This document shows, piece after piece, positions 1-64,000 of a stretch of DNA of 64,000 nt. Under the pieces are notes generated by a model that worked only from the letters and a program-made list of their open reading frames with translations, had not been told where the DNA came from and did not search any database. The DNA is from Gammaproteobacteria bacterium (GTDB taxonomy: Bacteria > Pseudomonadota > Gammaproteobacteria > Xanthomonadales > SZUA-36): positions 124,001 through 188,000 of the forward strand of contig JAJFLA010000032.1 in the NCBI GenBank assembly GCA_021772935.1, written 5' to 3'. The translations under genes were made by a program, and so were the position numbers. The first letter of the stretch is position 1. Each line of letters opens with the position of its first letter.

Positions 1-2
1 AT

Positions 3-572
3 GATGATCGCAATGCCACCAGCCTTGCGTTACAGGTACGAATCGTTGAGGAAGGTACTGAATCGAACGTGCTGATGTTCGGCGATCACGCTTATCCAGT
101 GTTGCGAAAAATCTTTGATCATAGTGAAGCGGCTGATCTCGCGTGGGGCGCGTTCTTGACTGCCCATCATTGCTCAAAGTCCGCTATGTACTGGGCGGAT
201 ACCGCAAACGATGAAGAAACACTTCGACAAGATATTTTAGATGATCTCAGTGTGAACGGGGTCGAACCTGGCTACTGTGTTTCGAGTTGTGAGCCCATTC
301 CGGGCAGCAATAAGAAAGGAGAAAATCCTCCGCACGCAAAAGCGAAACGACGCTATGAAGAGATTGTTGACAAAGGCCGTTTTCTGGTTACCCAGGAACA
401 TCCAGACGAAGGCAAGCCCGAACCCATTACGTTCGAAGCAACTGCCGACGGGTTGACGTTCACGGGCTCAACGTCCGCGTCAATGCCAAAGAGTAAGGCG
501 AAAGTGGCAGCTGCTGCAGTTATTGCTCCGCCAGCTGCACCGCGGGAGCCTCAGCGGTACGGAAGACCGTAA
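3..572 (+). CDS. Metallo-beta-lactamase-fold hydrolase, C-terminal part (5' end outside window)
   Basis: The reading frame is open from base 3, so the gene starts left of the window. What remains reads like the C-terminal half of a ComEC/Rec2-type metallo-beta-lactamase fold: a beta strand, the metal-ligand-like motif MFGDHAY at about 69-89, then the LTAHHCSKS motif where the family usually has a HHGS-type ligand. The last 35 or so residues are low in complexity and rich in Ala, Pro, Lys and Arg, ending QRYGRP; this looks like a disordered tail. The next gene begins 4 bases after the stop, so the two are co-transcribed and probably translationally coupled. Comparative genomics has placed metallo-beta-lactamase genes beside bacterial E1/E2/JAB genes. 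The substrate is unknown. The N-terminal HxHxDH motif cannot be checked here. Confidence 0.7.
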   Translation, partial: DDRNATSLALQVRIVEEGTESNVLMFGDHAYPVLRKIFDHSEAADLAWGAFLTAHHCSKSAMYWADTANDEETLRQDILDDLSVNGVEPGYCVSSCEPIPGSNKKGENPPHAKAKRRYEEIVDKGRFLVTQEHPDEGKPEPITFEATADGLTFTGSTSASMPKSKAKVAAAAVIAPPAAPREPQRYGRP

Positions 573-576
573 CGGT

Positions 577-2862
577 ATGGTTAGTTCCGAGCAGCTCACC
601 GACGCGCTAACGGATCTCAAGGCTCTCGAAGCTGATTCCGAATTCGGTATTGAGGTCGTGCGGATCTGCAAGCCGAAAAAGCAAAGTGAGCCACTGCTTG
701 TGGATGTGTCCATAGATTGCAGCAGTCTTGTGCACACTAGTAAAGGCCTCAAGTTGCGCTCTCGCGAGCGGTTCTGGTTATGCTTTTCGCCTGATTTCCC
801 TTTAGATCCGCCGACAGTTTTTGCGCCAGACAGACGCTTTGCTTTTCATGATCACGTTTACTGGATGGATGCACTCGGCGTTAATCTTTGCGTGTATTAC
901 AGTACTGAACAACAATGGCAACCGGCTCTTGGTGTCACGGGCTTTGTACACAGATTTATGCAATGGCTGGAAGATGCCGTGGGTGGGACTCTCGATCGCC
1001 AGGATCAACCATTCCACCCACCACAGGTTCTTGGTGATCTGGCGAAACAATTCTTTGTAGTACGTGCGGATTGTCCAGATTTCAATGCTGCATGGTTAGG
1101 CTATGCCGTGTTGGAACCAAAACTGGAAAATCGAATTGACCTTGTAGATTGGACACAAGATTGGAGTGTCCACAGGAATAGGACATTGGCACCGACAATA
1201 CTGGTTGATACACCTTTCGTCTCCGAATTTCCCAAGCATGTCAGTTCTCTTTTGATATTGCTGGAGCGCGTAGGCGTTGACACGGGAGCTCTAGCGAACC
1301 TTTTATTGGTGCATGCGCAACACTCGAAGGGGCGTCCACCTATGTTTTTGGTGCTCGGGGTGGCAATGCGTGGAACGATTGGCCAGCAAGCCAACCAACA
1401 TCTGGTAGTTTGGCGGATTGGCGATCGTGACGCGAACGATTTACGAAACTTGGTACGACGGCGTAAAAAGTATTCGGAGAAAAGTGCCAAGGCGACATTC
1501 AATCGGGGCACGACATTGATTGAGCAATGGAAAGAATCTCCGCGCCGGTTGACCTTTTGTACAGTTTATGAAGACCGCCCTGAAATTGTCACGCGTCGGG
1601 ATAACAAGTCCAAGGTAGCCTGGTTCAATGGTAAAACAGTCACGCTATGGGGTGTCGGTGCGTTGGGCTCTCCGATTGCAGAGCACTTGGTGCGCGCTGG
1701 GCTGACTGAGCTACGACTCGTTGATTCGCAAAGGGTAACACCCGGGCTTTTAGTTCGACAAAATTATCGTGACACCGATATTGGTAAATCCAAAGTGGAA
1801 GCGCTGAAACAACATCTGATGGCCATAAATCCCAAGCTCAGAGTTGTTTCATTTCCAAATAATTTGTTGAGTGCAGGGGAATGGTTCGATCAGTCATTGG
1901 TTGATACAGATGCGCTGATTGATGCAACAGCATCACGGCGAGTGGCGATGGTGATTGACAGGTTGTTGCGTGACAAAGGGCCACTTCGGCACCCGGTTGT
2001 CACCGTGGCCAACGATTTACATGCGGAAATGGGGATATTCACCGTAACACCTGCAGACAACTCTCTCGGACCGACTGACTTACTGCATCGTGCATTCCTT
2101 GCTCTGAACAACGCGGAAGCGAACGATTACTTGGACGCGTTCTGGCCAATTGCAGATGAAAGTATTTGGTTTGAGCCTGAACCGGGTTGTTCGTCACCTA
2201 CCTTCCGAGGCAGCAATGCCGATGCGGGCGCCTTGGCCGGTAGTATGCTAGCGCACGTTGGTCAAGAACTGAGCACAACATCCTCCTCGCTCGTCATATG
2301 TGGAAGGACAACAGCCATCGATGATGTGCCAGGATACCGGTTTGAATTCGCCACGGGTAGCCAACATACGTGCCCTGATACCGGCTATCAGGTGCGTTTC
2401 TTCCCCGAGGCAGAGGCATCCATGTTGGATATCATTGGGGCCGAGCAGCAAGGTGGGCAAGATCCACGGGAGACCGGCGGCGTGTTGTATGGTTATAAAG
2501 ACGATTTTCTGCGTGTGATGTGGGTGGTGGCCGCCTCACCACCACCGCTGGATAGTCGTCGTGCTCAGTACGAGTTCGTTTGTGGTGTAGAAGGCGTCGC
2601 AGAAGAAACTGCTGACTGGCAACAACGTTCGTCGAAATTGGTGGGTTTTCTCGGAACCTGGCATAGCCACCCTGTCAGTTCGGCAGTACCGAGCGTTGTC
2701 GACCTTGGCGCCATGGAACACCTATTGCGACAATCGGGTTCACCTCGACATCGACTGTTGTTGGTTGTCGTTGGCCACAGCGCATCGAAACCGTTAGTGG
2801 GTAGCTATGTGTTCGGCGGACAAAGCGAGGATTCGATTACACATAATGGGAATCCTCTATAA
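577..2862 (+). CDS. E2-E1-JAB triple-domain fusion, bacterial ubiquitin-like conjugation/deconjugation protein
   Basis: A 761-residue protein with three ubiquitin-pathway domains in one chain. Residues about 20-150 are an E2-like fold with candidate catalytic Cys105 in GVNLCVYYS, followed by a Trp/Pro-rich helix. Residues about 340-570 are a ThiF/E1 adenylation domain: GVGALGS loop at 359-365, then RQNYRDTDIGKSK, and a candidate E1 cysteine at 538 in PGCSSPTFRG. Residues about 600-750 are a JAB/JAMM protease: Glu632, then His696-Ser-His698 and Asp709, matching E...HxHx10D. Type II CBASS uses a Cap2 (E2-E1) and a separate Cap3 (JAB); here all are joined, and no CD-NTase is visible. A TTG start at 523 would overlap the upstream gene by 50 bases; the ATG at 577 with GGAAG upstream is preferred. 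All catalytic residues appear intact. Confidence 0.85.
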   Translation: MVSSEQLTDALTDLKALEADSEFGIEVVRICKPKKQSEPLLVDVSIDCSSLVHTSKGLKLRSRERFWLCFSPDFPLDPPTVFAPDRRFAFHDHVYWMDALGVNLCVYYSTEQQWQPALGVTGFVHRFMQWLEDAVGGTLDRQDQPFHPPQVLGDLAKQFFVVRADCPDFNAAWLGYAVLEPKLENRIDLVDWTQDWSVHRNRTLAPTILVDTPFVSEFPKHVSSLLILLERVGVDTGALANLLLVHAQHSKGRPPMFLVLGVAMRGTIGQQANQHLVVWRIGDRDANDLRNLVRRRKKYSEKSAKATFNRGTTLIEQWKESPRRLTFCTVYEDRPEIVTRRDNKSKVAWFNGKTVTLWGVGALGSPIAEHLVRAGLTELRLVDSQRVTPGLLVRQNYRDTDIGKSKVEALKQHLMAINPKLRVVSFPNNLLSAGEWFDQSLVDTDALIDATASRRVAMVIDRLLRDKGPLRHPVVTVANDLHAEMGIFTVTPADNSLGPTDLLHRAFLALNNAEANDYLDAFWPIADESIWFEPEPGCSSPTFRGSNADAGALAGSMLAHVGQELSTTSSSLVICGRTTAIDDVPGYRFEFATGSQHTCPDTGYQVRFFPEAEASMLDIIGAEQQGGQDPRETGGVLYGYKDDFLRVMWVVAASPPPLDSRRAQYEFVCGVEGVAEETADWQQRSSKLVGFLGTWHSHPVSSAVPSVVDLGAMEHLLRQSGSPRHRLLLVVVGHSASKPLVGSYVFGGQSEDSITHNGNPL

Positions 2863-2875
2863 CGGAGTCAATACT

Positions 2876-3562
2876 ATGAAGTTTGATGAGTACACGTTAC
2901 ATGCACGAATTTATCCGGGGCTCATTTGCGCAATCCCTGCCATTCTTTTGGTTGCTACGTTTGAGAACGAAGCGTTAACACAACTCATCCACGAAGTTGC
3001 AGGCATCGAGATTGCAGGTAAGGCATCGGTCGGTGTTGCTTTGTTCTTTCTTCTGATGCAATTATCTCGATGGATCGGCAAGGACCTGTTCGAGCGCAAA
3101 CTATTCGCTGAGGAGCTAAATTTCCCAACTACCGATTTCTTGTTGGCTTCCAACACAAAGCTATCGACCCCGTTCAAAGCTACACTCGCAGACAAAGTAT
3201 CCACTGATTTTGGTCTCGCTCTACCGAGCGCGGCTGATGAGCAAGGCGACGAGACAGATGCACGAAGACGAATCAAAGATATCATCGCGAGGATTCGTTC
3301 AGTGGCTGGTCAAGCTCCTTTGGTTTTGCAGCATAATTGGGAGTATGGATTTGCCCGCAATCTTGTCGGTGGCAGTACCATCGCGGTGTTATTGTCCATA
3401 ATTGGCGCTATTGTGCACTTTGACAGCGCTCTTGGTTATATTTTTGGGTCCTGCTCGATAGTTTTTGCCGCGATTCTCTTGATGAGCCCGACACTCATGC
3501 GGCGATACGCAGGGCATTACGCACAGCAGCTGCTATATGCATTCGCCGGTGATCCCCGGTGA
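2876..3562 (+). CDS. Multi-pass membrane protein of the ubiquitin-like cassette, possible effector
   Basis: A 228-residue protein I do not recognise by family. It has a hydrophobic segment at about 11-29 (GLICAIPAILLVATF), a second at about 46-65, a soluble middle of about 90 residues with charged stretches, then a hydrophobic hairpin at about 160-205 (STIAVLLSIIGAIVHF and YIFGSCSIVFAAILLM). The start is the ATG at 2876, with GGAG 9 bases upstream directly behind the stop of the E2-E1-JAB gene; an upstream in-frame start at 2807 would overlap that gene by 56 bases. Its place as last gene of the cassette suggests a membrane-acting effector or membrane anchor, as membrane effectors often accompany CBASS-like and other defence operons. 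That role is inference; nothing in the sequence shows pore or enzyme activity. Confidence 0.7.
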   Translation: MKFDEYTLHARIYPGLICAIPAILLVATFENEALTQLIHEVAGIEIAGKASVGVALFFLLMQLSRWIGKDLFERKLFAEELNFPTTDFLLASNTKLSTPFKATLADKVSTDFGLALPSAADEQGDETDARRRIKDIIARIRSVAGQAPLVLQHNWEYGFARNLVGGSTIAVLLSIIGAIVHFDSALGYIFGSCSIVFAAILLMSPTLMRRYAGHYAQQLLYAFAGDPR

Positions 3563-3686
3563 CAAACGCTTACTTTGTCAATGTTGGCCAACGCAACATG
3601 CATGGCCGTAGTCGTATTTTCTGACGGTTTCGTCATCGTCTATGACAGTATTAACAAATTAATTGCCGATATTGGTTAATCGTCAG

Positions 3687-4134
3687 ATGAATAAATCAAA
3701 TATATTCAAGCGTTACCGTTTCTCATCTGAAATTATCCAATATGCTTTATGGCCTTATAATCGGTTCAGTCTCAGTCACTGGGATATTGAAGATTTGCTT
3801 GCGCAGCGGGGAATATTTGTCACCTATGAATTTATCCGATTGTGGTGCAACAAATTTTGATCAAAATATGCCGCTAGATTGCGGAGAAGGCACCAAGGCT
3901 ATGGCGACAACTTTTTCATCGATGAGGTCTTAATAAAAAATAGATGGTAAGCAGCATTTTCTTTGGCGTGCAGTAGATCAGGATGGTGAATTCGTTGACC
4001 TGTTTCTTCAGAAGAGGCGTAATGGTAAGGCAGAAAAACGGTTTTTCAGACGAGTACTCAAGAAGCACAAAGGTGGGCCAAGGAAGATAGTGACGGATAA
4101 ATTGCGAAGCTATGGGGTGGTTCATCGAGAGTTA
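3687..4134 (+). pseudogene. IS6-family transposase remnant (nonsense, frameshift and 3' truncation)
   Basis: The first 57 codons give a clear IS6-family N-terminus: FKRYRFSSEIIQYALW, LSHWDIEDLLAQRG and IRLWCNKF. A TGA at 3858 then interrupts the frame, which continues with typical IS6 residues (RRRHQGYGDNFFIDEV) to about 3935. The frame shifts at an A-rich run there, and resumes one base off as IDGKQHFLWRAVDQDGE and RKIVTDKLRSYG, up to HRELI at about 4134. The last quarter of the usual transposase, with its final catalytic glutamate region, is missing. No convincing terminal inverted repeats were found. The element is dead and marks the downstream edge of the ubiquitin-like cassette as mobile-DNA-rich. 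Confidence 0.85.
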
Positions 4135-4136
4135 AT

Positions 4137-4301
4137 TTGTCAGTACCACCAGGGACGCAAAACCACGCCTACGAGGCCCCGGGTAACTTTACCCTCAAAT
4201 CAAATTTTACCGGTTTGTACAGTTACGACGGCAACCCAAAGACCTATTGTGCCTGGACCGTTGCAGCTGGGACCAATGCATATGAATGGGTGGGTTTATG
4301 A
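4137..4301 (+). other. Orphan coding-like fragment behind the IS6 remnant
   Basis: One frame directly after the truncated transposase reads smoothly for about 54 codons, including SVPPGTQNHAYEAPGNF, GLYSYDGNPKTYCAWTV and NAYEWVGL before a TGA at 4299. Amino-acid use looks like a real secreted or surface protein rather than random translation, but there is no start codon or ribosome site of its own. It may be the 3' end of a gene cut by the insertion and decay of the IS6 element. I do not recognise the family. The rest of 4302-4353 shows nothing. Confidence 0.3.
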
Positions 4302-4353
4302 CTACAATGCACTAAGACCTGAGTTTTATGTACTTTATGTAATTGACTGCCAC

Positions 4354-4716
4354 TTAATTCGAATAAGAAACACCCAGCATTTTCTTCCGAACAACACGTA
4401 TGGCTTTCACGCTTATTACGATCAGGCTCGCGATGTTATTCACGGGTGCCAATAACCAGGCCAGCCAGCTATCACCCATATCTACTAATGTAATCGTGAG
4501 AGCCTGGGTGATGAGGAATGCGAATTCCTGCAGGGGTAGGGTAAAGAACCATGCACAGGTCACTAATATCAAGGTAATAAAGGCAGCAATTGCAACCACC
4601 TGATATTTCCAGCGGCCAGTTTGAGCCACTACCCGGGCGGTAAATTCTTTGCCGCCCAGATCATGTGTAACTTCAGCGAACAGGGTTTGCAGAAATTGAT
4701 CCCGATCGTCAGCCAT
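4354..4716 (-). CDS. Small membrane protein coupled to ECF sigma factor
   Basis: A 120-residue protein with a charged N-terminus (MADDRDQFLQTLFAEVTHD), a strong transmembrane segment at about 41-61 (VVAIAAFITLILVTCAWFF), a second hydrophobic stretch at about 66-100, and a basic C-terminus. Its ATG overlaps the TAA stop of the sigma-factor gene (TAATG), so it is translated with it. A membrane protein that directly follows an ECF sigma gene is most simply a candidate anti-sigma factor or its accessory, but no classical zinc-binding anti-sigma motif (HxxxCxxC) is present. Function therefore remains open. Confidence 0.6.
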   Translation of the reverse strand: MADDRDQFLQTLFAEVTHDLGGKEFTARVVAQTGRWKYQVVAIAAFITLILVTCAWFFTLPLQEFAFLITQALTITLVDMGDSWLAWLLAPVNNIASLIVISVKAIRVVRKKMLGVSYSN

Positions 4717-5282
4717 TATGATTTCTCCATGTCAGGTTGCTTACCGTATGCAGACAACAGTTGCTGTAATCGCTGTGTGCCACGACGGATATGAGACTTC
4801 ACGGTGCCTAAAGGCAGCTTCGTAAGTTCTGCTATTTCCACGTGAGTCATACCGTCGTGATAGGAAAGCACAACACACAATCGTACTGACGTTGGTAATG
4901 TTGCCAGGGCGCTATCCAGATCCAGGCCGACGCCACTCAAATCACATTGCGCCTGTTCGAGTTCGGTAAGCTCACTGGCATTGTGCAGCGCGTCATTTTT
5001 ACGCTGGTGCTGGAGCCAGGTGTTGATTGCCAGCCGTTTTAGCCAGGCACCGAATGCCTGGGGCTTTTTCAGACTACGGATGTTTAGCCATAGCTTCACA
5101 AATACCTGTTGTGCCAGATCGTCAGCTAAGGTTGTATCGTTGCAACAACGTCTCATCAGGTTACGTATCTGTGACTGTCGTCGTTGCACCAACTCAGCAA
5201 ATGCGCTGCGGTCGCCGGTGCGTGCCAGACTGACTATGAATGCCTCGGGGCATTCCGGGTAATAGTCATGCGGCTTTCGCAT
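4716..5282 (-). CDS. ECF-family RNA polymerase sigma factor
   Basis: A 188-residue protein with the two sigma domains of the ECF group. Region 2 spans about 25-95 (FAELVQRRQSQIRNLMRRC, then DDLAQQVFVKLW) and region 4 about 125-178, with a helix-turn-helix in MTHVEIAELTKLPLGTVKSH. There is no region 1 or 3, as expected for ECF sigmas. It lies in the middle of a three-gene minus-strand operon: a small membrane protein gene ends 5 bases upstream and another overlaps its stop codon. This arrangement suggests the flanking membrane proteins sense an envelope signal and control the sigma factor. Target promoters are unknown. Confidence 0.85.
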   Translation of the reverse strand: MRKPHDYYPECPEAFIVSLARTGDRSAFAELVQRRQSQIRNLMRRCCNDTTLADDLAQQVFVKLWLNIRSLKKPQAFGAWLKRLAINTWLQHQRKNDALHNASELTELEQAQCDLSGVGLDLDSALATLPTSVRLCVVLSYHDGMTHVEIAELTKLPLGTVKSHIRRGTQRLQQLLSAYGKQPDMEKS

Positions 5283-5287
5283 GATTA

Positions 5288-5722
5288 TTAGCCCCGCAGA
5301 TTATCGAGTGAGGAATCACTGTCCTCCCGGTACCATCGCCCGGCGATTTTTGATGCCACCCAAAACCCAACGCCGAGACAGGCGAGGAATGCTGCGACCC
5401 CAAGTAGAGGGGCTGATGTTTGAGGATATTGGTTACCCATAATTAATCCAAATATGGCCATACCAACAGCGATAGGCAATATCCATAGTGCGGCCACATT
5501 GAAATCCCGGTCAAGACGTTCCCGGCCGCTAGCGTTCAGTAATAGCAGTTTATCCATCACTTTTTCATCAATGGGTTGACCGCTTTCGGCGAGACGGCGC
5601 AGGGTTTCGTGTTTGGCCTCGCGTTTGCGTACGCCATCCCAGATACCCGCAACAGATACGGCTGCAATAAACCCCCAAAACGCCAAGGCTGCCAAGCCAG
5701 CACCTAATCCTAAATCTGCCAT
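5288..5722 (-). CDS. Small membrane protein, first gene of the ECF sigma operon
   Basis: A 144-residue protein with an N-terminal hydrophobic helix (about 7-27, AALAFWGFIAAVSVAGIW), a soluble charged segment (about 30-70, KREAKHETLRRLAESGQPID), and two more transmembrane helices (about 75-95 and 103-125). The layout, one helix plus a cytoplasmic stretch with LRRLAESGQPIDEKVMDKLL followed by a helical hairpin, resembles the DUF6249-type membrane proteins often found beside ECF sigma genes. GGAG lies 8 bases before the ATG. It probably takes part in sigma-factor control or is a main product of the regulon; neither can be shown here. Confidence 0.6.
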   Translation of the reverse strand: MADLGLGAGLAALAFWGFIAAVSVAGIWDGVRKREAKHETLRRLAESGQPIDEKVMDKLLLLNASGRERLDRDFNVAALWILPIAVGMAIFGLIMGNQYPQTSAPLLGVAAFLACLGVGFWVASKIAGRWYREDSDSSLDNLRG

Positions 5723-5957
5723 GTTTTACTCCTTTAATATGAGTTGCCCTTATACCTAAAGATACAATAGGGATCGGTTTGGATGCAGCTGGAAAAAATA
5801 AATTTGCTTTAGCCAGGTTACCTTTGCCGAAAGAAAATATGGGTTCTTGCCAATTCATTTTTATGTAAATTACGGTAACAGGAGATATCCAGCCAGCTTA
5901 TGAACACAGACTTTGATGCCTATAACTTTAAATTCTTAGGTTTTCTTAAAATTATTC

Positions 5958-5986
5958 TTATCTGAATTGCCGGAACTCATTATAAT
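5958..5986 (+). promoter_or_regulatory. Candidate sigma-70 promoter for the metallophosphoesterase gene
   Basis: A perfect TATAAT at 5981-5986 is preceded by TTATCT at 5958-5963 with a 17-base spacer. The -35 box matches the consensus at only three of six positions. It would give a leader of about 95 bases before the ATG at 6088. The rest of the 365-base gap between the divergent operons (5723-6087) is AT-rich, and I see no other clear element in it. Confidence 0.4.
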
Positions 5987-6087
5987 CCGCAGGTGCCTGC
6001 ATTTTTAACTCTCATTATGATTTTTTTCCGTCGCGGCGCTTGGGTGCTGACGATACTGTTAGGCGCTGAATTATCAAAGGTTTATGA

Positions 6088-6966
6088 ATGTTCCGGATAG
6101 CACATATTTCTGATCTTCACATCCCACCGTTACCACCTGTTCCCCTGAAGCAACTAGTAGGTAAGCGGCTTATTGGACAGTTTTCCTGGTTCCACAAGTG
6201 GAAATCCGAACACAGACAGGTCGTACTCGATGCCTTGCTTGCACATCTTCAGGAGATTAAACCTGATCATATATGCATAACGGGCGATATTACCTTCACC
6301 ACGCTCCCCGCCGAGGTCGACAAGGCCGCAGACTGGTTTTCCAGACTGGGTGAGGCACAGCGGATCAGTCTTATTCCGGGTAATCACGATGCTTATGTTG
6401 CGGGCGCGTTGGATTATGCAGAGCAGAAATGGTCTCGTTGGATGCGCGACGATGAGGGTCAGACTGGTTTCCCATATTTACATCGACGTGGTCCGGTGGA
6501 TATCATCGGGTTGTCGAGTGCGGTAGCAACACCACCTGGTATATCGCTAGGTCGTATTGGTCAACCGCAACTGGAAAAGACTGAGACACTACTCAACAGG
6601 CTCAGCGCAGATTCCCGCCCCAGCCTGCTGCTGGTTCACCACGCACCACAAGATGGTGCAGCGAAACCACGCAGGGCGTTGGCTGATCGAAAAGAATTGC
6701 AAGCGGTACTCAAGCGCACACCGGTAGACCTTGTGCTGCATGGGCATTTACACTACCCCGTCCAGGCTGAGCTCGAAGGCCCTGATGACACGATTCCAGT
6801 GCTGGGTGCCGCTTCGGCCTCAGCCATCGGAGGTCGTAAGTCGGTCGCGCATTACCACTTGCTTGAGGTTGAAACTCAAGGCGGGCAAACCCAAATTACA
6901 GTCCAGCATTATCACTTTGATCCAATAGCTGGCATTTTTTCTCTTACGCGGACCCAAACACTATGA
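6088..6966 (+). CDS. Calcineurin-like metallophosphoesterase
   Basis: A 292-residue protein with the full metallophosphoesterase signature: DLH at residues 9-11, the TGD motif in CITGDITF, GNHD in SLIPGNHDAY, the histidine pair in LLVHHAPQD, and GHLH in LVLHGHLHYP. These bind a two-metal centre. The layout resembles CpdA/class III phosphodiesterases. The real substrate (cyclic nucleotide, phospholipid head group or lipid-A intermediate) cannot be read from motifs. It overlaps the next gene by 4 bases (ATGA), so the two are co-translated, and it opens the plus-strand polysaccharide-like group. No signal peptide is present, so it is cytoplasmic. Confidence 0.85.
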   Translation: MFRIAHISDLHIPPLPPVPLKQLVGKRLIGQFSWFHKWKSEHRQVVLDALLAHLQEIKPDHICITGDITFTTLPAEVDKAADWFSRLGEAQRISLIPGNHDAYVAGALDYAEQKWSRWMRDDEGQTGFPYLHRRGPVDIIGLSSAVATPPGISLGRIGQPQLEKTETLLNRLSADSRPSLLLVHHAPQDGAAKPRRALADRKELQAVLKRTPVDLVLHGHLHYPVQAELEGPDDTIPVLGAASASAIGGRKSVAHYHLLEVETQGGQTQITVQHYHFDPIAGIFSLTRTQTL

Positions 6967-8138
6967 CCCGTATTGGCTTTTTGTTAAACCACGACGCTGC
7001 ACACCAGGTGAATCACTGCATCCCGACGGCCTATGAAATTGCACGCCGCAACCCTGATGTTTCGGTTGTTATCATCAGCACCACCGAGGAAGAAACTGAA
7101 GCTGTTGCCGGGATTGCTGCAGATTATCCCGACGCGACTTGCGAAATCATTGTGGCAAAACCACCTGGCTATGCCAGTCTGTTCGACAAACTGACCGGTC
7201 ATGCTTTGTTGGCCAAACGGTTCGGTGTTTTATGGAGTTACCGGGCCCTGTTCGGTTCATTCGATGCGCTGGTGGCCCCGGATAAAACCAGTCTCTTGCT
7301 CAAGCGTTGGTTAGGCGCCGACTGCCCATTGATGATCAATACTTTTCATGGTGCTGGCGATCGCGCAGGTGGCTACCAGGGTGTCAAGGGCTTCGATTTT
7401 CACCTGTTGCCGGGTCGAAAGTACAAAGAGCGCATGCTAAGCGAAGGCATGGTCGATTCTGATCGTTACGCCGTCGCAGGCTATGTAAAGTTCGATTGTA
7501 TCCGTAATACACCTCGGCCAAAGTTGTTCGACAATGACAACCCAACGGCGCTCTATGCTCCTCATTTCAACTCCAAGCTGTCATCGTGGTACGGCTGGGG
7601 CGAGGCTATTCTGGACTATTTTGTGCAGCACCCGGAATACAATCTTATTTTTGCACCACACGTGCTCCTGTATCAGCGTGGCTGGCACATTTCTACAGAA
7701 GGTGGTCTGCCACGACGCACACCGCCCATCCCTGATTTTGCCCGCAATGCACCCAATATCCTGGTTGACCCCGGCAGCATTGCCTCGATCGACATGACCT
7801 ATACACGTGCAGCTGATATCTATCTCGGTGATGTCAGTAGCCTGGTTTATGAGTTTCTGATTGAGCCGAGGCCTTGCCTGTTCTTTAATCGCAGTCAGGC
7901 CGAATGGCGGGACAATGAAAACTATGCCTTCTGGTCGACAGGGGAAGTTCTGGATTCAGTCAGTGATTTACCCGCTGCCTTGGCCAGAACTCAAACAGAC
8001 CCAACGCACTACCGTGCAGAACAGGAACGTGCCTTCGGTGAAGCATTTGATCTCAATGACACGCCTTCATCAGTTCGGGCGGCCGATGCGATCACCGGTT
8101 TTCTTAGCCGGCAAGGACGCCTGCAAACATCTACTTAA
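6963..8138 (+). CDS. CDP-glycerol glycerophosphotransferase-like GT-B transferase
   Basis: A 391-residue soluble protein. The C-terminal half has the pattern seen in the TagF/CDP-glycerol transferase fold: LYAPHFNSK at about 198, a LIFAPHVLLY strand, and DIYLGDVSSLVYEFLIEPRPCLFFN at about 288-313, where D-x-SS-x-x-x-E contacts the nucleotide donor in this family. The N-terminal half is a Rossmann-like domain, with a FHGAGDRAGGYQG loop resembling the conserved HG near the acceptor site. It probably transfers a glycerol-phosphate or similar group to a surface glycan. It is translationally coupled to the metallophosphoesterase and followed by a terminator at about 8.23 kb, so the two form a short operon. 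Confidence 0.65.
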   Translation: MTRIGFLLNHDAAHQVNHCIPTAYEIARRNPDVSVVIISTTEEETEAVAGIAADYPDATCEIIVAKPPGYASLFDKLTGHALLAKRFGVLWSYRALFGSFDALVAPDKTSLLLKRWLGADCPLMINTFHGAGDRAGGYQGVKGFDFHLLPGRKYKERMLSEGMVDSDRYAVAGYVKFDCIRNTPRPKLFDNDNPTALYAPHFNSKLSSWYGWGEAILDYFVQHPEYNLIFAPHVLLYQRGWHISTEGGLPRRTPPIPDFARNAPNILVDPGSIASIDMTYTRAADIYLGDVSSLVYEFLIEPRPCLFFNRSQAEWRDNENYAFWSTGEVLDSVSDLPAALARTQTDPTHYRAEQERAFGEAFDLNDTPSSVRAADAITGFLSRQGRLQTST

Positions 8139-8228
8139 GCATCATCATTAAGGTGGAGCCGTCTCACCCTGGTTCAGTTGTTGGCTTAAGAGGTGTTCCT
8201 GAACCAGTGTTTAGGTACAGCGGCGTTA

Positions 8229-8253
8229 CGCGTGCTACCATGCGCGCTTTTTT
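8229..8253 (+). terminator. Rho-independent terminator candidate
   Basis: A GCGTGC / GCGCGC stem (six pairs, one of them G-U in RNA) with the loop TACCAT is followed by six Ts at 8248-8253. It would end the two-gene operon at 6.1-8.1 kb. A second, longer inverted repeat (CTGGTTCAG / CTGAACCAG, 8169-8207, 21-base loop) lies just before it. Confidence 0.6.
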
Positions 8254-8290
8254 ACAATAGCAAATTGCTACAAATGACAGGATTATTACG

Positions 8291-9397
8291 ATGCTATATG
8301 CCTTAGCCGATCACGAAGTGATGGAGAACCTGCTACCCGGTATCCGGGATCAGTATGTTTCAGTCGAGACGGCGGTCGAGCGACTGCAGCGTGTGCCAGG
8401 GGTGGTGCCTGTGGCGATCAATCCAGCCGGCAATGGCCTGGTATATTTCGCTGATATTGGAGATACGCCGTTATTGGAATGGAAATACATTTACACCGTC
8501 GAACGTCTTTCCAAGGAAAATGCGATTGGAGAAATATTCTCTACCGATCTTGAAATATTGGCACGTCATGACCTGAATATCGATGGTATTTCACCTAATG
8601 GCCTGGTTTTTCATGTCTCACGTTGCGGTTCAACACTATTTACCAAGGCATTATCACGATCACCCAAAAATCTGATCATTAACCAGGGCGGACCGCTGCA
8701 AGAAGGTTTCTGGGCTGCAATTACAGACCACTGGCAACATCCACCAGAGATCAATGAACGAAATATTCTTATGCTGCAAAACCTGGTAAAGCTGATGGCG
8801 CGCAGACGCCGACCCGAGTACCAGCGTAGTTTTATCAAATTTATCAGCTGGAATATCATTTATATGGATCTGATTTGTGCTGCCTTTCCGGAAGCGCCTG
8901 CACTTTACCTGTACCGTGACCCGGTTGAAGTTATTGCCACTGTGTTACAAGAAACCACGGCCGTGCTACGTGCCAAGGGAAATCTTCAGGCATATTCACT
9001 CACTGCCCTGTCACCTTCTGAAACCGCAACGATGAGTGACGTTGAGTATCTGGCCCATTGTTATGCAAACTATTTCAAGGTCGTGGCTGACAGCACCGAT
9101 CCCAATGGCTTACAACTGGTTAACTATAAGCAGCTCAGACATGTTGAGTCCTTTGCCGATATTATTGCCCGTGGTTTCAATTTAGAGGTGGATGAGGTGG
9201 AATTGGCGCAGATGCAAGAACAGTATCGTTACTACTCAAAAGACGATTCGGACACAACGATCTTTACCGGTGATGCGGAAACAATATTTGATATATTGCC
9301 CACGGATGGTAAGCAGGTGATTTCAGGAATTTGCAATCGAGGATTGGCCCAACTGGATGCTTCCGAACAAAACCTTTTCCCGTCTGTGCTGACTTAG
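8291..9397 (+). CDS. Sulfotransferase-family protein
   Basis: A 368-residue protein. Residues about 107-122 (FHVSRCGSTLFTKAL) match the 5'-phosphosulfate loop of sulfotransferases, which grips PAPS, and LYLYRDPVEVIATVL at about 205-219 matches the 3'-phosphate-binding strand with its Arg and Asp. The N-terminal 100 residues have no recognised motif. It stands alone between a terminator and its own leader, next to glycosyltransferase genes, so a glycan or lipid acceptor is likely. PAPS could come from the cysD-cysNC genes at 44-47 kb. The acceptor is unknown, and a related P-loop transferase role cannot be excluded. Confidence 0.7.
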   Translation: MLYALADHEVMENLLPGIRDQYVSVETAVERLQRVPGVVPVAINPAGNGLVYFADIGDTPLLEWKYIYTVERLSKENAIGEIFSTDLEILARHDLNIDGISPNGLVFHVSRCGSTLFTKALSRSPKNLIINQGGPLQEGFWAAITDHWQHPPEINERNILMLQNLVKLMARRRRPEYQRSFIKFISWNIIYMDLICAAFPEAPALYLYRDPVEVIATVLQETTAVLRAKGNLQAYSLTALSPSETATMSDVEYLAHCYANYFKVVADSTDPNGLQLVNYKQLRHVESFADIIARGFNLEVDEVELAQMQEQYRYYSKDDSDTTIFTGDAETIFDILPTDGKQVISGICNRGLAQLDASEQNLFPSVLT

Positions 9398-9505
9398 ATG
9401 CCCTCGACAGGTTACTTTGAGGTTACTTTGTGTTTTTTATTCTATATAATGCCGCAGTTTACATAAAGTCTTACGTTCAACCACGATTGGAATTACAACA
9501 TCATT

Positions 9506-10255
9506 ATGCCTAACGCGTTCAGTGATCACCTCCTTACAGTTCTAATACCAAATTACAACTATGGGGAATACATTGGGAAGGCCATTGACAGTGTCATGGC
9601 TCAAGATTATCCGGCTATTGAACTCGTCGTCGTTGATGATGGCAGTACGGACAATTCTGTCGCTGAAATTCAAAAAAAATTCGCGGAAGATCATAATCTT
9701 CAACGAACTGAGCTCATTGTACTTGAACAAAACCGGGGTAAATTGGGGGCGATCAATGCAGCATTAGGCCACCTGAACGGTGAATACCTGATAACCCTGG
9801 ACTCTGATGATTCACTGAGTGTGAATTATGTCAGTCGTTGTATCAGCGAGCTTCGGCAAAGACGATTGGGTGATCCCAACCTGGGCTTTATTTATAGTGA
9901 TTGCAACCTGGTCGATAAATCCGGGATTGTGATTGATCGTGGTCGTTCGACTGCATTTGACCGTGATTTGGTGGAGACCTTGAGTTTTCTTCCCGAGCCC
10001 GCGGTGATGTTGACCCGTGCATTCACAGAAGTCGCGCCTTTCGATGAAACCATTCGTGTCGGTACCAAGCACCACAAATGGCGTCGGGTGGTCGCAAATG
10101 GTTGGACCGGTTATCACATTGCTGAGCCATTGTTCAACTATCGCATGCACACCAACAATATTTCGGGCATTGGTCAACGGATCATTGCCGAAGCTGAAAA
10201 AGGTGGTCGTGGTGATCGCATCCTTTCCGGTTACTGGAAAGCAGTCCGCGGCTAA
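9506..10255 (+). CDS. Family 2 glycosyltransferase
   Basis: A 249-residue GT-A enzyme. It starts with the classic LTVLIPNYNYGEYIGKAI strand-loop, carries VVVDDGSTDNS at about 48-58 for nucleotide-sugar binding, and LITLDSDDSL as the DxD-type metal site at about 93-102. The catalytic-base region, in the family's usual EDWE area, reads KHHKWRRV here, so the exact base is unclear. There are no transmembrane helices. It most likely adds a sugar to a surface polysaccharide or lipid carrier. It has its own 108-base leader after the sulfotransferase gene. Confidence 0.85.
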   Translation: MPNAFSDHLLTVLIPNYNYGEYIGKAIDSVMAQDYPAIELVVVDDGSTDNSVAEIQKKFAEDHNLQRTELIVLEQNRGKLGAINAALGHLNGEYLITLDSDDSLSVNYVSRCISELRQRRLGDPNLGFIYSDCNLVDKSGIVIDRGRSTAFDRDLVETLSFLPEPAVMLTRAFTEVAPFDETIRVGTKHHKWRRVVANGWTGYHIAEPLFNYRMHTNNISGIGQRIIAEAEKGGRGDRILSGYWKAVRG

Positions 10256-10426
10256 GTTTTGGAATAGACGCCGTGGTTGGTCTGACGAGGCTCATTGGAT
10301 GCTCTGAGGACACGACGTGCCATCAATATGTCTGTTTTACTAACGATGTCTCTTTTACTAGCAAGAAGTCACCGGGTTTTACCTCATTTCGAGGCGTAAA
10401 AGCTGGCAGACTCGTAGAGGTTTCTG

Positions 10427-11848
10427 ATGCCTGTTAACCCCCTGAAGGCCTATGGTGACTGGATTGCCAGCGTTGATAATGTCTGGCCAGAGCCAGCACT
10501 GGAGTCAGCCCATCGAGAGTTGATAGATACCATCGCAGTGATGGTACCCGGTGCAGTGACACCGGTTGCACATAAAGTGTTGGCACGAATACGTCAGTGG
10601 GGCGAGGGTGACTGTACTGTTGTAGGTTCAAGCCAAAGACTGGCCCTGCCATGGGCGGCACTGCACAACGGTACCGCCGGTCATGCGCTGGATTTCGATG
10701 ACAACTTTGATCCGGCAAAGGGTCACATTTCAACCGTATTGTGGCCGGCAATTCTCGCCTTAGCGGAAGAGCTGAACAGTTCGCCGCAGGATTGTCTGGA
10801 TGCCTATCTCGTTGGTCTTCAAATTCAGGGTCGCATTGGTCAGGGTATCAACCCAACACATCGCAAGCGTGGTTGGCATGCTACCTCGACGACTGGGGCG
10901 TTGGGTGCTGCTGCCGCGACTGCAAGACTACTTCGTCTTGACGGAGAAAAATCTGCCATGGCGTTATCGCTCGCCACCAGCACAGCGGGCGGTTTCATGT
11001 CACAGTTCGGCACCATGGCTAAACCCATGCATGCAGGTCAGGCAGCACAAGGTGGCATCCAGTCAGCATATTTTGCCCAGGATGGTATGACGGCTGGATG
11101 GCACACGCTGGATGGCCCAATCGGTATGAATACATTGATGGTGGGACCTGATCGGGAAGAATTGCGTGCTGCGATCGGTGAACCTGAGCATGGACAGACG
11201 CTGACATTTGAAACTGAATCCATCGGTGAACCCTTGCTGATTATTGAGCATAAGTTTCGGGTCAAACGGTTTCCCACTTGTGGCAGCGCAATTCGCTCCC
11301 TGGACGCGGTGCTTGCTCTTCGTGAAGAGTATGGTTTCAGGGCCGCGGATATCGAGCGTGTTGATGTATACGCCCCGGCTATGCATCTTAAAAACCTCAT
11401 GTATGAACGTCCACAAGATGGCCTGCAAGGAAAGTTTTCGATTGAGTACCCGCTATCCTGTGCAATTATTCAGGGTCAGTGCACACTTGCTGATTTCACC
11501 GATGCAGCACTCGCCCGTAGCGAGCACCGTGCACTTTTTGAACGTATCCATCGCCACCCCGTCGACGTACCAGAAACAGAGATGGACACAAAAGTAGAGA
11601 TTACACTTCGCGATGGTCGGCAGCTTGAGAAATCTGTTTTCATGGCGTTTGGCAGTAAAATCAGACCCTTTCCGACAGAAATGTACTGGCAAAAATTTGA
11701 GCAGTGTACTAGCGGAGTGATGTTGCAAGCTGATCAGCATCGCCTGAAACAGGCATTGCAGGAATTTACCTCCTTATCCAGTGCCAGTGAACTGACCCGA
11801 TGTCTGGGCGTAGAGCTGAAGACTTTGGGACCCTCCGGCCCGGCATGA
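10427..11848 (+). CDS. MmgE/PrpD-family dehydratase-like protein
   Basis: A 473-residue protein of the MmgE/PrpD family, which includes 2-methylcitrate dehydratase, cis-aconitate decarboxylase and iminodisuccinate epimerase. Family marks are AALHNGTAGHALDFDDNF at about 75-92, GRIGQGINPTHRKRGWH, KPMHAGQAAQGG, and KRFPTCGSAIRSLDAVL at about 282. AGAGGT lies before the ATG. The gene overlaps the next one (NTP transferase) by 4 bases, and no prpB/prpC genes are near, so a methylcitrate role is unlikely. A small-molecule isomerase or dehydratase step for a glycan or lipid building block is possible but unproven. Confidence 0.8.
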   Translation: MPVNPLKAYGDWIASVDNVWPEPALESAHRELIDTIAVMVPGAVTPVAHKVLARIRQWGEGDCTVVGSSQRLALPWAALHNGTAGHALDFDDNFDPAKGHISTVLWPAILALAEELNSSPQDCLDAYLVGLQIQGRIGQGINPTHRKRGWHATSTTGALGAAAATARLLRLDGEKSAMALSLATSTAGGFMSQFGTMAKPMHAGQAAQGGIQSAYFAQDGMTAGWHTLDGPIGMNTLMVGPDREELRAAIGEPEHGQTLTFETESIGEPLLIIEHKFRVKRFPTCGSAIRSLDAVLALREEYGFRAADIERVDVYAPAMHLKNLMYERPQDGLQGKFSIEYPLSCAIIQGQCTLADFTDAALARSEHRALFERIHRHPVDVPETEMDTKVEITLRDGRQLEKSVFMAFGSKIRPFPTEMYWQKFEQCTSGVMLQADQHRLKQALQEFTSLSSASELTRCLGVELKTLGPSGPA

Positions 11849-12666
11849 CCGTTAACGAATCTTTTGGCGGACCTCTTACCGCGTTGGTTTTAGCTGCCAG
11901 TCGGCAAGGTGTTGATGATTCTGTTGCAAAACTTCAAAACAAATCTCATAAATGCCTGGTGACCGTCGACGGTATCGCGATGATCGAGCGGGTCGTGCAG
12001 ACCCTTATTGATAGCGGGTGCTTCAATCGTATTCTGATTTCGATCGAGAGTAGAGAGGTGTTGGAAAGCTTGAGCTTAGCCCGGCGTTGGCTCGAAGAGG
12101 GTGTGATCGAGATTGTACCAAGTTCTGGAAACCTTGCAGACAGCGTGGTCAGTGTTGCAGAGTTGGTGAACCAACCCTTACCGCTGGTCATAACCACCGC
12201 GGATAATGTATTACATACGCCTGAACTGGTTCGGTATTTTGTAGCCGCGTTTGCCCGATCTAAAGGTGACGCCGCGGTGGCGGTGACGACACAGAGTACT
12301 GTCATGACTGAATTCCCTGAAGGGGAATTTGGTTTTTTCCAATTCAGGGATGGTGGTTATTCGTTTTGCAATCTGTTTGGTATTCGTTCATCCAGTGGGC
12401 TTGAAGCAGCGAAAGTGTTTCGCACCGGTGGTCAGTTCAGAAAACATCCCTGGCGTGTCCTTAAGATATTTGGTTTGTTACCGCTGATTCTACTCAAGTT
12501 TCGGCTGGTTAAGCTTGACACTTTTGTGCGCCGAGTCACACCTAAGCTTGGCGTTTCAGCAGTCACAGTGCGCTTGCCTTACGCTTTTGCGCCTATTGAT
12601 GTCGACAACCCAAAAACCTTTGCATTCAGTGAGCGATTAATAAGAGAACGCCGAGTGGCCAGCTAA
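11845..12666 (+). CDS. MobA-like NTP transferase domain protein
   Basis: A 273-residue protein with a nucleotidyltransferase GT-A fold. LTALVLAASRQGVDDSVAK at residues 9-27 is the nucleotide loop, though without the usual GxG-T-R-M arrangement, and HKCLVTVDG supplies the conserved lysine. LVITTADNVLHTPE near residue 115 holds the metal-binding aspartate. The C-terminal third is basic and partly hydrophobic (KIFGLLPLILLKFRLVK), which may let it sit at the membrane. The start is the ATG at 11845 that overlaps the previous stop; a longer frame from 11800 would lie inside the PrpD gene. It probably activates a sugar or alcohol phosphate as an NDP derivative. Confidence 0.7.
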   Translation: MTVNESFGGPLTALVLAASRQGVDDSVAKLQNKSHKCLVTVDGIAMIERVVQTLIDSGCFNRILISIESREVLESLSLARRWLEEGVIEIVPSSGNLADSVVSVAELVNQPLPLVITTADNVLHTPELVRYFVAAFARSKGDAAVAVTTQSTVMTEFPEGEFGFFQFRDGGYSFCNLFGIRSSSGLEAAKVFRTGGQFRKHPWRVLKIFGLLPLILLKFRLVKLDTFVRRVTPKLGVSAVTVRLPYAFAPIDVDNPKTFAFSERLIRERRVAS

Positions 12667-12801
12667 ACATCCAATACTACGTAATCTTTTGGGTTTTGAG
12701 CATTGTGGTTTTTAATTCCCTTTTTCAGTTAGGTAGCAGTGTGACAATGTCCTGGCCAGCCATTAAACTTCACCATTCAATCATAAGCGTAATAAAAACC
12801 A

Positions 12802-13329
12802 ATGGATAAACCTGAGAACAGACAAGAATCCTACACCCGCGCCGATTTGGATCTTTGCGGGACTGGAGGGTTATTTGGTGCTGATACCGGCAAGTTGCCG
12901 AGCGGAAACATGCTAATGTTCGACCGTATTGTTGAGATCAATGATACAGGTGGGCTTCACTCAAAGGGTTGTGTCAAAGCGGAACTGGATATTAATCCGG
13001 ATTTGTGGTTTTTTGGCTGCCATTTTGTTGATGACCCTGTTATGCCCGGCTGCCTGGGTCTGGATGCCTTATGGCAGCTGAGTGGTTTTTTCCTGTCATG
13101 GATCGGTTGCAAGGGTAAAGGCAGGGCACTGGGCTCCGGCCAGGTGAAGTTTACGGGTGAGATTCTGCCAACAGCTAAAATAGTGACCTATACTTTGCAT
13201 ATGAAACGAGTGATTAACCGCAGATTAAGTATGGCTATTGCCAACGGAACCGTTGCGGTTGACGGACGTATAATTTATACAGCCGATGATTTGCGAGTCG
13301 GCATGTTCCTTTCCACCGATAACTTTTGA
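12802..13329 (+). CDS. fabA: 3-hydroxyacyl-ACP dehydratase/isomerase FabA
   Basis: A 175-residue FabA. The hot-dog fold carries the active-site His74 in [15 protein letters not shown] and Asp88 in [10 protein letters not shown], matching His and Asp at nearly the same positions in the E. coli enzyme. It dehydrates 3-hydroxydecanoyl-ACP and isomerises trans-2 to cis-3-decenoyl-ACP, the branch point of anaerobic unsaturated fatty acid synthesis. It is directly followed by fabB, 10 bases on, as in many gammaproteobacteria. The 135-base leader has no operator that I can identify with confidence. Confidence 0.93.
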
Positions 13330-13339
13330 GAGAATTTAC

Positions 13340-14551
13340 ATGCGTCGGGTAGTCGTTACAGGTATGGGTGTGGTTTCCTGTTTGGGAAACGATCAAAAAA
13401 CTGTTGCTGCATCATTACGTGACGGACGCTCGGGCATCAGTTTTAATGAACAGTTTAAAGAAATCGGCCTACGCAGCCATGTCTGTGGTTCTGTCGATAT
13501 TGATTTTGGCGCACACATTGATCGTAAACATCTTCGTTTTATGGGAGATGCTGCAGCTTACGCCTACATCTCGATGCAAACAGCGATTGATGATGCTGGC
13601 CTGACCCAGGACCAGGTTTCGAGTGCACGTACAGGGTTGATCGCCGGTTCAGGTGGTGCATCAAGTGCTAATATTGTCCAGGGTGCCGATAAACTACGGA
13701 ATCAAGGCGTGCGACGGGTCGGGCCTTACCTGGTTCCAAAGACCATGAGTAGTACTGTCTCTGCCTGTTTGGCAACACACTTTGGTATTCATGGCCTCAA
13801 TTATTCAATTACCTCAGCCTGTGCAACCAGCACGCATTGTATTGGTGCTGCAATGGAGCAGATTCAGTGGGGAAAACAAGACGTCATATTTGCCGGCGGT
13901 GGTGAAGAGGAACACTGGTCACTCGCCATGATGTTTGATGGCATGGGTGCACTGTCGTCGAAATATAACGACAATCCCACGCAGGCATCACGTGCCTATG
14001 ATACGGAGCGTGATGGCTTTGTGATTGCGGCTGGTGGTGGCATGCTGGTACTTGAGGAACTGGAACACGCCAGGGCTCGTGGCGCAAAGATTTACGCCGA
14101 AATTGTGGGCTACGGTGCGACATCTGATGGTATCAACATGGTTGCGCCTTCTGGTGAAGGTGCGGTGCGTTGCATGCAGCAGGCCATTGCCAGCGTCAAT
14201 ACACCGATAGACTACATCAATACCCACGGTACCAGTACACCCGTGGGTGATATAGCTGAACTTGATGCCATGCGCAAAGTGTTTGGTGAGGCGATGCCGC
14301 CATTCAGTTCAAGCAAATCGCTGTGTGGGCACTCATTGGGTGCCGCAGGCGTACAGGAAGCGATTCATTGTCTGTTGATGCTGGAAAACGACTTCATGGC
14401 GGGCTCGATAAACATTTCTGAACTGGACCCCCAGGCTAAAGAACTACCTGTTTTACTAAAGAGCAAAGAAAATGCCGGTCTGAAAACAGTGATGAGCAAT
14501 AATTTTGGCTTTGGCGGCACCAATGCCTGCATTATATTCCAGCGTTATTGA
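13340..14551 (+). CDS. fabB: 3-oxoacyl-ACP synthase I FabB
   Basis: A 403-residue condensing enzyme. Catalytic Cys161 lies in [10 protein letters not shown], His296 in [11 protein letters not shown] and His331 in [10 protein letters not shown], the Cys-His-His triad of KAS I/II. The C-terminus [11 protein letters not shown] is typical. With FabA it elongates cis-3-decenoyl-ACP, so it is called FabB rather than FabF by linkage. The start is the ATG at 13340 with GAGAGAA just before it; an upstream start at 13286 would overlap fabA. It ends 33 bases before the stop of the opposing aminotransferase gene. Confidence 0.93.
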
Positions 14552-14584
14552 ATGCTCAGGAGCCGGTTAGTATTGGCTGCCAGT

Positions 14585-15781
14585 TCAGTCATTGAGTACC
14601 GTCGCCAATGCCTCGACAAAGTAGTCCATGTTGCCCTGGTTAAACGAAGCCACATTAACTCGTGATGAGTTAACGACGTAAATCGAGTACTCATCCCGCA
14701 AGCGGTGAACTTGCTCTACCGACAAACCCAGGAAGGAAAACATACCAGATTGACGCGCAAGAAATGAGAAATCACGCTGAATTTGACTTGCAGCTATCTT
14801 CGCAGACAGGGTCTTACGAAGACTGTTGATTCGGTTTCTCATGACCGCAACCTCTTCAACCCATTGCGCTGCAAGCTCTTTTGAGTGCAGGATAATGTCG
14901 ACCACGGCAGGCCCGTGAGTGGGTGGCATGGAATAGTTTGGGCGCGTGACATTGTGGATCACACTTTCTACTGCTGCGGCCTTTTCTGCATCACGCGTGA
15001 TGATGGAAATGGCACCGACGCGTTCCCGGTACATGGCAAAGTTCTTTGAACAGGAACTGGCTACGATAAGCTCGTGACATTGTTCGGCAAACAGACGTAC
15101 TGACAGGCAGTCTTCATCGACGCCACGTTCAAAACCCATATAAGCAATATCGACCATGGGTGTGAAACCACGCTCAGCGGCTATATCTGCGATTATCTGC
15201 CATTGCTCAGGATCAGGGCTGACACCGCAAGGGTTATGGCAGCAGGCGTGGAATAACACCACGTCTCCAACACCACGCTGTTGCAGGCCTTCGATCATGG
15301 CATCGAAACGCAAACTGCTGCTTTCCACATCGAAATAGGGGTAGCTGTGCATGTTCACACCCGCAGCCGGGAACAGGGCATGATGGTTGGCCCAGGTCGG
15401 ATCGCTGGCCCAAAGCTCAGCTTCCGGCATGGCAACTTTCATCAGGTCTGCGGCCACTCTCAGAGCGCCGGTGCCACCAGGTGTTTGTACCGTACGTATA
15501 CGGCCCTGTTGCAAAGCGTTGCTGTCAGCACCAAAGATCAGTTGACTCATCGCCGTGTTAAAACCGACCACGCCCGGTGGCCCCAGATAGGACTTGGTGG
15601 TCTGGGTGGAGAGCAGGGTTTTCTCGGCTTCAACCACACAATCCAACATGGGTGTGTTGCCGTGTTCGTCGCGATAAACCCCAATGCCGAGATCTATTTT
15701 TTTGGGGTTCGAATCGGCGGCGTAAGCAGCAATAATGCCCAGGATCGGGTCGGGTGGTATGGCTTTTAGATGTTCAAACAC
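14585..15781 (-). CDS. Aspartate/aromatic aminotransferase (class I, PLP)
   Basis: A 398-residue class I aminotransferase of the AspC/TyrB subgroup. The N-terminus (MFEHLKAIPPDPILGI) and the IDLGIGVYRDEHGNTPML motif are typical. PLP-binding Lys246 lies in ASSCSKNFAMYRERVG; HACCHNPCGVSP gives the conserved Asn-Pro; SSRVNVASFN near the C-terminus has the substrate-binding Arg. It transfers amino groups between glutamate and aspartate or aromatic keto acids. It lies 78 bases after dgcA on the same strand and may be co-transcribed with the D-glutamate genes, which would give it a glutamate supply. Confidence 0.88.
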   Translation of the reverse strand: MFEHLKAIPPDPILGIIAAYAADSNPKKIDLGIGVYRDEHGNTPMLDCVVEAEKTLLSTQTTKSYLGPPGVVGFNTAMSQLIFGADSNALQQGRIRTVQTPGGTGALRVAADLMKVAMPEAELWASDPTWANHHALFPAAGVNMHSYPYFDVESSSLRFDAMIEGLQQRGVGDVVLFHACCHNPCGVSPDPEQWQIIADIAAERGFTPMVDIAYMGFERGVDEDCLSVRLFAEQCHELIVASSCSKNFAMYRERVGAISIITRDAEKAAAVESVIHNVTRPNYSMPPTHGPAVVDIILHSKELAAQWVEEVAVMRNRINSLRKTLSAKIAASQIQRDFSFLARQSGMFSFLGLSVEQVHRLRDEYSIYVVNSSRVNVASFNQGNMDYFVEALATVLND

Positions 15782-15859
15782 TGACTCAGTTCCTTTTGCT
15801 TACTGTCCTGATAGAATCTAACAGTATCTTCAACTTAACTAAAGAGAAGTTGATAATAA

Positions 15860-16828
15860 TTATCCCCATAAACGTGGGCTGAATACATCCACGGCACCCT
15901 TGTGGTAGTTGAGTCCAAGCGGTTGGTCGTATTTCAAAAGCAACGGCCCATCGATATCTACGAAGTCACACAGCTGGGCGACCACGAACGAGGGCGCCAT
16001 GCTGAGCGATGTTCCCATCATGTTGCCCACCATTAATTTACAACCTTTTGCCTTTGCGGCTCTTGCCAGACGCAGTCCTTCAGTCAGCCCCCCTGTTTTG
16101 TCCAGCTTGATATTGATCATGCTGTAGCGTCGGATTGCGGTTTCCAGTTCGCCAGTATGCAGGCAAGACTCATCTGCTGCCAGGGTGATAGGGGATTCAA
16201 AACCCTCCAGCATTTCATCAACACCCCGGGCAAGCGGTTGCTCGAGCATGGCCAGGTTTAAGTCGACACATTTAGGTAATACTTCCTTCATTAGTTCGAA
16301 GCTCCAACCCTGGTTGGCATCCACTACCAGTTCGGCATCTGGGCGTGCTGCGCGAATGGCGGCCAGCTTTTCATACGGCATCTGAGCATCGAGTTTGATT
16401 TTGAGTATCGGTGCATCGGCAGCCTTGGCAGCCATGGCCTCAGGTGTATCTTCCAGCCCGATAGTGAAAACTGTTGTGACCGGCTTTGGCTCAATACCGG
16501 TGAGTTGCCATATAGTCTTATTGGTGCGCTTGCACTCCAGATCCCACATAGCGCAATCAATGGCATTGCGCGCACCGCCTGGGGGCATGAGGTTTTGCAG
16601 CTCTTCGCGGGATATGCCCTTACGTATCACATCGGCAACTGCGTGAGCTTGTTCGAAAATACTTTCCGCAGTTTCATCCAGGTAAAAAACACCCTGGGCC
16701 TCACCGCGTCCGATAAACCCATCCTGGCCGAGTTGTACCACCAGACAACGAGAGTTGGTCCATTCGTTACCAGAGATACGGAACGGTTGGGTCAGTACCC
16801 AGTCTGTGATGTGTGTGCTGAAATCCAT
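15860..16828 (-). CDS. dgcA: Enolase-superfamily epimerase, likely N-acetyl-D-glutamate racemase DgcA
   Basis: A 322-residue muconate-lactonizing-type enolase superfamily member. Catalytic Lys sits in LKIKLDA (KxK), metal ligands are in VVDANQGW, MLEQPL and AADESC, and the second base Lys in NIKLDKTGG, as in dipeptide epimerases. Next to a DUF1611/DgcN gene this matches the DgcN-DgcA pair described for marine bacterial D-glutamate use, where DgcA turns N-acetyl-D-glutamate into N-acetyl-L-glutamate. The start is the ATG at 16828, with GGAGG about 10 bases upstream and only 4 bases after the dgcN stop; a longer frame would overlap dgcN. A true L-Ala-D/L-Glu epimerase is the alternative. Confidence 0.75.
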   Translation of the reverse strand: MDFSTHITDWVLTQPFRISGNEWTNSRCLVVQLGQDGFIGRGEAQGVFYLDETAESIFEQAHAVADVIRKGISREELQNLMPPGGARNAIDCAMWDLECKRTNKTIWQLTGIEPKPVTTVFTIGLEDTPEAMAAKAADAPILKIKLDAQMPYEKLAAIRAARPDAELVVDANQGWSFELMKEVLPKCVDLNLAMLEQPLARGVDEMLEGFESPITLAADESCLHTGELETAIRRYSMINIKLDKTGGLTEGLRLARAAKAKGCKLMVGNMMGTSLSMAPSFVVAQLCDFVDIDGPLLLKYDQPLGLNYHKGAVDVFSPRLWG

Positions 16829-16832
16829 GCCC

Positions 16833-17867
16833 TTATCCCTCCGGGTATTGTTGTTTGATAAACTCGACAATCTCCCCGCAACCGTCGATCAGCGGATCAA
16901 CGCAGGGTAAGCCGGTTTCTTTATTTAATTTTGCCAGGTAGCCCTTGCGTTTGTCTGTGAGTAACTTTGATGTGTTTACACTGATACCGACACAACGGAT
17001 GTCTGGGTTGGTACGGCGTCCCATTATGACATGCTGGTCGATACAGCTCTGGATGGTGGGTAGGGTGTAGTGCTCCCAACCAGAAATGACGCTACGGGTG
17101 GCATCGTGGCAAAGTACAAAAGCATCCGGCTGTGATCCATGAAGGAGCCCCAGACTGACACCAGAATAAGCCGGGTGAAATAGAGAACCCTGACCTTCGA
17201 TGACATCCCAGTGATTATCGTCGTTATCGGGTGAGATCAACTCTGCAGCCCCGGAAATAAAATCCGCCACGACCGCATCGATGGGAAGACCTTCGCCGGC
17301 CAGCATGATGCCGGTTTGACCGGTGGCACGGAAAGTGGAATTCATGCCCGCCGCCTGCATGGAGCGGTCCAGTGCAAGCGCGGTGTATTTCTTACCAATG
17401 GCGCAATCGGTGCCCACCATTAATACACGCTTCCCAGAGCGCTTTAAACCGGTGCCTATCGGCAGCTTGTCAGGTGGATTACGCACGTCGATCAAACGTG
17501 CACCTGAAGTCTTGGCTGCCGCCACCACTTTGGGGAAGCTCGATAGTTTAAAGTGCAAGCCGCAAACTATATCCAAACCAGCACGGGCGGCTTCCTCAAT
17601 GGTTGCCCACCAGCTGTCAGGAACCACCCCACCGATCGGTGCAACACCAATAACAAGACTTCTGGCGCCCGCACCTACAGCCTCGGCGACAGTCATGTCA
17701 GGTACACCCATATCTACTTCGCCGCCAGCAAAACGTAATTGCCCGACAACCAAGTCAGGACGCCAATCAACAATGCCCAATCCGGTCTTGGCGTAGGTTG
17801 GATCGGCCAAATCACCGATCAGGATCAGGTATGGTGCTTTAAGGTGCACTGTGGTCAATTTTGTCAT
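16833..17867 (-). CDS. dgcN: DUF1611 P-loop protein, likely D-glutamate N-acetyltransferase DgcN
   Basis: A 344-residue DUF1611 protein. The N-terminal half is Rossmann-like (YLILIGDLADPTYAKTGLG, then DWRPDLVVGQLRFAGG). The C-terminal half has a P-loop-like VLMVGTDCAIGKKYTAL at about 185-201 and the conserved VIEGQGSLFHPAYSG. This family was shown in marine bacteria to acetylate D-glutamate as the first step of D-glutamate catabolism (DgcN). It leads a minus-strand operon with dgcA 4 bases behind. The ATG at 17867 is chosen over a longer TTG start at 17897 because the family's conserved region begins a few residues after it. No DgcR-like regulator is in the window. Confidence 0.75.
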   Translation of the reverse strand: MTKLTTVHLKAPYLILIGDLADPTYAKTGLGIVDWRPDLVVGQLRFAGGEVDMGVPDMTVAEAVGAGARSLVIGVAPIGGVVPDSWWATIEEAARAGLDIVCGLHFKLSSFPKVVAAAKTSGARLIDVRNPPDKLPIGTGLKRSGKRVLMVGTDCAIGKKYTALALDRSMQAAGMNSTFRATGQTGIMLAGEGLPIDAVVADFISGAAELISPDNDDNHWDVIEGQGSLFHPAYSGVSLGLLHGSQPDAFVLCHDATRSVISGWEHYTLPTIQSCIDQHVIMGRRTNPDIRCVGISVNTSKLLTDKRKGYLAKLNKETGLPCVDPLIDGCGEIVEFIKQQYPEG

Positions 17868-18058
17868 GTAGGTAGATTCCGAATACCGAGCTAACAATTC
17901 TAATAGGATCGCACCTGATTGGGGTTTTGATGTTGGTTAAAAAAACCATTACTACTGGCTTGAGACTTTCCAACCAGGGATTGCCTGATTTCCCAACAAA
18001 ACCTTAAAACGATACTCCTTGTATTGGAGAGCAAGCAAAAGTACTTTGACTCAAATTC

Positions 18059-20044
18059 TCAACGGGAGCGGTGCTGTTCCAATAAGGTGAAAATTTGCAT
18101 ATGTCCGGTTTCCTTTGCCAGATCTTTCGCAGTTTTGTGGTTCTTATCGACAAGCCGCGTATTCACACCTGCCTCTAGCAATAAAATAACCACGTCACGT
18201 TGGTCTGCAATTACTGCTCGCATAAGTGCACTTTGACCTTGAAGATTCTGAAGATTTGGCTTAGCACCTGCCTGCAACAAAAGATGCATGATCTGGGTGT
18301 TGCCAACAGCTGCCGCGATACTCAGTGTCGAATTGCCTGAGGTCGAAAGCACATCCGGATGAATGCCATATTGAAACAATACCTGCACGCTAGCGGAGTC
18401 TCCCTTACTTATCGCCTGGATAAGTGGGTGCTGGGTTGAATTGCCCCTGATATCGGTGCTGGCGCCACTATCCAGCAGTAATGTCAAGTTTTGGGGGCGC
18501 CCTGAGTTTATGCTGTACCAAACGGCGCTACGGCCCCGCTTATCCATCAGGTCCAGGTCCGCTCCATCAATCAGCAACTGCTGGAGCAGCTCACTCGATT
18601 CACCTGCTGCAGCTATCATTAATGCAGTCAGGTTGGTTGGTGAACGCCAGTTGATATCCGCGCCTAAGGCCAACAACAGGTCTGCAGCCTTTTTATCCTG
18701 TTGGAAACAGGCCAGTAACAAGGCTGAATAACCGGTAGTGGGTTGCGCGTCGCTTAGTGACGCATGTGCAATTACAAGGCTGCGGATAACTTCAAGGTGA
18801 CCATACTGCGTTGCCCATAATAAGGGTGTAAAGCCATTGTTATGACGACTATTTGGATCAGCTCCTGCGTCTAGCAATATACGCACGATTTCCACATGGC
18901 CGCGCCAGGCCGCACGGCTTAGTGCGGTGTGTCCATCCTTATCAGTTGCATTGACATCCGGTCGGGATTCCAGAACCTGTCTTACAACATCAACTTCACC
19001 ACGCCACGCCGCATACATCAAGGCCGTCCAACCTGCCTGCCCCTCTGCGGTATGGGTCAGGTCAACCTCACCAATGCGTCGCGAATCATCTGCCTTCATA
19101 GGATCAACCGCACCGTGTTCAAGCAGGATTTGTTCGATACGCTGGTAATTATGCTGCCGGGCAGCTATCAAGGCCGTCCATTCTCTGTTATCGACAGACT
19201 CAATACTGGCGCCACCTGCCAATAACGCCAGAACCATGTCATCATTGCCAATTGACGCCGCAATGATCAAGGCCGTATTTCCAGCCCTGTCCCTGCCGTC
19301 CACATCTGCCCCAGCGGTCAGTAACATGGATACAATGGCTGGTTTTTCTGAACGTACCGCACAATGTAGCGGAATCAAACGATCCGAAACAACATCCTCA
19401 TGACTGATACCATTGGGGTTCGCACCACTTTGCAGCAATATTTCAATAATTTCTGTATGCCCGGCAGTGATGGCCTCAAGCAGGGGGGGTCTTTGCCCGC
19501 TGTCGACGGGGCTTTCATCTTGAATGACCGCCAGTAGTGAGCGGACGATTTCAGCATCTCCCTGACGGATGGCCTGGTTCAGTGTTTTTTGGCGTTGCTG
19601 CATGGTCATACCGGTCAAAACCGGTTGGCTTGGCTGTTCCATGGCCTGTAAAGCTTCTGTTGCCATGGCGTGATTCTGCAAGGCTGCCTTTTCAAACCAT
19701 GCCCGTGCGCTGGCCCGGTTTTCCTGATTTTCACTTTCACTCAACAAAAGTTGCCCCATACCGTATTGCGCATGGACATCACCTGCTGTTGCCGCCGCCG
19801 ACATCCATTCGTTGGCGAGTTCGGGGTCCTTTTCCACACCGCGCCCTACCCGGTACATAGTGGCCAACTGACAAGCAGCTTCCGCATCACCTGATCGGGC
19901 CAGGCTCTCATAGATATTGACAGCTGATGCATAGTCGCGAACTCGAATGGCGGCACGTGCATCATCGAACGTTTGGCCATCTACCGCGACTGGCAGCAGG
20001 ATCAGGCTAATCAGGGTGACGGTGAAAAGCTTGCGCCAAATCAT
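18059..20044 (-). CDS. Exported Sel1- and ankyrin-repeat protein
   Basis: A 661-residue protein. A signal peptide (KLFTVTLISLILLPVAVDG) covers about 1-23. Residues about 25-145 hold Sel1-like repeats (AACQLATMYRVGRGVEKD, HAQYGMGQLLLSES). From about 150 to the end there are roughly 15 ankyrin repeats, each with a TALxxAAxxGHxEIVxxLLxxGAD pattern. Proteins of this build act as periplasmic scaffolds or binding platforms. The ATG overlaps the stop of the Fe-S/FAD oxidoreductase gene (TGATG), so both are translated together. A role in assembling or anchoring the adjacent multiheme system is plausible, but only by context. Confidence 0.8.
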   Translation of the reverse strand: MIWRKLFTVTLISLILLPVAVDGQTFDDARAAIRVRDYASAVNIYESLARSGDAEAACQLATMYRVGRGVEKDPELANEWMSAAATAGDVHAQYGMGQLLLSESENQENRASARAWFEKAALQNHAMATEALQAMEQPSQPVLTGMTMQQRQKTLNQAIRQGDAEIVRSLLAVIQDESPVDSGQRPPLLEAITAGHTEIIEILLQSGANPNGISHEDVVSDRLIPLHCAVRSEKPAIVSMLLTAGADVDGRDRAGNTALIIAASIGNDDMVLALLAGGASIESVDNREWTALIAARQHNYQRIEQILLEHGAVDPMKADDSRRIGEVDLTHTAEGQAGWTALMYAAWRGEVDVVRQVLESRPDVNATDKDGHTALSRAAWRGHVEIVRILLDAGADPNSRHNNGFTPLLWATQYGHLEVIRSLVIAHASLSDAQPTTGYSALLLACFQQDKKAADLLLALGADINWRSPTNLTALMIAAAGESSELLQQLLIDGADLDLMDKRGRSAVWYSINSGRPQNLTLLLDSGASTDIRGNSTQHPLIQAISKGDSASVQVLFQYGIHPDVLSTSGNSTLSIAAAVGNTQIMHLLLQAGAKPNLQNLQGQSALMRAVIADQRDVVILLLEAGVNTRLVDKNHKTAKDLAKETGHMQIFTLLEQHRSR

Positions 20045-21369
20045 CAGGCTATTCCAAACTTGGTTTCGACATCGATACCAATCGAGCGTAGAAACGCTGT
20101 GGGCAATATACCGCCCGCACTGATGATGACAGCATCATTGGGCAATTTAAAATGTCTGTCGTGCTGTTCCAGTTCTACCGCCTCCTCGGAGATGGCCCTG
20201 ACATTTGATTCCAGCATAACTTTGAGCCTCCCGGTTGAGACCGCGTCTTCAACAGCCTGCCGGTTTTTGGGTTTCGCCCTTGTAAACGCAGCTGACCGAT
20301 AGGAAATCGTGACCTCGGTTCCGTCGACCCCGGCAATCGCACAGGCTGCCTCCAGAGCGCTGTCACCACCACCGACGACCAACACCCGATGATTCTGGTG
20401 CTGCACAGGATCCTCCAGGCTATAAGTGACTTTAGGCAAGTTTTCTCCGGGGACATCCAGCGTTCGCGGTGTCCCTCGCCGACCGATGGCAAGCAGAACC
20501 GAATGAGTTCTGTAAGTATTCTTGCTGGTTTGAACCTCAAACCCCTGCTCGATGACCGTCATGCTTTCCATCCGTTCATTGTAATTGATGCAAACACCGG
20601 TGTCTTTTTCAGCCTGCTGCCAAAACGTTAAGAGTTTTTCCTTGGTCGTATTTTTGAAAGGAAATTCCCCGACCATGGGCAAAATTGCAGGCTGTGTCAT
20701 GACCATTTTTCCTCGAGGGTAGTGCGCAACCGTGCCACCCAGTACTTCCTGCTCTATCGTCGCAAAACGCAAACCCTTCTCCATGGCTGCCAGTGAGGCC
20801 GTAAACCCGGCCGGCCCGGCACCCACAATCAACAGGTCCAACTCGTTGTTATGTTGTTTGCTCATGTCAGTACAAATGGATTCAACGGACTGTCTGCCCT
20901 GTTCAATGGCATTACGAATCAGCCCCATGCCGCCCAGCTCTCCCGCGATAAAAATACCACCAACATTGGTTTCAAAATTTGGTTTCAGATGGGGGATGTC
21001 TACGCCACGTTTTTTAGTTCCAAACACCAGTTGAAGGGCGTCATGCGGACAGGCGATGAAACATGCTCCATGACCGATGCACTCGGTGGGGCTAATCAAT
21101 TCAGCCTTGCTGTGTATCAGCCCCAGCACCTTGTGACCAGGTTGTTCAGGACAAGCGGCTATACAGGCCCCGCAGCCGGTGCACTTCAAGGGGTCGATTA
21201 ACGGATGGAGTGAAGGTGGTTCGGTCAGGCCAGACTGAATGATTTTGGATTTTAGGAGGATATTCTCCCGCTGTTGCCGCGTCATCCTGTAGATATATAA
21301 CAACAGGATCAGAGCCAGTGGAAACACATATATCGCAAGCGACAGAGGGTCCAGAGAACCGATATTCAA
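20044..21369 (-). CDS. Membrane-anchored Fe-S/FAD NAD(P)-dependent oxidoreductase
   Basis: A 441-residue protein. An N-terminal transmembrane helix (about 8-27) precedes a two-cluster ferredoxin domain (about 55-120) and a thioredoxin-reductase-like FAD/NAD(P) module. The first cluster is a regular CTGCGACIAACP. The second reads CIGHGACFIACP, with His in place of the second Cys. FAD binding is at LLIVGAGPAGFTAS (about 180), NAD(P) binding at VLVVGGGDSALEAAC (about 325); no CxxC redox disulfide follows the FAD domain. It would pass electrons between NAD(P)H, Fe-S clusters and a membrane or quinone partner. The start codon is a TTG and is uncertain. It faces the cytochrome genes across a 378-base gap. 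Confidence 0.8.
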   Translation of the reverse strand: MNIGSLDPLSLAIYVFPLALILLLYIYRMTRQQRENILLKSKIIQSGLTEPPSLHPLIDPLKCTGCGACIAACPEQPGHKVLGLIHSKAELISPTECIGHGACFIACPHDALQLVFGTKKRGVDIPHLKPNFETNVGGIFIAGELGGMGLIRNAIEQGRQSVESICTDMSKQHNNELDLLIVGAGPAGFTASLAAMEKGLRFATIEQEVLGGTVAHYPRGKMVMTQPAILPMVGEFPFKNTTKEKLLTFWQQAEKDTGVCINYNERMESMTVIEQGFEVQTSKNTYRTHSVLLAIGRRGTPRTLDVPGENLPKVTYSLEDPVQHQNHRVLVVGGGDSALEAACAIAGVDGTEVTISYRSAAFTRAKPKNRQAVEDAVSTGRLKVMLESNVRAISEEAVELEQHDRHFKLPNDAVIISAGGILPTAFLRSIGIDVETKFGIA

Positions 21370-21747
21370 AGGTGAATTCCATGCGATGTAGCTGTCGTTG
21401 CTACGCCTATCATTACTTGCATATTGATTACCCGGATAGTGTTTGATTCCACGTTGCGGTCAAGATGATATATGTTTTATGTGTCTTTAGACAATATATT
21501 CAAGCAACGTTCTCCGCTAAGGAACTGGATGATTTTAAATAATTAATCCACTGTTTAGTGTGCTTTTTTCATTATTCACCAAAATTAAATATTTAATTTA
21601 ATAATTCTTTAAGAAAACTCACGTATCCTTTTTATCGAGTCACCATGGCGTCTGATTTTGCTTTGAGTAAATAGCAAGTTGTGGTTGTTTGGTCAAGGGG
21701 CAAAGAGGACTGGATCTTAATGAATTACTTTATGGAAGAGTATCCGC
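21370..21747 (+). other. Divergent intergenic region of the electron-transfer locus
   Basis: This 378-base gap separates the minus-strand oxidoreductase operon from the plus-strand cytochrome operon. It is markedly AT-rich at about 21530-21620 (runs such as AAATATTTAATTTAATAATTC) and must hold promoters in both directions. I found no perfect FNR-type (TTGAT-N4-ATCAA) site and no clear paired -35/-10 boxes. No RNA gene is evident. Confidence 0.4.
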
Positions 21748-22674
21748 ATGGCCAGTATTGAGGAAACAGTTGTAATCAATAGTGTGAACGAGGGTTCAGC
21801 GTCGTTCCCATTGCAATTCAAAAGTATATTCCGAGTGATTCGGTCCCGTCTCACATGGCTGAGTTTTGTGGCAACGACGCTGGCTGTTTACGCTGGCTGG
21901 ATTGGACGCTATGAGCGAAACATAACAGCAGAAAATGGCATGGGTTATGCCCTGGGTATCGTGGGCGCCTCAATGATGGCCGCTTTACTCATTTATCCAT
22001 TGCGTAAACGGATATCTTCCTTGCGCGTTTTGGGACCGACCCGGGTCTGGTTTAAACTTCACATGCTTCTGGGCATCATTGGTCCAGTCCTGATCTTGTA
22101 CCACTCCAATTTTACCGTGAGTTCACTCAATTCCCGTGTCGCACTTTTCTGTACTTTACTGGTGGCCGTTAGCGGCCTGATCGGTCGGTATCTTTACGCG
22201 CAAGTTCACCACGGATTGTATGGTGGCAAGAGCAGTTTGCGTTCCCTGGTTGGACAGATGCATGGTTCCATGACTGCGGTCACTGCATCAGGGCCGGTTA
22301 TGGCAGAGTTTCTTGAACAAATCACTGCCATTGATAATTCGGTGCTCGAACCGCCTAGAAATGTTTTCCACAGTGCCATTCGACCTTTTTTATTCGCTTT
22401 CAGGACGCGTTTGGTCTACTTGCAAATGAGCTTGAGGTTGCGACGCAATATGGCCTTTCAGGCACTGCCAGCAACCACGCTTGCCCAACGGGAAAGAGAA
22501 AATGTTCGGGCAACCCGGCTCAATTTGCGTCGACATCTTAAGCAGGTCCGCAAAGTTGCCCACCTGGGCTTTTTTGAAAGGCTGTTTTCTCTCTGGCACA
22601 TATTGCACCTGCCCTTCTTTCTCATGTTGCTAATATCTGTAATAGTGCATATCGTCGCCGTACACATGTACTGA
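21748..22674 (+). CDS. Multi-pass membrane protein, candidate b-type cytochrome
   Basis: A 308-residue protein with four N-terminal helices (about 33-51, 63-85, 103-121, 127-149), a basic cytoplasmic-type loop of about 120 residues, and a last helix at about 280-306. Histidines sit inside or at the ends of helices: KLHMLLG and ILYHSNF in helix three, and SLWHILHLP and IVHIVAVHMY in the last. This is the pattern of ferric-reductase or cytochrome-b561-like heme proteins. As first gene of the cytochrome operon it is a natural quinol-to-cytochrome entry point. I do not recognise a named family, so heme binding is inference. Confidence 0.65.
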   Translation: MASIEETVVINSVNEGSASFPLQFKSIFRVIRSRLTWLSFVATTLAVYAGWIGRYERNITAENGMGYALGIVGASMMAALLIYPLRKRISSLRVLGPTRVWFKLHMLLGIIGPVLILYHSNFTVSSLNSRVALFCTLLVAVSGLIGRYLYAQVHHGLYGGKSSLRSLVGQMHGSMTAVTASGPVMAEFLEQITAIDNSVLEPPRNVFHSAIRPFLFAFRTRLVYLQMSLRLRRNMAFQALPATTLAQRERENVRATRLNLRRHLKQVRKVAHLGFFERLFSLWHILHLPFFLMLLISVIVHIVAVHMY

Positions 22675-22690
22675 TCTTGAATCAACCCTG

Positions 22691-24268
22691 ATGATATCGT
22701 ACAGAAAAGTGTCATTGATAGCAGGACTATCCCTGCTGGTTTTTAGTTCTCAGGTATTTGTATACGCAGCACCAATCGAAACACTGGTCATGCCTGGTCC
22801 AGTCAGCGCAGCCCATGCTGATATTGAGGTCGAGTGCTCAGGATGCCATGCAGCATTTTCCAAGACATTGCAACGCGATTTGTGTCTTTCCTGCCATGAT
22901 CACATTAGCGTAAAAGAAGACCTTGAAGCGGGGACGGGATTTCATGGCCGTTCTGAAACTGTCGGCAAAGCAGAATGTGCCACCTGCCATGCGGAACATG
23001 AAGGACGTACAGCTAACATCGTCGGTCTGGATATTGAAACGTTCGACCATGACATAACCGACTTTGTACTTGAAGGGTCCCACGCTGAGCGTGTTTGTGA
23101 GGATTGTCATGCAGCAGACAAATTGCCTCGAGAAGCGCCGTCCGCATGTTTTGACTGTCACGAGGCCAAAGACAGCCACAAGGGTAAGTTGGGCAAGGAA
23201 TGTGGCAATTGTCATCGGGAAACCGACTGGCAAACAACCAAATTCGACCACACAAAAGATACGGAATATATCCTGACCGGAGCACATCAGGTGGTTGAAT
23301 GTGTGTTATGCCACACCAATCAGACCTACAAAGGAATTTCAACAGATTGCCATTCATGCCATCAAATCGATGACCGGCATCAGGGAAATTTCGGCAAGGA
23401 CTGCAAACAATGCCATAAAACAGAAGACTGGAAAAAGAATACTTTTGATCACAAAAAGAGCAGCGATTTCGCTTTGCAAGACCGCCACACTGAAATTGAA
23501 TGCAGCAGTTGCCATCTGGCAAACCAGTTCAAGGAAGAACTGGCGCATGAATGTGTTTCTTGCCACTTGGCAGACGATATCCACCAAGGTGCCAATAAAG
23601 TCGACTGTGGTGCCTGCCATAACAGCCGCGAGTGGAAAAGCGTCAAATTCGATCACCAGAAAGACACAGACTTTCCGTTGAACGGTGCGCATTTCGAACT
23701 GGAGTGCCGTATGTGTCACTCTGGCGGCACTATAGATATGGAGCTAGACACAGCCTGCATCAATTGCCACCAGGTGAACGATGTTCATCAACAAAGCCTG
23801 GGTGAAAATTGCGTGCGCTGTCACGGGGAATCCGGTTGGACATCGGACGTTCTTTTCGATCATGATCTCACCCGCTTTCCGCTCATCGGTATGCATTCAG
23901 TTGTATTGTGTGAGGCCTGTCACCTATCTCCGCGATTTGCAGATACCCCCGGACAATGCCTGGACTGTCACAGTCAGAGTGATACCCAACATGATACATT
24001 CGGAACAGACTGTGGTAGCTGTCACAACCCAAACGACTGGCTCCTGTGGGAATTTGACCATCAAAGTACGGGCTTTGTGCTGGATGGGGCACATGCAGAT
24101 CTAAACTGCCAAAACTGTCACAAAAAAGGCTGGGATTACCAGGCCAAAAAACAGTTCACCTGTGTTGATTGTCATCGCAACGATGATATTCACTCCGGGG
24201 AATTCGGACGGCACTGCTCACGTTGCCATAACAGTCACTCATTTGAATACTCTGGAACAATTCAATGA
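22691..24268 (+). CDS. Periplasmic multiheme cytochrome c, 21 CXXCH motifs
   Basis: A 525-residue exported protein. A signal peptide ends near residue 28 (LLVFSSQVFVYAA). I count 21 CXXCH heme-attachment motifs, spaced 17-30 residues apart, and extra His residues (such as FDH and GAH before each pair) that fit bis-His ligation. The recurring unit is roughly FDHxxDxxFxLxGAHxxxxCxxCH followed by a second CxxCH, as in class III-like and NrfH/DmsE-type modules. It begins 16 bases after the membrane-protein gene and overlaps the next cytochrome gene by 4 bases. The likely role is to carry electrons across the periplasm. Cytochrome c maturation genes are not in the window. Confidence 0.9.
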   Translation: MISYRKVSLIAGLSLLVFSSQVFVYAAPIETLVMPGPVSAAHADIEVECSGCHAAFSKTLQRDLCLSCHDHISVKEDLEAGTGFHGRSETVGKAECATCHAEHEGRTANIVGLDIETFDHDITDFVLEGSHAERVCEDCHAADKLPREAPSACFDCHEAKDSHKGKLGKECGNCHRETDWQTTKFDHTKDTEYILTGAHQVVECVLCHTNQTYKGISTDCHSCHQIDDRHQGNFGKDCKQCHKTEDWKKNTFDHKKSSDFALQDRHTEIECSSCHLANQFKEELAHECVSCHLADDIHQGANKVDCGACHNSREWKSVKFDHQKDTDFPLNGAHFELECRMCHSGGTIDMELDTACINCHQVNDVHQQSLGENCVRCHGESGWTSDVLFDHDLTRFPLIGMHSVVLCEACHLSPRFADTPGQCLDCHSQSDTQHDTFGTDCGSCHNPNDWLLWEFDHQSTGFVLDGAHADLNCQNCHKKGWDYQAKKQFTCVDCHRNDDIHSGEFGRHCSRCHNSHSFEYSGTIQ

Positions 24269-27258
24269 ACAGAATCCCTATGTTGGTTTTGAGTTTCATA
24301 CTGCTCGGTTTGCCTATACAGGTATTGGGCCAGTCGACATTCCAGTCAGATTTTGATCACTTTTCAACCAGCTTCACCTTGGAAGGTGCCCACCGGGCCG
24401 TGGAGTGTGCGTCTTGTCACGTCGGTGGTGTGTTTGAAGGCACCCCACGGGAGTGCTCCAATTGCCACAGCCGTGGAGGTCTGGTTTTTGCGACACCATT
24501 GCCACTGCAACACATACAGACCACCAACCAGTGCCAGGATTGTCATCTGGAAACCTGGTGGACGCCGGTGGCGAATCTGGACCATAATCAGGTTCTTGGC
24601 AGTTGTAAGAATTGCCATGACGGCATTATCGCCACAGGCAAGGGCCCCGGCCATATTTTTACCACCGATGTCTGTGAGGATTGTCATACCTCCGAGCTTT
24701 GGGAACCGGTGGCACGGGTCGACCACTTCCAGGTGCAGGGCAGTTGCGGCAGTTGTCACGATGGTGTGATCAGCGTAAGCAAACCTCTCAATCATGTACC
24801 GACACTGGCAGAATGTGATGTCTGCCACACCACCATTGCCTGGGTTCCGGCCAACTTTGATCATCAGGAAGTCACCGAGACCTGTATCACCTGTCACGAC
24901 GGCATCATTGCCACTGCCAAGGGCCTTGGTCATATATCCACTACCAATGTCTGCGAGGATTGTCATTCCACCAACCTGTGGGAACCGGCGATCCAGGTCG
25001 ACCACTTCCAGGTACTGGGTAGCTGTGACAGTTGTCACGATGGTGTCATCAGCGAAGGTAAATCCGTCAATCATTTACCGACACTGGGGCAGTGTGATGT
25101 CTGTCACACCACCACTGCATGGATCCCCGCTAGCTTCGATCATCAAGATACAATCGAGACCTGCACCACTTGTCACAATGGTGTCATCAGCGAGGGCAAA
25201 TCCGTTAATCACCTGCCGACATTGGCAGAATGTGATGTCTGTCACAGCAACACCGCCTGGCTTCCTGCCACCTTCGATCACCAGGATACGACCGAGACCT
25301 GTATCACCTGTCACGAGGGTGTTATCGCCACTGGCAAGGGTCTGGATCATATATCCACTACCAATGTTTGCGAGGATTGTCATTCCACCGAGCTATGGGA
25401 ACCGGCGACCCAGGTCGACCATTTCCAGGTGCTGGGTAGCTGTAACAGCTGTCACGATGGTGTGATTGCCGAAGGTAAATCCTTGGATCATCTGCCAACG
25501 ATCGCAGAATGTGGTGATTGCCATTCCACCACCGCTTGGCTTCCGGCCAACTTCGATCACGAGAATCTCATCGAGACCTGCGTCACCTGCCACGACGGCA
25601 CCATCGCCACTGGCAAGGGTTTGGAGCATGTATCCACCACCAATGTCTGCGAGGATTGTCATTCCACCAACCTGTGGGAACCGGTGACGTTGGTTGATCA
25701 CTTGCAGGTTCTCGGAACCTGTGTTTCCTGCCATGATGGCATCACTGCGATTGGTAAGGGTCTGGAACACATCAGCACCACCAACGTGTGTGAGGACTGT
25801 CATACCACTGATATTTGGGAACCTGTGACACTGGTTGATCACTTACAGGTAATAGGTAGCTGTGACAGTTGTCACGATGGTGTCATCAGCGAAGGTAAAT
25901 CCGTCAATCATTTACCGACACTGGGGCAGTGTGATGTCTGCCACAGCACCACCGCATGGATCCCCGCTAACTTTGATCACCAAGATACAATCGAGACCTG
26001 CACCACCTGTCACGATGGTATCATCAGCGAGGGCAAAGCCGTCAATCACGTGCCGACATTGGCAGAATGTGATGTCTGTCATAGCAACACCGCCTGGCTT
26101 CCTGCCACCTTTGATCACCAGGACGTGACCGAGACCTGTATTACCTGCCACGACGGTATCACTGCCACTGGCAAGGGTTTGGATCATATATCCACTACCA
26201 ATGTCTGCGAGGACTGTCATTCCACCGAGCTGTGGGAACCGGCGACCCAGGTCGACCACTTCCAGGTGCTGGGTAGCTGTAACAGTTGTCACGATGGTGT
26301 GATTGCCGAAGGCAAAGCCATCAATCACCTGCCGACATTGGCAGAATGTGATGTCTGTCATAGCAGCACCGCCTGGCTTCCGGCTACCTTTGATCACCAG
26401 GATGTGACCGAGACCTGTATCACCTGTCACGACAGTATCATCGCCACTGGCAAGGGTCTGGATCATATATCCACTACCAATGTCTGCGAGGATTGTCATT
26501 CCACCGAGCTATGGGAACCGGCGACCCAGATCGACCACTTCCAGGTGCTGGGCAGCTGTAACACTTGTCACGACGGTGTGATTGCCGAAGGCAAATCGCT
26601 GGATCATCTGCCAACGACCGCAGAGTGTGATGATTGTCACACTACCAATGCATGGTTACCGGCAAATTTTGACCACGCAGCAGTGACTCCGGGCACCTGT
26701 ATAAGTTGCCATGATGGCATCATCGCGGAAGGAAAAGACCAGAATCATGTAGCAACATCTTCCGAGTGTGACTTGTGTCATTCCACCGTTGCCTGGACTC
26801 CGGCGAATTTCGATCATGATAGCGCTACAGGATCATGCTCGAGTTGCCATGATGGCATCATTGCGGAAGGAAAAGATTCCTCGCACTTCATCACCAACAG
26901 GGAATGTGACCACTGCCACGACAATAATTTCTGGGAACCACTGATATTCAGTCATCTTTCTGCAACTTATCCGGGGGATCACTCGGAGCCACTTGGTTGT
27001 TCTGACTGTCATGAGCGTAATTCAGAGGTTGTGAGCTGGTCGTCACCACAGTTCCAGCCAGACTGTGCATCCTGTCATGCAAGCGACTATGAAACAGACG
27101 AACATACAAAGTTCAACAACCCGGAAACTTTCTACGGCGTCAGTGAGCTCCGAGATTGCACCGGAGCCTGTCATGAGTATACCGATTCCACCCTCTCGAA
27201 CATTAGCAAGAGTCGACCGGGACCAGAACACAGGGTGAACGATCGTGACTTTGATTAG
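24265..27258 (+). CDS. Giant repetitive multiheme cytochrome c, 39 CXXCH motifs
   Basis: A 997-residue exported protein; the signal peptide is at about 1-22. I count 39 CXXCH motifs plus one terminal CTGACH (CX3CH). Most of the chain is a tandem array of 46-47-residue modules, each with two hemes. They alternate between one type with THNV-like STTNVCEDCH and LWEP, and one with LPTLAECDVCH and AWLPA, giving a 93-residue super-repeat. Each heme pair has an extra His (VDHFQV, NFDHQD, KGLDHIS) suited to axial ligation. It could form a long heme wire in the periplasm or through the barrel protein encoded next, whose GTG start overlaps its 3' end by 14 bases. Confidence 0.92.
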   Translation: MNRIPMLVLSFILLGLPIQVLGQSTFQSDFDHFSTSFTLEGAHRAVECASCHVGGVFEGTPRECSNCHSRGGLVFATPLPLQHIQTTNQCQDCHLETWWTPVANLDHNQVLGSCKNCHDGIIATGKGPGHIFTTDVCEDCHTSELWEPVARVDHFQVQGSCGSCHDGVISVSKPLNHVPTLAECDVCHTTIAWVPANFDHQEVTETCITCHDGIIATAKGLGHISTTNVCEDCHSTNLWEPAIQVDHFQVLGSCDSCHDGVISEGKSVNHLPTLGQCDVCHTTTAWIPASFDHQDTIETCTTCHNGVISEGKSVNHLPTLAECDVCHSNTAWLPATFDHQDTTETCITCHEGVIATGKGLDHISTTNVCEDCHSTELWEPATQVDHFQVLGSCNSCHDGVIAEGKSLDHLPTIAECGDCHSTTAWLPANFDHENLIETCVTCHDGTIATGKGLEHVSTTNVCEDCHSTNLWEPVTLVDHLQVLGTCVSCHDGITAIGKGLEHISTTNVCEDCHTTDIWEPVTLVDHLQVIGSCDSCHDGVISEGKSVNHLPTLGQCDVCHSTTAWIPANFDHQDTIETCTTCHDGIISEGKAVNHVPTLAECDVCHSNTAWLPATFDHQDVTETCITCHDGITATGKGLDHISTTNVCEDCHSTELWEPATQVDHFQVLGSCNSCHDGVIAEGKAINHLPTLAECDVCHSSTAWLPATFDHQDVTETCITCHDSIIATGKGLDHISTTNVCEDCHSTELWEPATQIDHFQVLGSCNTCHDGVIAEGKSLDHLPTTAECDDCHTTNAWLPANFDHAAVTPGTCISCHDGIIAEGKDQNHVATSSECDLCHSTVAWTPANFDHDSATGSCSSCHDGIIAEGKDSSHFITNRECDHCHDNNFWEPLIFSHLSATYPGDHSEPLGCSDCHERNSEVVSWSSPQFQPDCASCHASDYETDEHTKFNNPETFYGVSELRDCTGACHEYTDSTLSNISKSRPGPEHRVNDRDFD
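24580..26900 (+). repeat. 279-bp tandem super-repeat inside the giant cytochrome gene
   Basis: DNA-level repeats underlie the protein array. A stretch beginning with the AGC at 25021 recurs nearly unchanged at 25858, 837 bases later (3 x 279). The segment starting CATATATCCACTACC at 25348 recurs at 26185 (837 later) and at 26464 (279 later). Copies differ mostly at silent positions. The unit is 93 codons with four hemes. This points to expansion by unequal crossing-over or slippage in multiples of 279 bases; strains may differ in copy number, and short-read assemblies could collapse it. Confidence 0.85.
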
Positions 27259-29410
27259 ACAAACCATATATCGGCTGGTATTGGTGCTGTTGCTGGTCAC
27301 TGCCAGCAGCACCAATGCCATGGCTGCCAGGAGTTCGGCAGTTGACAGTGTGCGCTTGACCGAGGTTGGTGACAGTGCCCGGATCGAGATCGTGCTCAGT
27401 TGTCCGAACCGATTCCTGGACTACTACCCTCAGGTAGAAACTGAGGTTTTGAAGATCAATCTGCTGCGTATGGAGCAATGCCTTTCTCTGAATTTACCCT
27501 CAGGCCGCCAGGAAGTTGATATATCTGGCCACAGCACAATTGTGGAGCTGGCGTCGGTGGAATATGAGGCGCGGCCTGGAGATGATGCCGTTTTGCACAT
27601 CAGGTTTGATCAATCTGTTGGCGCCGTGGTCAGTCAATCCGATGACCTTCGCCGGATTACCGTCATAGTCGAGACGGGTCACCGACTCACCAGCACTTTG
27701 CCTGTTGCAACATCATCCCCGACCACAAAAGGTATCAACCAGAATATAAGTGAGCCTGGAACAGGTGCAGCGCTGGGTGACCAGCCGCTGTCCGAGGCGC
27801 GGCTTGTGGCCTTAATGGGAGAGGCTGAAGCTGCCGTCTTGCAGGAAGACTACAACCGCTCCATTCAGGTTTACACACGCGTGCTGCGGGCTGCAGAAAA
27901 TATCCATACACCCCAGGCGTTGGAATTGCTGGGGTTGTCACGTGAGCGAAATGGTCAGAAAGCCCATGCGGTCGCAGAATATCAGCGCTATCTCGAATAT
28001 TACCCGGAAAATGAAGGCGCTGATCGCGTAAACCAACGCCTGGCAGGTCTGGTAACTGCACACAAGATTCCGAAGCCAGGCGAAAAGAGCCGCGCAGTTA
28101 CAAAAAGCCCCAGCGACTGGGACGCGTACGGTGGCATTTCGCAACACTATCGGCACGATACTTTCAAACTGAACGGTCAGGAATCTATCAATGCACAATC
28201 CTCCATATTAACCAACGCCGACCTGATGTTACGGCACCGTGGTACACGGATTGATCTATCCAGCCGCGTTTCACTAGGTAACATGTTGGATTTACTGGGT
28301 AGTGACAAGGGTCCGGGATCACAGAGCCGTCTTTATCAGGGTTATGTCGAAATCAGTGATCAGCCGACGAACCTCAGTGCTCGATTGGGCCGGCAAACCA
28401 TGCGCAACAACGGCGTTCTCGGCCGCTTTGACGGCTTGCATCTGGACTGGGAGTTCATGCCCGGAAAACGATTTAACCTTATGGCTGGATACCCGGTGGA
28501 CACCACCGCCGATGGTATTCAGACCAGCCGCCATTTCTTTGGCGCTGCAATAGATTTTGAACAAATTGCAGATATCGTCGATGTCAGTTTTTATTACAAC
28601 ACGCAAGAAATTGATGGTTTGAAAAACCGCGAAGCCATCGGTACTGAAGTCCGATATTTCGATAGTTCGAAATCACTCGTCGCCCTGATCGACTACGACA
28701 TTGGCTTCAATACATTAAACAATCTCATAGTAACGGGAAATTGGAACATCGGGGGTGGTCTCACTCTCAGCGCTTCAATCGACCACAGGTCCAGCCCCTT
28801 CCTGACGACCAGGAGCGCACTGATTGGTCAGCCTGTTGGCAGCATCGAGGAGCTATTGCAAATTTATACTTCCGATGTCATACGGCAACTGGCTAAAGAC
28901 CGGACTGGGTCTGTCGACTCTTTACGTCTGGGTGTATCGAAAAAACTTTCGGAGCGTTTTCAACTCAATGCAGATATGACCATGACTGGATTTGACGGCA
29001 CAATCGCATCAGAAGGTGTTTTGGCGACCCCGGACCAGGATACCCAGTATTACTTCTCGCTCAATCTTGTGGGTTCCAAATTGTTCATGGATGGGGATAC
29101 TTCCATTTTGGGCCTGCGTCATATCACTGGAATGACAAGTTCGACATCAACTTTGTCCTTGGATAGTCGTTTTCCACTGAGCAGAAAGTTTCGCATTAAT
29201 CCGAGATTCAGGGTATCGCGTCGCAACAGCAAGATGGATGACTCTGATTCGTGGACCGTGTCCCCGTCGCTACGCCTTTTATACCGTATCGGTCGCCGCT
29301 ATCGGTTGGATTTCGAGATAGGTAGTCAGTGGGTCAATCGGAATTCACCCAATGGTATAGGTGACCGAACATCCTGGTTCCTGTATGTAGGCTATCGTGC
29401 GGATTTCTGA
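27245..29410 (+). CDS. Predicted outer-membrane beta-barrel with AMIN-like and TPR regions
   Basis: A 721-residue exported protein. The signal peptide covers about 1-28 (VLVLLLVTASSTNAMAA). Residues about 33-145 form a beta-rich AMIN-like domain (ARIEIVLSCPNRFLDYYP), about 180-275 contain TPR-like helices (YNRSIQVYTRVLRAAEN, AVAEYQRYLEYYPENEGA), and from about 290 the chain is made of alternating amphipathic strands ending in YVGYRADF, a typical barrel end with terminal Phe. It starts with GTG inside the end of the cytochrome gene. By position and build it may be the barrel through which cytochromes pass electrons outward, in the manner of MtrB/PioB, but it shows no direct likeness to them. 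Confidence 0.7.
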   Translation: MTLIRQTIYRLVLVLLLVTASSTNAMAARSSAVDSVRLTEVGDSARIEIVLSCPNRFLDYYPQVETEVLKINLLRMEQCLSLNLPSGRQEVDISGHSTIVELASVEYEARPGDDAVLHIRFDQSVGAVVSQSDDLRRITVIVETGHRLTSTLPVATSSPTTKGINQNISEPGTGAALGDQPLSEARLVALMGEAEAAVLQEDYNRSIQVYTRVLRAAENIHTPQALELLGLSRERNGQKAHAVAEYQRYLEYYPENEGADRVNQRLAGLVTAHKIPKPGEKSRAVTKSPSDWDAYGGISQHYRHDTFKLNGQESINAQSSILTNADLMLRHRGTRIDLSSRVSLGNMLDLLGSDKGPGSQSRLYQGYVEISDQPTNLSARLGRQTMRNNGVLGRFDGLHLDWEFMPGKRFNLMAGYPVDTTADGIQTSRHFFGAAIDFEQIADIVDVSFYYNTQEIDGLKNREAIGTEVRYFDSSKSLVALIDYDIGFNTLNNLIVTGNWNIGGGLTLSASIDHRSSPFLTTRSALIGQPVGSIEELLQIYTSDVIRQLAKDRTGSVDSLRLGVSKKLSERFQLNADMTMTGFDGTIASEGVLATPDQDTQYYFSLNLVGSKLFMDGDTSILGLRHITGMTSSTSTLSLDSRFPLSRKFRINPRFRVSRRNSKMDDSDSWTVSPSLRLLYRIGRRYRLDFEIGSQWVNRNSPNGIGDRTSWFLYVGYRADF

Positions 29411-29487
29411 TGTGGTGTTATTGCATGGCAAGCGTATTGATTACCTATTACATCCCCCAGTTGCCATGATGTATGGCTTATGCAGGA

Positions 29488-29513
29488 ATTGACGCTGCGC
29501 TGGTAGCGTCAAT
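29488..29513. terminator. Hairpin between convergent operons, possible bidirectional terminator
   Basis: The inverted repeat ATTGACGCT / AGCGTCAAT (nine pairs, 8-base loop) lies between the end of the barrel gene at 29410 and the E2 gene, overlapping the E2 stop codon. Neither strand has a clear T-run after the stem, so termination is uncertain. Confidence 0.35.
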
Positions 29514-30750
29514 CCTCCATAAATATCATTGCGGGCTGCTCCAGCATGGTCTTCAACGACTGGATCATCATAGCTGCATCGTAACCGTCCACGAAGCGGT
29601 GGTCGAATGAAGAAGACAGGTTCATCATCCGCCGGATTACCACCTGACCATCTATCACAACCGGTCGTTCCACGGCCTTATTCACGCCGATAATGGCGAC
29701 CTCAGGCAGGTTGATCACCGGTGTGGTGACGATGCCGCCGTGTTTTCCCAAGCTGGTGATGCTGATGGTGGAGCCCATGAGTTCGTCACGTTTTGCAGTG
29801 TTGTCCCGTGCGGCTTCAGATACACGGCGTATTTCATGGGCAAGATCGTCCAGCGACCGTAATTCGCTGTGTTTTACGACAGGTACTTTCAGGCCATCCG
29901 GGGTTTGGGTGGCGATACCCAAATGAACCGCATGATGGCGGCTGATGACATTTCGTTCACGGTCATATAATGCGTTGCATTGTGGAAATTGCCGCAAAGT
30001 CCGGGCCAGTGCAAGACCGATAAATGGCAATAACGTCAGTTTGTTACCAGCCTCTGTTTTTTGATTGTTCAAGTGCTGGCGCAGTGACTCCAGCGCCGTG
30101 ATGTCGATCTCTTCAACGTAGGCGAAGTGAGGAATTTCCCGGTTTGCCTCTGACATACGTTCGGCGATGATGCGGCGTAGCCCAAGCACTTTGATTTCAG
30201 TGATTTTTGTAGAGCCTGTTTTCTGTTTACCCAGGCTGTTTGCTGCTGAAGTACTATCGGCCAGGTGAGCATCCAGGTCGGACCTCACGATGCGCCCACG
30301 TGGGCCGGTACCACTCACCAGGGCGAGGTCGATACCTGCTTCCAGCGCTCGCCGGCGGATGGTAGGTGATGTCAGCACTTTGCCTGACGGGGTTTCGGTT
30401 GATGTGTCTTCTTTCGCAGTTGAGTTTGCCACTACCGTTGAGTCTGTCACTACTGTCGCGGCTGCGACATCGTCAGTGTCGGGTAGATCTTCTTGTGGTT
30501 CAGTGCTGTCCTGGGTTTCAAATATAATCAACGGTGCACCTACCGCAATGATGTCACCGAGTTCGCCAGCCAGGCTGACGACGCGACCGGATACGGGTGC
30601 TGATAGTTCGACCGCCGCCTTGTCAGTCAGCATGGCGCCGATGGCGTCTTCTTCCTGCACGGTGTCTCCCACTTTTACCATCCACTCGGCAATTTCTGCT
30701 TCGACCAGACCTTCGCCCAGATCGGGTAACTTGAATATGTACTCGCTCAT
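29509..30750 (-). CDS. bkdB: Branched-chain 2-oxo acid dehydrogenase E2 (dihydrolipoyl acyltransferase)
   Basis: A 413-residue E2. The N-terminal lipoyl domain has the lipoylated Lys in LTDKAAVEL (about residue 43). A Thr/Ser-rich linker at about 80-125 leads to a peripheral-subunit-binding domain (SPTIRRRALEAGIDLALVSGTG), then the acyltransferase domain with SSSFDHRFVDGYDAAMM near the C-terminus, where His and Asp are catalytic. It moves the acyl group from E1 to CoA. The ATG at 30750 overlaps the E1 beta stop (ATGA); a longer frame from 30813 would lie inside the E1 gene. No E3 (lipoamide dehydrogenase) follows, so a shared E3 elsewhere is needed. Confidence 0.9.
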   Translation of the reverse strand: MSEYIFKLPDLGEGLVEAEIAEWMVKVGDTVQEEDAIGAMLTDKAAVELSAPVSGRVVSLAGELGDIIAVGAPLIIFETQDSTEPQEDLPDTDDVAAATVVTDSTVVANSTAKEDTSTETPSGKVLTSPTIRRRALEAGIDLALVSGTGPRGRIVRSDLDAHLADSTSAANSLGKQKTGSTKITEIKVLGLRRIIAERMSEANREIPHFAYVEEIDITALESLRQHLNNQKTEAGNKLTLLPFIGLALARTLRQFPQCNALYDRERNVISRHHAVHLGIATQTPDGLKVPVVKHSELRSLDDLAHEIRRVSEAARDNTAKRDELMGSTISITSLGKHGGIVTTPVINLPEVAIIGVNKAVERPVVIDGQVVIRRMMNLSSSFDHRFVDGYDAAMMIQSLKTMLEQPAMIFMED

Positions 30751-31763
30751 ACCGCCTCCATGATATTGCGGATACCAGCCACGACACGTTCCTGGCCGGG
30801 GAAATAGTCCCATTCAAAAGCATGCGGGTAGGGTGTTTCCCAGCCGGCAACGCGCTCGATCGGCGCTTGCAGGTGCCAGAAACATTCCTCCTGAATCGTT
30901 GCCACCAACTCCGCACCATAACCACCGAATTTTGAGGCTTCGTGTGCGATCAGGCAACGGCCTGTTTTTTCAACTGATTGCGTGAGTGTTTCAACATCCA
31001 GTGGTACCAGTGTACGCACGTCGATGATGTCGGCGCTGACGCCAGCGATGCGCACTGCTGCCTGCGCGACATGTACCATCGTTCCGTAAGTGATGATACT
31101 CAGTTCATCACCTTCCTCTACCACCGCAGCCTTGCCCAGCGGGATCGCATAGTACTCTTCCGGTACTTTGCCGCCGGGGTGTGTTGACCAGGGTACTGCT
31201 GGTTTGTTTGGGTCACCGTCGAAAGGCCCGTTATAGATACGTTTGGGCTCGAAAAACACCACTGGATCATCGGATTCGATGGCACTGATCAACAAGCCTT
31301 TTGCATCGTAGGGGTTTGAGGGCATGACCGTCTTGATACCGGACAGATGCGTGAACAGTGCTTCCGGGCTTTGCGAATGTGTTTGTCCACCACGGATACC
31401 TCCGCCGCAGGGCGTTCGTATCGTGACCGGTGAGAAAAATTCACCACCGCTGCGGTAGCGAAGCCGCGCCAATTCGCTGATGATCTGATCCAGTCCTGGA
31501 TAGATATAGTCTGCGAACTGGATTTCTGCTACCGGTCGCAGACCATTCACGCCGATGCCGATGGCGGAACCGACAATGCCGCCTTCGGAAATAGGGGCGT
31601 CAATGACCCGGTGTTCACCATATTTGGCTTGCAGGCCATCGGTGCAGCGGAATACGCCACCGAAATAACCGACGTCCTCGCCGAGGATAATAACGGTAGG
31701 ATCCTTCTCCATCATCGTATCCAGGGCAGAATTAATGGCCTGGATCATGTTCATCTGGCTCAT
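30747..31763 (-). CDS. bkdA2: Branched-chain 2-oxo acid dehydrogenase E1 beta subunit
   Basis: A 338-residue transketolase-like subunit. Family marks are VIILGEDVGYFGGVFRCTDGL at the start, DAPISEGGIVGSAIGIG at about 74-90, AEIQFADYIYPGLDQI, and TIRTPCGGGIRGGQTHSQSPE; the C-terminal domain has ADIIDVRTLVPLDVETL. The FGGVFR stretch is typical of branched-chain rather than pyruvate E1 beta. With E1 alpha it forms the ThDP-dependent decarboxylase for keto acids from Val, Leu and Ile. It overlaps both neighbours by 4 bases, giving a tight E1 alpha-E1 beta-E2 operon. Confidence 0.92.
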   Translation of the reverse strand: MSQMNMIQAINSALDTMMEKDPTVIILGEDVGYFGGVFRCTDGLQAKYGEHRVIDAPISEGGIVGSAIGIGVNGLRPVAEIQFADYIYPGLDQIISELARLRYRSGGEFFSPVTIRTPCGGGIRGGQTHSQSPEALFTHLSGIKTVMPSNPYDAKGLLISAIESDDPVVFFEPKRIYNGPFDGDPNKPAVPWSTHPGGKVPEEYYAIPLGKAAVVEEGDELSIITYGTMVHVAQAAVRIAGVSADIIDVRTLVPLDVETLTQSVEKTGRCLIAHEASKFGGYGAELVATIQEECFWHLQAPIERVAGWETPYPHAFEWDYFPGQERVVAGIRNIMEAV

Positions 31764-33004
31764 TGAGCCCCCCTTTTTAAAGCCAATAGTTGTTCACGTT
31801 GCTGCTTTAGGTGCTGTGGGGTTTCTGCATAGACATCATCGAACATTTCACGTACATCCAGACGCGGTCCTTCGCTCATGGTGCCGAAACTGATGGCCTC
31901 TTTCCAGGCGGCGATAACGGTCTTTTTTAGTTCATCATTCAATGCTGTGTGTTGTTCATCCGACCAGTGCCCGGTATTCACCATGTGTTGTTTCAAGCGT
32001 TCGATGGGGTCGCCGAGCGGGAAGGCGGCCCACTCATCCTTCGGCCGGTAACGGCTTGGGTCGTCACTGGTTGAATGGGCACCCCCGCGGTAGGTCACCA
32101 ACTCGACCAGGGTGGGGCCACCACCTTGACGAGCGCGTTGAGCCGCCCATTGTGTTACGGCGTAAACCGCCAACAGATCATTGCCATCCACGCGCACCCC
32201 CGGTATGCCCAGACCCAATCCGCGAGCAGCGAAAGATCTGCGTAAACCACCAGCGAAACCCTGGAAAGTTGAAATGGCCCACTGATTGTTGACCACGTTC
32301 AGGATAACCGGTGCCTGGTACACGGCGGCGAAAGTCAGCGCGTAATGAAAATCCGCCTCGGCAGTGCTGCCATCGCCAACCCAGGAGGCTGAAATGTGGT
32401 CTTCACCCTTGATGGCGGAGGCCATTGCCCAGCCTACGGCGTGTGGATATTGCGTCGCGAGATTTCCGGAAACAGAGAATAAATTGGCTTCTTTGTTGTG
32501 ATACATGATCGGCATTTGCCGACCCTTGCACATGTCACGCGTATTGGAAAGACACTGGCACATCATGTCTACGAGGCTGGTACCACGAAGGATGAAGAGC
32601 CCCTGGTTGCGGTATGAGGGAAACAGCATGTCGCCGGCATCGAGCGCCATACCCTGGCCGATAGAGACGGCCTCCTCACCGAGTGACTGCATATAGAATG
32701 ATATTTTCCCTTGTCGCTGCATGCGCTGCATGCGGTCATCCAATTGTCGAGTCAGCATCATCAAGCGCAGTGCTTCAAGCAGTTGTGCGGGTGTCAGATC
32801 CGGTACCCATTCACCCTTTGCCTCACCGTCGTCATCCAGCACACGCACTAATTCTTGTGCCAAGTTTTCGATCTCTCGTGCCGGTGCGTCAGTGTCGGGA
32901 CGCGCAACACTGCCAGCTTCCGATAAGGACAGGTAACTGAAATCGGGTGGTTGCCCTGGTCTTGCCGAAGGTTGCGGGATATGAAGGCGGGATTTAGGAG
33001 TCAT
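31760..33004 (-). CDS. bkdA1: Branched-chain 2-oxo acid dehydrogenase E1 alpha subunit
   Basis: A 414-residue ThDP-dependent subunit. The ThDP/Mg motif is WVGDGSTAEADFHYALTFAA to VNNQWAIS (about 210-247), and phosphorylation-loop-like residues are in YRGGAHSTSDDPSRYR near 310-325. YRNQGLFILRGTSLVDMM and GRQMPIMYHNKEANLFSVSG give the substrate pocket. The N-terminal 55 residues are an extension of the sort seen in bacterial BCKDH E1 alpha. It opens the dehydrogenase operon and follows leucine dehydrogenase by 25 bases, so deamination and decarboxylation genes are expressed together. Confidence 0.92.
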   Translation of the reverse strand: MTPKSRLHIPQPSARPGQPPDFSYLSLSEAGSVARPDTDAPAREIENLAQELVRVLDDDGEAKGEWVPDLTPAQLLEALRLMMLTRQLDDRMQRMQRQGKISFYMQSLGEEAVSIGQGMALDAGDMLFPSYRNQGLFILRGTSLVDMMCQCLSNTRDMCKGRQMPIMYHNKEANLFSVSGNLATQYPHAVGWAMASAIKGEDHISASWVGDGSTAEADFHYALTFAAVYQAPVILNVVNNQWAISTFQGFAGGLRRSFAARGLGLGIPGVRVDGNDLLAVYAVTQWAAQRARQGGGPTLVELVTYRGGAHSTSDDPSRYRPKDEWAAFPLGDPIERLKQHMVNTGHWSDEQHTALNDELKKTVIAAWKEAISFGTMSEGPRLDVREMFDDVYAETPQHLKQQREQLLALKRGAQ

Positions 33005-33029
33005 TTGTATTCAATTCTGTATTTTGTGA

Positions 33030-34097
33030 TTAAAGAATAGACGCCGGTTGTAGTACACCGGCGGCTACGATGCTTTCTGCCATTGTATCTGCAACACTAT
33101 TGGTCGGTATGTTTTGTGCGTCTGAATTAACAAAGATATCTGTCAGACGCCCAGGTATCAGTGCAATTTGTGTCTGTACTTCAGATTTACTCTTGTCGCC
33201 CATGTATTCCAAAGAGACACTGATTATACCGCCGCCATTAATGACGTAATCGGGTGCATAAAGTATTTGTCTGTCAAACAGACGTTGGCCGTCTGCCTCG
33301 GTGGCCAGTTGATTGTTGGCGGCCCCACCGATAACAGATGCCTTGATGTCTGGAATGCTCTTGGCGTCAAGCACAGCACCCATTGCACAGGGGGCCAATA
33401 CATCTACATCCTGAAAAAGTATTTGTTCTGTTGGAACCACTTGCGCATCGAACTCTGCTTGAGCACGTGCGAGGTTCTTTTCATTGACATCACTGATCAA
33501 CAGCTTGGCGCCGGCAGCATGTAATTGGCGGCACAAGTCATAACCTACTTTTCCAACACCCTGGACCGCCACACGTAGCTTGTCCAGCCCATCAGAACCA
33601 AGTCGATGTTTTACTGCAGCACTGATGCCAAGGAAAACGCCATCTGCGGTCCAGGGTGACGGGTCACCGCCGGCAGCGCCTTGTTGGGGTGGAAGACCGG
33701 CCACGAAATCTGTGACCTGTTTAATCTGGCGCATGTTGTTAACAGAAACACCTACATCTTCAGCTGTGATATATCGGCCACCCAGTGAATCGACACAACG
33801 GCCAAAGGCCCGGAACAGACCCTGCGAAGGTGGCTGTTCAGGGTCGGCCAGGATAACGGCTTTACCACCACCTAACGGCAGGCCCGCCATTGCGTTTTTA
33901 TAGGTCATGCCCTGGGACAGGCGCAATGCATCCCGAATGGCCTCAGCTTCGCTGGCGTACTGCCACATCCGACAGCCACCGGCAGCCGGACCCAATGCGG
34001 TTGAATGGACAGAAATAATAGCCTTGAGTTTAGTTTCAGGGTCATAAAACTGATGGAAGGATTCGTGTTCCTGGTTGGCCATGTTTTCAAAAAACAT
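33030..34097 (-). CDS. Leucine/valine (Glu/Leu/Phe/Val-type) dehydrogenase
   Basis: A 355-residue amino acid dehydrogenase. Catalytic Lys lies in GMTYKNAMAGLPLGGGKAVI (about 69-88), TAEDVG at about 118 is the conserved substrate region, and VAVQGVGKVGYDLC at about 183 is the NAD loop. It oxidatively deaminates branched-chain amino acids to the keto acids used by the following BCKDH genes. The ATG at 34097 has GAGGA 8 bases upstream; a longer frame begins at 34112. It is divergent from the Lrp-type regulator across a 139-base gap. Leucine is the most likely substrate; phenylalanine cannot be excluded. Confidence 0.88.
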   Translation of the reverse strand: MFFENMANQEHESFHQFYDPETKLKAIISVHSTALGPAAGGCRMWQYASEAEAIRDALRLSQGMTYKNAMAGLPLGGGKAVILADPEQPPSQGLFRAFGRCVDSLGGRYITAEDVGVSVNNMRQIKQVTDFVAGLPPQQGAAGGDPSPWTADGVFLGISAAVKHRLGSDGLDKLRVAVQGVGKVGYDLCRQLHAAGAKLLISDVNEKNLARAQAEFDAQVVPTEQILFQDVDVLAPCAMGAVLDAKSIPDIKASVIGGAANNQLATEADGQRLFDRQILYAPDYVINGGGIISVSLEYMGDKSKSEVQTQIALIPGRLTDIFVNSDAQNIPTNSVADTMAESIVAAGVLQPASIL

Positions 34098-34176
34098 CTT
34101 TAGAATCCTCAATTGTCCGAAGCATTTTTAACCAATAAATATACCAATATCTTTCGGAATTTGTTTTGCATAATTA

Positions 34177-34205
34177 CTGATAAGTCCAACAACAGCGCAT
34201 ATAAT
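34177..34205 (+). promoter_or_regulatory. Candidate promoter of the Lrp-type regulator gene
   Basis: TATAAT at 34200-34205 is preceded by CTGATA at 34177-34182 (four of six to consensus) with 17 bases between. It lies 31 bases before the ATG at 34237, in the shared gap with the divergent leucine dehydrogenase operon, where an Lrp-family protein would be expected to bind. Confidence 0.45.
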
Positions 34206-34236
34206 ATTCAATAACGTGTAAAAAAAGGAATGAATC

Positions 34237-34704
34237 ATGCAGGCAGTGGAGATTGATAGTTTAGACCGTAAGATTCTACGACTGCTACAGTCGGATGCAA
34301 GTCTTTCCGCGACTGCGATTGGAGAGCAGGTAGGTTTGTCACAATCACCCTGCTGGCGGCGAATACAGCGTCTGAAGAGTTCCGGCTTGATCAAGGAGCA
34401 GGGATTGGTCATTGACCGCAAAAAACTGGGCTTTGATACGATGGTGTTTGCACACGTTAAGTTGACTGCGCACGGTCGTAGCAAGGTTGCCGAATTTGGC
34501 GATACCATCCAACAGTTTCCGGAAGTTATGGAGTGTCATCTGCTACTGGGTCATGTGGATTTTCTGTTACGTATTGTTACCCCGGATCTGGAGGCCTACG
34601 AGAGGTTCTTTTTTGAGCGCCTGTCGCAGTTGCCGGATGTACAGGAGGTGACTTCGAGCATCGCGCTTACAGAGATTAAGCATACGACCGAATTACCAAT
34701 ATAA
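34237..34704 (+). CDS. Lrp/AsnC-family regulator, likely of the adjacent BCAA genes
   Basis: A 155-residue protein. Residues about 5-60 are the winged helix-turn-helix (LDRKILRLLQSDASLS, then GLSQSPCWRRIQRLKSSG), and about 65-150 the RAM ligand-binding domain (VMECHLLLGHVDFLLRIV). Divergent placement from leucine dehydrogenase and the BCKDH genes matches BkdR in pseudomonads, an Lrp-type activator that responds to branched-chain amino acids. That it controls these genes is inference from position. Confidence 0.88.
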   Translation: MQAVEIDSLDRKILRLLQSDASLSATAIGEQVGLSQSPCWRRIQRLKSSGLIKEQGLVIDRKKLGFDTMVFAHVKLTAHGRSKVAEFGDTIQQFPEVMECHLLLGHVDFLLRIVTPDLEAYERFFFERLSQLPDVQEVTSSIALTEIKHTTELPI

Positions 34705-34734
34705 ACGGGATAAGAGAGCTCTGTTCCAATCTGC

Positions 34735-34781
34735 TTGACATTGCAGCTTGAACTATATAACTTGCTTGTTACTAACAAGTT
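34735..34781 (+). promoter_or_regulatory. Promoter with overlapping TetR-type palindrome
   Basis: A perfect TTGACA lies at 34735-34740; TATAAC at 34756 (15-base spacer) or TAACTT at 34758 (17-base spacer) can serve as -10. Directly overlapping is the perfect inverted repeat CTTGTTA-C-TAACAAG (34765-34779), set in a second one, AACTTG/CAAGTT (34759-34781). A palindrome at the -10/+1 of a promoter ahead of a tetR gene is a typical auto-repression site. Confidence 0.6.
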
Positions 34782-34799
34782 AGTTGCCTGAATGACTCG

Positions 34800-35045
34800 A
34801 GCCCGAACATTTCACCAAGGCGGACCTCAAAATGATGAATCTGATGTTTAATCAAGAAAGTATGGGTGTTTTGGTGTTTTTCTACGGCTTACAGTTTGTC
34901 CTATCCGATTTTGCACAGCATCTAGCTTCACATTTCGGCCGATCCTCCTCGAACCATAGCTACCGCTATGCTTCATCGAACGATCAACCAAACTGTTTCG
35001 CCAGCTGCAGCGCAAATCCCGAATCCTTGGTGAAATGTCCGGGCT
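34800..35045 (+). repeat. MITE-like element, copy 1 (246 bp)
   Basis: The element is bounded by 21-base inverted repeats sharing the core ACATTTCACCAAGG (left 34800-34820, right complement 35025-35045, one mismatch). It encodes no protein of substance. Inside, CATAGC/GCTATG forms a short hairpin within a larger partly palindromic region. A second copy of the same length lies in opposite orientation at 40414. It sits between the TTGACA promoter/operator and tetR, and its right end contains the first ATG of the tetR frame. No target-site duplication is clear. Confidence 0.8.
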
Positions 35046-35700
35046 AGCTGTGCAAAAAGCCAACCATCCGGTACTGCGTGCCACACAGGCGGAACGCACT
35101 GCTTTGGCAGAAGAGAAAATGGTCAACGCCACCATTGAACTTCTCAATACCGTCGGTTTGGCTGGTACCACCCTAATAGCTATTGGTGAGCGGGCCGGTT
35201 ATAGCCGGGGACTGGCAAGTCACCATTTCGGTTCCAAAACGGGTCTGTTTCGCAAAGTTTTGAAACAAATCAGTGCCGTCTGGACTCGGGACCTCAATCG
35301 CCGGGTCGAAGGCAAGACCGGACTGAGCGCACTATTGGGTGCTTTAGACGCCCATCGTGACCACGTACGGGATTACCCGCAACACGCCCGTGCCATGTAC
35401 ATCCTGTGGACCGGTTCATTCGATCCGGCATCTGAATTCAAACCCAACGTGATCGAATTTCACAGGCTTCAACGTGAAACGGCTGCGGCCTGGGTTGTCA
35501 GTGGAAAGGAAACAGGTGAAATCAGGCAGGACATAGACCCTGAAAGTTTTGGTGAACAGTTCTATGCATCGTTACTGGGTCTTAACTACCAATGGTTAGT
35601 TAACCCGAATATTGATTTGAATGCGTCTGTCGGCGTACTTAAACAGAACATTGTCGCCTTGCTCAAGGCGGAAAACCCTTTGATAAAGGAAATAAAATGA
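35035..35700 (+). CDS. TetR-family transcriptional regulator
   Basis: A 221-residue protein. The helix-turn-helix is at about 28-70: [19 protein letters not shown], then [22 protein letters not shown]; the rest is an all-helical ligand domain. The first ATG of the frame (35035) lies inside the inverted repeat of the MITE, so the first four residues come from the element. The next ATG (35119) would cut into the DNA-binding domain, so 35035 or a lost original start is likely. The stop overlaps the thiolase start (ATGA), which makes it the first gene of the fatty-acid operon it probably controls, with the palindrome at 34765 as the likely operator. Confidence 0.85.
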
Positions 35701-36905
35701 CTGAAGCATATATTTACGACCATGTCAGGTCACCGCGGGGCCGGGGTAAACCCAATGGCTCCCTGCATGCCATTACGCCCATTGATCTGGCCAGCCAGGT
35801 ACTGGGTGCGCTACGTGACCGTAATGATCTGGATACTTCTGTGGTAGATGACGTGGTATTGGGTTGTGTTGCGCCGGTGGGTGAACAGGGTGCGGACATT
35901 GCACGGGTGGCAGTGCTCAATGCGGGTTACGCAGAAAATGTCCCCGGCAAACAACTTAATCGCTTTTGTGCATCGGGTTTGGAGGCCGTCAATACAGCCG
36001 CTGCCCAGGTCATGTCGGGCCAATCAGATGTCACCATTGGCGGTGGTGTTGAATCCATGTCGCGGGTACCCATGATGTCTGATGGTGGCGCCTGGGCAAC
36101 CGACCCGCAAGTAGCCTATAAAACCTATTTCACACCTCAGGGTGTCAGTGCTGATCTGATCGCAACCAAGTACGGTATCTCACGTCAGGACCTGGATGTC
36201 TACTCAGCGGAGAGTCAAAAACGGGCAGCGAATGCCTGGGACCAGGGTTGGTTCAATGGCTCAGTGGTGCCCATCCACGATCATATTGGTCGCGTGGTGT
36301 TGGATCACGATGAACATATGCGGCCTGAAGCAACCGCAGAGAGTCTTGGCAGCCTGAATCCATCATTTGTGATTGCAGGTGAGCAGGGGGGCTTCAACGC
36401 TGTCATCCTGCAACGTTATCCCGAAGTTGAGTCGGTCAAGCACATGCACACCCCTGGCAACTCCAGTGGTATCGTTGATGGTTCCGCTGCGGTGTTGGTC
36501 GGTAATGCCAAAGCAGGCGAACGCATGGGGCTGAAACCACGAGCCCGGATTCGTGCCTTTGCATCTATCGGCAGTGAGCCGAGCATCATGTTGACGGGTC
36601 CGGCCCCTGCGACTGAGAAAGTACTTCAGCGCGCAGGTATGAGCACATCTGATATTGATCTTTATGAGTTGAATGAAGCTTTTGCAGCGGTCGTGCTGCA
36701 TTACATGAGTCAGCTCAACATTCCCCATGACAGGATAAATGTGAATGGTGGTGCGATTGCAATGGGCCATCCACTGGGCGCAACCGGGGCGATGATCCTT
36801 GGCACCGTGCTGGATGAGTTGGAACGACGAGACCTGCAGACCGCGTTGGTGACTCTGTGTATCGGTGCGGGTATGGGAACGGCGACCATTATTGAGCGAG
36901 TCTGA
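35697..36905 (+). CDS. Acetyl-CoA C-acyltransferase (thiolase)
   Basis: A 402-residue thiolase. The acylated Cys is in [13 protein letters not shown] (about residue 89), the His of the active site in [18 protein letters not shown] (about 355), and the second Cys in [11 protein letters not shown] (about 387). It removes acetyl-CoA from 3-oxoacyl-CoA. It is followed by a FadB/J-like protein 45 bases on, so the two form a beta-oxidation pair. A biosynthetic acetyl-CoA acetyltransferase role is possible, but the neighbour argues for degradation. Confidence 0.9.
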
Positions 36906-36950
36906 TAGACGGGCTGGTTGACAAATAACAGTATTTTGGAAACAAAGACA

Positions 36951-39113
36951 ATGAACAATACGATTCAATACTCCGTCGATGCCGACGGAATTGCTACTTT
37001 GATGATTGATTTACCGGGCAAAAGTATGAATGTCCTGTGTGCGGAATTGATTTCAGATTTGTCAGAGTGTATCGACAAGGTGACGACGGATGACCAGGTT
37101 AAAGGAGCTGTGCTTGCATCAGGCAAGTCCGCCTTTGTGGCGGGTGCAGACCTGACTGAACTGGTCACTGCCTTTGATCGGGGTGTAACCGCTGAGCAGG
37201 GTTATCAGTGGAGTTGGCAGCTGACTGGCGTATTCCGGAAAATGGAGACCTGTGGTAAGCCGTTTGCGGTGGCCATCAACGGGCTGGCACTGGGTGGTGG
37301 CTTTGAGCTCTGTCTTGCGTGTCATTACCGGGTCATGTCGGATCATCCAAAGGCGGTTTTGGGGTTGCCGGAAGTCAGTATTGGTTTAATGCCGGGTGCG
37401 GGTGGTACCCAACGTTTGCCACGACTGATTGGCGTTGAAAAAGCATTACCGGTAATTTTACAAGGTAAAAAACTGAGTCCGAAAAAGGCGCTGGAGTTGG
37501 GCGTGGTGCATGAAATCGCACCCGTTGAAGAATTACTGCATCGTGCCAAGACCTGGTTGAAAGGGACACCTCATGTGCAGGCCCCGTGGGATGTAAAGGG
37601 GTTTAAGTTTCCGGGTGGTGCAGGCGCCAACACACCCAGAAATGCACAAACCTTTATGGTCGGCACGTCTTTGCTGGCGGCCAATACACAACACAATTAT
37701 CCGGCACCAATCGGTGCGATTTCTGCAGTTTACGAGGGTTGCATTACGCCGATTGACACCGGTTTGGATATTGAGTCACAGTATTTTGGTCAGTTGGTAT
37801 CCGCTGTTACTGCACGCAACATGATGCGCAGCCTGTTTGTGAACAAAGGTGCGGCAGACAAGCTGGCACGTCGTCCAGAGGGGATTGAGAAATCCCGGGT
37901 GACGAAGCTGGGTATCCTCGGCGCCGGTATGATGGGTGCGGGTATTGCCTACGTTTCTGCACGTGCAGGCATACAGGTTGTTTTACTTGATACCGATATC
38001 GAGAGTGCTGAGCGTGGTAAAGCTTATTCGGAAAACTTGTTTAAAAAAGCGATCAAACGTGGTTATTCGACGCAGGAAAAGGCCCGGGCTTTATTAAACA
38101 TGATCCACACGACCACCGAATATGCGGATTTGGAAGCTTGTGAGTTGGTGATCGAGGCGGTATTTGAAAGTCGGGAAATCAAGGCCGTTGTAACAGCAAA
38201 GACAGAAGCTGTCATTCCCGAGAATGCCATTTTCGCCAGCAATACCTCAACACTGCCAATTACAGGTTTGGCAGAGGCCTCTAAACGGCCGCAGGGCTTT
38301 ATCGGTCTGCATTTCTTCTCGCCGGTGGACAAGATGCCATTGGTTGAACTGATTGTGGGTAAGAAGAGTTCAGACGAGGCCATTGCTCGCGGTCTGGACT
38401 ACATCCAGCAGATACGTAAGACGCCGATCGTGGTCAATGACAGTCCGGGTTTTTACACCAGTCGTGTTTTTTCAACCTCGACCAACGAAGGTATGACCAT
38501 GCTGGCTGAAGGTATCAACCCGGCGTTGATCGAAAACGCAGCGAAAATGGCTGGACTGCCAGTGGGGCCATTGGCCGTGATGGACGAGGTCACGCTTGAG
38601 CTTGGTTACAGAATCACGATGCAGACTGCCAGTGACCTGGGCGACGACTACACAATGGCCTCGGGCTTTCCGGTAATACGCAAGTTTGTAGAGGAATTGG
38701 ATCGAAAAGGAAAACGATATGGCAAGGGCTTTTACGACTACCCCGAAGGTGAAAAGAAACACCTTTGGTCCGGCCTGGTCGAGCTTTATCCGTTACTGGA
38801 TGAGCAACCCTCGGCGCAGGAAGTCATCGATCGTCTGCTCTATTGTCAAGCTCTGGAGACAGCACGGTGCTTCGAGGAAGGTGTGATGGATTATGCCGCC
38901 GATGCGGATGTCGGTTCAATATTCGGCTGGGGATTCCCACCTTGGACGGGGGGTACTTTGTCATTCATTGATACCGTTGGGATCAAGCACTTTGTGGCCG
39001 AATGCGACCGTATGGCAGCAGCCTATGGACCACGATTTGCAGTATCGGACTGGTTACGTCAACGGGCGGCGGCGGGTGAGTCTTTTTATCAGGTCGGCAC
39101 AGCAGAAATTTAG
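36951..39113 (+). CDS. Bifunctional enoyl-CoA hydratase/3-hydroxyacyl-CoA dehydrogenase (FadB/FadJ type)
   Basis: A 720-residue two-part enzyme. The crotonase domain (about 1-190) has the oxyanion loop [10 protein letters not shown], and [14 protein letters not shown] and [20 protein letters not shown] with the catalytic Glu residues. The dehydrogenase half begins at about 310 with the NAD loop [15 protein letters not shown], followed by SNTSTLPI, and [14 protein letters not shown] with the catalytic His; a duplicated C-terminal domain follows ([10 protein letters not shown]). It hydrates enoyl-CoA and oxidises the product. The ATG at 36951 with GGAAAC before it is preferred over one at 36918. 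It forms a complex with the upstream thiolase. Confidence 0.92.
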
Positions 39114-39150
39114 CCATGATGACAGTCTTGTTTGACGGGAAACTAAAATA

Positions 39151-40314
39151 GTGGGGGCAGGCCCGCTAGCAGGTTTCAAAATCATTGAGATTGTCGGCCT
39201 CGGCGCCGGTCCTTATTGCGGTATGTTGTTATCCGATATGGGCGCAGAGGTCATTCGTGTTGACCGCTTGTCAAGTGATAGCAATACGGATCAACCCCAG
39301 GATGTGCTTGCGCGTGGTCGACGTTCTATCGCATTGAACCTGAAAACACCGACGGGTGTGAATACGCTGTTAAAGCTTGTCGAAAAGGCTGATGCGTTGT
39401 TTGAGGGGTTCCGTCCGGGTGTGGCCGAAAGGTTGGGATTCGGACCGGATGATTGCCTGGTGTCTAACCCAAAGCTTGTTTATGGCCGTCTCACCGGTTG
39501 GGGACAACAGGGACCACTGGCCGCTGTCGCGGGTCACGACATCAATTACATCGCCTTGTCGGGCGCCCTGCACGCAATCGGACGTCAGGGTGACAAGCCG
39601 GTTCCACCATTGAACCTGGTGGGCGATTTTGGCGGTGGTGGACTGTTACTGGCATTCGGTATGGTTTGTGCCTTACTGGAAGCCGGAAGATCGGGTAAAG
39701 GTCAGGTGGTTGATGCTGCTATGATCGATGGTGCGGCCTCACAAATGGCACCATTTTTTGGATTGCAGGCGGCGGGTTTTTTTGAGGAAGCACCAGGAGC
39801 CAGTTTTTTAGCCGGGGCTGCACCTTTTTATGATACCTACGAAACAGCAGATGGTCGTTTCATTGCGATTGGTTCGCTGGAACCACAGTTTTATCAACAA
39901 TTACTTGAGCTTATCGGACTCGATACGGATCATTATTTAGCCGCTGGCTACAAGGGTCCTTTTGAGCGCATAGATAATACGATGTGGCCGCAGTTGCGTC
40001 AGGATCTTGAAGTGGCGATACGGCAGAAGACCCGCGATGAGTGGTGTGAATTGATGGAGGGTACGGATGCCTGTTTTTCACCAGTACTGAGTCTTTCCGA
40101 GGCACCGCGGCATGTGCACCACCAGGCCCGGGGTACATTTATTGAGATTGACGGCGTGATGCAAAATGCACCGGCACCGAGGTTCAGCCGCAGCCAAACC
40201 GATACCCCTCACGCCGCCCATCTGGTGGGTGCCGACAGCGAGTCCATATTGTTGGACTGGGGCTTCACTGCTGCGGAAATCAGTGAACTGCGCAGGATGG
40301 ATAGTATCGTTTGA
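39151..40314 (+). CDS. CaiB/BaiF family III CoA-transferase, alpha-methylacyl-CoA racemase-like
   Basis: A 387-residue family III protein: KIIEIVGLGAGPYCGMLLSDMGAEVIRVD at the start, RGRRSIALNLK, GFRPGVAERLGFGPDD, then YGRLTGWGQQGP and the conserved GHDINYIALSGALHAIG. The ending and the GHDINYxA motif favour alpha-methylacyl-CoA racemase over formyl- or carnitine-CoA transferase; the active-site Asp is in VDAAMIDGAAS. A racemase would let 2-methyl-branched acyl-CoAs enter beta-oxidation. It starts with GTG, 37 bases after the FadB/J gene, and is followed by MITE copy 2. Confidence 0.83.
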   Translation: MGAGPLAGFKIIEIVGLGAGPYCGMLLSDMGAEVIRVDRLSSDSNTDQPQDVLARGRRSIALNLKTPTGVNTLLKLVEKADALFEGFRPGVAERLGFGPDDCLVSNPKLVYGRLTGWGQQGPLAAVAGHDINYIALSGALHAIGRQGDKPVPPLNLVGDFGGGGLLLAFGMVCALLEAGRSGKGQVVDAAMIDGAASQMAPFFGLQAAGFFEEAPGASFLAGAAPFYDTYETADGRFIAIGSLEPQFYQQLLELIGLDTDHYLAAGYKGPFERIDNTMWPQLRQDLEVAIRQKTRDEWCELMEGTDACFSPVLSLSEAPRHVHHQARGTFIEIDGVMQNAPAPRFSRSQTDTPHAAHLVGADSESILLDWGFTAAEISELRRMDSIV

Positions 40315-40413
40315 TCGCTCAAGACCGATTACCTTATAAATAGTGATGCAATTCGGAAGAAATGTTCACTCACTGTAGACAAGACAATACGAACACTGCA
40401 TAAATGTACGCTT

Positions 40414-40659
40414 AGCCCGGACATTTCACCAAGGATCCGGGGATTGCGCTGTAGCTGGCGAAACAGTTTGGTCGATCGTTTGAAGAATCATAGCGATAGC
40501 TATGGTTTGAGAAGGATCGGCCGAAATGTGAAGCCAGATGCTGTGCAAAACAGGATAGGACAAACTGTCATTGAAAGAAACAAACTACAACACCGTTAAT
40601 CGCTTGATTACACATTAAATATTTCATTTTGTTGTCCGCCTTGGTGAAAAGTCCGAGTT
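40414..40659 (-). repeat. MITE-like element, copy 2 (246 bp, inverted relative to copy 1)
   Basis: Ends carry the same inverted repeat (GGACATTTCACCAAGG on the left, a diverged complement CCTTGGTGAAAAGTCC on the right). The inner sequence matches the reverse complement of the element at 34800, including the AAACAGTTTGG, CATAGCgataGCTATG and GATCGGCCGAAATGTGAAG stretches, with more divergence toward the right side. It fills most of the 364-base gap between the CaiB-type gene and pyruvate carboxylase and ends about 6 bases before the ribosome site of the latter. Confidence 0.8.
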
Positions 40660-40678
40660 AGCTTTGGGAAGTGCATCA

Positions 40679-43600
40679 ATGATTCAGAAAATAGATAAAA
40701 TCCTGGTCGCCAATCGTGGTGAAATTGCCATACGTATCTTACGCGCGGCATCCGAGCTCGGTATACGCACACTTAGTGTATATACCCATGAGGATCGGTT
40801 TTCACCGCATCGATACAAGGCGGACGAGGCCTACCAGATTGGTGCAGATGATGATCCGCTCAGGCCCTACCTGGATATCGACGCGATCATTGAAGTTGCC
40901 AAACTGAATCGAGTGCATGCGATTCACCCGGGTTATGGGTTTCTGTCAGAGAATGTGGAGTTCGCCAGTCGTTGCCGTGAAGAGGGCATCATCTTTGTCG
41001 GGCCGACACCAGAAGCCATGGCCATGCTGGGGGATAAGATTCAGGCCAAGACAAACGCGATCGCTGCTGGTTTACCCGTCATCGAAGACAGCCAGGAAAA
41101 ACTGGATACGGTTGAGGTCGCCCGGTCTGAGGCGGAGCGTATTGGTTATCCATTGATGTTGAAAGCCGTTGCCGGTGGCGGTGGGCGTGGTATGCGCGTG
41201 ATTCGTAACGCAGGCGAGCTTGCCAATGCCTATGCAGAAGCACGTGGCGAGGCACGCAAGGCGTTTGGTAATGACACGGTATTTCTAGAGAAATTTATCG
41301 AATCACCAAAACACATTGAAGTTCAGGTGTTGGGTGATAACGAAGGTAACCTGGTACACCTGTTTGAGCGTGATTGCTCCGTGCAACGCCGTTTCCAGAA
41401 AGTCGTGGAAGTTGCACCGAGTTTCTCCTTACAGGAAGTAACACGGCAGAAACTATATGACTATGCGATGGCCATCACACGTCATGTCGGTTACAGCAAC
41501 GCGGGAACCGTCGAGTTTTTGATCGATAAACAGGAAAACATCTACTTTATCGAGGTCAACCCACGCATCCAGGTGGAGCACACGGTAACTGAACAGGTGA
41601 CTGGTATCGATATTGTGCGCAGCCAAATCCAGATTGCGCGCGGTCATTTGCTGAGTGATCCTGAGATTCGCATTAATTGCCAGGATGATGTTCATTGCCG
41701 TGGTTATTCGATTCAATGCCGGATCACCACGGAAGACCCCGAGAATGGTTTTCAACCGGATTACGGTACCTTGATCGCGTATCGTAGCGCCGCCGGTTTT
41801 GGTATCAGATTGGATGTCGGTGCAGCTTATACCGGAGCACGTGTTTCGCCATTTTTTGATTCAATGCTGGTTAAGGTGACATCCTGGGGGCGAACCATGG
41901 AAGGTGCGATAGCACGTGGCCACCGTGCGCTGCGTGAATTCCGTATTCGGGGTGTTAAGACCAATATCGGTTTCCTGCAAAATGTCCTTGATCATCCGGT
42001 TTTTGTATCCGGCAAGGCCACGGTGACGTTCATCGACAATCATCCGGAGCTGTTTGAGATCGGACAGGGCTTTGATCGTGCAACCAAAACACTGCGTTAC
42101 ATTGCCAATCTGACCGTTAACGGTAACCCGGATGTCGGCAGGGCTGAAACCCAGCGTACATTCCGCAAACCATCAGTGCCGCAGTTCGATCGCCTGGCGG
42201 TGTACCCCCGTGGCAGCAAAGACAGACTCGATGAGATGGGTCCGGAAGCATTTTGCAGCTGGGTTAGGGGACAAAAAAATATATTTTATACGGATACCAC
42301 TTTGCGTGACGCACATCAGTCATTGCTGGCAACACGTGTACGCACGCTGGATATGCTGGCGGTAACCGAGGGTTTTGCCAAGGCAAATCCACAGGTGTTT
42401 TCACTCGAAATGTGGGGTGGCGCGACCTTTGATGTTTCCATGCGTTTCTTGCGTGAGTGTCCATGGCAGCGTTTACAACAAATACGAGAGGCGGTGCCAA
42501 ACATACTGCTGCAAATGTTATTTCGAGGTTCTAATGCGGTTGGTTACAAGGCTTACCCGGATAACGTGATTGAAAAATTTATCGAAAAGTCCTGGGAAAA
42601 CGGTATCGATGTATTCCGTATATTTGATTCCTTAAACTGGATTGAGGGCATGAAGCGGTCGATTCAGGTGGTACGCGAAAGAACCGGTGGAATCGCTGAG
42701 GCAACGATCTGTTATACCGGTGATGTACTCAATTCCGATCCCGGCAACCGCTACAATTTGCAGTATTACCTGGATATGGCACGTCGTCTTGAAGATGAGG
42801 GTGCACACATGCTGGCGTTGAAGGACATGGCCGGATTGCTCAAGCCCTATGCTGCTCAAATGCTGATACCGGCACTGCGGTCGGCGGTTGACATCCCCAT
42901 TCATCTGCACACCCACGATACTTCATCCATGCAAAGCGCAACCCTGCTCAAGGCGATAGAGGCAGACGTGGATATCGTGGACGTCTGTTTGAGCTCAATG
43001 TCGGGTCTGACATCCCAGGTCAACATGAATTCATTGGTGGCGGTTATGCAAGGTCACGAACGGGAGCAGTCACTTGATCTGGCGTCTTTAAACCAATATG
43101 CGAACTATTGGGAAGCTGTGCGTGAGTATTATTATCCGTTTGAATCCGGGTTAAAGGCTGGCACAGCAGAAGTCTATGAGCACGAGATTCCGGGTGGCCA
43201 GTATTCCAATTTGCGCCCACAAGCGATTGCGCTGGGTCTCGAACATCGTTTTGAACAAATCAAGAAAAATTATACCGCCGTGAACCGTATGTTTGGTGAT
43301 ATCGTCAAGGTAACACCATCCTCCAAGGTGGTGGGTGATATGGCGATGTTCATGACAGCCAATGATCTGGATGAGAAAGATGTGATGGCCCAGGGTGGCA
43401 CGCTGGCTTTTCCTGATTCGGTGATTGACCTGTTCTCAGGCAAGCTCGGCCAGACTGAGGGCGGTTTTCCGACGCAGCTTGCTGCGATGGTTTTAAAGGG
43501 TAAAAAACCATTGACCGGGCCTCCGGGTACAGCCCTTGAGCCAGTAGATTTTGACGTCGAATTTGCCGCTTTCAAGCAGCAGTTCGATGATGATTTGACG

Positions 43601-44122
43601 GAACTCGATTTCCTGTCCTATCAAATGTATCCAGACGTTTTTCGCGGTTATTACGAACACCAAAAAGAGTTCGGTGAAGTGCATTATCTACCTACCAGCA
43701 CCTTCTTTTACGGACTGAATCAGGGTGATGAAATCCTGGTTAAGTTACAGCGTGGCAAAACCATTGTGATCCGTTATATCTACCGTTCACAGCCGGATGA
43801 AAATGGTTATCGCCGTGTAACCTTTGAGCTCAATGGTCAGGCGCGAAGCGTGCAGGTTCGTGACGAAACCGTGGTACCAAAAACTGCTGCTAATCGTAAA
43901 GCTGTGGAGACCAATGAAATCGGCTCACCACTGATGGGGCGTTTGGCGACGGTGTTGGTTTCTGCTGGTGATGTCGTTAAAAAGGACACACCCGTGTTTG
44001 TCATAGAGGCGATGAAAATGGAGACCACAATAACGGCTCCTGTCGATAGCAAGATAAGGGCGGTGCACCTGCAAATGGGAGCTTTAGTAGAGCAGGGTGA
44101 CCTGGTGATTGAACTGGAATAG
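40679..44122 (+). CDS. pyc: Pyruvate carboxylase, single-chain
   Basis: A 1147-residue three-domain enzyme. The biotin carboxylase domain (about 1-450) has KILVANRGEIAIRI, the ATP-grasp glycine loop KAVAGGGGRGMR and EVNPRIQVEHTVTE. The carboxyltransferase domain (about 525-810) has FYTDTTLRDAHQSLLATR, the LHTHDTSS metal site and the conserved KDMAGLL. The C-terminal biotinyl domain has the biotinylated Lys in IEAMKMETT. It makes oxaloacetate from pyruvate, refilling the TCA cycle for acetyl-CoA made by the upstream genes. GGGAAG precedes the ATG at 40679; a TTG start at 40664 is not needed. Its native promoter may have been displaced by the MITE. Confidence 0.95.
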   Translation: MIQKIDKILVANRGEIAIRILRAASELGIRTLSVYTHEDRFSPHRYKADEAYQIGADDDPLRPYLDIDAIIEVAKLNRVHAIHPGYGFLSENVEFASRCREEGIIFVGPTPEAMAMLGDKIQAKTNAIAAGLPVIEDSQEKLDTVEVARSEAERIGYPLMLKAVAGGGGRGMRVIRNAGELANAYAEARGEARKAFGNDTVFLEKFIESPKHIEVQVLGDNEGNLVHLFERDCSVQRRFQKVVEVAPSFSLQEVTRQKLYDYAMAITRHVGYSNAGTVEFLIDKQENIYFIEVNPRIQVEHTVTEQVTGIDIVRSQIQIARGHLLSDPEIRINCQDDVHCRGYSIQCRITTEDPENGFQPDYGTLIAYRSAAGFGIRLDVGAAYTGARVSPFFDSMLVKVTSWGRTMEGAIARGHRALREFRIRGVKTNIGFLQNVLDHPVFVSGKATVTFIDNHPELFEIGQGFDRATKTLRYIANLTVNGNPDVGRAETQRTFRKPSVPQFDRLAVYPRGSKDRLDEMGPEAFCSWVRGQKNIFYTDTTLRDAHQSLLATRVRTLDMLAVTEGFAKANPQVFSLEMWGGATFDVSMRFLRECPWQRLQQIREAVPNILLQMLFRGSNAVGYKAYPDNVIEKFIEKSWENGIDVFRIFDSLNWIEGMKRSIQVVRERTGGIAEATICYTGDVLNSDPGNRYNLQYYLDMARRLEDEGAHMLALKDMAGLLKPYAAQMLIPALRSAVDIPIHLHTHDTSSMQSATLLKAIEADVDIVDVCLSSMSGLTSQVNMNSLVAVMQGHEREQSLDLASLNQYANYWEAVREYYYPFESGLKAGTAEVYEHEIPGGQYSNLRPQAIALGLEHRFEQIKKNYTAVNRMFGDIVKVTPSSKVVGDMAMFMTANDLDEKDVMAQGGTLAFPDSVIDLFSGKLGQTEGGFPTQLAAMVLKGKKPLTGPPGTALEPVDFDVEFAAFKQQFDDDLTELDFLSYQMYPDVFRGYYEHQKEFGEVHYLPTSTFFYGLNQGDEILVKLQRGKTIVIRYIYRSQPDENGYRRVTFELNGQARSVQVRDETVVPKTAANRKAVETNEIGSPLMGRLATVLVSAGDVVKKDTPVFVIEAMKMETTITAPVDSKIRAVHLQMGALVEQGDLVIELE

Positions 44123-44164
44123 CTGGCATTAAATACCATCTGGAATTAACTTGCTAATCATTGA

Positions 44165-46048
44165 TCAGTCGATTTGTAATTGACGCAATACTTCATCCGC
44201 CAGCTCTTCAGCGGAGCGGTTGCCGGCATCAAGATGGATATCTGCTCTTTCAGGCGGTTCATAGGCTGAACTGATACCGGTAAAATTGGGGATTTCACCT
44301 CTACGGGCCTTGGCATACATCCCTTTTGGATCCCGTGCCTCACATATTTCAAGTGATGTATCAACAAACACTTCGATAAAGTCGATATCCCCGACAATTT
44401 CCCTCGCCATCCTTCGCTCCCGTCGGAAGGGGGAGATGAAGGCCGTCATCACGATCAGACCGGAATCGGCCATCAGGCGGGCAACTTCTGCAACACGGCG
44501 GATGTTCTCAACCCGGTCGGCATCGGTAAAGCCCAGATCTTTATTTAAACCATGGCGAAAATTATCACCATCGAGCAAATAGGTGTGTCGGTTTTGTGCG
44601 GCCAGCTTTTGCTCCAGAACATCGGCGATGGTGGATTTGCCTGATGCGGACAAGCCTGTGAACCAGACAACGATTGGTTTTTGATTTTTCATCCGTGAGC
44701 GTGAATCACGGTTGATCTCAAAGGATTGCCAGGACAGGTTTTGTCCACGGTGCAGGCCGAAGTCAATCATACCGGCACCAACGGTATTGTTGCTAATGCG
44801 GTCAATCAGTATGAACGCCCCGGTTTCCGGATTGTCAGCGTAGGAATCAAACGCAATCGCTTGTGCGGTAGCGAAGTTGCACACGGCAATTCCGTTCAGG
44901 TCGATCTTGGTCGCAGGCAGGTGTTCAGAGGTATTGATGTTGATGGTGTACTTCAGATCTGTAATTTGCACCGAAGTCGTCTGTGTACCGATTTTTAACA
45001 GGTAACTACGTTCTGGCAGCATCGGGTCTTCGTGCATCCAGATCAAGTGTGCCTGGAACTGATTACTGCGTTCCAGTGGTTCGCCGGGGGAGTGCAGAAC
45101 GTCACCTTTAGAGATGTCAATTTCATCTTCCAGTGTCAACGTCACGGCATCACCTTTCTGGGCGCTTGGCAAGTTACCGTCCATGGTGACAATCGACTTG
45201 ATGCGACTGCGTTTCAATGATGCAGCCACCATGATTTCATCACCAACCGTGATTTCGCCGCCAACCAGCGTACCGGCATAACCACGAAAATCCAGATTCG
45301 GACGGGTAACGCGTTGTACCGGAAAACGAAACTGCACGGAGTCTTCTTTGTCCGGGTTTAATGATTCCAGGTAGGTCAGCAGTGGTTGACCTTCGTACCA
45401 GGGCATACGTTCGCTCCTTGTCGTGATGTTATCGCCTTTGAGTGCTGATATTGGGATCGTATAAATGCTGCTAAAGCCCAGCTTCTCAGCAAAAGATTCG
45501 AATTCTGCACAAATGCCCTCAAACAGCTGGCGTGAATAATCTTTCAGGTCGATCTTGTTGATTGCCAATAGAATGTGTTTTACACCTACAAGCGAGAGAA
45601 TATAGGCGTGACGACGGGTCTGCGTAGATACGCCAAGACGGGCGTCGACCAACAGGATTGCCGCATCCGCGGTAGAGGCGCCGGTTGCCATGTTGCGTGT
45701 ATATTGCTCGTGGCCGGGTGTGTCAGCGACTATAAATTTTCGTTTAGATGTTGAGAAAAACCGATAAGCCACATCAATCGTAATGCCTTGCTCGCGCTCT
45801 GCTGCAAGGCCATCAACCAGTAGTGAAAAATCAATCTCCTCATCGGTTGATGCACGGCCTTTACTATCCTGCTTGAGCTCTTCCAATTGGTCGTCGTAGA
45901 GTAATTGGGAGTCATACAGCAAGCGTCCGATCAGTGTGCTTTTACCGTCATCGACGCTACCACAGGTAATGAATTTCAGCATGCTTTTCGAACTTTCCAT
46001 TTCGATAAACTGCTGCAGGTCCAACTTTGCCTTATTTGCTGCGGACAT
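44165..46048 (-). CDS. cysNC: Sulfate adenylyltransferase GTPase subunit fused to adenylylsulfate kinase
   Basis: A 627-residue fusion. Residues about 1-425 are the EF-Tu-like GTPase subunit: ITCGSVDDGKSTLIGRL, VADTPGHEQYTRNM, and the guanine motif NKIDLKD. From about 445 follows an APS kinase with the P-loop FTGLSASGKSTIADVL and LLDGDNFRHGLNKDLGF. Together with CysD it activates sulfate to APS and then to PAPS. It overlaps cysD by one base (ATGA type). PAPS can feed sulfate reduction, or sulfotransferases such as the one at 8.3 kb. No cysH, cysI or cysJ gene is in the window. Confidence 0.95.
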   Translation of the reverse strand: MSAANKAKLDLQQFIEMESSKSMLKFITCGSVDDGKSTLIGRLLYDSQLLYDDQLEELKQDSKGRASTDEEIDFSLLVDGLAAEREQGITIDVAYRFFSTSKRKFIVADTPGHEQYTRNMATGASTADAAILLVDARLGVSTQTRRHAYILSLVGVKHILLAINKIDLKDYSRQLFEGICAEFESFAEKLGFSSIYTIPISALKGDNITTRSERMPWYEGQPLLTYLESLNPDKEDSVQFRFPVQRVTRPNLDFRGYAGTLVGGEITVGDEIMVAASLKRSRIKSIVTMDGNLPSAQKGDAVTLTLEDEIDISKGDVLHSPGEPLERSNQFQAHLIWMHEDPMLPERSYLLKIGTQTTSVQITDLKYTININTSEHLPATKIDLNGIAVCNFATAQAIAFDSYADNPETGAFILIDRISNNTVGAGMIDFGLHRGQNLSWQSFEINRDSRSRMKNQKPIVVWFTGLSASGKSTIADVLEQKLAAQNRHTYLLDGDNFRHGLNKDLGFTDADRVENIRRVAEVARLMADSGLIVMTAFISPFRRERRMAREIVGDIDFIEVFVDTSLEICEARDPKGMYAKARRGEIPNFTGISSAYEPPERADIHLDAGNRSAEELADEVLRQLQID

Positions 46049-46956
46049 CAGAAATACCCTTCCTTTTTTTTCTTCTCCATGGAGGCAGCCTGGTCATTGT
46101 CAATCAGTCTGCCTGAACGCTCTGAAGTGTGGCTGGAGCGCATTTCAAGGATGACTTCTGCGAGCGTGCTGGCGGTAGATTCGATAGCTGCAGTTAATGG
46201 GTAACACCCGAGTGTTCTAAAGCGAATCGAGCGCATCTTTGGTTTTTCCCCTGGGTTTAGTGGGAAACGATCGTCATCCAGCATGAGCAGATCACCATCG
46301 CGCTCAACCACTGGTCGTTCAGCTGCAAGGTATAACTGGGACATTGGGATATCCTGCAGGTAAATGTATGCCCAGATATCTGTCTCGGTCCAGTTGGACA
46401 AAGGGAAAACACGCATACTCTCATCTGGATTGATCCGTGTGTTATATAGAGACCATAGTTCCGGCCGCTGGTTTTTCGGGTCCCAGACATGATGTTTTGT
46501 ACGGTGGGAAAAAACCCGCTCCTTGGCCCGGGATTTTTCCTCGTCCCTGCGTGCTCCACCGATGGCTGCGTCGTATTTACCCGCATCCAGTGCTTGCCTG
46601 AGAGCCTCGGTTTTCATGATATCGGTATAGCGTGAACTACCATGTGTAAACGGGTTGGTATTGGCAGCCAGCCCTTCAGGATTGGTGTGTACAATTAATT
46701 CCAGACCGAGGCGTTTAACAGTGGCATCGCGGAACGCAATCATTTCCCGGAATTTCCAGGTTGTATCAACATGCAGTAGCGGAAAAGGTGGTTTGGCCGG
46801 ATAAAATGCTTTCATCGCCAAGTGCAACAACACTGAAGAATCTTTGCCAACGGAATAGAGTAAAACCGGGCGTTCAAAATCAGTCGCTACCTGCCGCAGA
46901 ATACGGATACTCTCTGCTTCAAGCCGCTGTAAATGAACATGGGACGCTGTTGACAT
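46048..46956 (-). CDS. cysD: Sulfate adenylyltransferase subunit 2
   Basis: A 302-residue PP-loop ATP pyrophosphatase. The P-loop is [20 protein letters not shown] near residue 30-48, and [15 protein letters not shown] and [15 protein letters not shown] are standard CysD marks. It forms APS from ATP and sulfate, driven by GTP use in CysN. It leads the minus-strand cysD-cysNC pair, and the 3' end overlaps the cysNC start. Confidence 0.95.
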
Positions 46957-47040
46957 GATATTCCAGATTGTAAAAACGTTATTGTCACGTCAGACGACTG
47001 GCGAGACAATAGTTAATTAGCCAAACCCCGGCAATAAGCT

Positions 47041-47139
47041 GTGAGTTTTGATGAACCGGAGAAGGTTTTATTGGTGGAAGCTGATATAGAAGAGATCATA
47101 CCCGGTGCCAGTATCCATGAATATTTGAAAATTTTGTGA
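47041..47139 (+). other. Short coding-like fragment, resembles start of an Hpt domain
   Basis: A 32-codon frame begins with GTG and reads FDEPEKVLLVEADIEEIIPG, then ASIHEYLKIL and a stop. The ADIEEIIPG stretch recalls the first helix of histidine phosphotransfer domains. There is no ribosome site, and it stops where the domain should continue, so it is either a decayed gene end or chance. The rest of 46957-47234 holds the promoters for cysD and the SRP RNA but no element I can place with confidence. Confidence 0.2.
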
Positions 47140-47234
47140 GAAATAGGGATTGAATGATTGAACCCGGTCATGGCTTGCGGCACAATCCCGTTCCCACATG
47201 ATAGGATTCTGAATGATCATATCTGTGGTTCAGT

Positions 47235-47348
47235 GGTGGCCCCTGTCGGCCTCCCCGCGACGATACGTTGTGAACCCCGTCAGGCCCGGAAGGGAGCAGC
47301 GGCAGCAACAGACTCGGGCGCCGGGGAACGGTGGGCAGGGGTTGCCAT
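47235..47348 (+). ncRNA. ffs: Signal recognition particle RNA (4.5S)
   Basis: The conserved SRP domain IV sequence is present: GTCAGGCCCGGAAGGGAGCA (47279-47298), with the GGAA tetraloop and the asymmetric AGCAGC internal loop on the 3' side. The ends pair as CCCCTG with CAGGGG to close a single long hairpin of about 114 nt, the size of the E. coli RNA. It binds Ffh and targets membrane proteins to the translocon. It lies 63 bases upstream of dnaX on the same strand, a common gammaproteobacterial neighbourhood. The exact ends are estimated from the pairing. Confidence 0.93.
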
Positions 47349-47411
47349 CATTCCTTCTGCTATAGTAATAAGCTCAAGGCAATCATGCATGAGTGAAACA
47401 GAGGATTCCGC

Positions 47412-49076
47412 ATGAGTTATCAAGTATTGGCGCGCAAATGGCGTCCGCAAACATTTGATGACCTCGTCGGTCAGGAACACGTTGTGCAGGCGCTGGTAAA
47501 TGGGCTTGATCAGGATCGAGTTCATCATGCTTTCCTGCTTACAGGCACCCGCGGTGTCGGCAAAACCACCATCGCGCGGATACTGGCTAAGTGTCTGAAT
47601 TGCGAAAAAGGTGTGTCGTCAACACCCTGTGGTGAATGTGGTAGTTGTATCGATCTTGATGATGGTCGCTTTGTAGATATGCTGGAAATTGATGCCGCCT
47701 CAAAAACAAAGGTGGACGATACTCGTGAATTGCTGGAAACAGTTCAGTACACACCCTCTCGTGGCCGCTATAAGGTTTACATCATCGATGAAGTGCACAT
47801 GTTGTCGGGTCACAGTTTTAACGCTTTACTCAAAACGCTTGAAGAGCCACCGCCACATGTAAAATTTGTATTGGCGACAACTGATCCACAGAAACTTCCG
47901 ATTACCATCTTGTCTCGTTGTTTACGTTTTAGCCTGACCCGACTTTTACCTGACCAGATCAGTGGACTGCTGGACAAAATTCTGCAGGTGGAGTCAATAG
48001 AGGCAGATGAATCCGCTGTCATGCGTATTGCCCGCGCTGCTGATGGCAGTATGCGAGACGGCCTGAGTTTGCTCGACCAGGCCATTGCTTTTGGTGGCGG
48101 CAGCCTGAAAGATGCTGACGTGGCTAGTATGCTTGGCAGTATTGACCATGTGCACATTGCCGCCATTATTGATGCTCTTTTGTGCTCGGATGCCTCGGCT
48201 TTAATGGAAATCGTCAATAAACTGGTCATTCAGTCGAAAAATCTTGAGATGGTGCTGGATGAACTGGCAGCAGCAATGCACCGAATAGCCCTGATTCATG
48301 CAGCACCGGATTTTCGCGATCCGGAAAGAGCTGACTGGGATTCGCTGGTGGAGCGTGCTGCGCAGATTTCACCGGAAGATGTCCAGCTTTATTACCAGAT
48401 TGCCATTGCTGGTCGCCGGGATTTAGGTCTGGCACCTGATCCACGAACAGGTCTTGAAATGACCTTGTTACGCATGTTGGCGTTCAGGCCTGTAGATGCC
48501 GGTTCAGTTGATATGGGTCCTGGCGCTACATCGTCTGGCGCCGACACAGGGATAGCTGTAGGAGACTCACAAAAACCTGTTCAGGTTACAACACGCAAAG
48601 CCATCAGCGCCGGCAATGAAGCCGCGAAAAAAGCACGCACAACTTTTGATAATATGCATAAAACAGGCCTCGAGAGACCTTCAGAATCACCTGAACTGTC
48701 ACAGGACTGGACCAGCTTACAAGCCAATCTTGAGTTGAGTGGGGCTACACGGGAATTTGCCAGGAACCTGCAACTTGAATCTACTGATGAAAAGCATTGG
48801 AAATTCCTGGTGCCAGATACCTTGCAGCACCTGGGTTCCGAAAGCGTGGTTCAGCGTCTGGAATCAGCATTGTCGACCCATCTCGGTCACTCTGTAACAC
48901 TGGATTTACACACAGCTTCTGAGCCCGTGAAGTCAGTGGCCGCAGCAACAGAACGTGCGGCAATCAATCGTATGAGCGAAGCAGAGCGATCGATTGATGA
49001 AGATCCGACGGTGCAGGAGATCAAAAAGAAATTTGGAGCGAAATTGGTTCCGGATTCTATTCAGCCACTTCAATAA
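47412..49076 (+). CDS. dnaX: DNA polymerase III subunit gamma/tau
   Basis: A 554-residue clamp-loader ATPase. YQVLARKWRPQTFDDLVGQEHVVQAL is the usual start, Walker A is TGTRGVGKTT (about 44-53), and a four-Cys zinc module is at CLNCEKGVSSTPCGECGSC. Walker B is IIDEVHML, the sensor-1 region is VLATTDPQKLPITILSRC. Domains IV and V in the last 180 residues contact DnaB and the polymerase. An A-run near codon 406 could yield a shorter gamma form. GAGGA lies before the ATG. It is followed by ybaB and recR, a conserved block. Confidence 0.95.
   Translation: MSYQVLARKWRPQTFDDLVGQEHVVQALVNGLDQDRVHHAFLLTGTRGVGKTTIARILAKCLNCEKGVSSTPCGECGSCIDLDDGRFVDMLEIDAASKTKVDDTRELLETVQYTPSRGRYKVYIIDEVHMLSGHSFNALLKTLEEPPPHVKFVLATTDPQKLPITILSRCLRFSLTRLLPDQISGLLDKILQVESIEADESAVMRIARAADGSMRDGLSLLDQAIAFGGGSLKDADVASMLGSIDHVHIAAIIDALLCSDASALMEIVNKLVIQSKNLEMVLDELAAAMHRIALIHAAPDFRDPERADWDSLVERAAQISPEDVQLYYQIAIAGRRDLGLAPDPRTGLEMTLLRMLAFRPVDAGSVDMGPGATSSGADTGIAVGDSQKPVQVTTRKAISAGNEAAKKARTTFDNMHKTGLERPSESPELSQDWTSLQANLELSGATREFARNLQLESTDEKHWKFLVPDTLQHLGSESVVQRLESALSTHLGHSVTLDLHTASEPVKSVAAATERAAINRMSEAERSIDEDPTVQEIKKKFGAKLVPDSIQPLQ
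48627..48649 (+). other. A6 run in dnaX with a nearby -1 stop, possible gamma frameshift site
   Basis: Six As (48627-48632) occupy two Lys codons (406-407). A slip of one base backward gives five more codons and a TGA at 48647, for a product of about 412 residues, near the size of the E. coli gamma protein. The classic A-AAA-AAG heptamer is not in the needed register (G precedes the As), and no strong stem or internal Shine-Dalgarno is obvious, so this is weak. Confidence 0.25.
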
Positions 49077-49122
49077 TCAGGATGTCGTGCGTCCCTGTAA
49101 GATATGACGAGGAAACAAATTG

Positions 49123-49443
49123 ATGAAAGGTAATATTGCGAGCTTGATGCAACAGGCTCAGAAAATGCAGCAGGAAATGCAGAAGGCTCAGGAAGAACTT
49201 GCCAAAATGGAAGTCACCGGCCAGGCTGGTGGTGGTATGGTCAGCGTGGTCATGAACGGTCAGCATGCCGTTAAACGTGTCACGATTGACCCTTCATTAA
49301 CTGATGATGTTGAAATGCTTGAGGATCTTGTTACTGCTGCCACCAATGACGCAGTTAACCGGATCAAAGCATCCTCAGAACAGCAAATGTCTGGTTTAAC
49401 CGAGGGTATGAAACTACCGCCCGGTTTTAAATTGCCCTTCTAG
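49123..49443 (+). CDS. ybaB: YbaB/EbfC nucleoid-associated protein
   Basis: A 106-residue YbaB. The N-terminus is a Gln/Met-rich helix ([18 protein letters not shown]), followed by the beta sheet ([19 protein letters not shown]) and a C-terminal helix. It forms a DNA-binding dimer. The gene lies 46 bases after dnaX and 28 bases before recR, the arrangement found across bacteria. The ATG at 49123 is chosen over the TTG one codon earlier. Confidence 0.93.
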
Positions 49444-49471
49444 GGCAGGTATTGTCAGGCGCTTACCTTCA

Positions 49472-50071
49472 ATGGCAGCAGAACCACTATTAAACCAATT
49501 GATCGAAGCTTTACGCTGTTTACCCGGCGTAGGGCCAAAGAGTGCTCAACGCATGGCGCTGCATCTGCTCGAACGAAATCGTGAAGGTGGCTTGCGGTTG
49601 GCATCTGTACTGGTTGAAGCAATGCAGAAAATTGGTCGTTGTAAGCAGTGTCGTGATCTCACTGAACTGGAAGTTTGTTCTATATGTGCCAGCCCCCGGC
49701 GCGATCAGTCCCTGTTGTGTATCGTGGAATCTCCTGTGGACGTTTTGGCCATTGAACAGGCCACCGCATACAAAGGCCGCTATTTTGTGTTGTTGGGGCG
49801 ATTATCTCCGCTGGATGGCATTGGTCCTGCAGAACTGGGATTGGATCAATTGGCTGAACAGCTCGAACAAAACACACTGGAAGAAATGATTATTGCGACT
49901 AACCCGACAGTCGAGGGTGAAGCCACTTCGTATTATCTGCAAAGTATGGCCAAAGCACAGAATATCAAGGTTACCTGTATTGCCCATGGTGTGCCGTTGG
50001 GTGGGGAGCTTGAATACACCGATCAGTCAACTCTGGCCCACGCCTTTGGCCGTCGTTTGCTGGTTGATTAA
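49472..50071 (+). CDS. recR: Recombination mediator RecR
   Basis: A 199-residue RecR. The helix-hairpin-helix is [20 protein letters not shown]; the four-Cys zinc finger is [16 protein letters not shown]; the Toprim domain starts at [15 protein letters not shown], and [15 protein letters not shown] carries the conserved Glu. With RecO it loads RecA on gaps. The start at 49472 is an ATG 28 bases after ybaB. Confidence 0.95.
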
Positions 50072-50078
50072 ATCAACC

Positions 50079-50097
50079 CGGGCGACATTGCCGCCCG
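50079..50097 (+). terminator. Hairpin after recR, possible terminator
   Basis: CGGGCG/CGCCCG (six pairs, 7-base loop) lies 7 bases after the recR stop. There is no T-run after it on the plus strand. On the minus strand the following bases are AT-rich but mixed, so it may end the recR transcript weakly or in both directions. Confidence 0.35.
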
Positions 50098-50121
50098 AAT
50101 CGTTTATTGCGGTAAAGAGAC

Positions 50122-50418
50122 TTATTTGCTGGCAGCCAGCTTGCTGTTTTCCAGACGTATGTATTCACGGTTAATGTCAACCGTGCGTATGCCAATACCC
50201 TTGACGTTGACCAGTTCATCAGCGTGTGTGAACTGACCGTTTTCATTCCGGTAACTCACAATAGCCTTGGCTTTGCTCAGGCCAACACCTTTAAGTGCTT
50301 CGGCAATTTCCTCGGCACTGGCTGAGTTTACATTGACGGGCTGTACAGCCCAGGCCCAGATGGAAAACAGCCCTGTTGCCAGAAGGGTGATCAGTGATTT
50401 CATACTTATTGATTTCAT
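50122..50418 (-). CDS. Exported ComEA-type helix-hairpin-helix protein
   Basis: A 98-residue protein with a signal peptide or N-terminal anchor (about 6-25, LITLLATGLFSIWAWA) and two helix-hairpin-helix motifs: VNVNSASAEEIAEALKGVGLS and GQFTHADELVNVKGIG. This is the stand-alone ComEA form that binds incoming DNA in the periplasm in gammaproteobacteria. AGAGGT lies before the ATG at 50418; the longer frame to 50577 has no support, and an ATG five codons in is also possible. Confidence 0.85.
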   Translation of the reverse strand: MKSISMKSLITLLATGLFSIWAWAVQPVNVNSASAEEIAEALKGVGLSKAKAIVSYRNENGQFTHADELVNVKGIGIRTVDINREYIRLENSKLAASK

Positions 50419-50631
50419 GTGTACCTCTTTTGTTTGAGAAGACCAAATATTTTTTGCTTGGCCCGCCAGAGCGGGACATCTACAGGCTACGTTTTGGAGT
50501 GAGTGAAAAACAGAGGCAGATTCCCTGTTGTTATGTAGGTAATTGTCATTGATATTTTTTTCGTTTCTGTCTCTCATGATTTGAGAATCATTCCTGTTCT
50601 AATGTTATCCAACAGATCAGGAGAAACAACG

Positions 50632-50859
50632 ATGAACACAGAATTACAGTTGCTCGGCAAGACGATTACCGGCGTTGTGGCAACACCAGGCGAGGCCAGT
50701 GACCCGCATAGAATCTGGATGTTACAGTTTTCGGATGGGACTCATGTTGAGTTTGTTTCACCGACGGCGAGGCGTCGTCTGATTCGGGCAACCGGTGGCC
50801 ACCAGCGGGCCAACAACAGCTGTGTTGAGCGGGCTGGAATGAGGGTAATTGCGGCCTAG
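50632..50859 (+). CDS. Small conserved-looking protein of unknown function
   Basis: A 75-residue protein I do not recognise. GGAG lies 9 bases before the ATG at 50632, which supports it as a real gene over the longer frame from 50581. It reads as a small beta-rich domain (LLGKTITGVVATPGEA, IWMLQFSDGTHVEFVSP) with a basic C-terminal part (ARRRLIRATGG). There is no signal peptide or Cys motif. It lies between comEA-like and sbcB genes, divergent from the former. Confidence 0.5.
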   Translation: MNTELQLLGKTITGVVATPGEASDPHRIWMLQFSDGTHVEFVSPTARRRLIRATGGHQRANNSCVERAGMRVIAA

Positions 50860-50863
50860 AGGG

Positions 50864-50888
50864 GTTATCCACAAAAGCTGTGGATAAC
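50864..50888. promoter_or_regulatory. Inverted pair of DnaA-box sequences
   Basis: TTATCCACA at 50865-50873 and its complement TGTGGATAA at 50879-50887 are both perfect matches to the DnaA box consensus, facing each other across AAAGC. One G/C pair extends the palindrome to 10 pairs. An AT-rich stretch follows at about 50940-51080. A hairpin or terminator function for the upstream small gene is an alternative; there is no T-run. Confidence 0.5.
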
Positions 50889-51136
50889 TCTGTGCGCAAG
50901 GTTGCTGGGTTGCAGTCAGTGTGCGCGAGACCCCAAATTGATCAAAAATTGAACAATTAGTAAATATCTATATATTACAATGAGATACATATGTTGCTTT
51001 AGAATAATTTGGTAGGATTGCATTGTAATAATCGTGTCACAAGAACAATCAGCAACTTGTGTATAAATTATTCGAATTGAATCGAGAAAGGTCCAATAAG
51101 TTGTTGATTTGGGGTTCTGACCTACAGCTTAACCAG

Positions 51137-52579
51137 CTAGGGAACTAATTGCTTACCCCAGGCTTCCAGCTGATCCAGTATATTTTGGGCGTGCTGATCC
51201 GTTTGATGTGATTGCCTGGCGAGCGTTATTTCCATTCTGTATGTTTCAGGTGTTAGCTGACGATCGTCTGCTGGCTGTTTCAATCGCGCCTGAGATTGTA
51301 TCAACCATTTTCGACTTTCAGTTGAGGTTAGTGTCTGTGGAAAGTTGCGTGCCCGGAAGCGAAATAACATTTCCGTTAACCTCGGATCTTTGAATGGCCA
51401 GTCTTGTTGCATCAATTTACCGGGCTCTGTATTGCGAATTTTGTCCATCAATCGCCGATCATATTGGGAGAAAAAACCACCGGAGTAAAGCATGTGATCC
51501 GGGTCAGTATCGGTACCAGGTGGGTATGGTTTAAATACATCCATCACCTTATTGCGTGTTTGCAATAAGACCGGCAGTAATTTTTCTGCGTGTTCGAAAC
51601 AGCGTTGCGGATCAAGACCGATACGTTGGCAATCTACACCTTTCAGAGTCGCCACCGGTGCAAGCATGGGTACATGATTGCTGTGGATGGCTTTAAGTGC
51701 GATGCGTTCTACCCCTTCAGGCAGGTCATTAGCCGGTGTAAACAGGCGGTCTGAGATCTCTTCGGCGTTCATGCTCAGCAATGGTTCCGGATCGGTCATC
51801 AGGTCAAAAACAATGACGGACTTTTTCCGATCCGGGTAGATTGATAGTGGCAGTACCAGTGTAGTGCAACCACGGGTTGCCGGGATTCGGGAAGATGTAT
51901 GTAGCAATGGTTTGGGGTCTGCGGGACTCAGCATTTGCATGACCTGATGCTGATCGCGCATTTTCAGCGCCCAGTCAAACAGGCGCGGTTGGCAGCGTTG
52001 AATCAACCGGGCCAGGCCTATGGTTGCGGTAACATCAGACAAGGCTTCGTGTGCACCTTCATGTTGAATTTGGTTGGCCGCACTGAGGTGTTCGAGTTTG
52101 AAGCTTGGCTTGCCGGGTTCGTGCTCTGGCCACTCGATGCCTTGTGGACGTAGTGCGTAGCACATCCTGGCCAGATCAATCAAATCCCAGCGAGAGTTGT
52201 TATTTTTATATTCGCGTTCGTATGGGTCATAGAAGTTCCGGTAAAACAGGTTGCGGCTGAATTCGTCGTCAAAACGGATACTGTTATAGCCAACACTACA
52301 GGTGCCAGGTTCCATCATCTCGTTGTGAATTTTTGCAGCAAACTCAGTTTCAACAAGACCATTTTTGAGTGCTTTCTGAGGTGTGATGCCAGTGATCAGG
52401 CTGGCAATAGGGTGTGGTAATACATCCCGGGCAGGTTGGCAATACCAGTTGATCGGATCAGCCACCGGTTCAAGACTGGTATTGGTACGGATTGCCGCAA
52501 ACTGTGCCGGTCGATCCAACTGTGGATAGGCACCGAAAGTTTCGTAGTCGTGCCAAAGAAAAGTCTGCTCGGCTTTCAT
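51137..52579 (-). CDS. sbcB: Exodeoxyribonuclease I
   Basis: A 480-residue ExoI. The DEDDh exonuclease begins at FLWHDYETFGAYP (metal-binding D and E at about residues 10-12), with RFDDEFSRN and HEALSDVTATIGLARLIQ completing the acidic site; the C-terminal two-thirds hold the SH3-like and helical extensions seen in E. coli SbcB. It digests single-stranded DNA 3' to 5'. The ATG at 52579 (MKAEQTFLWHDYETFG) agrees with the family's start; a longer frame from 52639 is not supported. It is followed by AT-rich sequence and no gene. Confidence 0.93.
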   Translation of the reverse strand: MKAEQTFLWHDYETFGAYPQLDRPAQFAAIRTNTSLEPVADPINWYCQPARDVLPHPIASLITGITPQKALKNGLVETEFAAKIHNEMMEPGTCSVGYNSIRFDDEFSRNLFYRNFYDPYEREYKNNNSRWDLIDLARMCYALRPQGIEWPEHEPGKPSFKLEHLSAANQIQHEGAHEALSDVTATIGLARLIQRCQPRLFDWALKMRDQHQVMQMLSPADPKPLLHTSSRIPATRGCTTLVLPLSIYPDRKKSVIVFDLMTDPEPLLSMNAEEISDRLFTPANDLPEGVERIALKAIHSNHVPMLAPVATLKGVDCQRIGLDPQRCFEHAEKLLPVLLQTRNKVMDVFKPYPPGTDTDPDHMLYSGGFFSQYDRRLMDKIRNTEPGKLMQQDWPFKDPRLTEMLFRFRARNFPQTLTSTESRKWLIQSQARLKQPADDRQLTPETYRMEITLARQSHQTDQHAQNILDQLEAWGKQLVP

Positions 52580-52610
52580 TTTTGTCCGGGTCACCTGGTT
52601 TGAACGGCTT

Positions 52611-53474
52611 TCACGATATTGTGGCACAGTGTGAAGCATTCAGCGAAATGATCAGATCTGACCAGGTCTCGGCGGTCGCCTGCATGTGTTCGACCAGCCT
52701 TTGATAATGAGCTAAAAAATGTGCAACATCGGTTCGGGACTTAAGTGCCTTAAGTGGTAATTCCTGTTCCTGTTGCCAGCGCCAGTCAATGATCGAATCC
52801 CAGTCGGGTGCACGTAAATACCAGCGCAAATTCACTCGTTGATTAATCATGTGATCAAATTTCTGTAAATGCAGGTTGACCCATTGACGCCATATTTCCC
52901 CGACATCCTGCTCGCTCTCCAATGGGTTAACCGGCTTTGACAACGCTTCCTCAGACTGAGGTGGTGCTCCACACATCCAGCCTTCCAGCACAACGTAATC
53001 CAGTGGTGCTGCAAAGCTACAGCTTTTTGTACTTGTTCGGCGATCATCGCTGGCCTTGTCAAATTCAGGCATGGCCAGACCTGAAATATCCCCCTGCAAT
53101 AAACGTTCTAAATGCTGTGACAACAACGCCAGATCGTGTGTACCCGGAACACCCCGAACACCGCATAAGGGGTGTATGTGCCTGGCGAGTTGCTGACGCT
53201 CGGCAAACGGCAGATAGTAGTCATCGAGAGAGACCATCTGGCACCGTTGACCGCTTTTGACCAGCACCGCAGTCAGCATTCGGGCCAGTGTTGATTTGCC
53301 GCTACCGGGTGCGCCACCGATGCTGATCAGCAGTGGTAAATTACGCCTGCTCGAGACAGCCAATGTATTGATCAACGTGGGGCACATGGCAGACATTGCT
53401 TTTCGCTGGCGGGAACCCAAATTACTATTTTCACGCAGCCATGATTCGGCTGTTGGGATACACTTGTTATTCAT
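52611..53474 (-). CDS. P-loop kinase, D-glycerate 3-kinase/YggC-like
   Basis: About 287 residues. Walker A is SIGGAPGSGKSTLARML; SLDDYYLPFAERQQLA, RGVPGTHDLALL and the following LEGWMCG are the marks shared by D-glycerate 3-kinases and E. coli YggC. It probably phosphorylates glycerate or a similar small molecule. The start is uncertain: ATG at 53474 is chosen, with alternatives at 53492 and 53558; the latter would overlap the divergent tesB leader. It precedes sbcB by 31 bases on the same strand. Confidence 0.75.
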   Translation of the reverse strand: MNNKCIPTAESWLRENSNLGSRQRKAMSAMCPTLINTLAVSSRRNLPLLISIGGAPGSGKSTLARMLTAVLVKSGQRCQMVSLDDYYLPFAERQQLARHIHPLCGVRGVPGTHDLALLSQHLERLLQGDISGLAMPEFDKASDDRRTSTKSCSFAAPLDYVVLEGWMCGAPPQSEEALSKPVNPLESEQDVGEIWRQWVNLHLQKFDHMINQRVNLRWYLRAPDWDSIIDWRWQQEQELPLKALKSRTDVAHFLAHYQRLVEHMQATAETWSDLIISLNASHCATIS

Positions 53475-53500
53475 TTGGTCATAATAGAACATTTTGGAAA

Positions 53501-54391
53501 ATGGCTTACTCAAATAACACCATAGAAGAATTACTTCAACTGATGGAACTGGAAACACTTGAGGTCAACCTGTTCCGGGGTGAGAGTCGGGATATTGGCA
53601 CTTCACGGGTGTTCGGTGGCCAGGTCCTGGCGCAGTCAATCATTGCCGCCAGTCGTACCGTGGATGAAGGTTCAATTCATTCACTACATGCCTATTTTCT
53701 GCGTGCAGGCGACGCTGAAGCGCCTATTGTTTATAACGTGGACCGAAACCGGGATGGCCGCAGTTTTAAATCACGTAGGGTGGTGGCGATCCAGCATGGA
53801 CGCCCCATTTTTACCTTGGCCGCATCATTCCAGTTGGAGCAGGAAGGTTTGGAGCATCAGTTTGAAATGCCTGAGGTGCCGATGCCTGAAGATTTATCTT
53901 CTGAAAGCCATATTCCTGAGGATAATCTTAATCAGGTTCCACAGCTATTACGCCGCTGGTTTACAAGGACGGGCCCGTTTGATTTTCGTCCGGTAAAAAA
54001 AGTGGATGTATTCAATCCGCAACCGCAAGCACCTTATTCAGATATCTGGTTTCGTCTGTGTGAAAAGATCGATGTACCCGACCTGATGCACCGAGCGCTG
54101 ATGGCTTACGCCTCTGACTTTCACCTGGTGGGTACCGCAACCCTGCCACATGGCATCTCTTTTATACAGGATGACCTGATGATGGCCAGTCTCGACCATG
54201 CCATGTGGTTTCATCGCCCGGCACGCGTGGATGACTGGTTGTTATATTCTTGCGATAGTCCCAGTAGTAGTGGTGGCAGGGGGTTGGCGCGAGGTTCAAT
54301 CTATGATCGTAGCGGCAGGCTGGTTGCCAGCGCTGTCCAGGAAGGTATGATCCGGGTGGGAAAACCAGCCGGCAACAGGAGCAAAACATGA
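53501..54391 (+). CDS. tesB: Acyl-CoA thioesterase II
   Basis: A 296-residue double hot-dog thioesterase. The RGESRDIGTSRVFGGQVLAQ stretch, HSLHAYFLRAGD, and DHAMWFHRPARVDDWLLY near residue 230 are TesB hallmarks, with the Asp and Gln of the active site. It hydrolyses medium and long acyl-CoA. The ATG at 53501 is used; a longer frame to 53396 would overlap the divergent kinase gene. Its stop overlaps msrA by 4 bases. Confidence 0.92.
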   Translation: MAYSNNTIEELLQLMELETLEVNLFRGESRDIGTSRVFGGQVLAQSIIAASRTVDEGSIHSLHAYFLRAGDAEAPIVYNVDRNRDGRSFKSRRVVAIQHGRPIFTLAASFQLEQEGLEHQFEMPEVPMPEDLSSESHIPEDNLNQVPQLLRRWFTRTGPFDFRPVKKVDVFNPQPQAPYSDIWFRLCEKIDVPDLMHRALMAYASDFHLVGTATLPHGISFIQDDLMMASLDHAMWFHRPARVDDWLLYSCDSPSSSGGRGLARGSIYDRSGRLVASAVQEGMIRVGKPAGNRSKT

Positions 54392-54867
54392 GTGAAAAGA
54401 TCGAGCTCGCCACCTTTGGCGCGGGTTGTTTTTGGGGTGTCGAAGCACGTTTTCGTGAGCTGAAGGGTGTGCTTGATGCCACCTCTGGTTATATGGGTGG
54501 GAAGCCACAACCCAGCTACGAGGCAGTTTGTACAGGCAGCACCGGTCATGCTGAAGTCGTGCAAGTCCAGTTTGATGCGGAACAGCTCGATTATGAAACC
54601 CTGTTGGCCTTATTTTTTGACATGCATAACCCGACCACACTGAACCGGCAAGGCCCGGATGTTGGCAGCCAGTACCGTTCGGTGGTCTTTTTTCATTCTG
54701 CTGCGCAGGAAAAAGTGGCACGTCAGTCTATTGTGGCGATCAATCAATCCGACCGTTGGTCTGAACCGGTGGTTACCGAAGTACAGACAGCAATGACATT
54801 CTGGCCCGCAGAAGAATATCACCAGCGATATCTGGAAAAACACGGTTTGGGTTTATGTTCGCTTTAG
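54388..54867 (+). CDS. msrA: Peptide-methionine (S)-S-oxide reductase
   Basis: A 159-residue MsrA. Catalytic Cys14 lies in GAGCFWGVEA; SGYMGGKPQPSYEAVCTGSTGHAE and HNPTTLNRQGPDVGSQYRSVVF are standard. It repairs oxidised methionine. The overlap with tesB (ATGA) indicates one transcript. It faces the patatin gene with 5 bases between the stops. Confidence 0.95.
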   Translation: MSEKIELATFGAGCFWGVEARFRELKGVLDATSGYMGGKPQPSYEAVCTGSTGHAEVVQVQFDAEQLDYETLLALFFDMHNPTTLNRQGPDVGSQYRSVVFFHSAAQEKVARQSIVAINQSDRWSEPVVTEVQTAMTFWPAEEYHQRYLEKHGLGLCSL

Positions 54868-54872
54868 CTATC

Positions 54873-55913
54873 TCAGGTGTCCGCCATGACGGCCTGTATT
54901 TCCCCCAGCGCCTTTTCGACACAACTTTCCCCTTCTTCGATTGCTTCAGCGGCTCGGTGAAACTCCAGCATACCGATGTGGGCCAGCTTGGGTAGTATCA
55001 GTACGTCTGGTGGATCACCAGCCAGGCGGCTTCGTGTGATTCTGTCCTGAACAATGTTGATGGCGTTGGTGATCGCATAGAAAAGGCTGGGTTCATCGTC
55101 TTTTTTGTCATCTTTGGCAAAGATGGAACTGGAATACTCCCTGGCGGTTTGTTTGAGGTTGCTCAAGGTGCCTTCAGTTTCCTGAGCGGCAGGCTCTGTT
55201 TTTTTAGGGTTACGTTTGCCGACAATATCTGAATTCAAACTGACTGCAATGACAATATCTGCGCCCAGTGCGTGGCAGGTGGTTATGGGAACGGGATTGA
55301 CCAGACCACCATCAACCAGCCAGCGATGCTCATTACGAACGGCTGGAAACAGACCCGGTAAGGCCATGGATGCCCTGACCGCATCCGCGAGCCCACCTTC
55401 CTGTAACCAGACTTCCCGGCCACTATCAAGATTGGTGGATATGGCTGCAAAAGGCTTGGGGAGATCCTCTATACGAACATCTTCAGCAGCGACATAGTTG
55501 TGCAGAAACCAGCTCAGTCTATCCTTATCAACAAAGCCGACTTTAGATAGTTTAATATTGAAAAACCTCAATACATCTGCTCTGCTTGAGCCGAGCACCC
55601 AGTCTTCAAGCTTATCGAGGTTTCCAGCCAAATAAGCGGCACCGATCATCGCACCAATAGAGGTACCACATACAATGTCGGGCTCAATGCCTTCCCGTAA
55701 CAGCGCTTTGATAACACCGATGTGGGACCAGCCACGGGAGGCACCGCTACCCAAAACCAGACCGACCCTTGGTGATACGCTGGGGTTGTTCAAGGCCTTG
55801 TTTCCGTCAAACCAGGGTCGTGCTCCGGCCCCAATCGCTTCATCGCTCCGGCAACCATTTTGAGATCGTTGAAAAAAGGTCTTCCAGGTCGATAGGCTTG
55901 GCAACGAAGTCAT
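54873..55913 (-). CDS. Patatin-like phospholipase, RssA/NTE type
   Basis: Up to 346 residues. The oxyanion loop is VLGSGASRGWSHIGV, the nucleophile Ser is in CGTSIGAMIG (about residue 85), and the Asp is in LVDGGLVNPVP, the Ser-Asp dyad of patatins. The C-terminal part is charged and has no signal peptide. As annotated from the ATG at 55913 it overlaps the 3' end of the histidine kinase by 74 bases; a TTG at 55793 with AAGG upstream would avoid this and still keep the whole catalytic domain. Lipid substrate unknown. Confidence 0.85.
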   Translation of the reverse strand: MTSLPSLSTWKTFFQRSQNGCRSDEAIGAGARPWFDGNKALNNPSVSPRVGLVLGSGASRGWSHIGVIKALLREGIEPDIVCGTSIGAMIGAAYLAGNLDKLEDWVLGSSRADVLRFFNIKLSKVGFVDKDRLSWFLHNYVAAEDVRIEDLPKPFAAISTNLDSGREVWLQEGGLADAVRASMALPGLFPAVRNEHRWLVDGGLVNPVPITTCHALGADIVIAVSLNSDIVGKRNPKKTEPAAQETEGTLSNLKQTAREYSSSIFAKDDKKDDEPSLFYAITNAINIVQDRITRSRLAGDPPDVLILPKLAHIGMLEFHRAAEAIEEGESCVEKALGEIQAVMADT

Positions 55914-58900
55914 TCATTCCTGCGAGAATACAGGCTTGGCGGTCTTCTGCAAAAACATTGGCTGTCATCGCCAGGATGGGGATGTTCTGCTTGTCGTCTA
56001 AAGAGCGGATTATCCGGGTAGCTTCCAGACCATCCATCTCCGGCATTTGCACGTCCATCAGAACGAGGTCATAAGTGGTTGCAGCAACCATTTTCACGGC
56101 TTCAATGCCATTTTCCGCTGTTTCTACCACCAGGCCGGCTCCACTCAACAACTGCTGCGCCACTTCACAGTTGATGGCATTATCCTCAACCAGCAGAATA
56201 CGTGCACCGCGGTGGCAGTGGTGAATCTGCGTCTCGGCACCTGTTGCCATGTCAGGCATTTCGTCTGGCATGCTGCCATGACCACGCGCCAGCCAGGCAG
56301 TGAACCAGAAAATACTGCCTTTGTCAGGCTCACTCTCCGCCCCTGCCTCGCCACCCATAAGGTGTGCCAGGTGCTGGGTTATGGACAGACCCAGGCCGGT
56401 GCCGCCGTGCTTGCGGGTGGTAGAGGCATCGGCCTGCTCAAAAGCCGTAAACAATCTGGACAGCTTATCTGGCTCGATTCCGATGCCCATATCCTGTACC
56501 TCAAATCGTACCAGTATCTGGTCAACCCGCTCTTCCAGTGTTTTGGCGCGCAAGTAGATCGTACCCTGCTTAGTGAATTTAACGGCGTTGCCAACGTAGT
56601 TGAGCAAGGCCTGACGAAGACGGGTCAAATCACCCCGAAGCCATTGTGGTACACCGTTTTGGTCTGTTTCAAAGACCAGGTCCCGGACCCCGGCCTGCTC
56701 TCTCATGAGTGATTCAACGTGTCCGAAGACGGCATCCAGTTTGAAATCAGCTTGCTCCAGTACGACTTTTCCGGCTTCAATTTTGGACAGGTCCAGGATG
56801 TCATTAATGACGGATAACAGGTGTTCGGAGGAGGTAGATATCTTATCAAGCCATTCCACTTGCTCGGCGGCCAATCCAGCACGCCGCAACAAATGGGTGA
56901 ACCCGGTGATGGCATTCATCGGGGTACGTAATTCGTGGCTCATGCAAGATAAAAAATCAGTTTTGGCCCGGCTGGCGGCCTCGGCTGTATTCTTAGCCTG
57001 TCGTAGTTCGTTTGCTGTGCGATTGTGCTCGGTTTCGTCATGTGACACTGCAACCAGCAATTTGGAGCTTTCGCTTTCAATGACATGCAGTCTTGTTTCA
57101 ACCGGGAATCGTGTGCCATCCTTACGCTGGTGATCTGATCTGATTACAGCACCATCGGGGTCGTTGTTTGTTAGTATTTCATCGAGTCTTTTCGCCAGCT
57201 CTGCTTTGCTGAATCCCGGTACGATTGCATCTGGCCCCAGGCTAAGCAACTCGTCTTGCTCATAACCTAAATATTCCCAGCCAGCGCGATTGGCGTCAAT
57301 GAATTTCATTTTTTCACAATCAATTAGATAAATACCATCAGACGCGCTGTCAAGTGCGGCGCGAAAACGCAATAAGGCCTCATCAGCCTGTTTGCGCAGG
57401 GTGATATCCTCCTGAATCCCAAGAAAATGACTTATTTTACCGCTGGCATCGCGAATCGGGGAAATGGAAACAGCTTGCCAAAATAACTCACCATTCTTAT
57501 TCCTGTTAATGAGTTCACCCTTAAACTCATTACCGTCTTTAATGGTCTTCCAAATCTCCTTATATATATCGGCAGAGGCACGACCCGACTGCAGGATACT
57601 GGGGTTCTGTCCGATGACTTCGGTCGGCGAATAACCCGACATCCTGCTAAACGCTGGATTAACATATTCTATGACGCTTTTGTAATCCGTAATAATGATG
57701 GCGGCGGGACTTTGCTCTACCGCACGGGTTAAATTGCGCAGTTCCCTATTTTTTTCATTTTGTACAGTCAGATCCTGAATCATAGCGGTAAAGATTTGTC
57801 TGTCACCAATGCGACTTTCACTCAAGCCAACGCGTATAGGGATGATTCGGCCGTCTTTGTGCAGACCACTTACTTCGCGTCCACTGCTCATACTCTTGGA
57901 ATGATTAGTCTCACTATAATTTTTGACATGTTTGGCGTGTGTATTCCGATGAGGTTTTGGTATCAACATGTGTAAATTTCTACCCACTACCTCGCCGGCC
58001 AGGTAGCCAAAGATATCTTCTGCTGCCAGGTTGAAAGTCTCAATTACACTCTCTTTATCAATTGTGACAATGCCGTCCATGGCGTGGTCCAGCACGACAC
58101 GCAAAAAGGTTTCGGACTTCGCAAGTGTCGCGGTTGCTTGCTGTTGTAAACGTCTTGTCAAATAAACAAAGGCAAGACCAAGCAAGAGTGTCATGATGAA
58201 CATTACCATCACGGTCACCTGTGTGCTTCGGTAAGACGCGAGTGCTTCGTTTTCGTCGATTTCGGTGGCAAAGCCGATGCCAAGTGCTGTGTCCCACAAC
58301 CAGGCACCAAGCACAGGGACGCCACGATAATCACGATAGGCCTTTGCGCTGCTGCCTGTATTAGCTGCAAGGGCACTTTGAGCCATCAGCGTATAGGGTT
58401 GATGCTCAAGCTCAGCCACTTGATACGAATCTTGCAAAGGGGTAATTAGCAAGTTCTGGCCCGGGTCACGCAACTTGACCTTCAGTAAGCTGTTTTCACC
58501 CGCTGCAATAAGGCCCACGTGCACCAGTTGTTCATTAAAGCGGCTTTCCGTGATCATCAAGCCCTGCCGATCAAAAAGGTAGGTCTCCCCTGTTGCCCCA
58601 ATATTCCCTATGCGGGCAATCTTTGAGAAGGTTTCGAAGGGGTCCAGCCGTACGGCTAATGCTGCAATCACCTGTCCCTTGTCCCATATCGGTACCAGGA
58701 TGAACATCGTCGGGCTATTTTCAATAAGCTGACCAGTATCATTGGGCAGGGGAACATCGGATGGCAGTGGCGGCACCAACTGCGGCACGCCTTGGAATAC
58801 ATTAATAAGATTATTGGTGCGCCAGTTGTCAATCAGGTTCGGCTGGCCGACATTCACATCACGCATTGACGCGAGGTTGGTACAGTCGGGCGCGATGATG

Positions 58901-59277
58901 AACATACCCAAGGCATCTTGCCGCTTCTGGAGGTTCTTGAAAAAAGTTCGGATACTTTGTTGCGCCTCGCTACCGATAAGCGTAGCGGGTTCCCGGGTTG
59001 TTGCGAGCAGTAAGCGGGTATTCTCAATGGTGAATGGGTCAGATGCCCAAACGGACATATCCTTAATCAGGTTTTTCAACCAAACATTCTTGTAGGACTC
59101 ATGCGTTGTCCTCAGCGTTGTCTGTAGTAAACCCAGGGTTCTCTGTCTGAGTTGTGTTTCGACTTGTATGAGCCCAAATGAGGCAACCAGCAAAGTTAAA
59201 ACAATAAAGAAGAACGCTATAACCAACGTTTTTGTGCGAGAGCCTTTTTCCTCTTTTTGCAATGTTCCAGCATGCAT
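55840..59277 (-). CDS. Hybrid histidine kinase with sensor domain, three PAS domains and receiver
   Basis: A 1145-residue protein. Transmembrane helices at about 18-40 and 350-375 enclose a periplasmic dCache-like sensor domain. Three PAS domains follow: about 395-510, 520-640 and 650-770. The HisKA site is SHELRTPMNAITGF (His about 802), the ATPase motifs are LLNYVGNAVKFT, DMGIGIE and GTGLGLSI, and the C-terminal receiver begins ILLVEDNAINCEVAQ with the phospho-acceptor Asp in LVLMDVQMPEMDG. No Hpt domain is in the chain, so a separate phosphotransfer protein is likely. A possible Hpt-like scrap lies at 47.1 kb but is too short. The signal is unknown. Confidence 0.93.
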   Translation of the reverse strand: MHAGTLQKEEKGSRTKTLVIAFFFIVLTLLVASFGLIQVETQLRQRTLGLLQTTLRTTHESYKNVWLKNLIKDMSVWASDPFTIENTRLLLATTREPATLIGSEAQQSIRTFFKNLQKRQDALGMFIIAPDCTNLASMRDVNVGQPNLIDNWRTNNLINVFQGVPQLVPPLPSDVPLPNDTGQLIENSPTMFILVPIWDKGQVIAALAVRLDPFETFSKIARIGNIGATGETYLFDRQGLMITESRFNEQLVHVGLIAAGENSLLKVKLRDPGQNLLITPLQDSYQVAELEHQPYTLMAQSALAANTGSSAKAYRDYRGVPVLGAWLWDTALGIGFATEIDENEALASYRSTQVTVMVMFIMTLLLGLAFVYLTRRLQQQATATLAKSETFLRVVLDHAMDGIVTIDKESVIETFNLAAEDIFGYLAGEVVGRNLHMLIPKPHRNTHAKHVKNYSETNHSKSMSSGREVSGLHKDGRIIPIRVGLSESRIGDRQIFTAMIQDLTVQNEKNRELRNLTRAVEQSPAAIIITDYKSVIEYVNPAFSRMSGYSPTEVIGQNPSILQSGRASADIYKEIWKTIKDGNEFKGELINRNKNGELFWQAVSISPIRDASGKISHFLGIQEDITLRKQADEALLRFRAALDSASDGIYLIDCEKMKFIDANRAGWEYLGYEQDELLSLGPDAIVPGFSKAELAKRLDEILTNNDPDGAVIRSDHQRKDGTRFPVETRLHVIESESSKLLVAVSHDETEHNRTANELRQAKNTAEAASRAKTDFLSCMSHELRTPMNAITGFTHLLRRAGLAAEQVEWLDKISTSSEHLLSVINDILDLSKIEAGKVVLEQADFKLDAVFGHVESLMREQAGVRDLVFETDQNGVPQWLRGDLTRLRQALLNYVGNAVKFTKQGTIYLRAKTLEERVDQILVRFEVQDMGIGIEPDKLSRLFTAFEQADASTTRKHGGTGLGLSITQHLAHLMGGEAGAESEPDKGSIFWFTAWLARGHGSMPDEMPDMATGAETQIHHCHRGARILLVEDNAINCEVAQQLLSGAGLVVETAENGIEAVKMVAATTYDLVLMDVQMPEMDGLEATRIIRSLDDKQNIPILAMTANVFAEDRQACILAGMNDFVAKPIDLEDLFSTISKWLPER

Positions 59278-59346
59278 AAAGATAATTCCGGTTAGCGGAC
59301 GGTTACATGATAGCGCTTAATCTGATCAATGGGTTAACCTATACCA

Positions 59347-59751
59347 ATGATCAAGCGGATACATCACATAAATTTCATAGTAAAAGACCTCAACAAAGCG
59401 GTGCAGCGATATCGTGTGCTATTTGGAGACCCGGTTGGCGGAGTAGAGTCTCTTCCTCAGCGTGGTGTAAAGCTGGCGCGATTTAAGGTGGCTGAGACTT
59501 GGTTGATTCTGGTGCAGCCTGTAGGTGATGAAGGCGTGCCAGCGCAATATTTAAAAAAACACGGCGAGGGCTTTTTTCTGATTTCCTGCCAGGTTGATGA
59601 TGTCAGGAATGCCTCAAAGTTGGTTTCATCGAAGGGTATTCACGTATTGGATCAGCATCCACGCCAAGGGCTCGATGATTGGAGAGTGATGGATTTAAGC
59701 CCGGACGACCTGTTTGGTGCTGATTTTCAATTGCTTGAGTCAGATGAGTAG
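59347..59751 (+). CDS. VOC-fold protein (glyoxalase/methylmalonyl-CoA epimerase-like)
   Basis: A 134-residue single-domain VOC protein: IHHINFIVKDLNKAVQRYRVLFG, VAETWLILVQPVG and FFLISCQVDDV, with metal-type His and Glu residues spread through the two beta-alpha modules. The layout is close to methylmalonyl-CoA epimerase or glyoxalase I-like proteins, so it may act on an acyl-CoA epimer of the neighbouring CoA pathway. It faces the leuD-like gene across 36 bases. Confidence 0.65.
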   Translation: MIKRIHHINFIVKDLNKAVQRYRVLFGDPVGGVESLPQRGVKLARFKVAETWLILVQPVGDEGVPAQYLKKHGEGFFLISCQVDDVRNASKLVSSKGIHVLDQHPRQGLDDWRVMDLSPDDLFGADFQLLESDE

Positions 59752-59787
59752 CTTATGTATGTGTTCGTATTGATAAATTAATTTTCT

Positions 59788-60366
59788 TTATACCTGCTGT
59801 GCCCCCTCGTAAACTTCAATTTCATCACGATGTTGGAGCAGGTAATCAAGCGGGTTAATGTCGTTGATCAAGCAATATGAAGTGAATCGATCTAATGGGA
59901 ATTCTCTGCGTCCATGTCCTGGTATTTCAATTTGCCGTGATTTGATGTCGATATTCAGTGACTGTTTATCCTGTTGAAGTAAAAAAGCCAGGGTCTCGGG
60001 ATCAACCATTATTAACAACAAACCGTTATTAAGCGCATTGGTATAGAAAATGTCGCCAAAACGCGTGCTGATGACTGCCTTAAAGCCGGCATCAAGCAAG
60101 CTCCACACTGCATGCTCCCGTGATGAACCGCAGCCGAAATTATCACCCGTCACCAGTATTTTTTGGCGGCAGCAATCCATGTTCTTGAAAGACTGAAATT
60201 GATTGCTTGCAGGGTTTTCGCGCCAATCTCTGAAACAGTACTGCCCTAAGCCCTCCCGCTTGGTCGTTGTCAGGAAGCGGGCAGGGTAAATCTGGTCTGT
60301 ATCAATGTTGTCCACAGCTAAGTTGAATGTTTGGCTTGTGAAACCGCTATTCTGGTTGCTAGACAT
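59788..60366 (-). CDS. leuD: Aconitase-family small subunit, LeuD-like
   Basis: A 192-residue small-subunit swivel domain: DNIDTDQIYPARFL at the start and VTGDNFGCGSSREHAVWSLLDAGFKAVI in the middle, where the conserved GCGSSREHA loop binds the substrate's carboxylate. With the upstream LeuC-like subunit it forms an isopropylmalate-isomerase-type dehydratase. The ATG at 60366 overlaps the leuC stop by 8 bases. leuA and leuB are absent nearby, so the physiological substrate may not be isopropylmalate. Confidence 0.85.
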   Translation of the reverse strand: MSSNQNSGFTSQTFNLAVDNIDTDQIYPARFLTTTKREGLGQYCFRDWRENPASNQFQSFKNMDCCRQKILVTGDNFGCGSSREHAVWSLLDAGFKAVISTRFGDIFYTNALNNGLLLIMVDPETLAFLLQQDKQSLNIDIKSRQIEIPGHGRREFPLDRFTSYCLINDINPLDYLLQHRDEIEVYEGAQQV

Positions 60367-61771
60367 GAGTTCCTTCCATGTATGCGCTCGGGTCAGTGAC
60401 AACCCCGGTAATAGCACATATGGCGGCAGTTAAAGGACTGGCCAATAAGGTGCGAGCTCCTGGTCCTTGTCTACCTTCAAAATTGCGGTTGCTGGTGCTG
60501 ACCACGAACTCACCAGGCGCAGCTATATCACCATTCATGGCGACGCACATCGAACAACCTGGGTTGCGCCATTGTGCCCCTGCTTCGATAAACACACGAT
60601 CCAGGCCCTCATCCTCAGCTTGTTTTTTGATAGTTTCAGACCCAGGCACAATCATCACACGAGTGCCAACAGCCACTTTCTTGTTGCGCATGAGATTGGC
60701 TGCGGCTCGTAAATCTGTGATTCTGGCGTTGGTGCAACTGCCAATGAATACCACATCTACAATCTGTCCATGGAGTGGCTTACCTGCGGTTAAACCCATA
60801 TAATTCAGAGCTTTATATAGTGACCCGGAAGAGTCATCATGAGGAATATTGGCTCCGACAGGAATAACCATGCCTGGGTTTGTTCCCCACGAGATGGTTG
60901 GCTTGATGCGGTTTGCGTTAATACTAATGCTGGAATCAAAGTGGGCGTCAGGGTCTGAATATAGTTGTTTCCAACTGGCGAGCTTTGTTGTCCAAGCCTC
61001 TCCTTCAGGAACAAGTGGGCGGCCTTTCAGGTATTTGAATGTGGTTTCATCTGGGGCGATCATGCCGGCTTTTGCACCGCATTCAATGGACATGTTACAC
61101 AGTGTCATACGTGACTCCATATCCATGGAGCGGATGGTAGAGCCACAATATTCAATCACATGGCCTGTAGCTCCATCAACACCAATCTGTCCGATAATGT
61201 ACAGGCTAACATCCTTGGCACTGGTGTAAGGGTTCAGTGCACCATTCACTTCTATCCGCATGCTGCGAGGTTTACGTTGCAACAGGCATTGTGTTGCCAG
61301 CACATGAGCAACCTCAGTAGTGCCAATACCAAAAGCCAGCGCGCCAAATGCGCCGTGAGTGCTGGTGTGACTGTCACCACAAACCACGGTCAGTCCAGGT
61401 TGAGTTGCTCCCAATTCAGGACCTATCACATGCACAATGCCTCGTTGCGGGCTATCCCAGTCATGTAGGGTGATGTCAAATTTGCGGCAGTTATGGCGCA
61501 AGGCTTCAACCTGTTTCTCGGCTTCACGGCTGACATAATTTAGTTGGCCGGAAGCATCTGTTGGCAATGTGGGTACAGCATGATCAAGTGTTGCAAGACA
61601 ACGATCTGGTCTGTGTACCTTAAGATTCAAGCTGTCAAGTTTTTCAAAGGCCTGTGGTGAACTGACTTCATGTATCAGGTGTAAATCAATATACACAATG
61701 GCCGGTGCCTGAGGTTTTTCTTCCCGGACGGTGTGGCTGTGCCAAATTTTGTCAAACAGTGTTTGGCTCAT
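60359..61771 (-). CDS. leuC: Aconitase-family large subunit, LeuC-like
   Basis: A 470-residue large subunit. TLFDKIWHSHTV is the start of LeuC proteins, VCGDSHTSTHGAFGALAFGIG is the hallmark, and the [4Fe-4S] Cys ligands are in GSCTNARITDL and GCSMCVAMNGD. It would hydrate or dehydrate a branched C5-C7 dicarboxylic acid. It is the second gene in a GntR-leuC-leuD run on the minus strand (49 bases after the regulator). The neighbouring CoA-transferase and HMG-CoA-lyase-like genes suggest citramalate, mesaconate or itaconate chemistry as an alternative to leucine synthesis. Confidence 0.88.
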   Translation of the reverse strand: MSQTLFDKIWHSHTVREEKPQAPAIVYIDLHLIHEVSSPQAFEKLDSLNLKVHRPDRCLATLDHAVPTLPTDASGQLNYVSREAEKQVEALRHNCRKFDITLHDWDSPQRGIVHVIGPELGATQPGLTVVCGDSHTSTHGAFGALAFGIGTTEVAHVLATQCLLQRKPRSMRIEVNGALNPYTSAKDVSLYIIGQIGVDGATGHVIEYCGSTIRSMDMESRMTLCNMSIECGAKAGMIAPDETTFKYLKGRPLVPEGEAWTTKLASWKQLYSDPDAHFDSSISINANRIKPTISWGTNPGMVIPVGANIPHDDSSGSLYKALNYMGLTAGKPLHGQIVDVVFIGSCTNARITDLRAAANLMRNKKVAVGTRVMIVPGSETIKKQAEDEGLDRVFIEAGAQWRNPGCSMCVAMNGDIAAPGEFVVSTSNRNFEGRQGPGARTLLASPLTAAICAITGVVTDPSAYMEGTHV

Positions 61772-61820
61772 TGACTACTCACACTTTGCAGTGAGCTGTT
61801 CAGAGGTTCCCGAGTCCGGA

Positions 61821-62606
61821 CTAGGTGTCGGCATCAAGTTCCATATCTATTCGGTACTCAAACCGTTCCGGGTGATACAGCACTCTCAGATAATCAACCG
61901 GGTTCTCTTGAGAATGGTGGTTTTGAAAGGAAAGACGGGTCAGGCTCAATAACGCGGTACCACGTTCAACCCCCAAAGCTTTGGCGGCCTCAGCATTCGC
62001 CGCGCAGGCAGTCAGTGATTGCTTGATAAAAGAAACTCTAAAACCCTTGCTGCGAAAATAGGTCATTCGTGGCGTGTGTTCGAACACCGTGGGGTCTTCA
62101 GGCAAATCTACAATTCGGGTCCAACTGCTGTAATAGCCAAAACGGATAGCGTCATGCTGCCGGACGCGCCGTAACTGTAGAATTTGTTTTTCGGGGGCTA
62201 AACCTAAAAGCTGACGGATTTTCTTTGGAGGCCGCGCCATTCGACATTGCAAGGTGACGGCGGTCGAGCTTTGTCCGATAGATTCAATTTCCTGTAAAAG
62301 CCCTACCATGGGGGCGTGCATCGGTGATGTAGTGGATTCATGCGTGACGTGTGTCCCACGCCCACGCTGTCTTTCCACAAAACCCTCGCGTGCCAATTCG
62401 TCCATCGCACGTTTGCTTGTGATTCTGGACACTCCAAATTCTTCTGACAACTGGCCTTCTGTTGGCAGTTGTGAGCCATTGATGAATGTGCCATCAAGAA
62501 TACCGTTCTTCAAAAGCTTGTAGAGTTGGAAATACAGTGGTGTAGGCAGGTCCTTTGACAGAGCCTGACGTTGTTTCTGGCTGAACACAGTGTGTAGTTC
62601 AATCAT
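61821..62606 (-). CDS. GntR/HutC-family regulator with UTRA domain
   Basis: A 261-residue regulator. The N-terminal winged helix (about 20-85) reads PLYFQLYKLLKNGILDGTF, LPTEGQLSEEFGVSRITSKRAMDEL and GFVERQRGRGTHV; the rest is a UTRA ligand domain (about 100-255). UTRA proteins sense small metabolites. It is divergent from the CoA-transferase gene, and the palindrome at 62638 lies in the shared gap, so it probably controls both directions. Confidence 0.9.
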   Translation of the reverse strand: MIELHTVFSQKQRQALSKDLPTPLYFQLYKLLKNGILDGTFINGSQLPTEGQLSEEFGVSRITSKRAMDELAREGFVERQRGRGTHVTHESTTSPMHAPMVGLLQEIESIGQSSTAVTLQCRMARPPKKIRQLLGLAPEKQILQLRRVRQHDAIRFGYYSSWTRIVDLPEDPTVFEHTPRMTYFRSKGFRVSFIKQSLTACAANAEAAKALGVERGTALLSLTRLSFQNHHSQENPVDYLRVLYHPERFEYRIDMELDADT

Positions 62607-62637
62607 TGTTCATTATTATTTTGATTGCGCATTGCAT

Positions 62638-62665
62638 TTTAATGTTACATTAATATAACATTAAA
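62638..62665. promoter_or_regulatory. Candidate GntR operator palindrome
   Basis: A perfect 10-base inverted repeat, TTTAATGTTA (62638-62647) and TAACATTAAA (62656-62665), is separated by 8 bases in the gap between the divergent GntR and CaiB-type genes. GntR/HutC operators are AT-rich palindromes near promoters, so this is the best operator candidate in the gap. Confidence 0.6.
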
Positions 62666-62741
62666 TCCTATGCAACTTCGGAGTCATCATTCTTTTGCGG
62701 ATTAAAGTCGTGTTAAACATTGAGAACAGTCTGTCCGCAAC

Positions 62742-63941
62742 ATGAGTAAGGCGTTGACTGGTATTCGGATTCTCGATCTGACTCATATGCTGTCTGGGCC
62801 TTATGGCGCCATGATTCTCGCTGATCTGGGCGCAGAAACGATCAAGGTCGAACCCTTGCAGGGTGAAGGTACTCGCAAGCTGATGGCAAATGATAGCAAC
62901 AACTCTCTTGATGGGATGGGTGCTTACTATATTACTCTCAACCGTAATAAGAAAAGTGTTGCCATTGACCTTAAAAGTGAAAAAGGCCTGGCGGTTTTTT
63001 ATGATCTGGTACGTCAATCTGATGTGGTTATCAGCAATTTTGGCGCCACCGTACCCGGGCGATTAAAAATTGACTACGAGAACCTTAGCAAAATCAATCC
63101 TGCCATTATCACCTGTACCGTGACCGGTTATGGCTCCGATGGCCCCAGCCCTAACCGGCCAGCCTTTGATCAGGTGGCACAGGCTACTGGTGGCGGTATG
63201 TCGATTACTGGTACTGATGTGGACCACCCGGTACGTGCTGGTATTCCGATTGGAGATCTCGGTGGGGGTATGTTTGCAGTCATGGGTATCCAGTCTGCTC
63301 TGCTGGAACGTCATCGCAGTGGTAAGGGCCAACATGTCGATATCTCGATGCTCGACTGCCAGATTTCCATGCTGAACTATATGGCAACGATGTTTTTTCT
63401 TAACGGAAATGACCCCAAACCGATTGGTAATGCGCATTTTGTGCATGTTCCTTATAACACCTACAAAACCTCCGATGGTTATATTGTGATCGCAGTGATT
63501 ACCGACAATTTTTGGCACAACTTAAAACAACTTGTACAAATCAAAGAATTTGACAATCCCATCTACGACTTTCAACCAGGCCGCTGGCAAGATCGTGACC
63601 TGATTAATGCAAAGCTCAATGAGGCGCTTACTGTAAATACCACAAAATACTGGTTGGGTCAGTTGCAGGAAAAGAAGATTCCGTGCGCGCCTGTTAACCG
63701 TTTTAGCGAAGCACTCAGTGACGAACAGGTATTACACCGCAATATGGTGGTTGACCTCAAACATCCAGATGGCAAGTCCACACGAGGGCCGGGCAATCCA
63801 ATCAAGCTGTCGCGGAATAACGAAGAGTCATTCACTGCGGCCCCCAAGCTTGGCCAGGATACCGATGCTGTGTTGGAGCAGTTATTGGGTTATAACCCAG
63901 ATCAAATTTCAACGCTCAAACAACAAGGTGCTATTGCCTGA
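62742..63941 (+). CDS. CaiB/BaiF family III CoA-transferase
   Basis: A 399-residue CoA-transferase. GIRILDLTHMLSGPYGAMILADLGAETIKVEP is the family start, RNKKSVAIDLKSEKG and TVTGYGSDGPSPNRPAFDQVAQATGG follow, and the catalytic Asp is in DISMLDCQISML (about residue 205). Compared with the CaiB-type protein at 39 kb, the PAFDQVAQA motif suggests a true transferase rather than a racemase, of the succinyl-CoA:dicarboxylate type. The stop overlaps the start of the HMG-CoA-lyase-like gene (TGATG). Confidence 0.85.
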   Translation: MSKALTGIRILDLTHMLSGPYGAMILADLGAETIKVEPLQGEGTRKLMANDSNNSLDGMGAYYITLNRNKKSVAIDLKSEKGLAVFYDLVRQSDVVISNFGATVPGRLKIDYENLSKINPAIITCTVTGYGSDGPSPNRPAFDQVAQATGGGMSITGTDVDHPVRAGIPIGDLGGGMFAVMGIQSALLERHRSGKGQHVDISMLDCQISMLNYMATMFFLNGNDPKPIGNAHFVHVPYNTYKTSDGYIVIAVITDNFWHNLKQLVQIKEFDNPIYDFQPGRWQDRDLINAKLNEALTVNTTKYWLGQLQEKKIPCAPVNRFSEALSDEQVLHRNMVVDLKHPDGKSTRGPGNPIKLSRNNEESFTAAPKLGQDTDAVLEQLLGYNPDQISTLKQQGAIA

Positions 63942-64000
63942 TGTCGGGCAAAGTCATCATTAATGATGTAGGGCCACGCGATGGCTTGCAAAACCAGTCA
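63941..64000 (+). CDS. HMG-CoA-lyase-like protein, N-terminal part (3' end outside window)
   Basis: The 20 visible codons start with ATG overlapping the upstream stop and include INDVGPRDGLQNQS, the invariant N-terminal signature of hydroxymethylglutaryl-CoA lyases and their relatives, where the Asp and Arg are catalytic. With a CoA-transferase just before it, it may cleave a citramalyl-CoA- or HMG-CoA-type ester. The rest lies outside the window. Confidence 0.8.
   Translation, partial: MSGKVIINDVGPRDGLQNQS

Follow-up and report, generated by a model that had tools for sequence, protein, structure and literature searches.

The locus described here raised the question of where a conduit with two very large multiheme cytochromes would exchange electrons with the cell's metabolism, and whether its gene arrangement belonged to a type already described. 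The six-gene unit spanned positions 18059-29410 of a 64,000-nt window, i.e., the whole stretch of DNA that was analyzed (JAJFLA010000032.1, assembly GCA_021772935.1).

Gene Arrangement and Identity of the Cluster

Five of the genes were located in the sequence in the order and at the coordinates that a sequence-only reading of this DNA had stated. On the minus strand, a gene with a TTG start (441 aa, 20044..21369; Pfam Fer4 and Pyr_redox) encoded an Fe-S/FAD oxidoreductase, referred to below as the flavoprotein. The plus strand carried the genes for an inner-membrane protein (IMP) of the PCC3 type (308 aa, 21748..22674) with the motifs given by He et al., a cytochrome with 21 CXXCH motifs corresponding to the “periplasmic MHC” of PCC3 (525 aa, 22691..24268), a cytochrome with 39 CXXCH motifs and one CX3CH corresponding to the “extracellular MHC” (997 aa, 24265..27258), and a predicted outer-membrane barrel protein with a GTG start (721 aa, 27245..29410), assigned from an AlphaFold model, Foldseek, and VIA-align. 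A gene for a 661-aa protein with Sel1 and ankyrin repeats (18059..20044, minus strand; Pfam Sel1 and Ank), absent from the earlier set, extended the unit to the left. The overlaps previously described between several genes were borne out by the coordinates, at 4 bases between the two cytochrome genes and 14 between the 39-heme cytochrome and barrel genes; the oxidoreductase and ankyrin genes shared 1 base.

By gene order, protein size, and motifs, the cluster is PCC3, a type of porin-cytochrome c cluster already described by He et al. (2017, PMC5566968) and exemplified by Slit_0867-0870 and Slit_1446-1449 of Sideroxydans; the earlier statement that the layout was unlike any known one was therefore wrong. 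The text of that paper describes a PCC3 IMP of ~300 aa with SGXXG, two WX3HX13H motifs, and five TM helices, and gives median heme-motif numbers of 21 for the periplasmic and 34 for the extracellular cytochrome. An IMP of this size and with these motifs, a 21-motif cytochrome, a barrel gene, and homology to a published cluster were all found here. Amphritea atlantica DSM 18887 is a published PCC3 host with printed heme counts of 63 and 21 (PMC5566968), and its cluster (L172) showed the identical gene order and, upon recounting, 63 and 21 motifs, matching the printed figures. The comparison covered the IMP and both cytochromes, the porin lying beyond the stretch read, and gave identities of 36% for the IMP, 46% over 508 aa for the 21-heme cytochrome, and 42% (1032 aligned columns) between the 39-heme and 63-heme cytochromes. 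The IMP motifs, the combination of a 21-heme with a very large second cytochrome, the porin, and the gene order were shared with PCC3, and the cluster differed only in the heme number of the second cytochrome (39 here). The oxidoreductase and ankyrin genes also adjoined the PCC3 cluster of A. atlantica.

The principle of a porin combined with a multiheme cytochrome is common to MtrCAB, MtoAB, and PioAB, but no decaheme MtrA-type protein was present here above the curated cut-off: against the decaheme MtrA/DmsE family (TIGR03508), the 39-heme protein scored 163.6 bits, under the cut-off of 192.2, and the 21-heme protein was not listed. PCC4 comprises a porin and three periplasmic cytochromes, none extracellular, so the cluster in the window, with one 21-motif and one 39-motif cytochrome gene, was not PCC4. 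Homology, motifs, and the predicted barrel make a trans-envelope electron conduit a plausible reading of the locus; that part of the earlier interpretation stood, while the unmatched layout claimed with it gave way to PCC3.

Multiheme Cytochromes and Predicted Outer-Membrane Barrel

The 60 CXXCH motifs (21 + 39) reported for the two overlapping genes were reproduced exactly on recounting. The chance level, from 500 shuffles of each cytochrome, was a mean of 0.29 motifs for the 21-motif protein and 0.51 for the 39-motif protein, with maxima of 2 and 4. The single CX3CH of the 997-aa cytochrome, at residue 965, is possibly a 40th heme site. The 21-heme cytochrome contained 25 aa per heme and 26 non-motif His, and the 39-heme cytochrome consisted of repeats of ~23-24 aa per heme with 43 non-motif His and a signal-like N-terminus; these numbers of His would allow bis-His ligation of every heme. 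Both cytochromes are predicted to be secreted, with the 39-heme protein extracellular in the PCC3 model. The second cytochrome was variable in length: across 40 complete loci, its motif number ranged from 8 to 67.

Structure prediction (AlphaFold, pLDDT 84.8, pTM 0.58) recovered the barrel domain that had been proposed earlier, with an N-terminal beta domain, TPR-like helices, a predicted 22-strand barrel, and a terminal Phe. Foldseek and VIA-align matched it to porins and ushers. The Foldseek TM-scores were low, with the top match at 0.27 by query length, and the rmsd was large; we therefore claim a barrel and no specific relative. The listed structural matches did not include MtrB, and no MtrB-type Pfam family was listed at E up to 0.05, neither of which constitutes a real test.

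Inner-Membrane Protein

The IMP is predicted to be a di-heme b protein with two His pairs. Alignments were made on chosen rows (25 barrels, 30/79 oxidoreductases, and 30/61 IMPs), and the motif residues W101-H105-H119, S142-G143-G146, and W283-H287-H301 were conserved in all 30 aligned IMP relatives. Two HX13H pairs (30/30 relatives) and the order NAD(P)H-flavin-heme b, as predicted here, are features in common with the membrane domain of ferric reductases and NADPH oxidases (NOX); the difference is that the flavin part here resides in a protein of its own, which is TrxR-like and carries ferredoxin motifs. MsrQ with Fre is a comparable system. The Pfam ferric-reductase model did not match the IMP at E 0.05; MgtC alone did, at 15.9 bits, below its own cut-off.

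An order-level search with the IMP matched 27/151 genomes, this genome included. Twenty-five of 27 foreign IMP-matching loci adjoined a much smaller cytochrome, with either 4 or 7 motifs, and were set aside as a different system, and the match in G076 was rejected as PCC3 with no cytochrome at the locus. The locus in G066 held an oxidoreductase (43% identity), an IMP, a 30-motif cytochrome, and a 489-aa protein, with no second large cytochrome, and was likewise not accepted. A 972-aa frame at G076 was considered as an IMP-oxidoreductase fusion and, read by eye, was a separate cNMP/Fe-S-type protein followed by a membrane protein; no IMP-flavoprotein fusion occurred among the loci examined. Plasmids yielded 1 record in a search with the IMP (25.5% identity over 78%).

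Flavoprotein and Its Association with the Conduit

The flavoprotein combined a TM helix, two ferredoxin motifs (the second CxxHxxCxxxCP), and a circularly permuted FAD/NAD(P) fold. His (H100) occupied a Cys position of the second motif in 20/20 rows of alignment A1, taken from barrel neighborhoods; this is the fair figure, as the 30/30 of alignment A3 was partly built in by one of its two search patterns, which contains CIGHGAC itself. Three of the 20 A1 rows lacked C66, the second Cys in the first motif. Among 30 aligned flavoproteins, no Cys column outside residues 63-107 was retained in more than 10, and the TrxR-type redox-active Cys of the flavin/NAD(P) part were not conserved. YpdA was the nearest fold to the predicted model (pLDDT 83.7), with a score against TIGR04018 (YpdA) of 165.6 bits, under the cut-off of 339.9. 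The FAD/NAD(P) fold is shared with YpdA and TrxR-type ferredoxin-NADP reductases (7a76, 7a7b, 2zbw, 3ab1), whereas the flavoprotein differs in its circular permutation, TM anchor, two ferredoxin motifs, and lack of a conserved dithiol. In the host's family, the oxidoreductase was present in this genome only (1/39), and its horizontal acquisition by this genome is likely.

Across 369 genomes of the class, the barrel was found in 48 and the flavoprotein in 43, with both in 40, the barrel only in 8, the flavoprotein only in 3, and neither in 318 (Fisher p 6.6e-42, shared ancestry ignored); the barrel was present in 41/272 sampled genera. Among the exceptions, G449 matched the barrel strongly (1.9e-109) but gave no flavoprotein at the cut-off, whereas G242, G247, and G473 had the flavoprotein and no barrel at the cut-off. 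Forty stretches around barrel matches were taken, of which 26 showed IMP, cytochrome, and barrel, the rows left out being mainly on short contigs, and in 23 of these 26 loci the flavoprotein lay within the stretch read. The named flavoprotein loci were the best 80 of 546 relatives, and their percentages are therefore not population frequencies; the IMP was present in 67/80, and all genes were co-directional with the flavoprotein first in 4/80. The flavoprotein gene was usually divergent from the conduit genes and sometimes located elsewhere in the genome. Co-occurrence with the barrel upheld the grouping of the Fe-S/FAD gene with the conduit made in the sequence-only reading. The barrel rarely occurs without the flavoprotein, a pairing that suggests electron exchange with the cell's NAD(P)H. 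The flavoprotein gene is not mentioned in the PCC3 text searched and may already have been shown by He et al. in Figure 6 or Supplementary Table 4.

An ankyrin/Sel1 homolog lay directly 3' of the oxidoreductase in 52/70 loci with room for one, and 45 of these 52 had a hydrophobic N-terminus. The N-terminus of the 661-aa protein was also hydrophobic and signal-peptide-like, and the protein is probably a periplasmic accessory protein. “Ankyrin” had 0 occurrences in the PCC3 literature text searched.

Proposed Mechanism and Direction of Electron Flow

We lean slightly toward a trans-envelope wire with an NAD(P)H-linked flavoprotein at its cytoplasmic end, rather than or besides quinone. Cytoplasmic NAD(P)H would transfer hydride to the FAD of the membrane-anchored flavoprotein, and its Fe-S clusters would pass single electrons to the b-heme pair of the IMP, the two proteins together resembling a ferric reductase or NADPH oxidase divided between two polypeptides. 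From the b-hemes, electrons would enter the 21-heme wire, which would cross the periplasm and dock at the barrel, and continue to the 39-heme wire outside. Our best guess for the ankyrin/Sel1 protein is a scaffold or an assembly factor in the periplasm, and the IMP b-hemes may also, or instead, exchange electrons with quinone. Outward flow to an extracellular acceptor is the thermodynamically easy direction. A bolder form of this proposal, which we hold only tentatively and think somewhat less than probable, would make PCC3 an NAD(P)H oxidase spanning the envelope, a split machine of the ferric-reductase/NOX kind. Its cytoplasmic half would be the membrane-anchored, circularly permuted Fe-S flavoprotein, with His at one cluster-ligand position, and its output would leave through the 21-heme wire and a second wire of variable length; electrons would bypass the quinone pool, and PCC3 would therefore serve mainly in electron export or redox balancing, not as an iron oxidase.

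PCC3 as published would work in the opposite direction, with an extracellular donor (Fe(II), minerals, or other cells) feeding the wires, the IMP, and then the quinone pool, and with the flavoprotein ancillary, e.g., in NAD(P)+ reduction or redox sensing; we regard this as rather unlikely. It is the model of He et al. (PMC5566968), whose text proposes that the IMP is partnered by quinone and leaves the role of PCC3 in extracellular electron transfer open. The published text on Sideroxydans CL21 reports that a PCC3 IMP rises as the strain becomes able to oxidize iron, which favors inward flow, and terms PCC3 functionally unverified; that on S. lithotrophicus ES-1 reports both PCC3 clusters lower on Fe(II)-citrate than on thiosulfate, which argues against it. 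RuBisCO was found in 28/40 genomes with barrel and flavoprotein versus 153/329 others (p 0.007, Fisher, shared ancestry ignored), an enrichment that fits uptake in autotrophs better than export; however, this genome gave no RuBisCO match. Inward flow also leaves the near-constant pairing of flavoprotein and barrel unexplained, and reduction of NAD(P)+ by Fe(II) is energetically uphill.

Two further explanations concern single components. The barrel could serve to export the giant cytochrome, as an usher-like or BcsC/PelB-like channel, instead of forming a sheath around it; the TPR-like helices N-terminal to the barrel and the Foldseek matches to FimD, PelB, and BcsC are in keeping with this, but ordinary porins and TonB-dependent receptors matched about equally, so that the fold has no discriminating power, and known conduits pair a porin with a cytochrome as a rule (text of PMC5566968), making such a channel quite improbable. 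We give very little credence to the flavoprotein being a source of reductant for cytochrome making, keeping 60 Cys pairs reduced with no role in conduction: its fold is near those of thioredoxin and bacillithiol disulfide reductases, yet its conserved Cys are confined to the ferredoxin motifs, and those motifs are unneeded for that role.

Significance

In the published text, PCC3 has repeatedly been named a candidate iron oxidase, without a tested function. The cluster type itself was already known, and the addition made here is the flavoprotein as a near-constant partner, which did not appear in the PCC3 text searched. If the wire with a flavoprotein at its cytoplasmic end is correct, PCC3 would be a conduit joining a soluble cytoplasmic cofactor to the cell exterior without quinone. 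If the regular partner of PCC3 is an NAD(P)H flavoprotein, the published model built on quinone would need to be re-examined, as would the direction in which electrons are assumed to flow.

Gene content and identity of the cluster

The gene listing of the window confirmed the positions and strands of the five genes that a sequence-only reading had proposed as an electron conduit, namely a Fe-S/FAD oxidoreductase (20044-21369, minus strand, 441 aa) and, divergent from it on the plus strand, an inner-membrane protein (IMP; 21748-22674, 308 aa), two multihaem cytochromes (22691-24268 and 24265-27258) and a barrel (27245-29410). The CXXCH counts were likewise exact, with 21 motifs in the 525-residue and 39 in the 997-residue cytochrome, and shuffling each cytochrome 500 times yielded means of only 0.29 and 0.51 motifs (maxima 2 and 4), respectively. 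An extra CX3CH at residue 965 makes 40 haems possible in the 997-residue cytochrome; CX3CH within the last 150 residues was found in 19 of 47 complete cytochromes of related loci (at least 10 motifs, 21-motif ones excluded). Beyond the motif histidines, the 21- and 39-motif cytochromes carried 26 and 43 His, which would suffice for bis-His ligation of each haem, as expected for wires. Minus-strand open frames of 102 to 236 aa opposite the cytochrome repeats (24364-26499) look like shadows of repeat composition rather than genes.

The IMP contained W101-H105-H119, S142-G143-G146 and W283-H287-H301, conserved in 30/30 aligned relatives. He et al. 2017 (PMC5566968) reported Amphritea atlantica DSM 18887 to have 63 and 21 haem sites in its porin-cytochrome c cluster of type PCC3. 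Its locus, obtained from the named scan, encoded a 63-motif protein, a 21-motif protein and an IMP (42%, 46% and 36% identity to the window) with a divergent oxidoreductase and ankyrin gene (59% and 33%), the stretch as fetched ending before the barrel. Judged by sequence, the window cluster is thus a PCC3 cluster, and the suggestion that it matched no known layout did not hold, while its putative role as an electron conduit is plausible.

The oxidoreductase as a regular partner

The oxidoreductase gene overlapped by 1 base an ankyrin/Sel1 gene (18059-20044, minus strand) with a signal-peptide-like N-terminus, indicating a larger unit than the five genes first described. Searching 369 gammaproteobacterial genomes, the same as for the barrel, at E 1e-50 recovered the oxidoreductase in 43; barrel and oxidoreductase occurred together in 40, the barrel only in 8, the oxidoreductase only in 3 and neither in 318 (Fisher p 6.6e-42, kinship ignored). 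The IMP, cytochrome and barrel were visible in 26 of the 40 stretches fetched around barrels, and these included the oxidoreductase in 23 and the ankyrin protein in 16. Among the other three, the oxidoreductase was truncated by the stretch end (G497) or lay on a different contig (G151), or the contig stopped shortly past the IMP (G250).

The best 80 of 546 named oxidoreductase loci, many cut by contig ends, had the IMP in 67, a cytochrome of more than 3 motifs in 64, an ankyrin homologue in 59 and the barrel in 38. The IMP was upstream of and divergent from the oxidoreductase in 60 of these 80, and in 4 the genes were co-directional with the oxidoreductase leading. Of the 70 loci offering 1.2 kb or more of space, 52 had the ankyrin gene directly after the oxidoreductase. 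The oxidoreductase is a regular partner of PCC3. Neither it nor the ankyrin gene was named as a PCC3 part in the main-text passages and term searches that covered the PCC3 papers.

Distribution and genomic setting

Because the oxidoreductase was restricted to the window genome among 39 genomes of its family, the PCC3 island was probably acquired. Named relatives among the matches listed (best 80 of 546) included records of Thiodiazotropha, Sedimenticola, Hyphomicrobium and Methylococcaceae, along with some MAGs bearing a Deltaproteobacteria or Nitrospirae label. A variant cluster (L037, G066:C37, 6189-12185) had the oxidoreductase, the IMP, a single 30-motif cytochrome and a 489-aa unclassified protein, all on the same strand; a second large cytochrome was lacking. 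Oxidoreductase matches at G183:C1:2217463-2219028 and G247:C317:1536-2363 were split or had in-frame stops, reflecting either decay or assembly error.

Outside the window, proteins with doubled CXXCH motifs (C44:51986-52363, C39:115685-116074, C41:193188-194360) indicated more multihaem cytochromes in this genome than the PCC3 pair. Within it, a 779-aa protein (523-2862, plus strand) combined prokaryotic E2, ThiF/E1 and JAB peptidase domains; its top PADLOC match was E1-E2 (4.1e-84), and it is possibly a ubiquitin-like conjugation system akin to anti-phage defence. Overlapping genes matching DUF1611 and enolase-superfamily domains (15860-17897, minus strand) presumably resemble DgcN/DgcA of D-glutamate catabolism.

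Proposed electron route and its direction

From gene content, motifs, predicted folds and co-occurrence, all of which were observed, we inferred a route in which electrons would pass from NAD(P)H via FAD and Fe-S clusters to two b-haems of the IMP, and from there through the 21-haem wire and the barrel to the 39-haem wire. The flavoprotein and the IMP may thereby form a split ferric reductase, paralleling MsrQ with Fre, a ferric reductase likewise divided into two proteins. He et al. 2017 (PMC5566968) likened the IMP to the FRE/NOX ferric-reductase domain, but proposed quinone as its exchange partner.

An outward role, in which PCC3 exports electrons from NAD(P)H, is a candidate. Electron export from NAD(P)H runs downhill and is aided by the membrane potential, and reduction of NAD(P)+ by Fe(II) is uphill. 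Of the 40 genomes with barrel and oxidoreductase, 28 had RuBisCO, versus 153 of 329 others (p 0.007, kinship ignored), which argues against export. In favour of export, no RuBisCO match was obtained for 12 of the 40, the window's genome among them. In the cited passages, one PCC3 IMP was upregulated in Sideroxydans CL21 as it gained iron oxidation, which counts against an outward role, whereas S. lithotrophicus ES-1 downregulated its two PCC3 clusters on Fe(II)-citrate, in keeping with such a role.

To the known PCC3 layout, the analysis adds the regular flavoprotein partner, the unusual build of that flavoprotein and its implications for PCC3.
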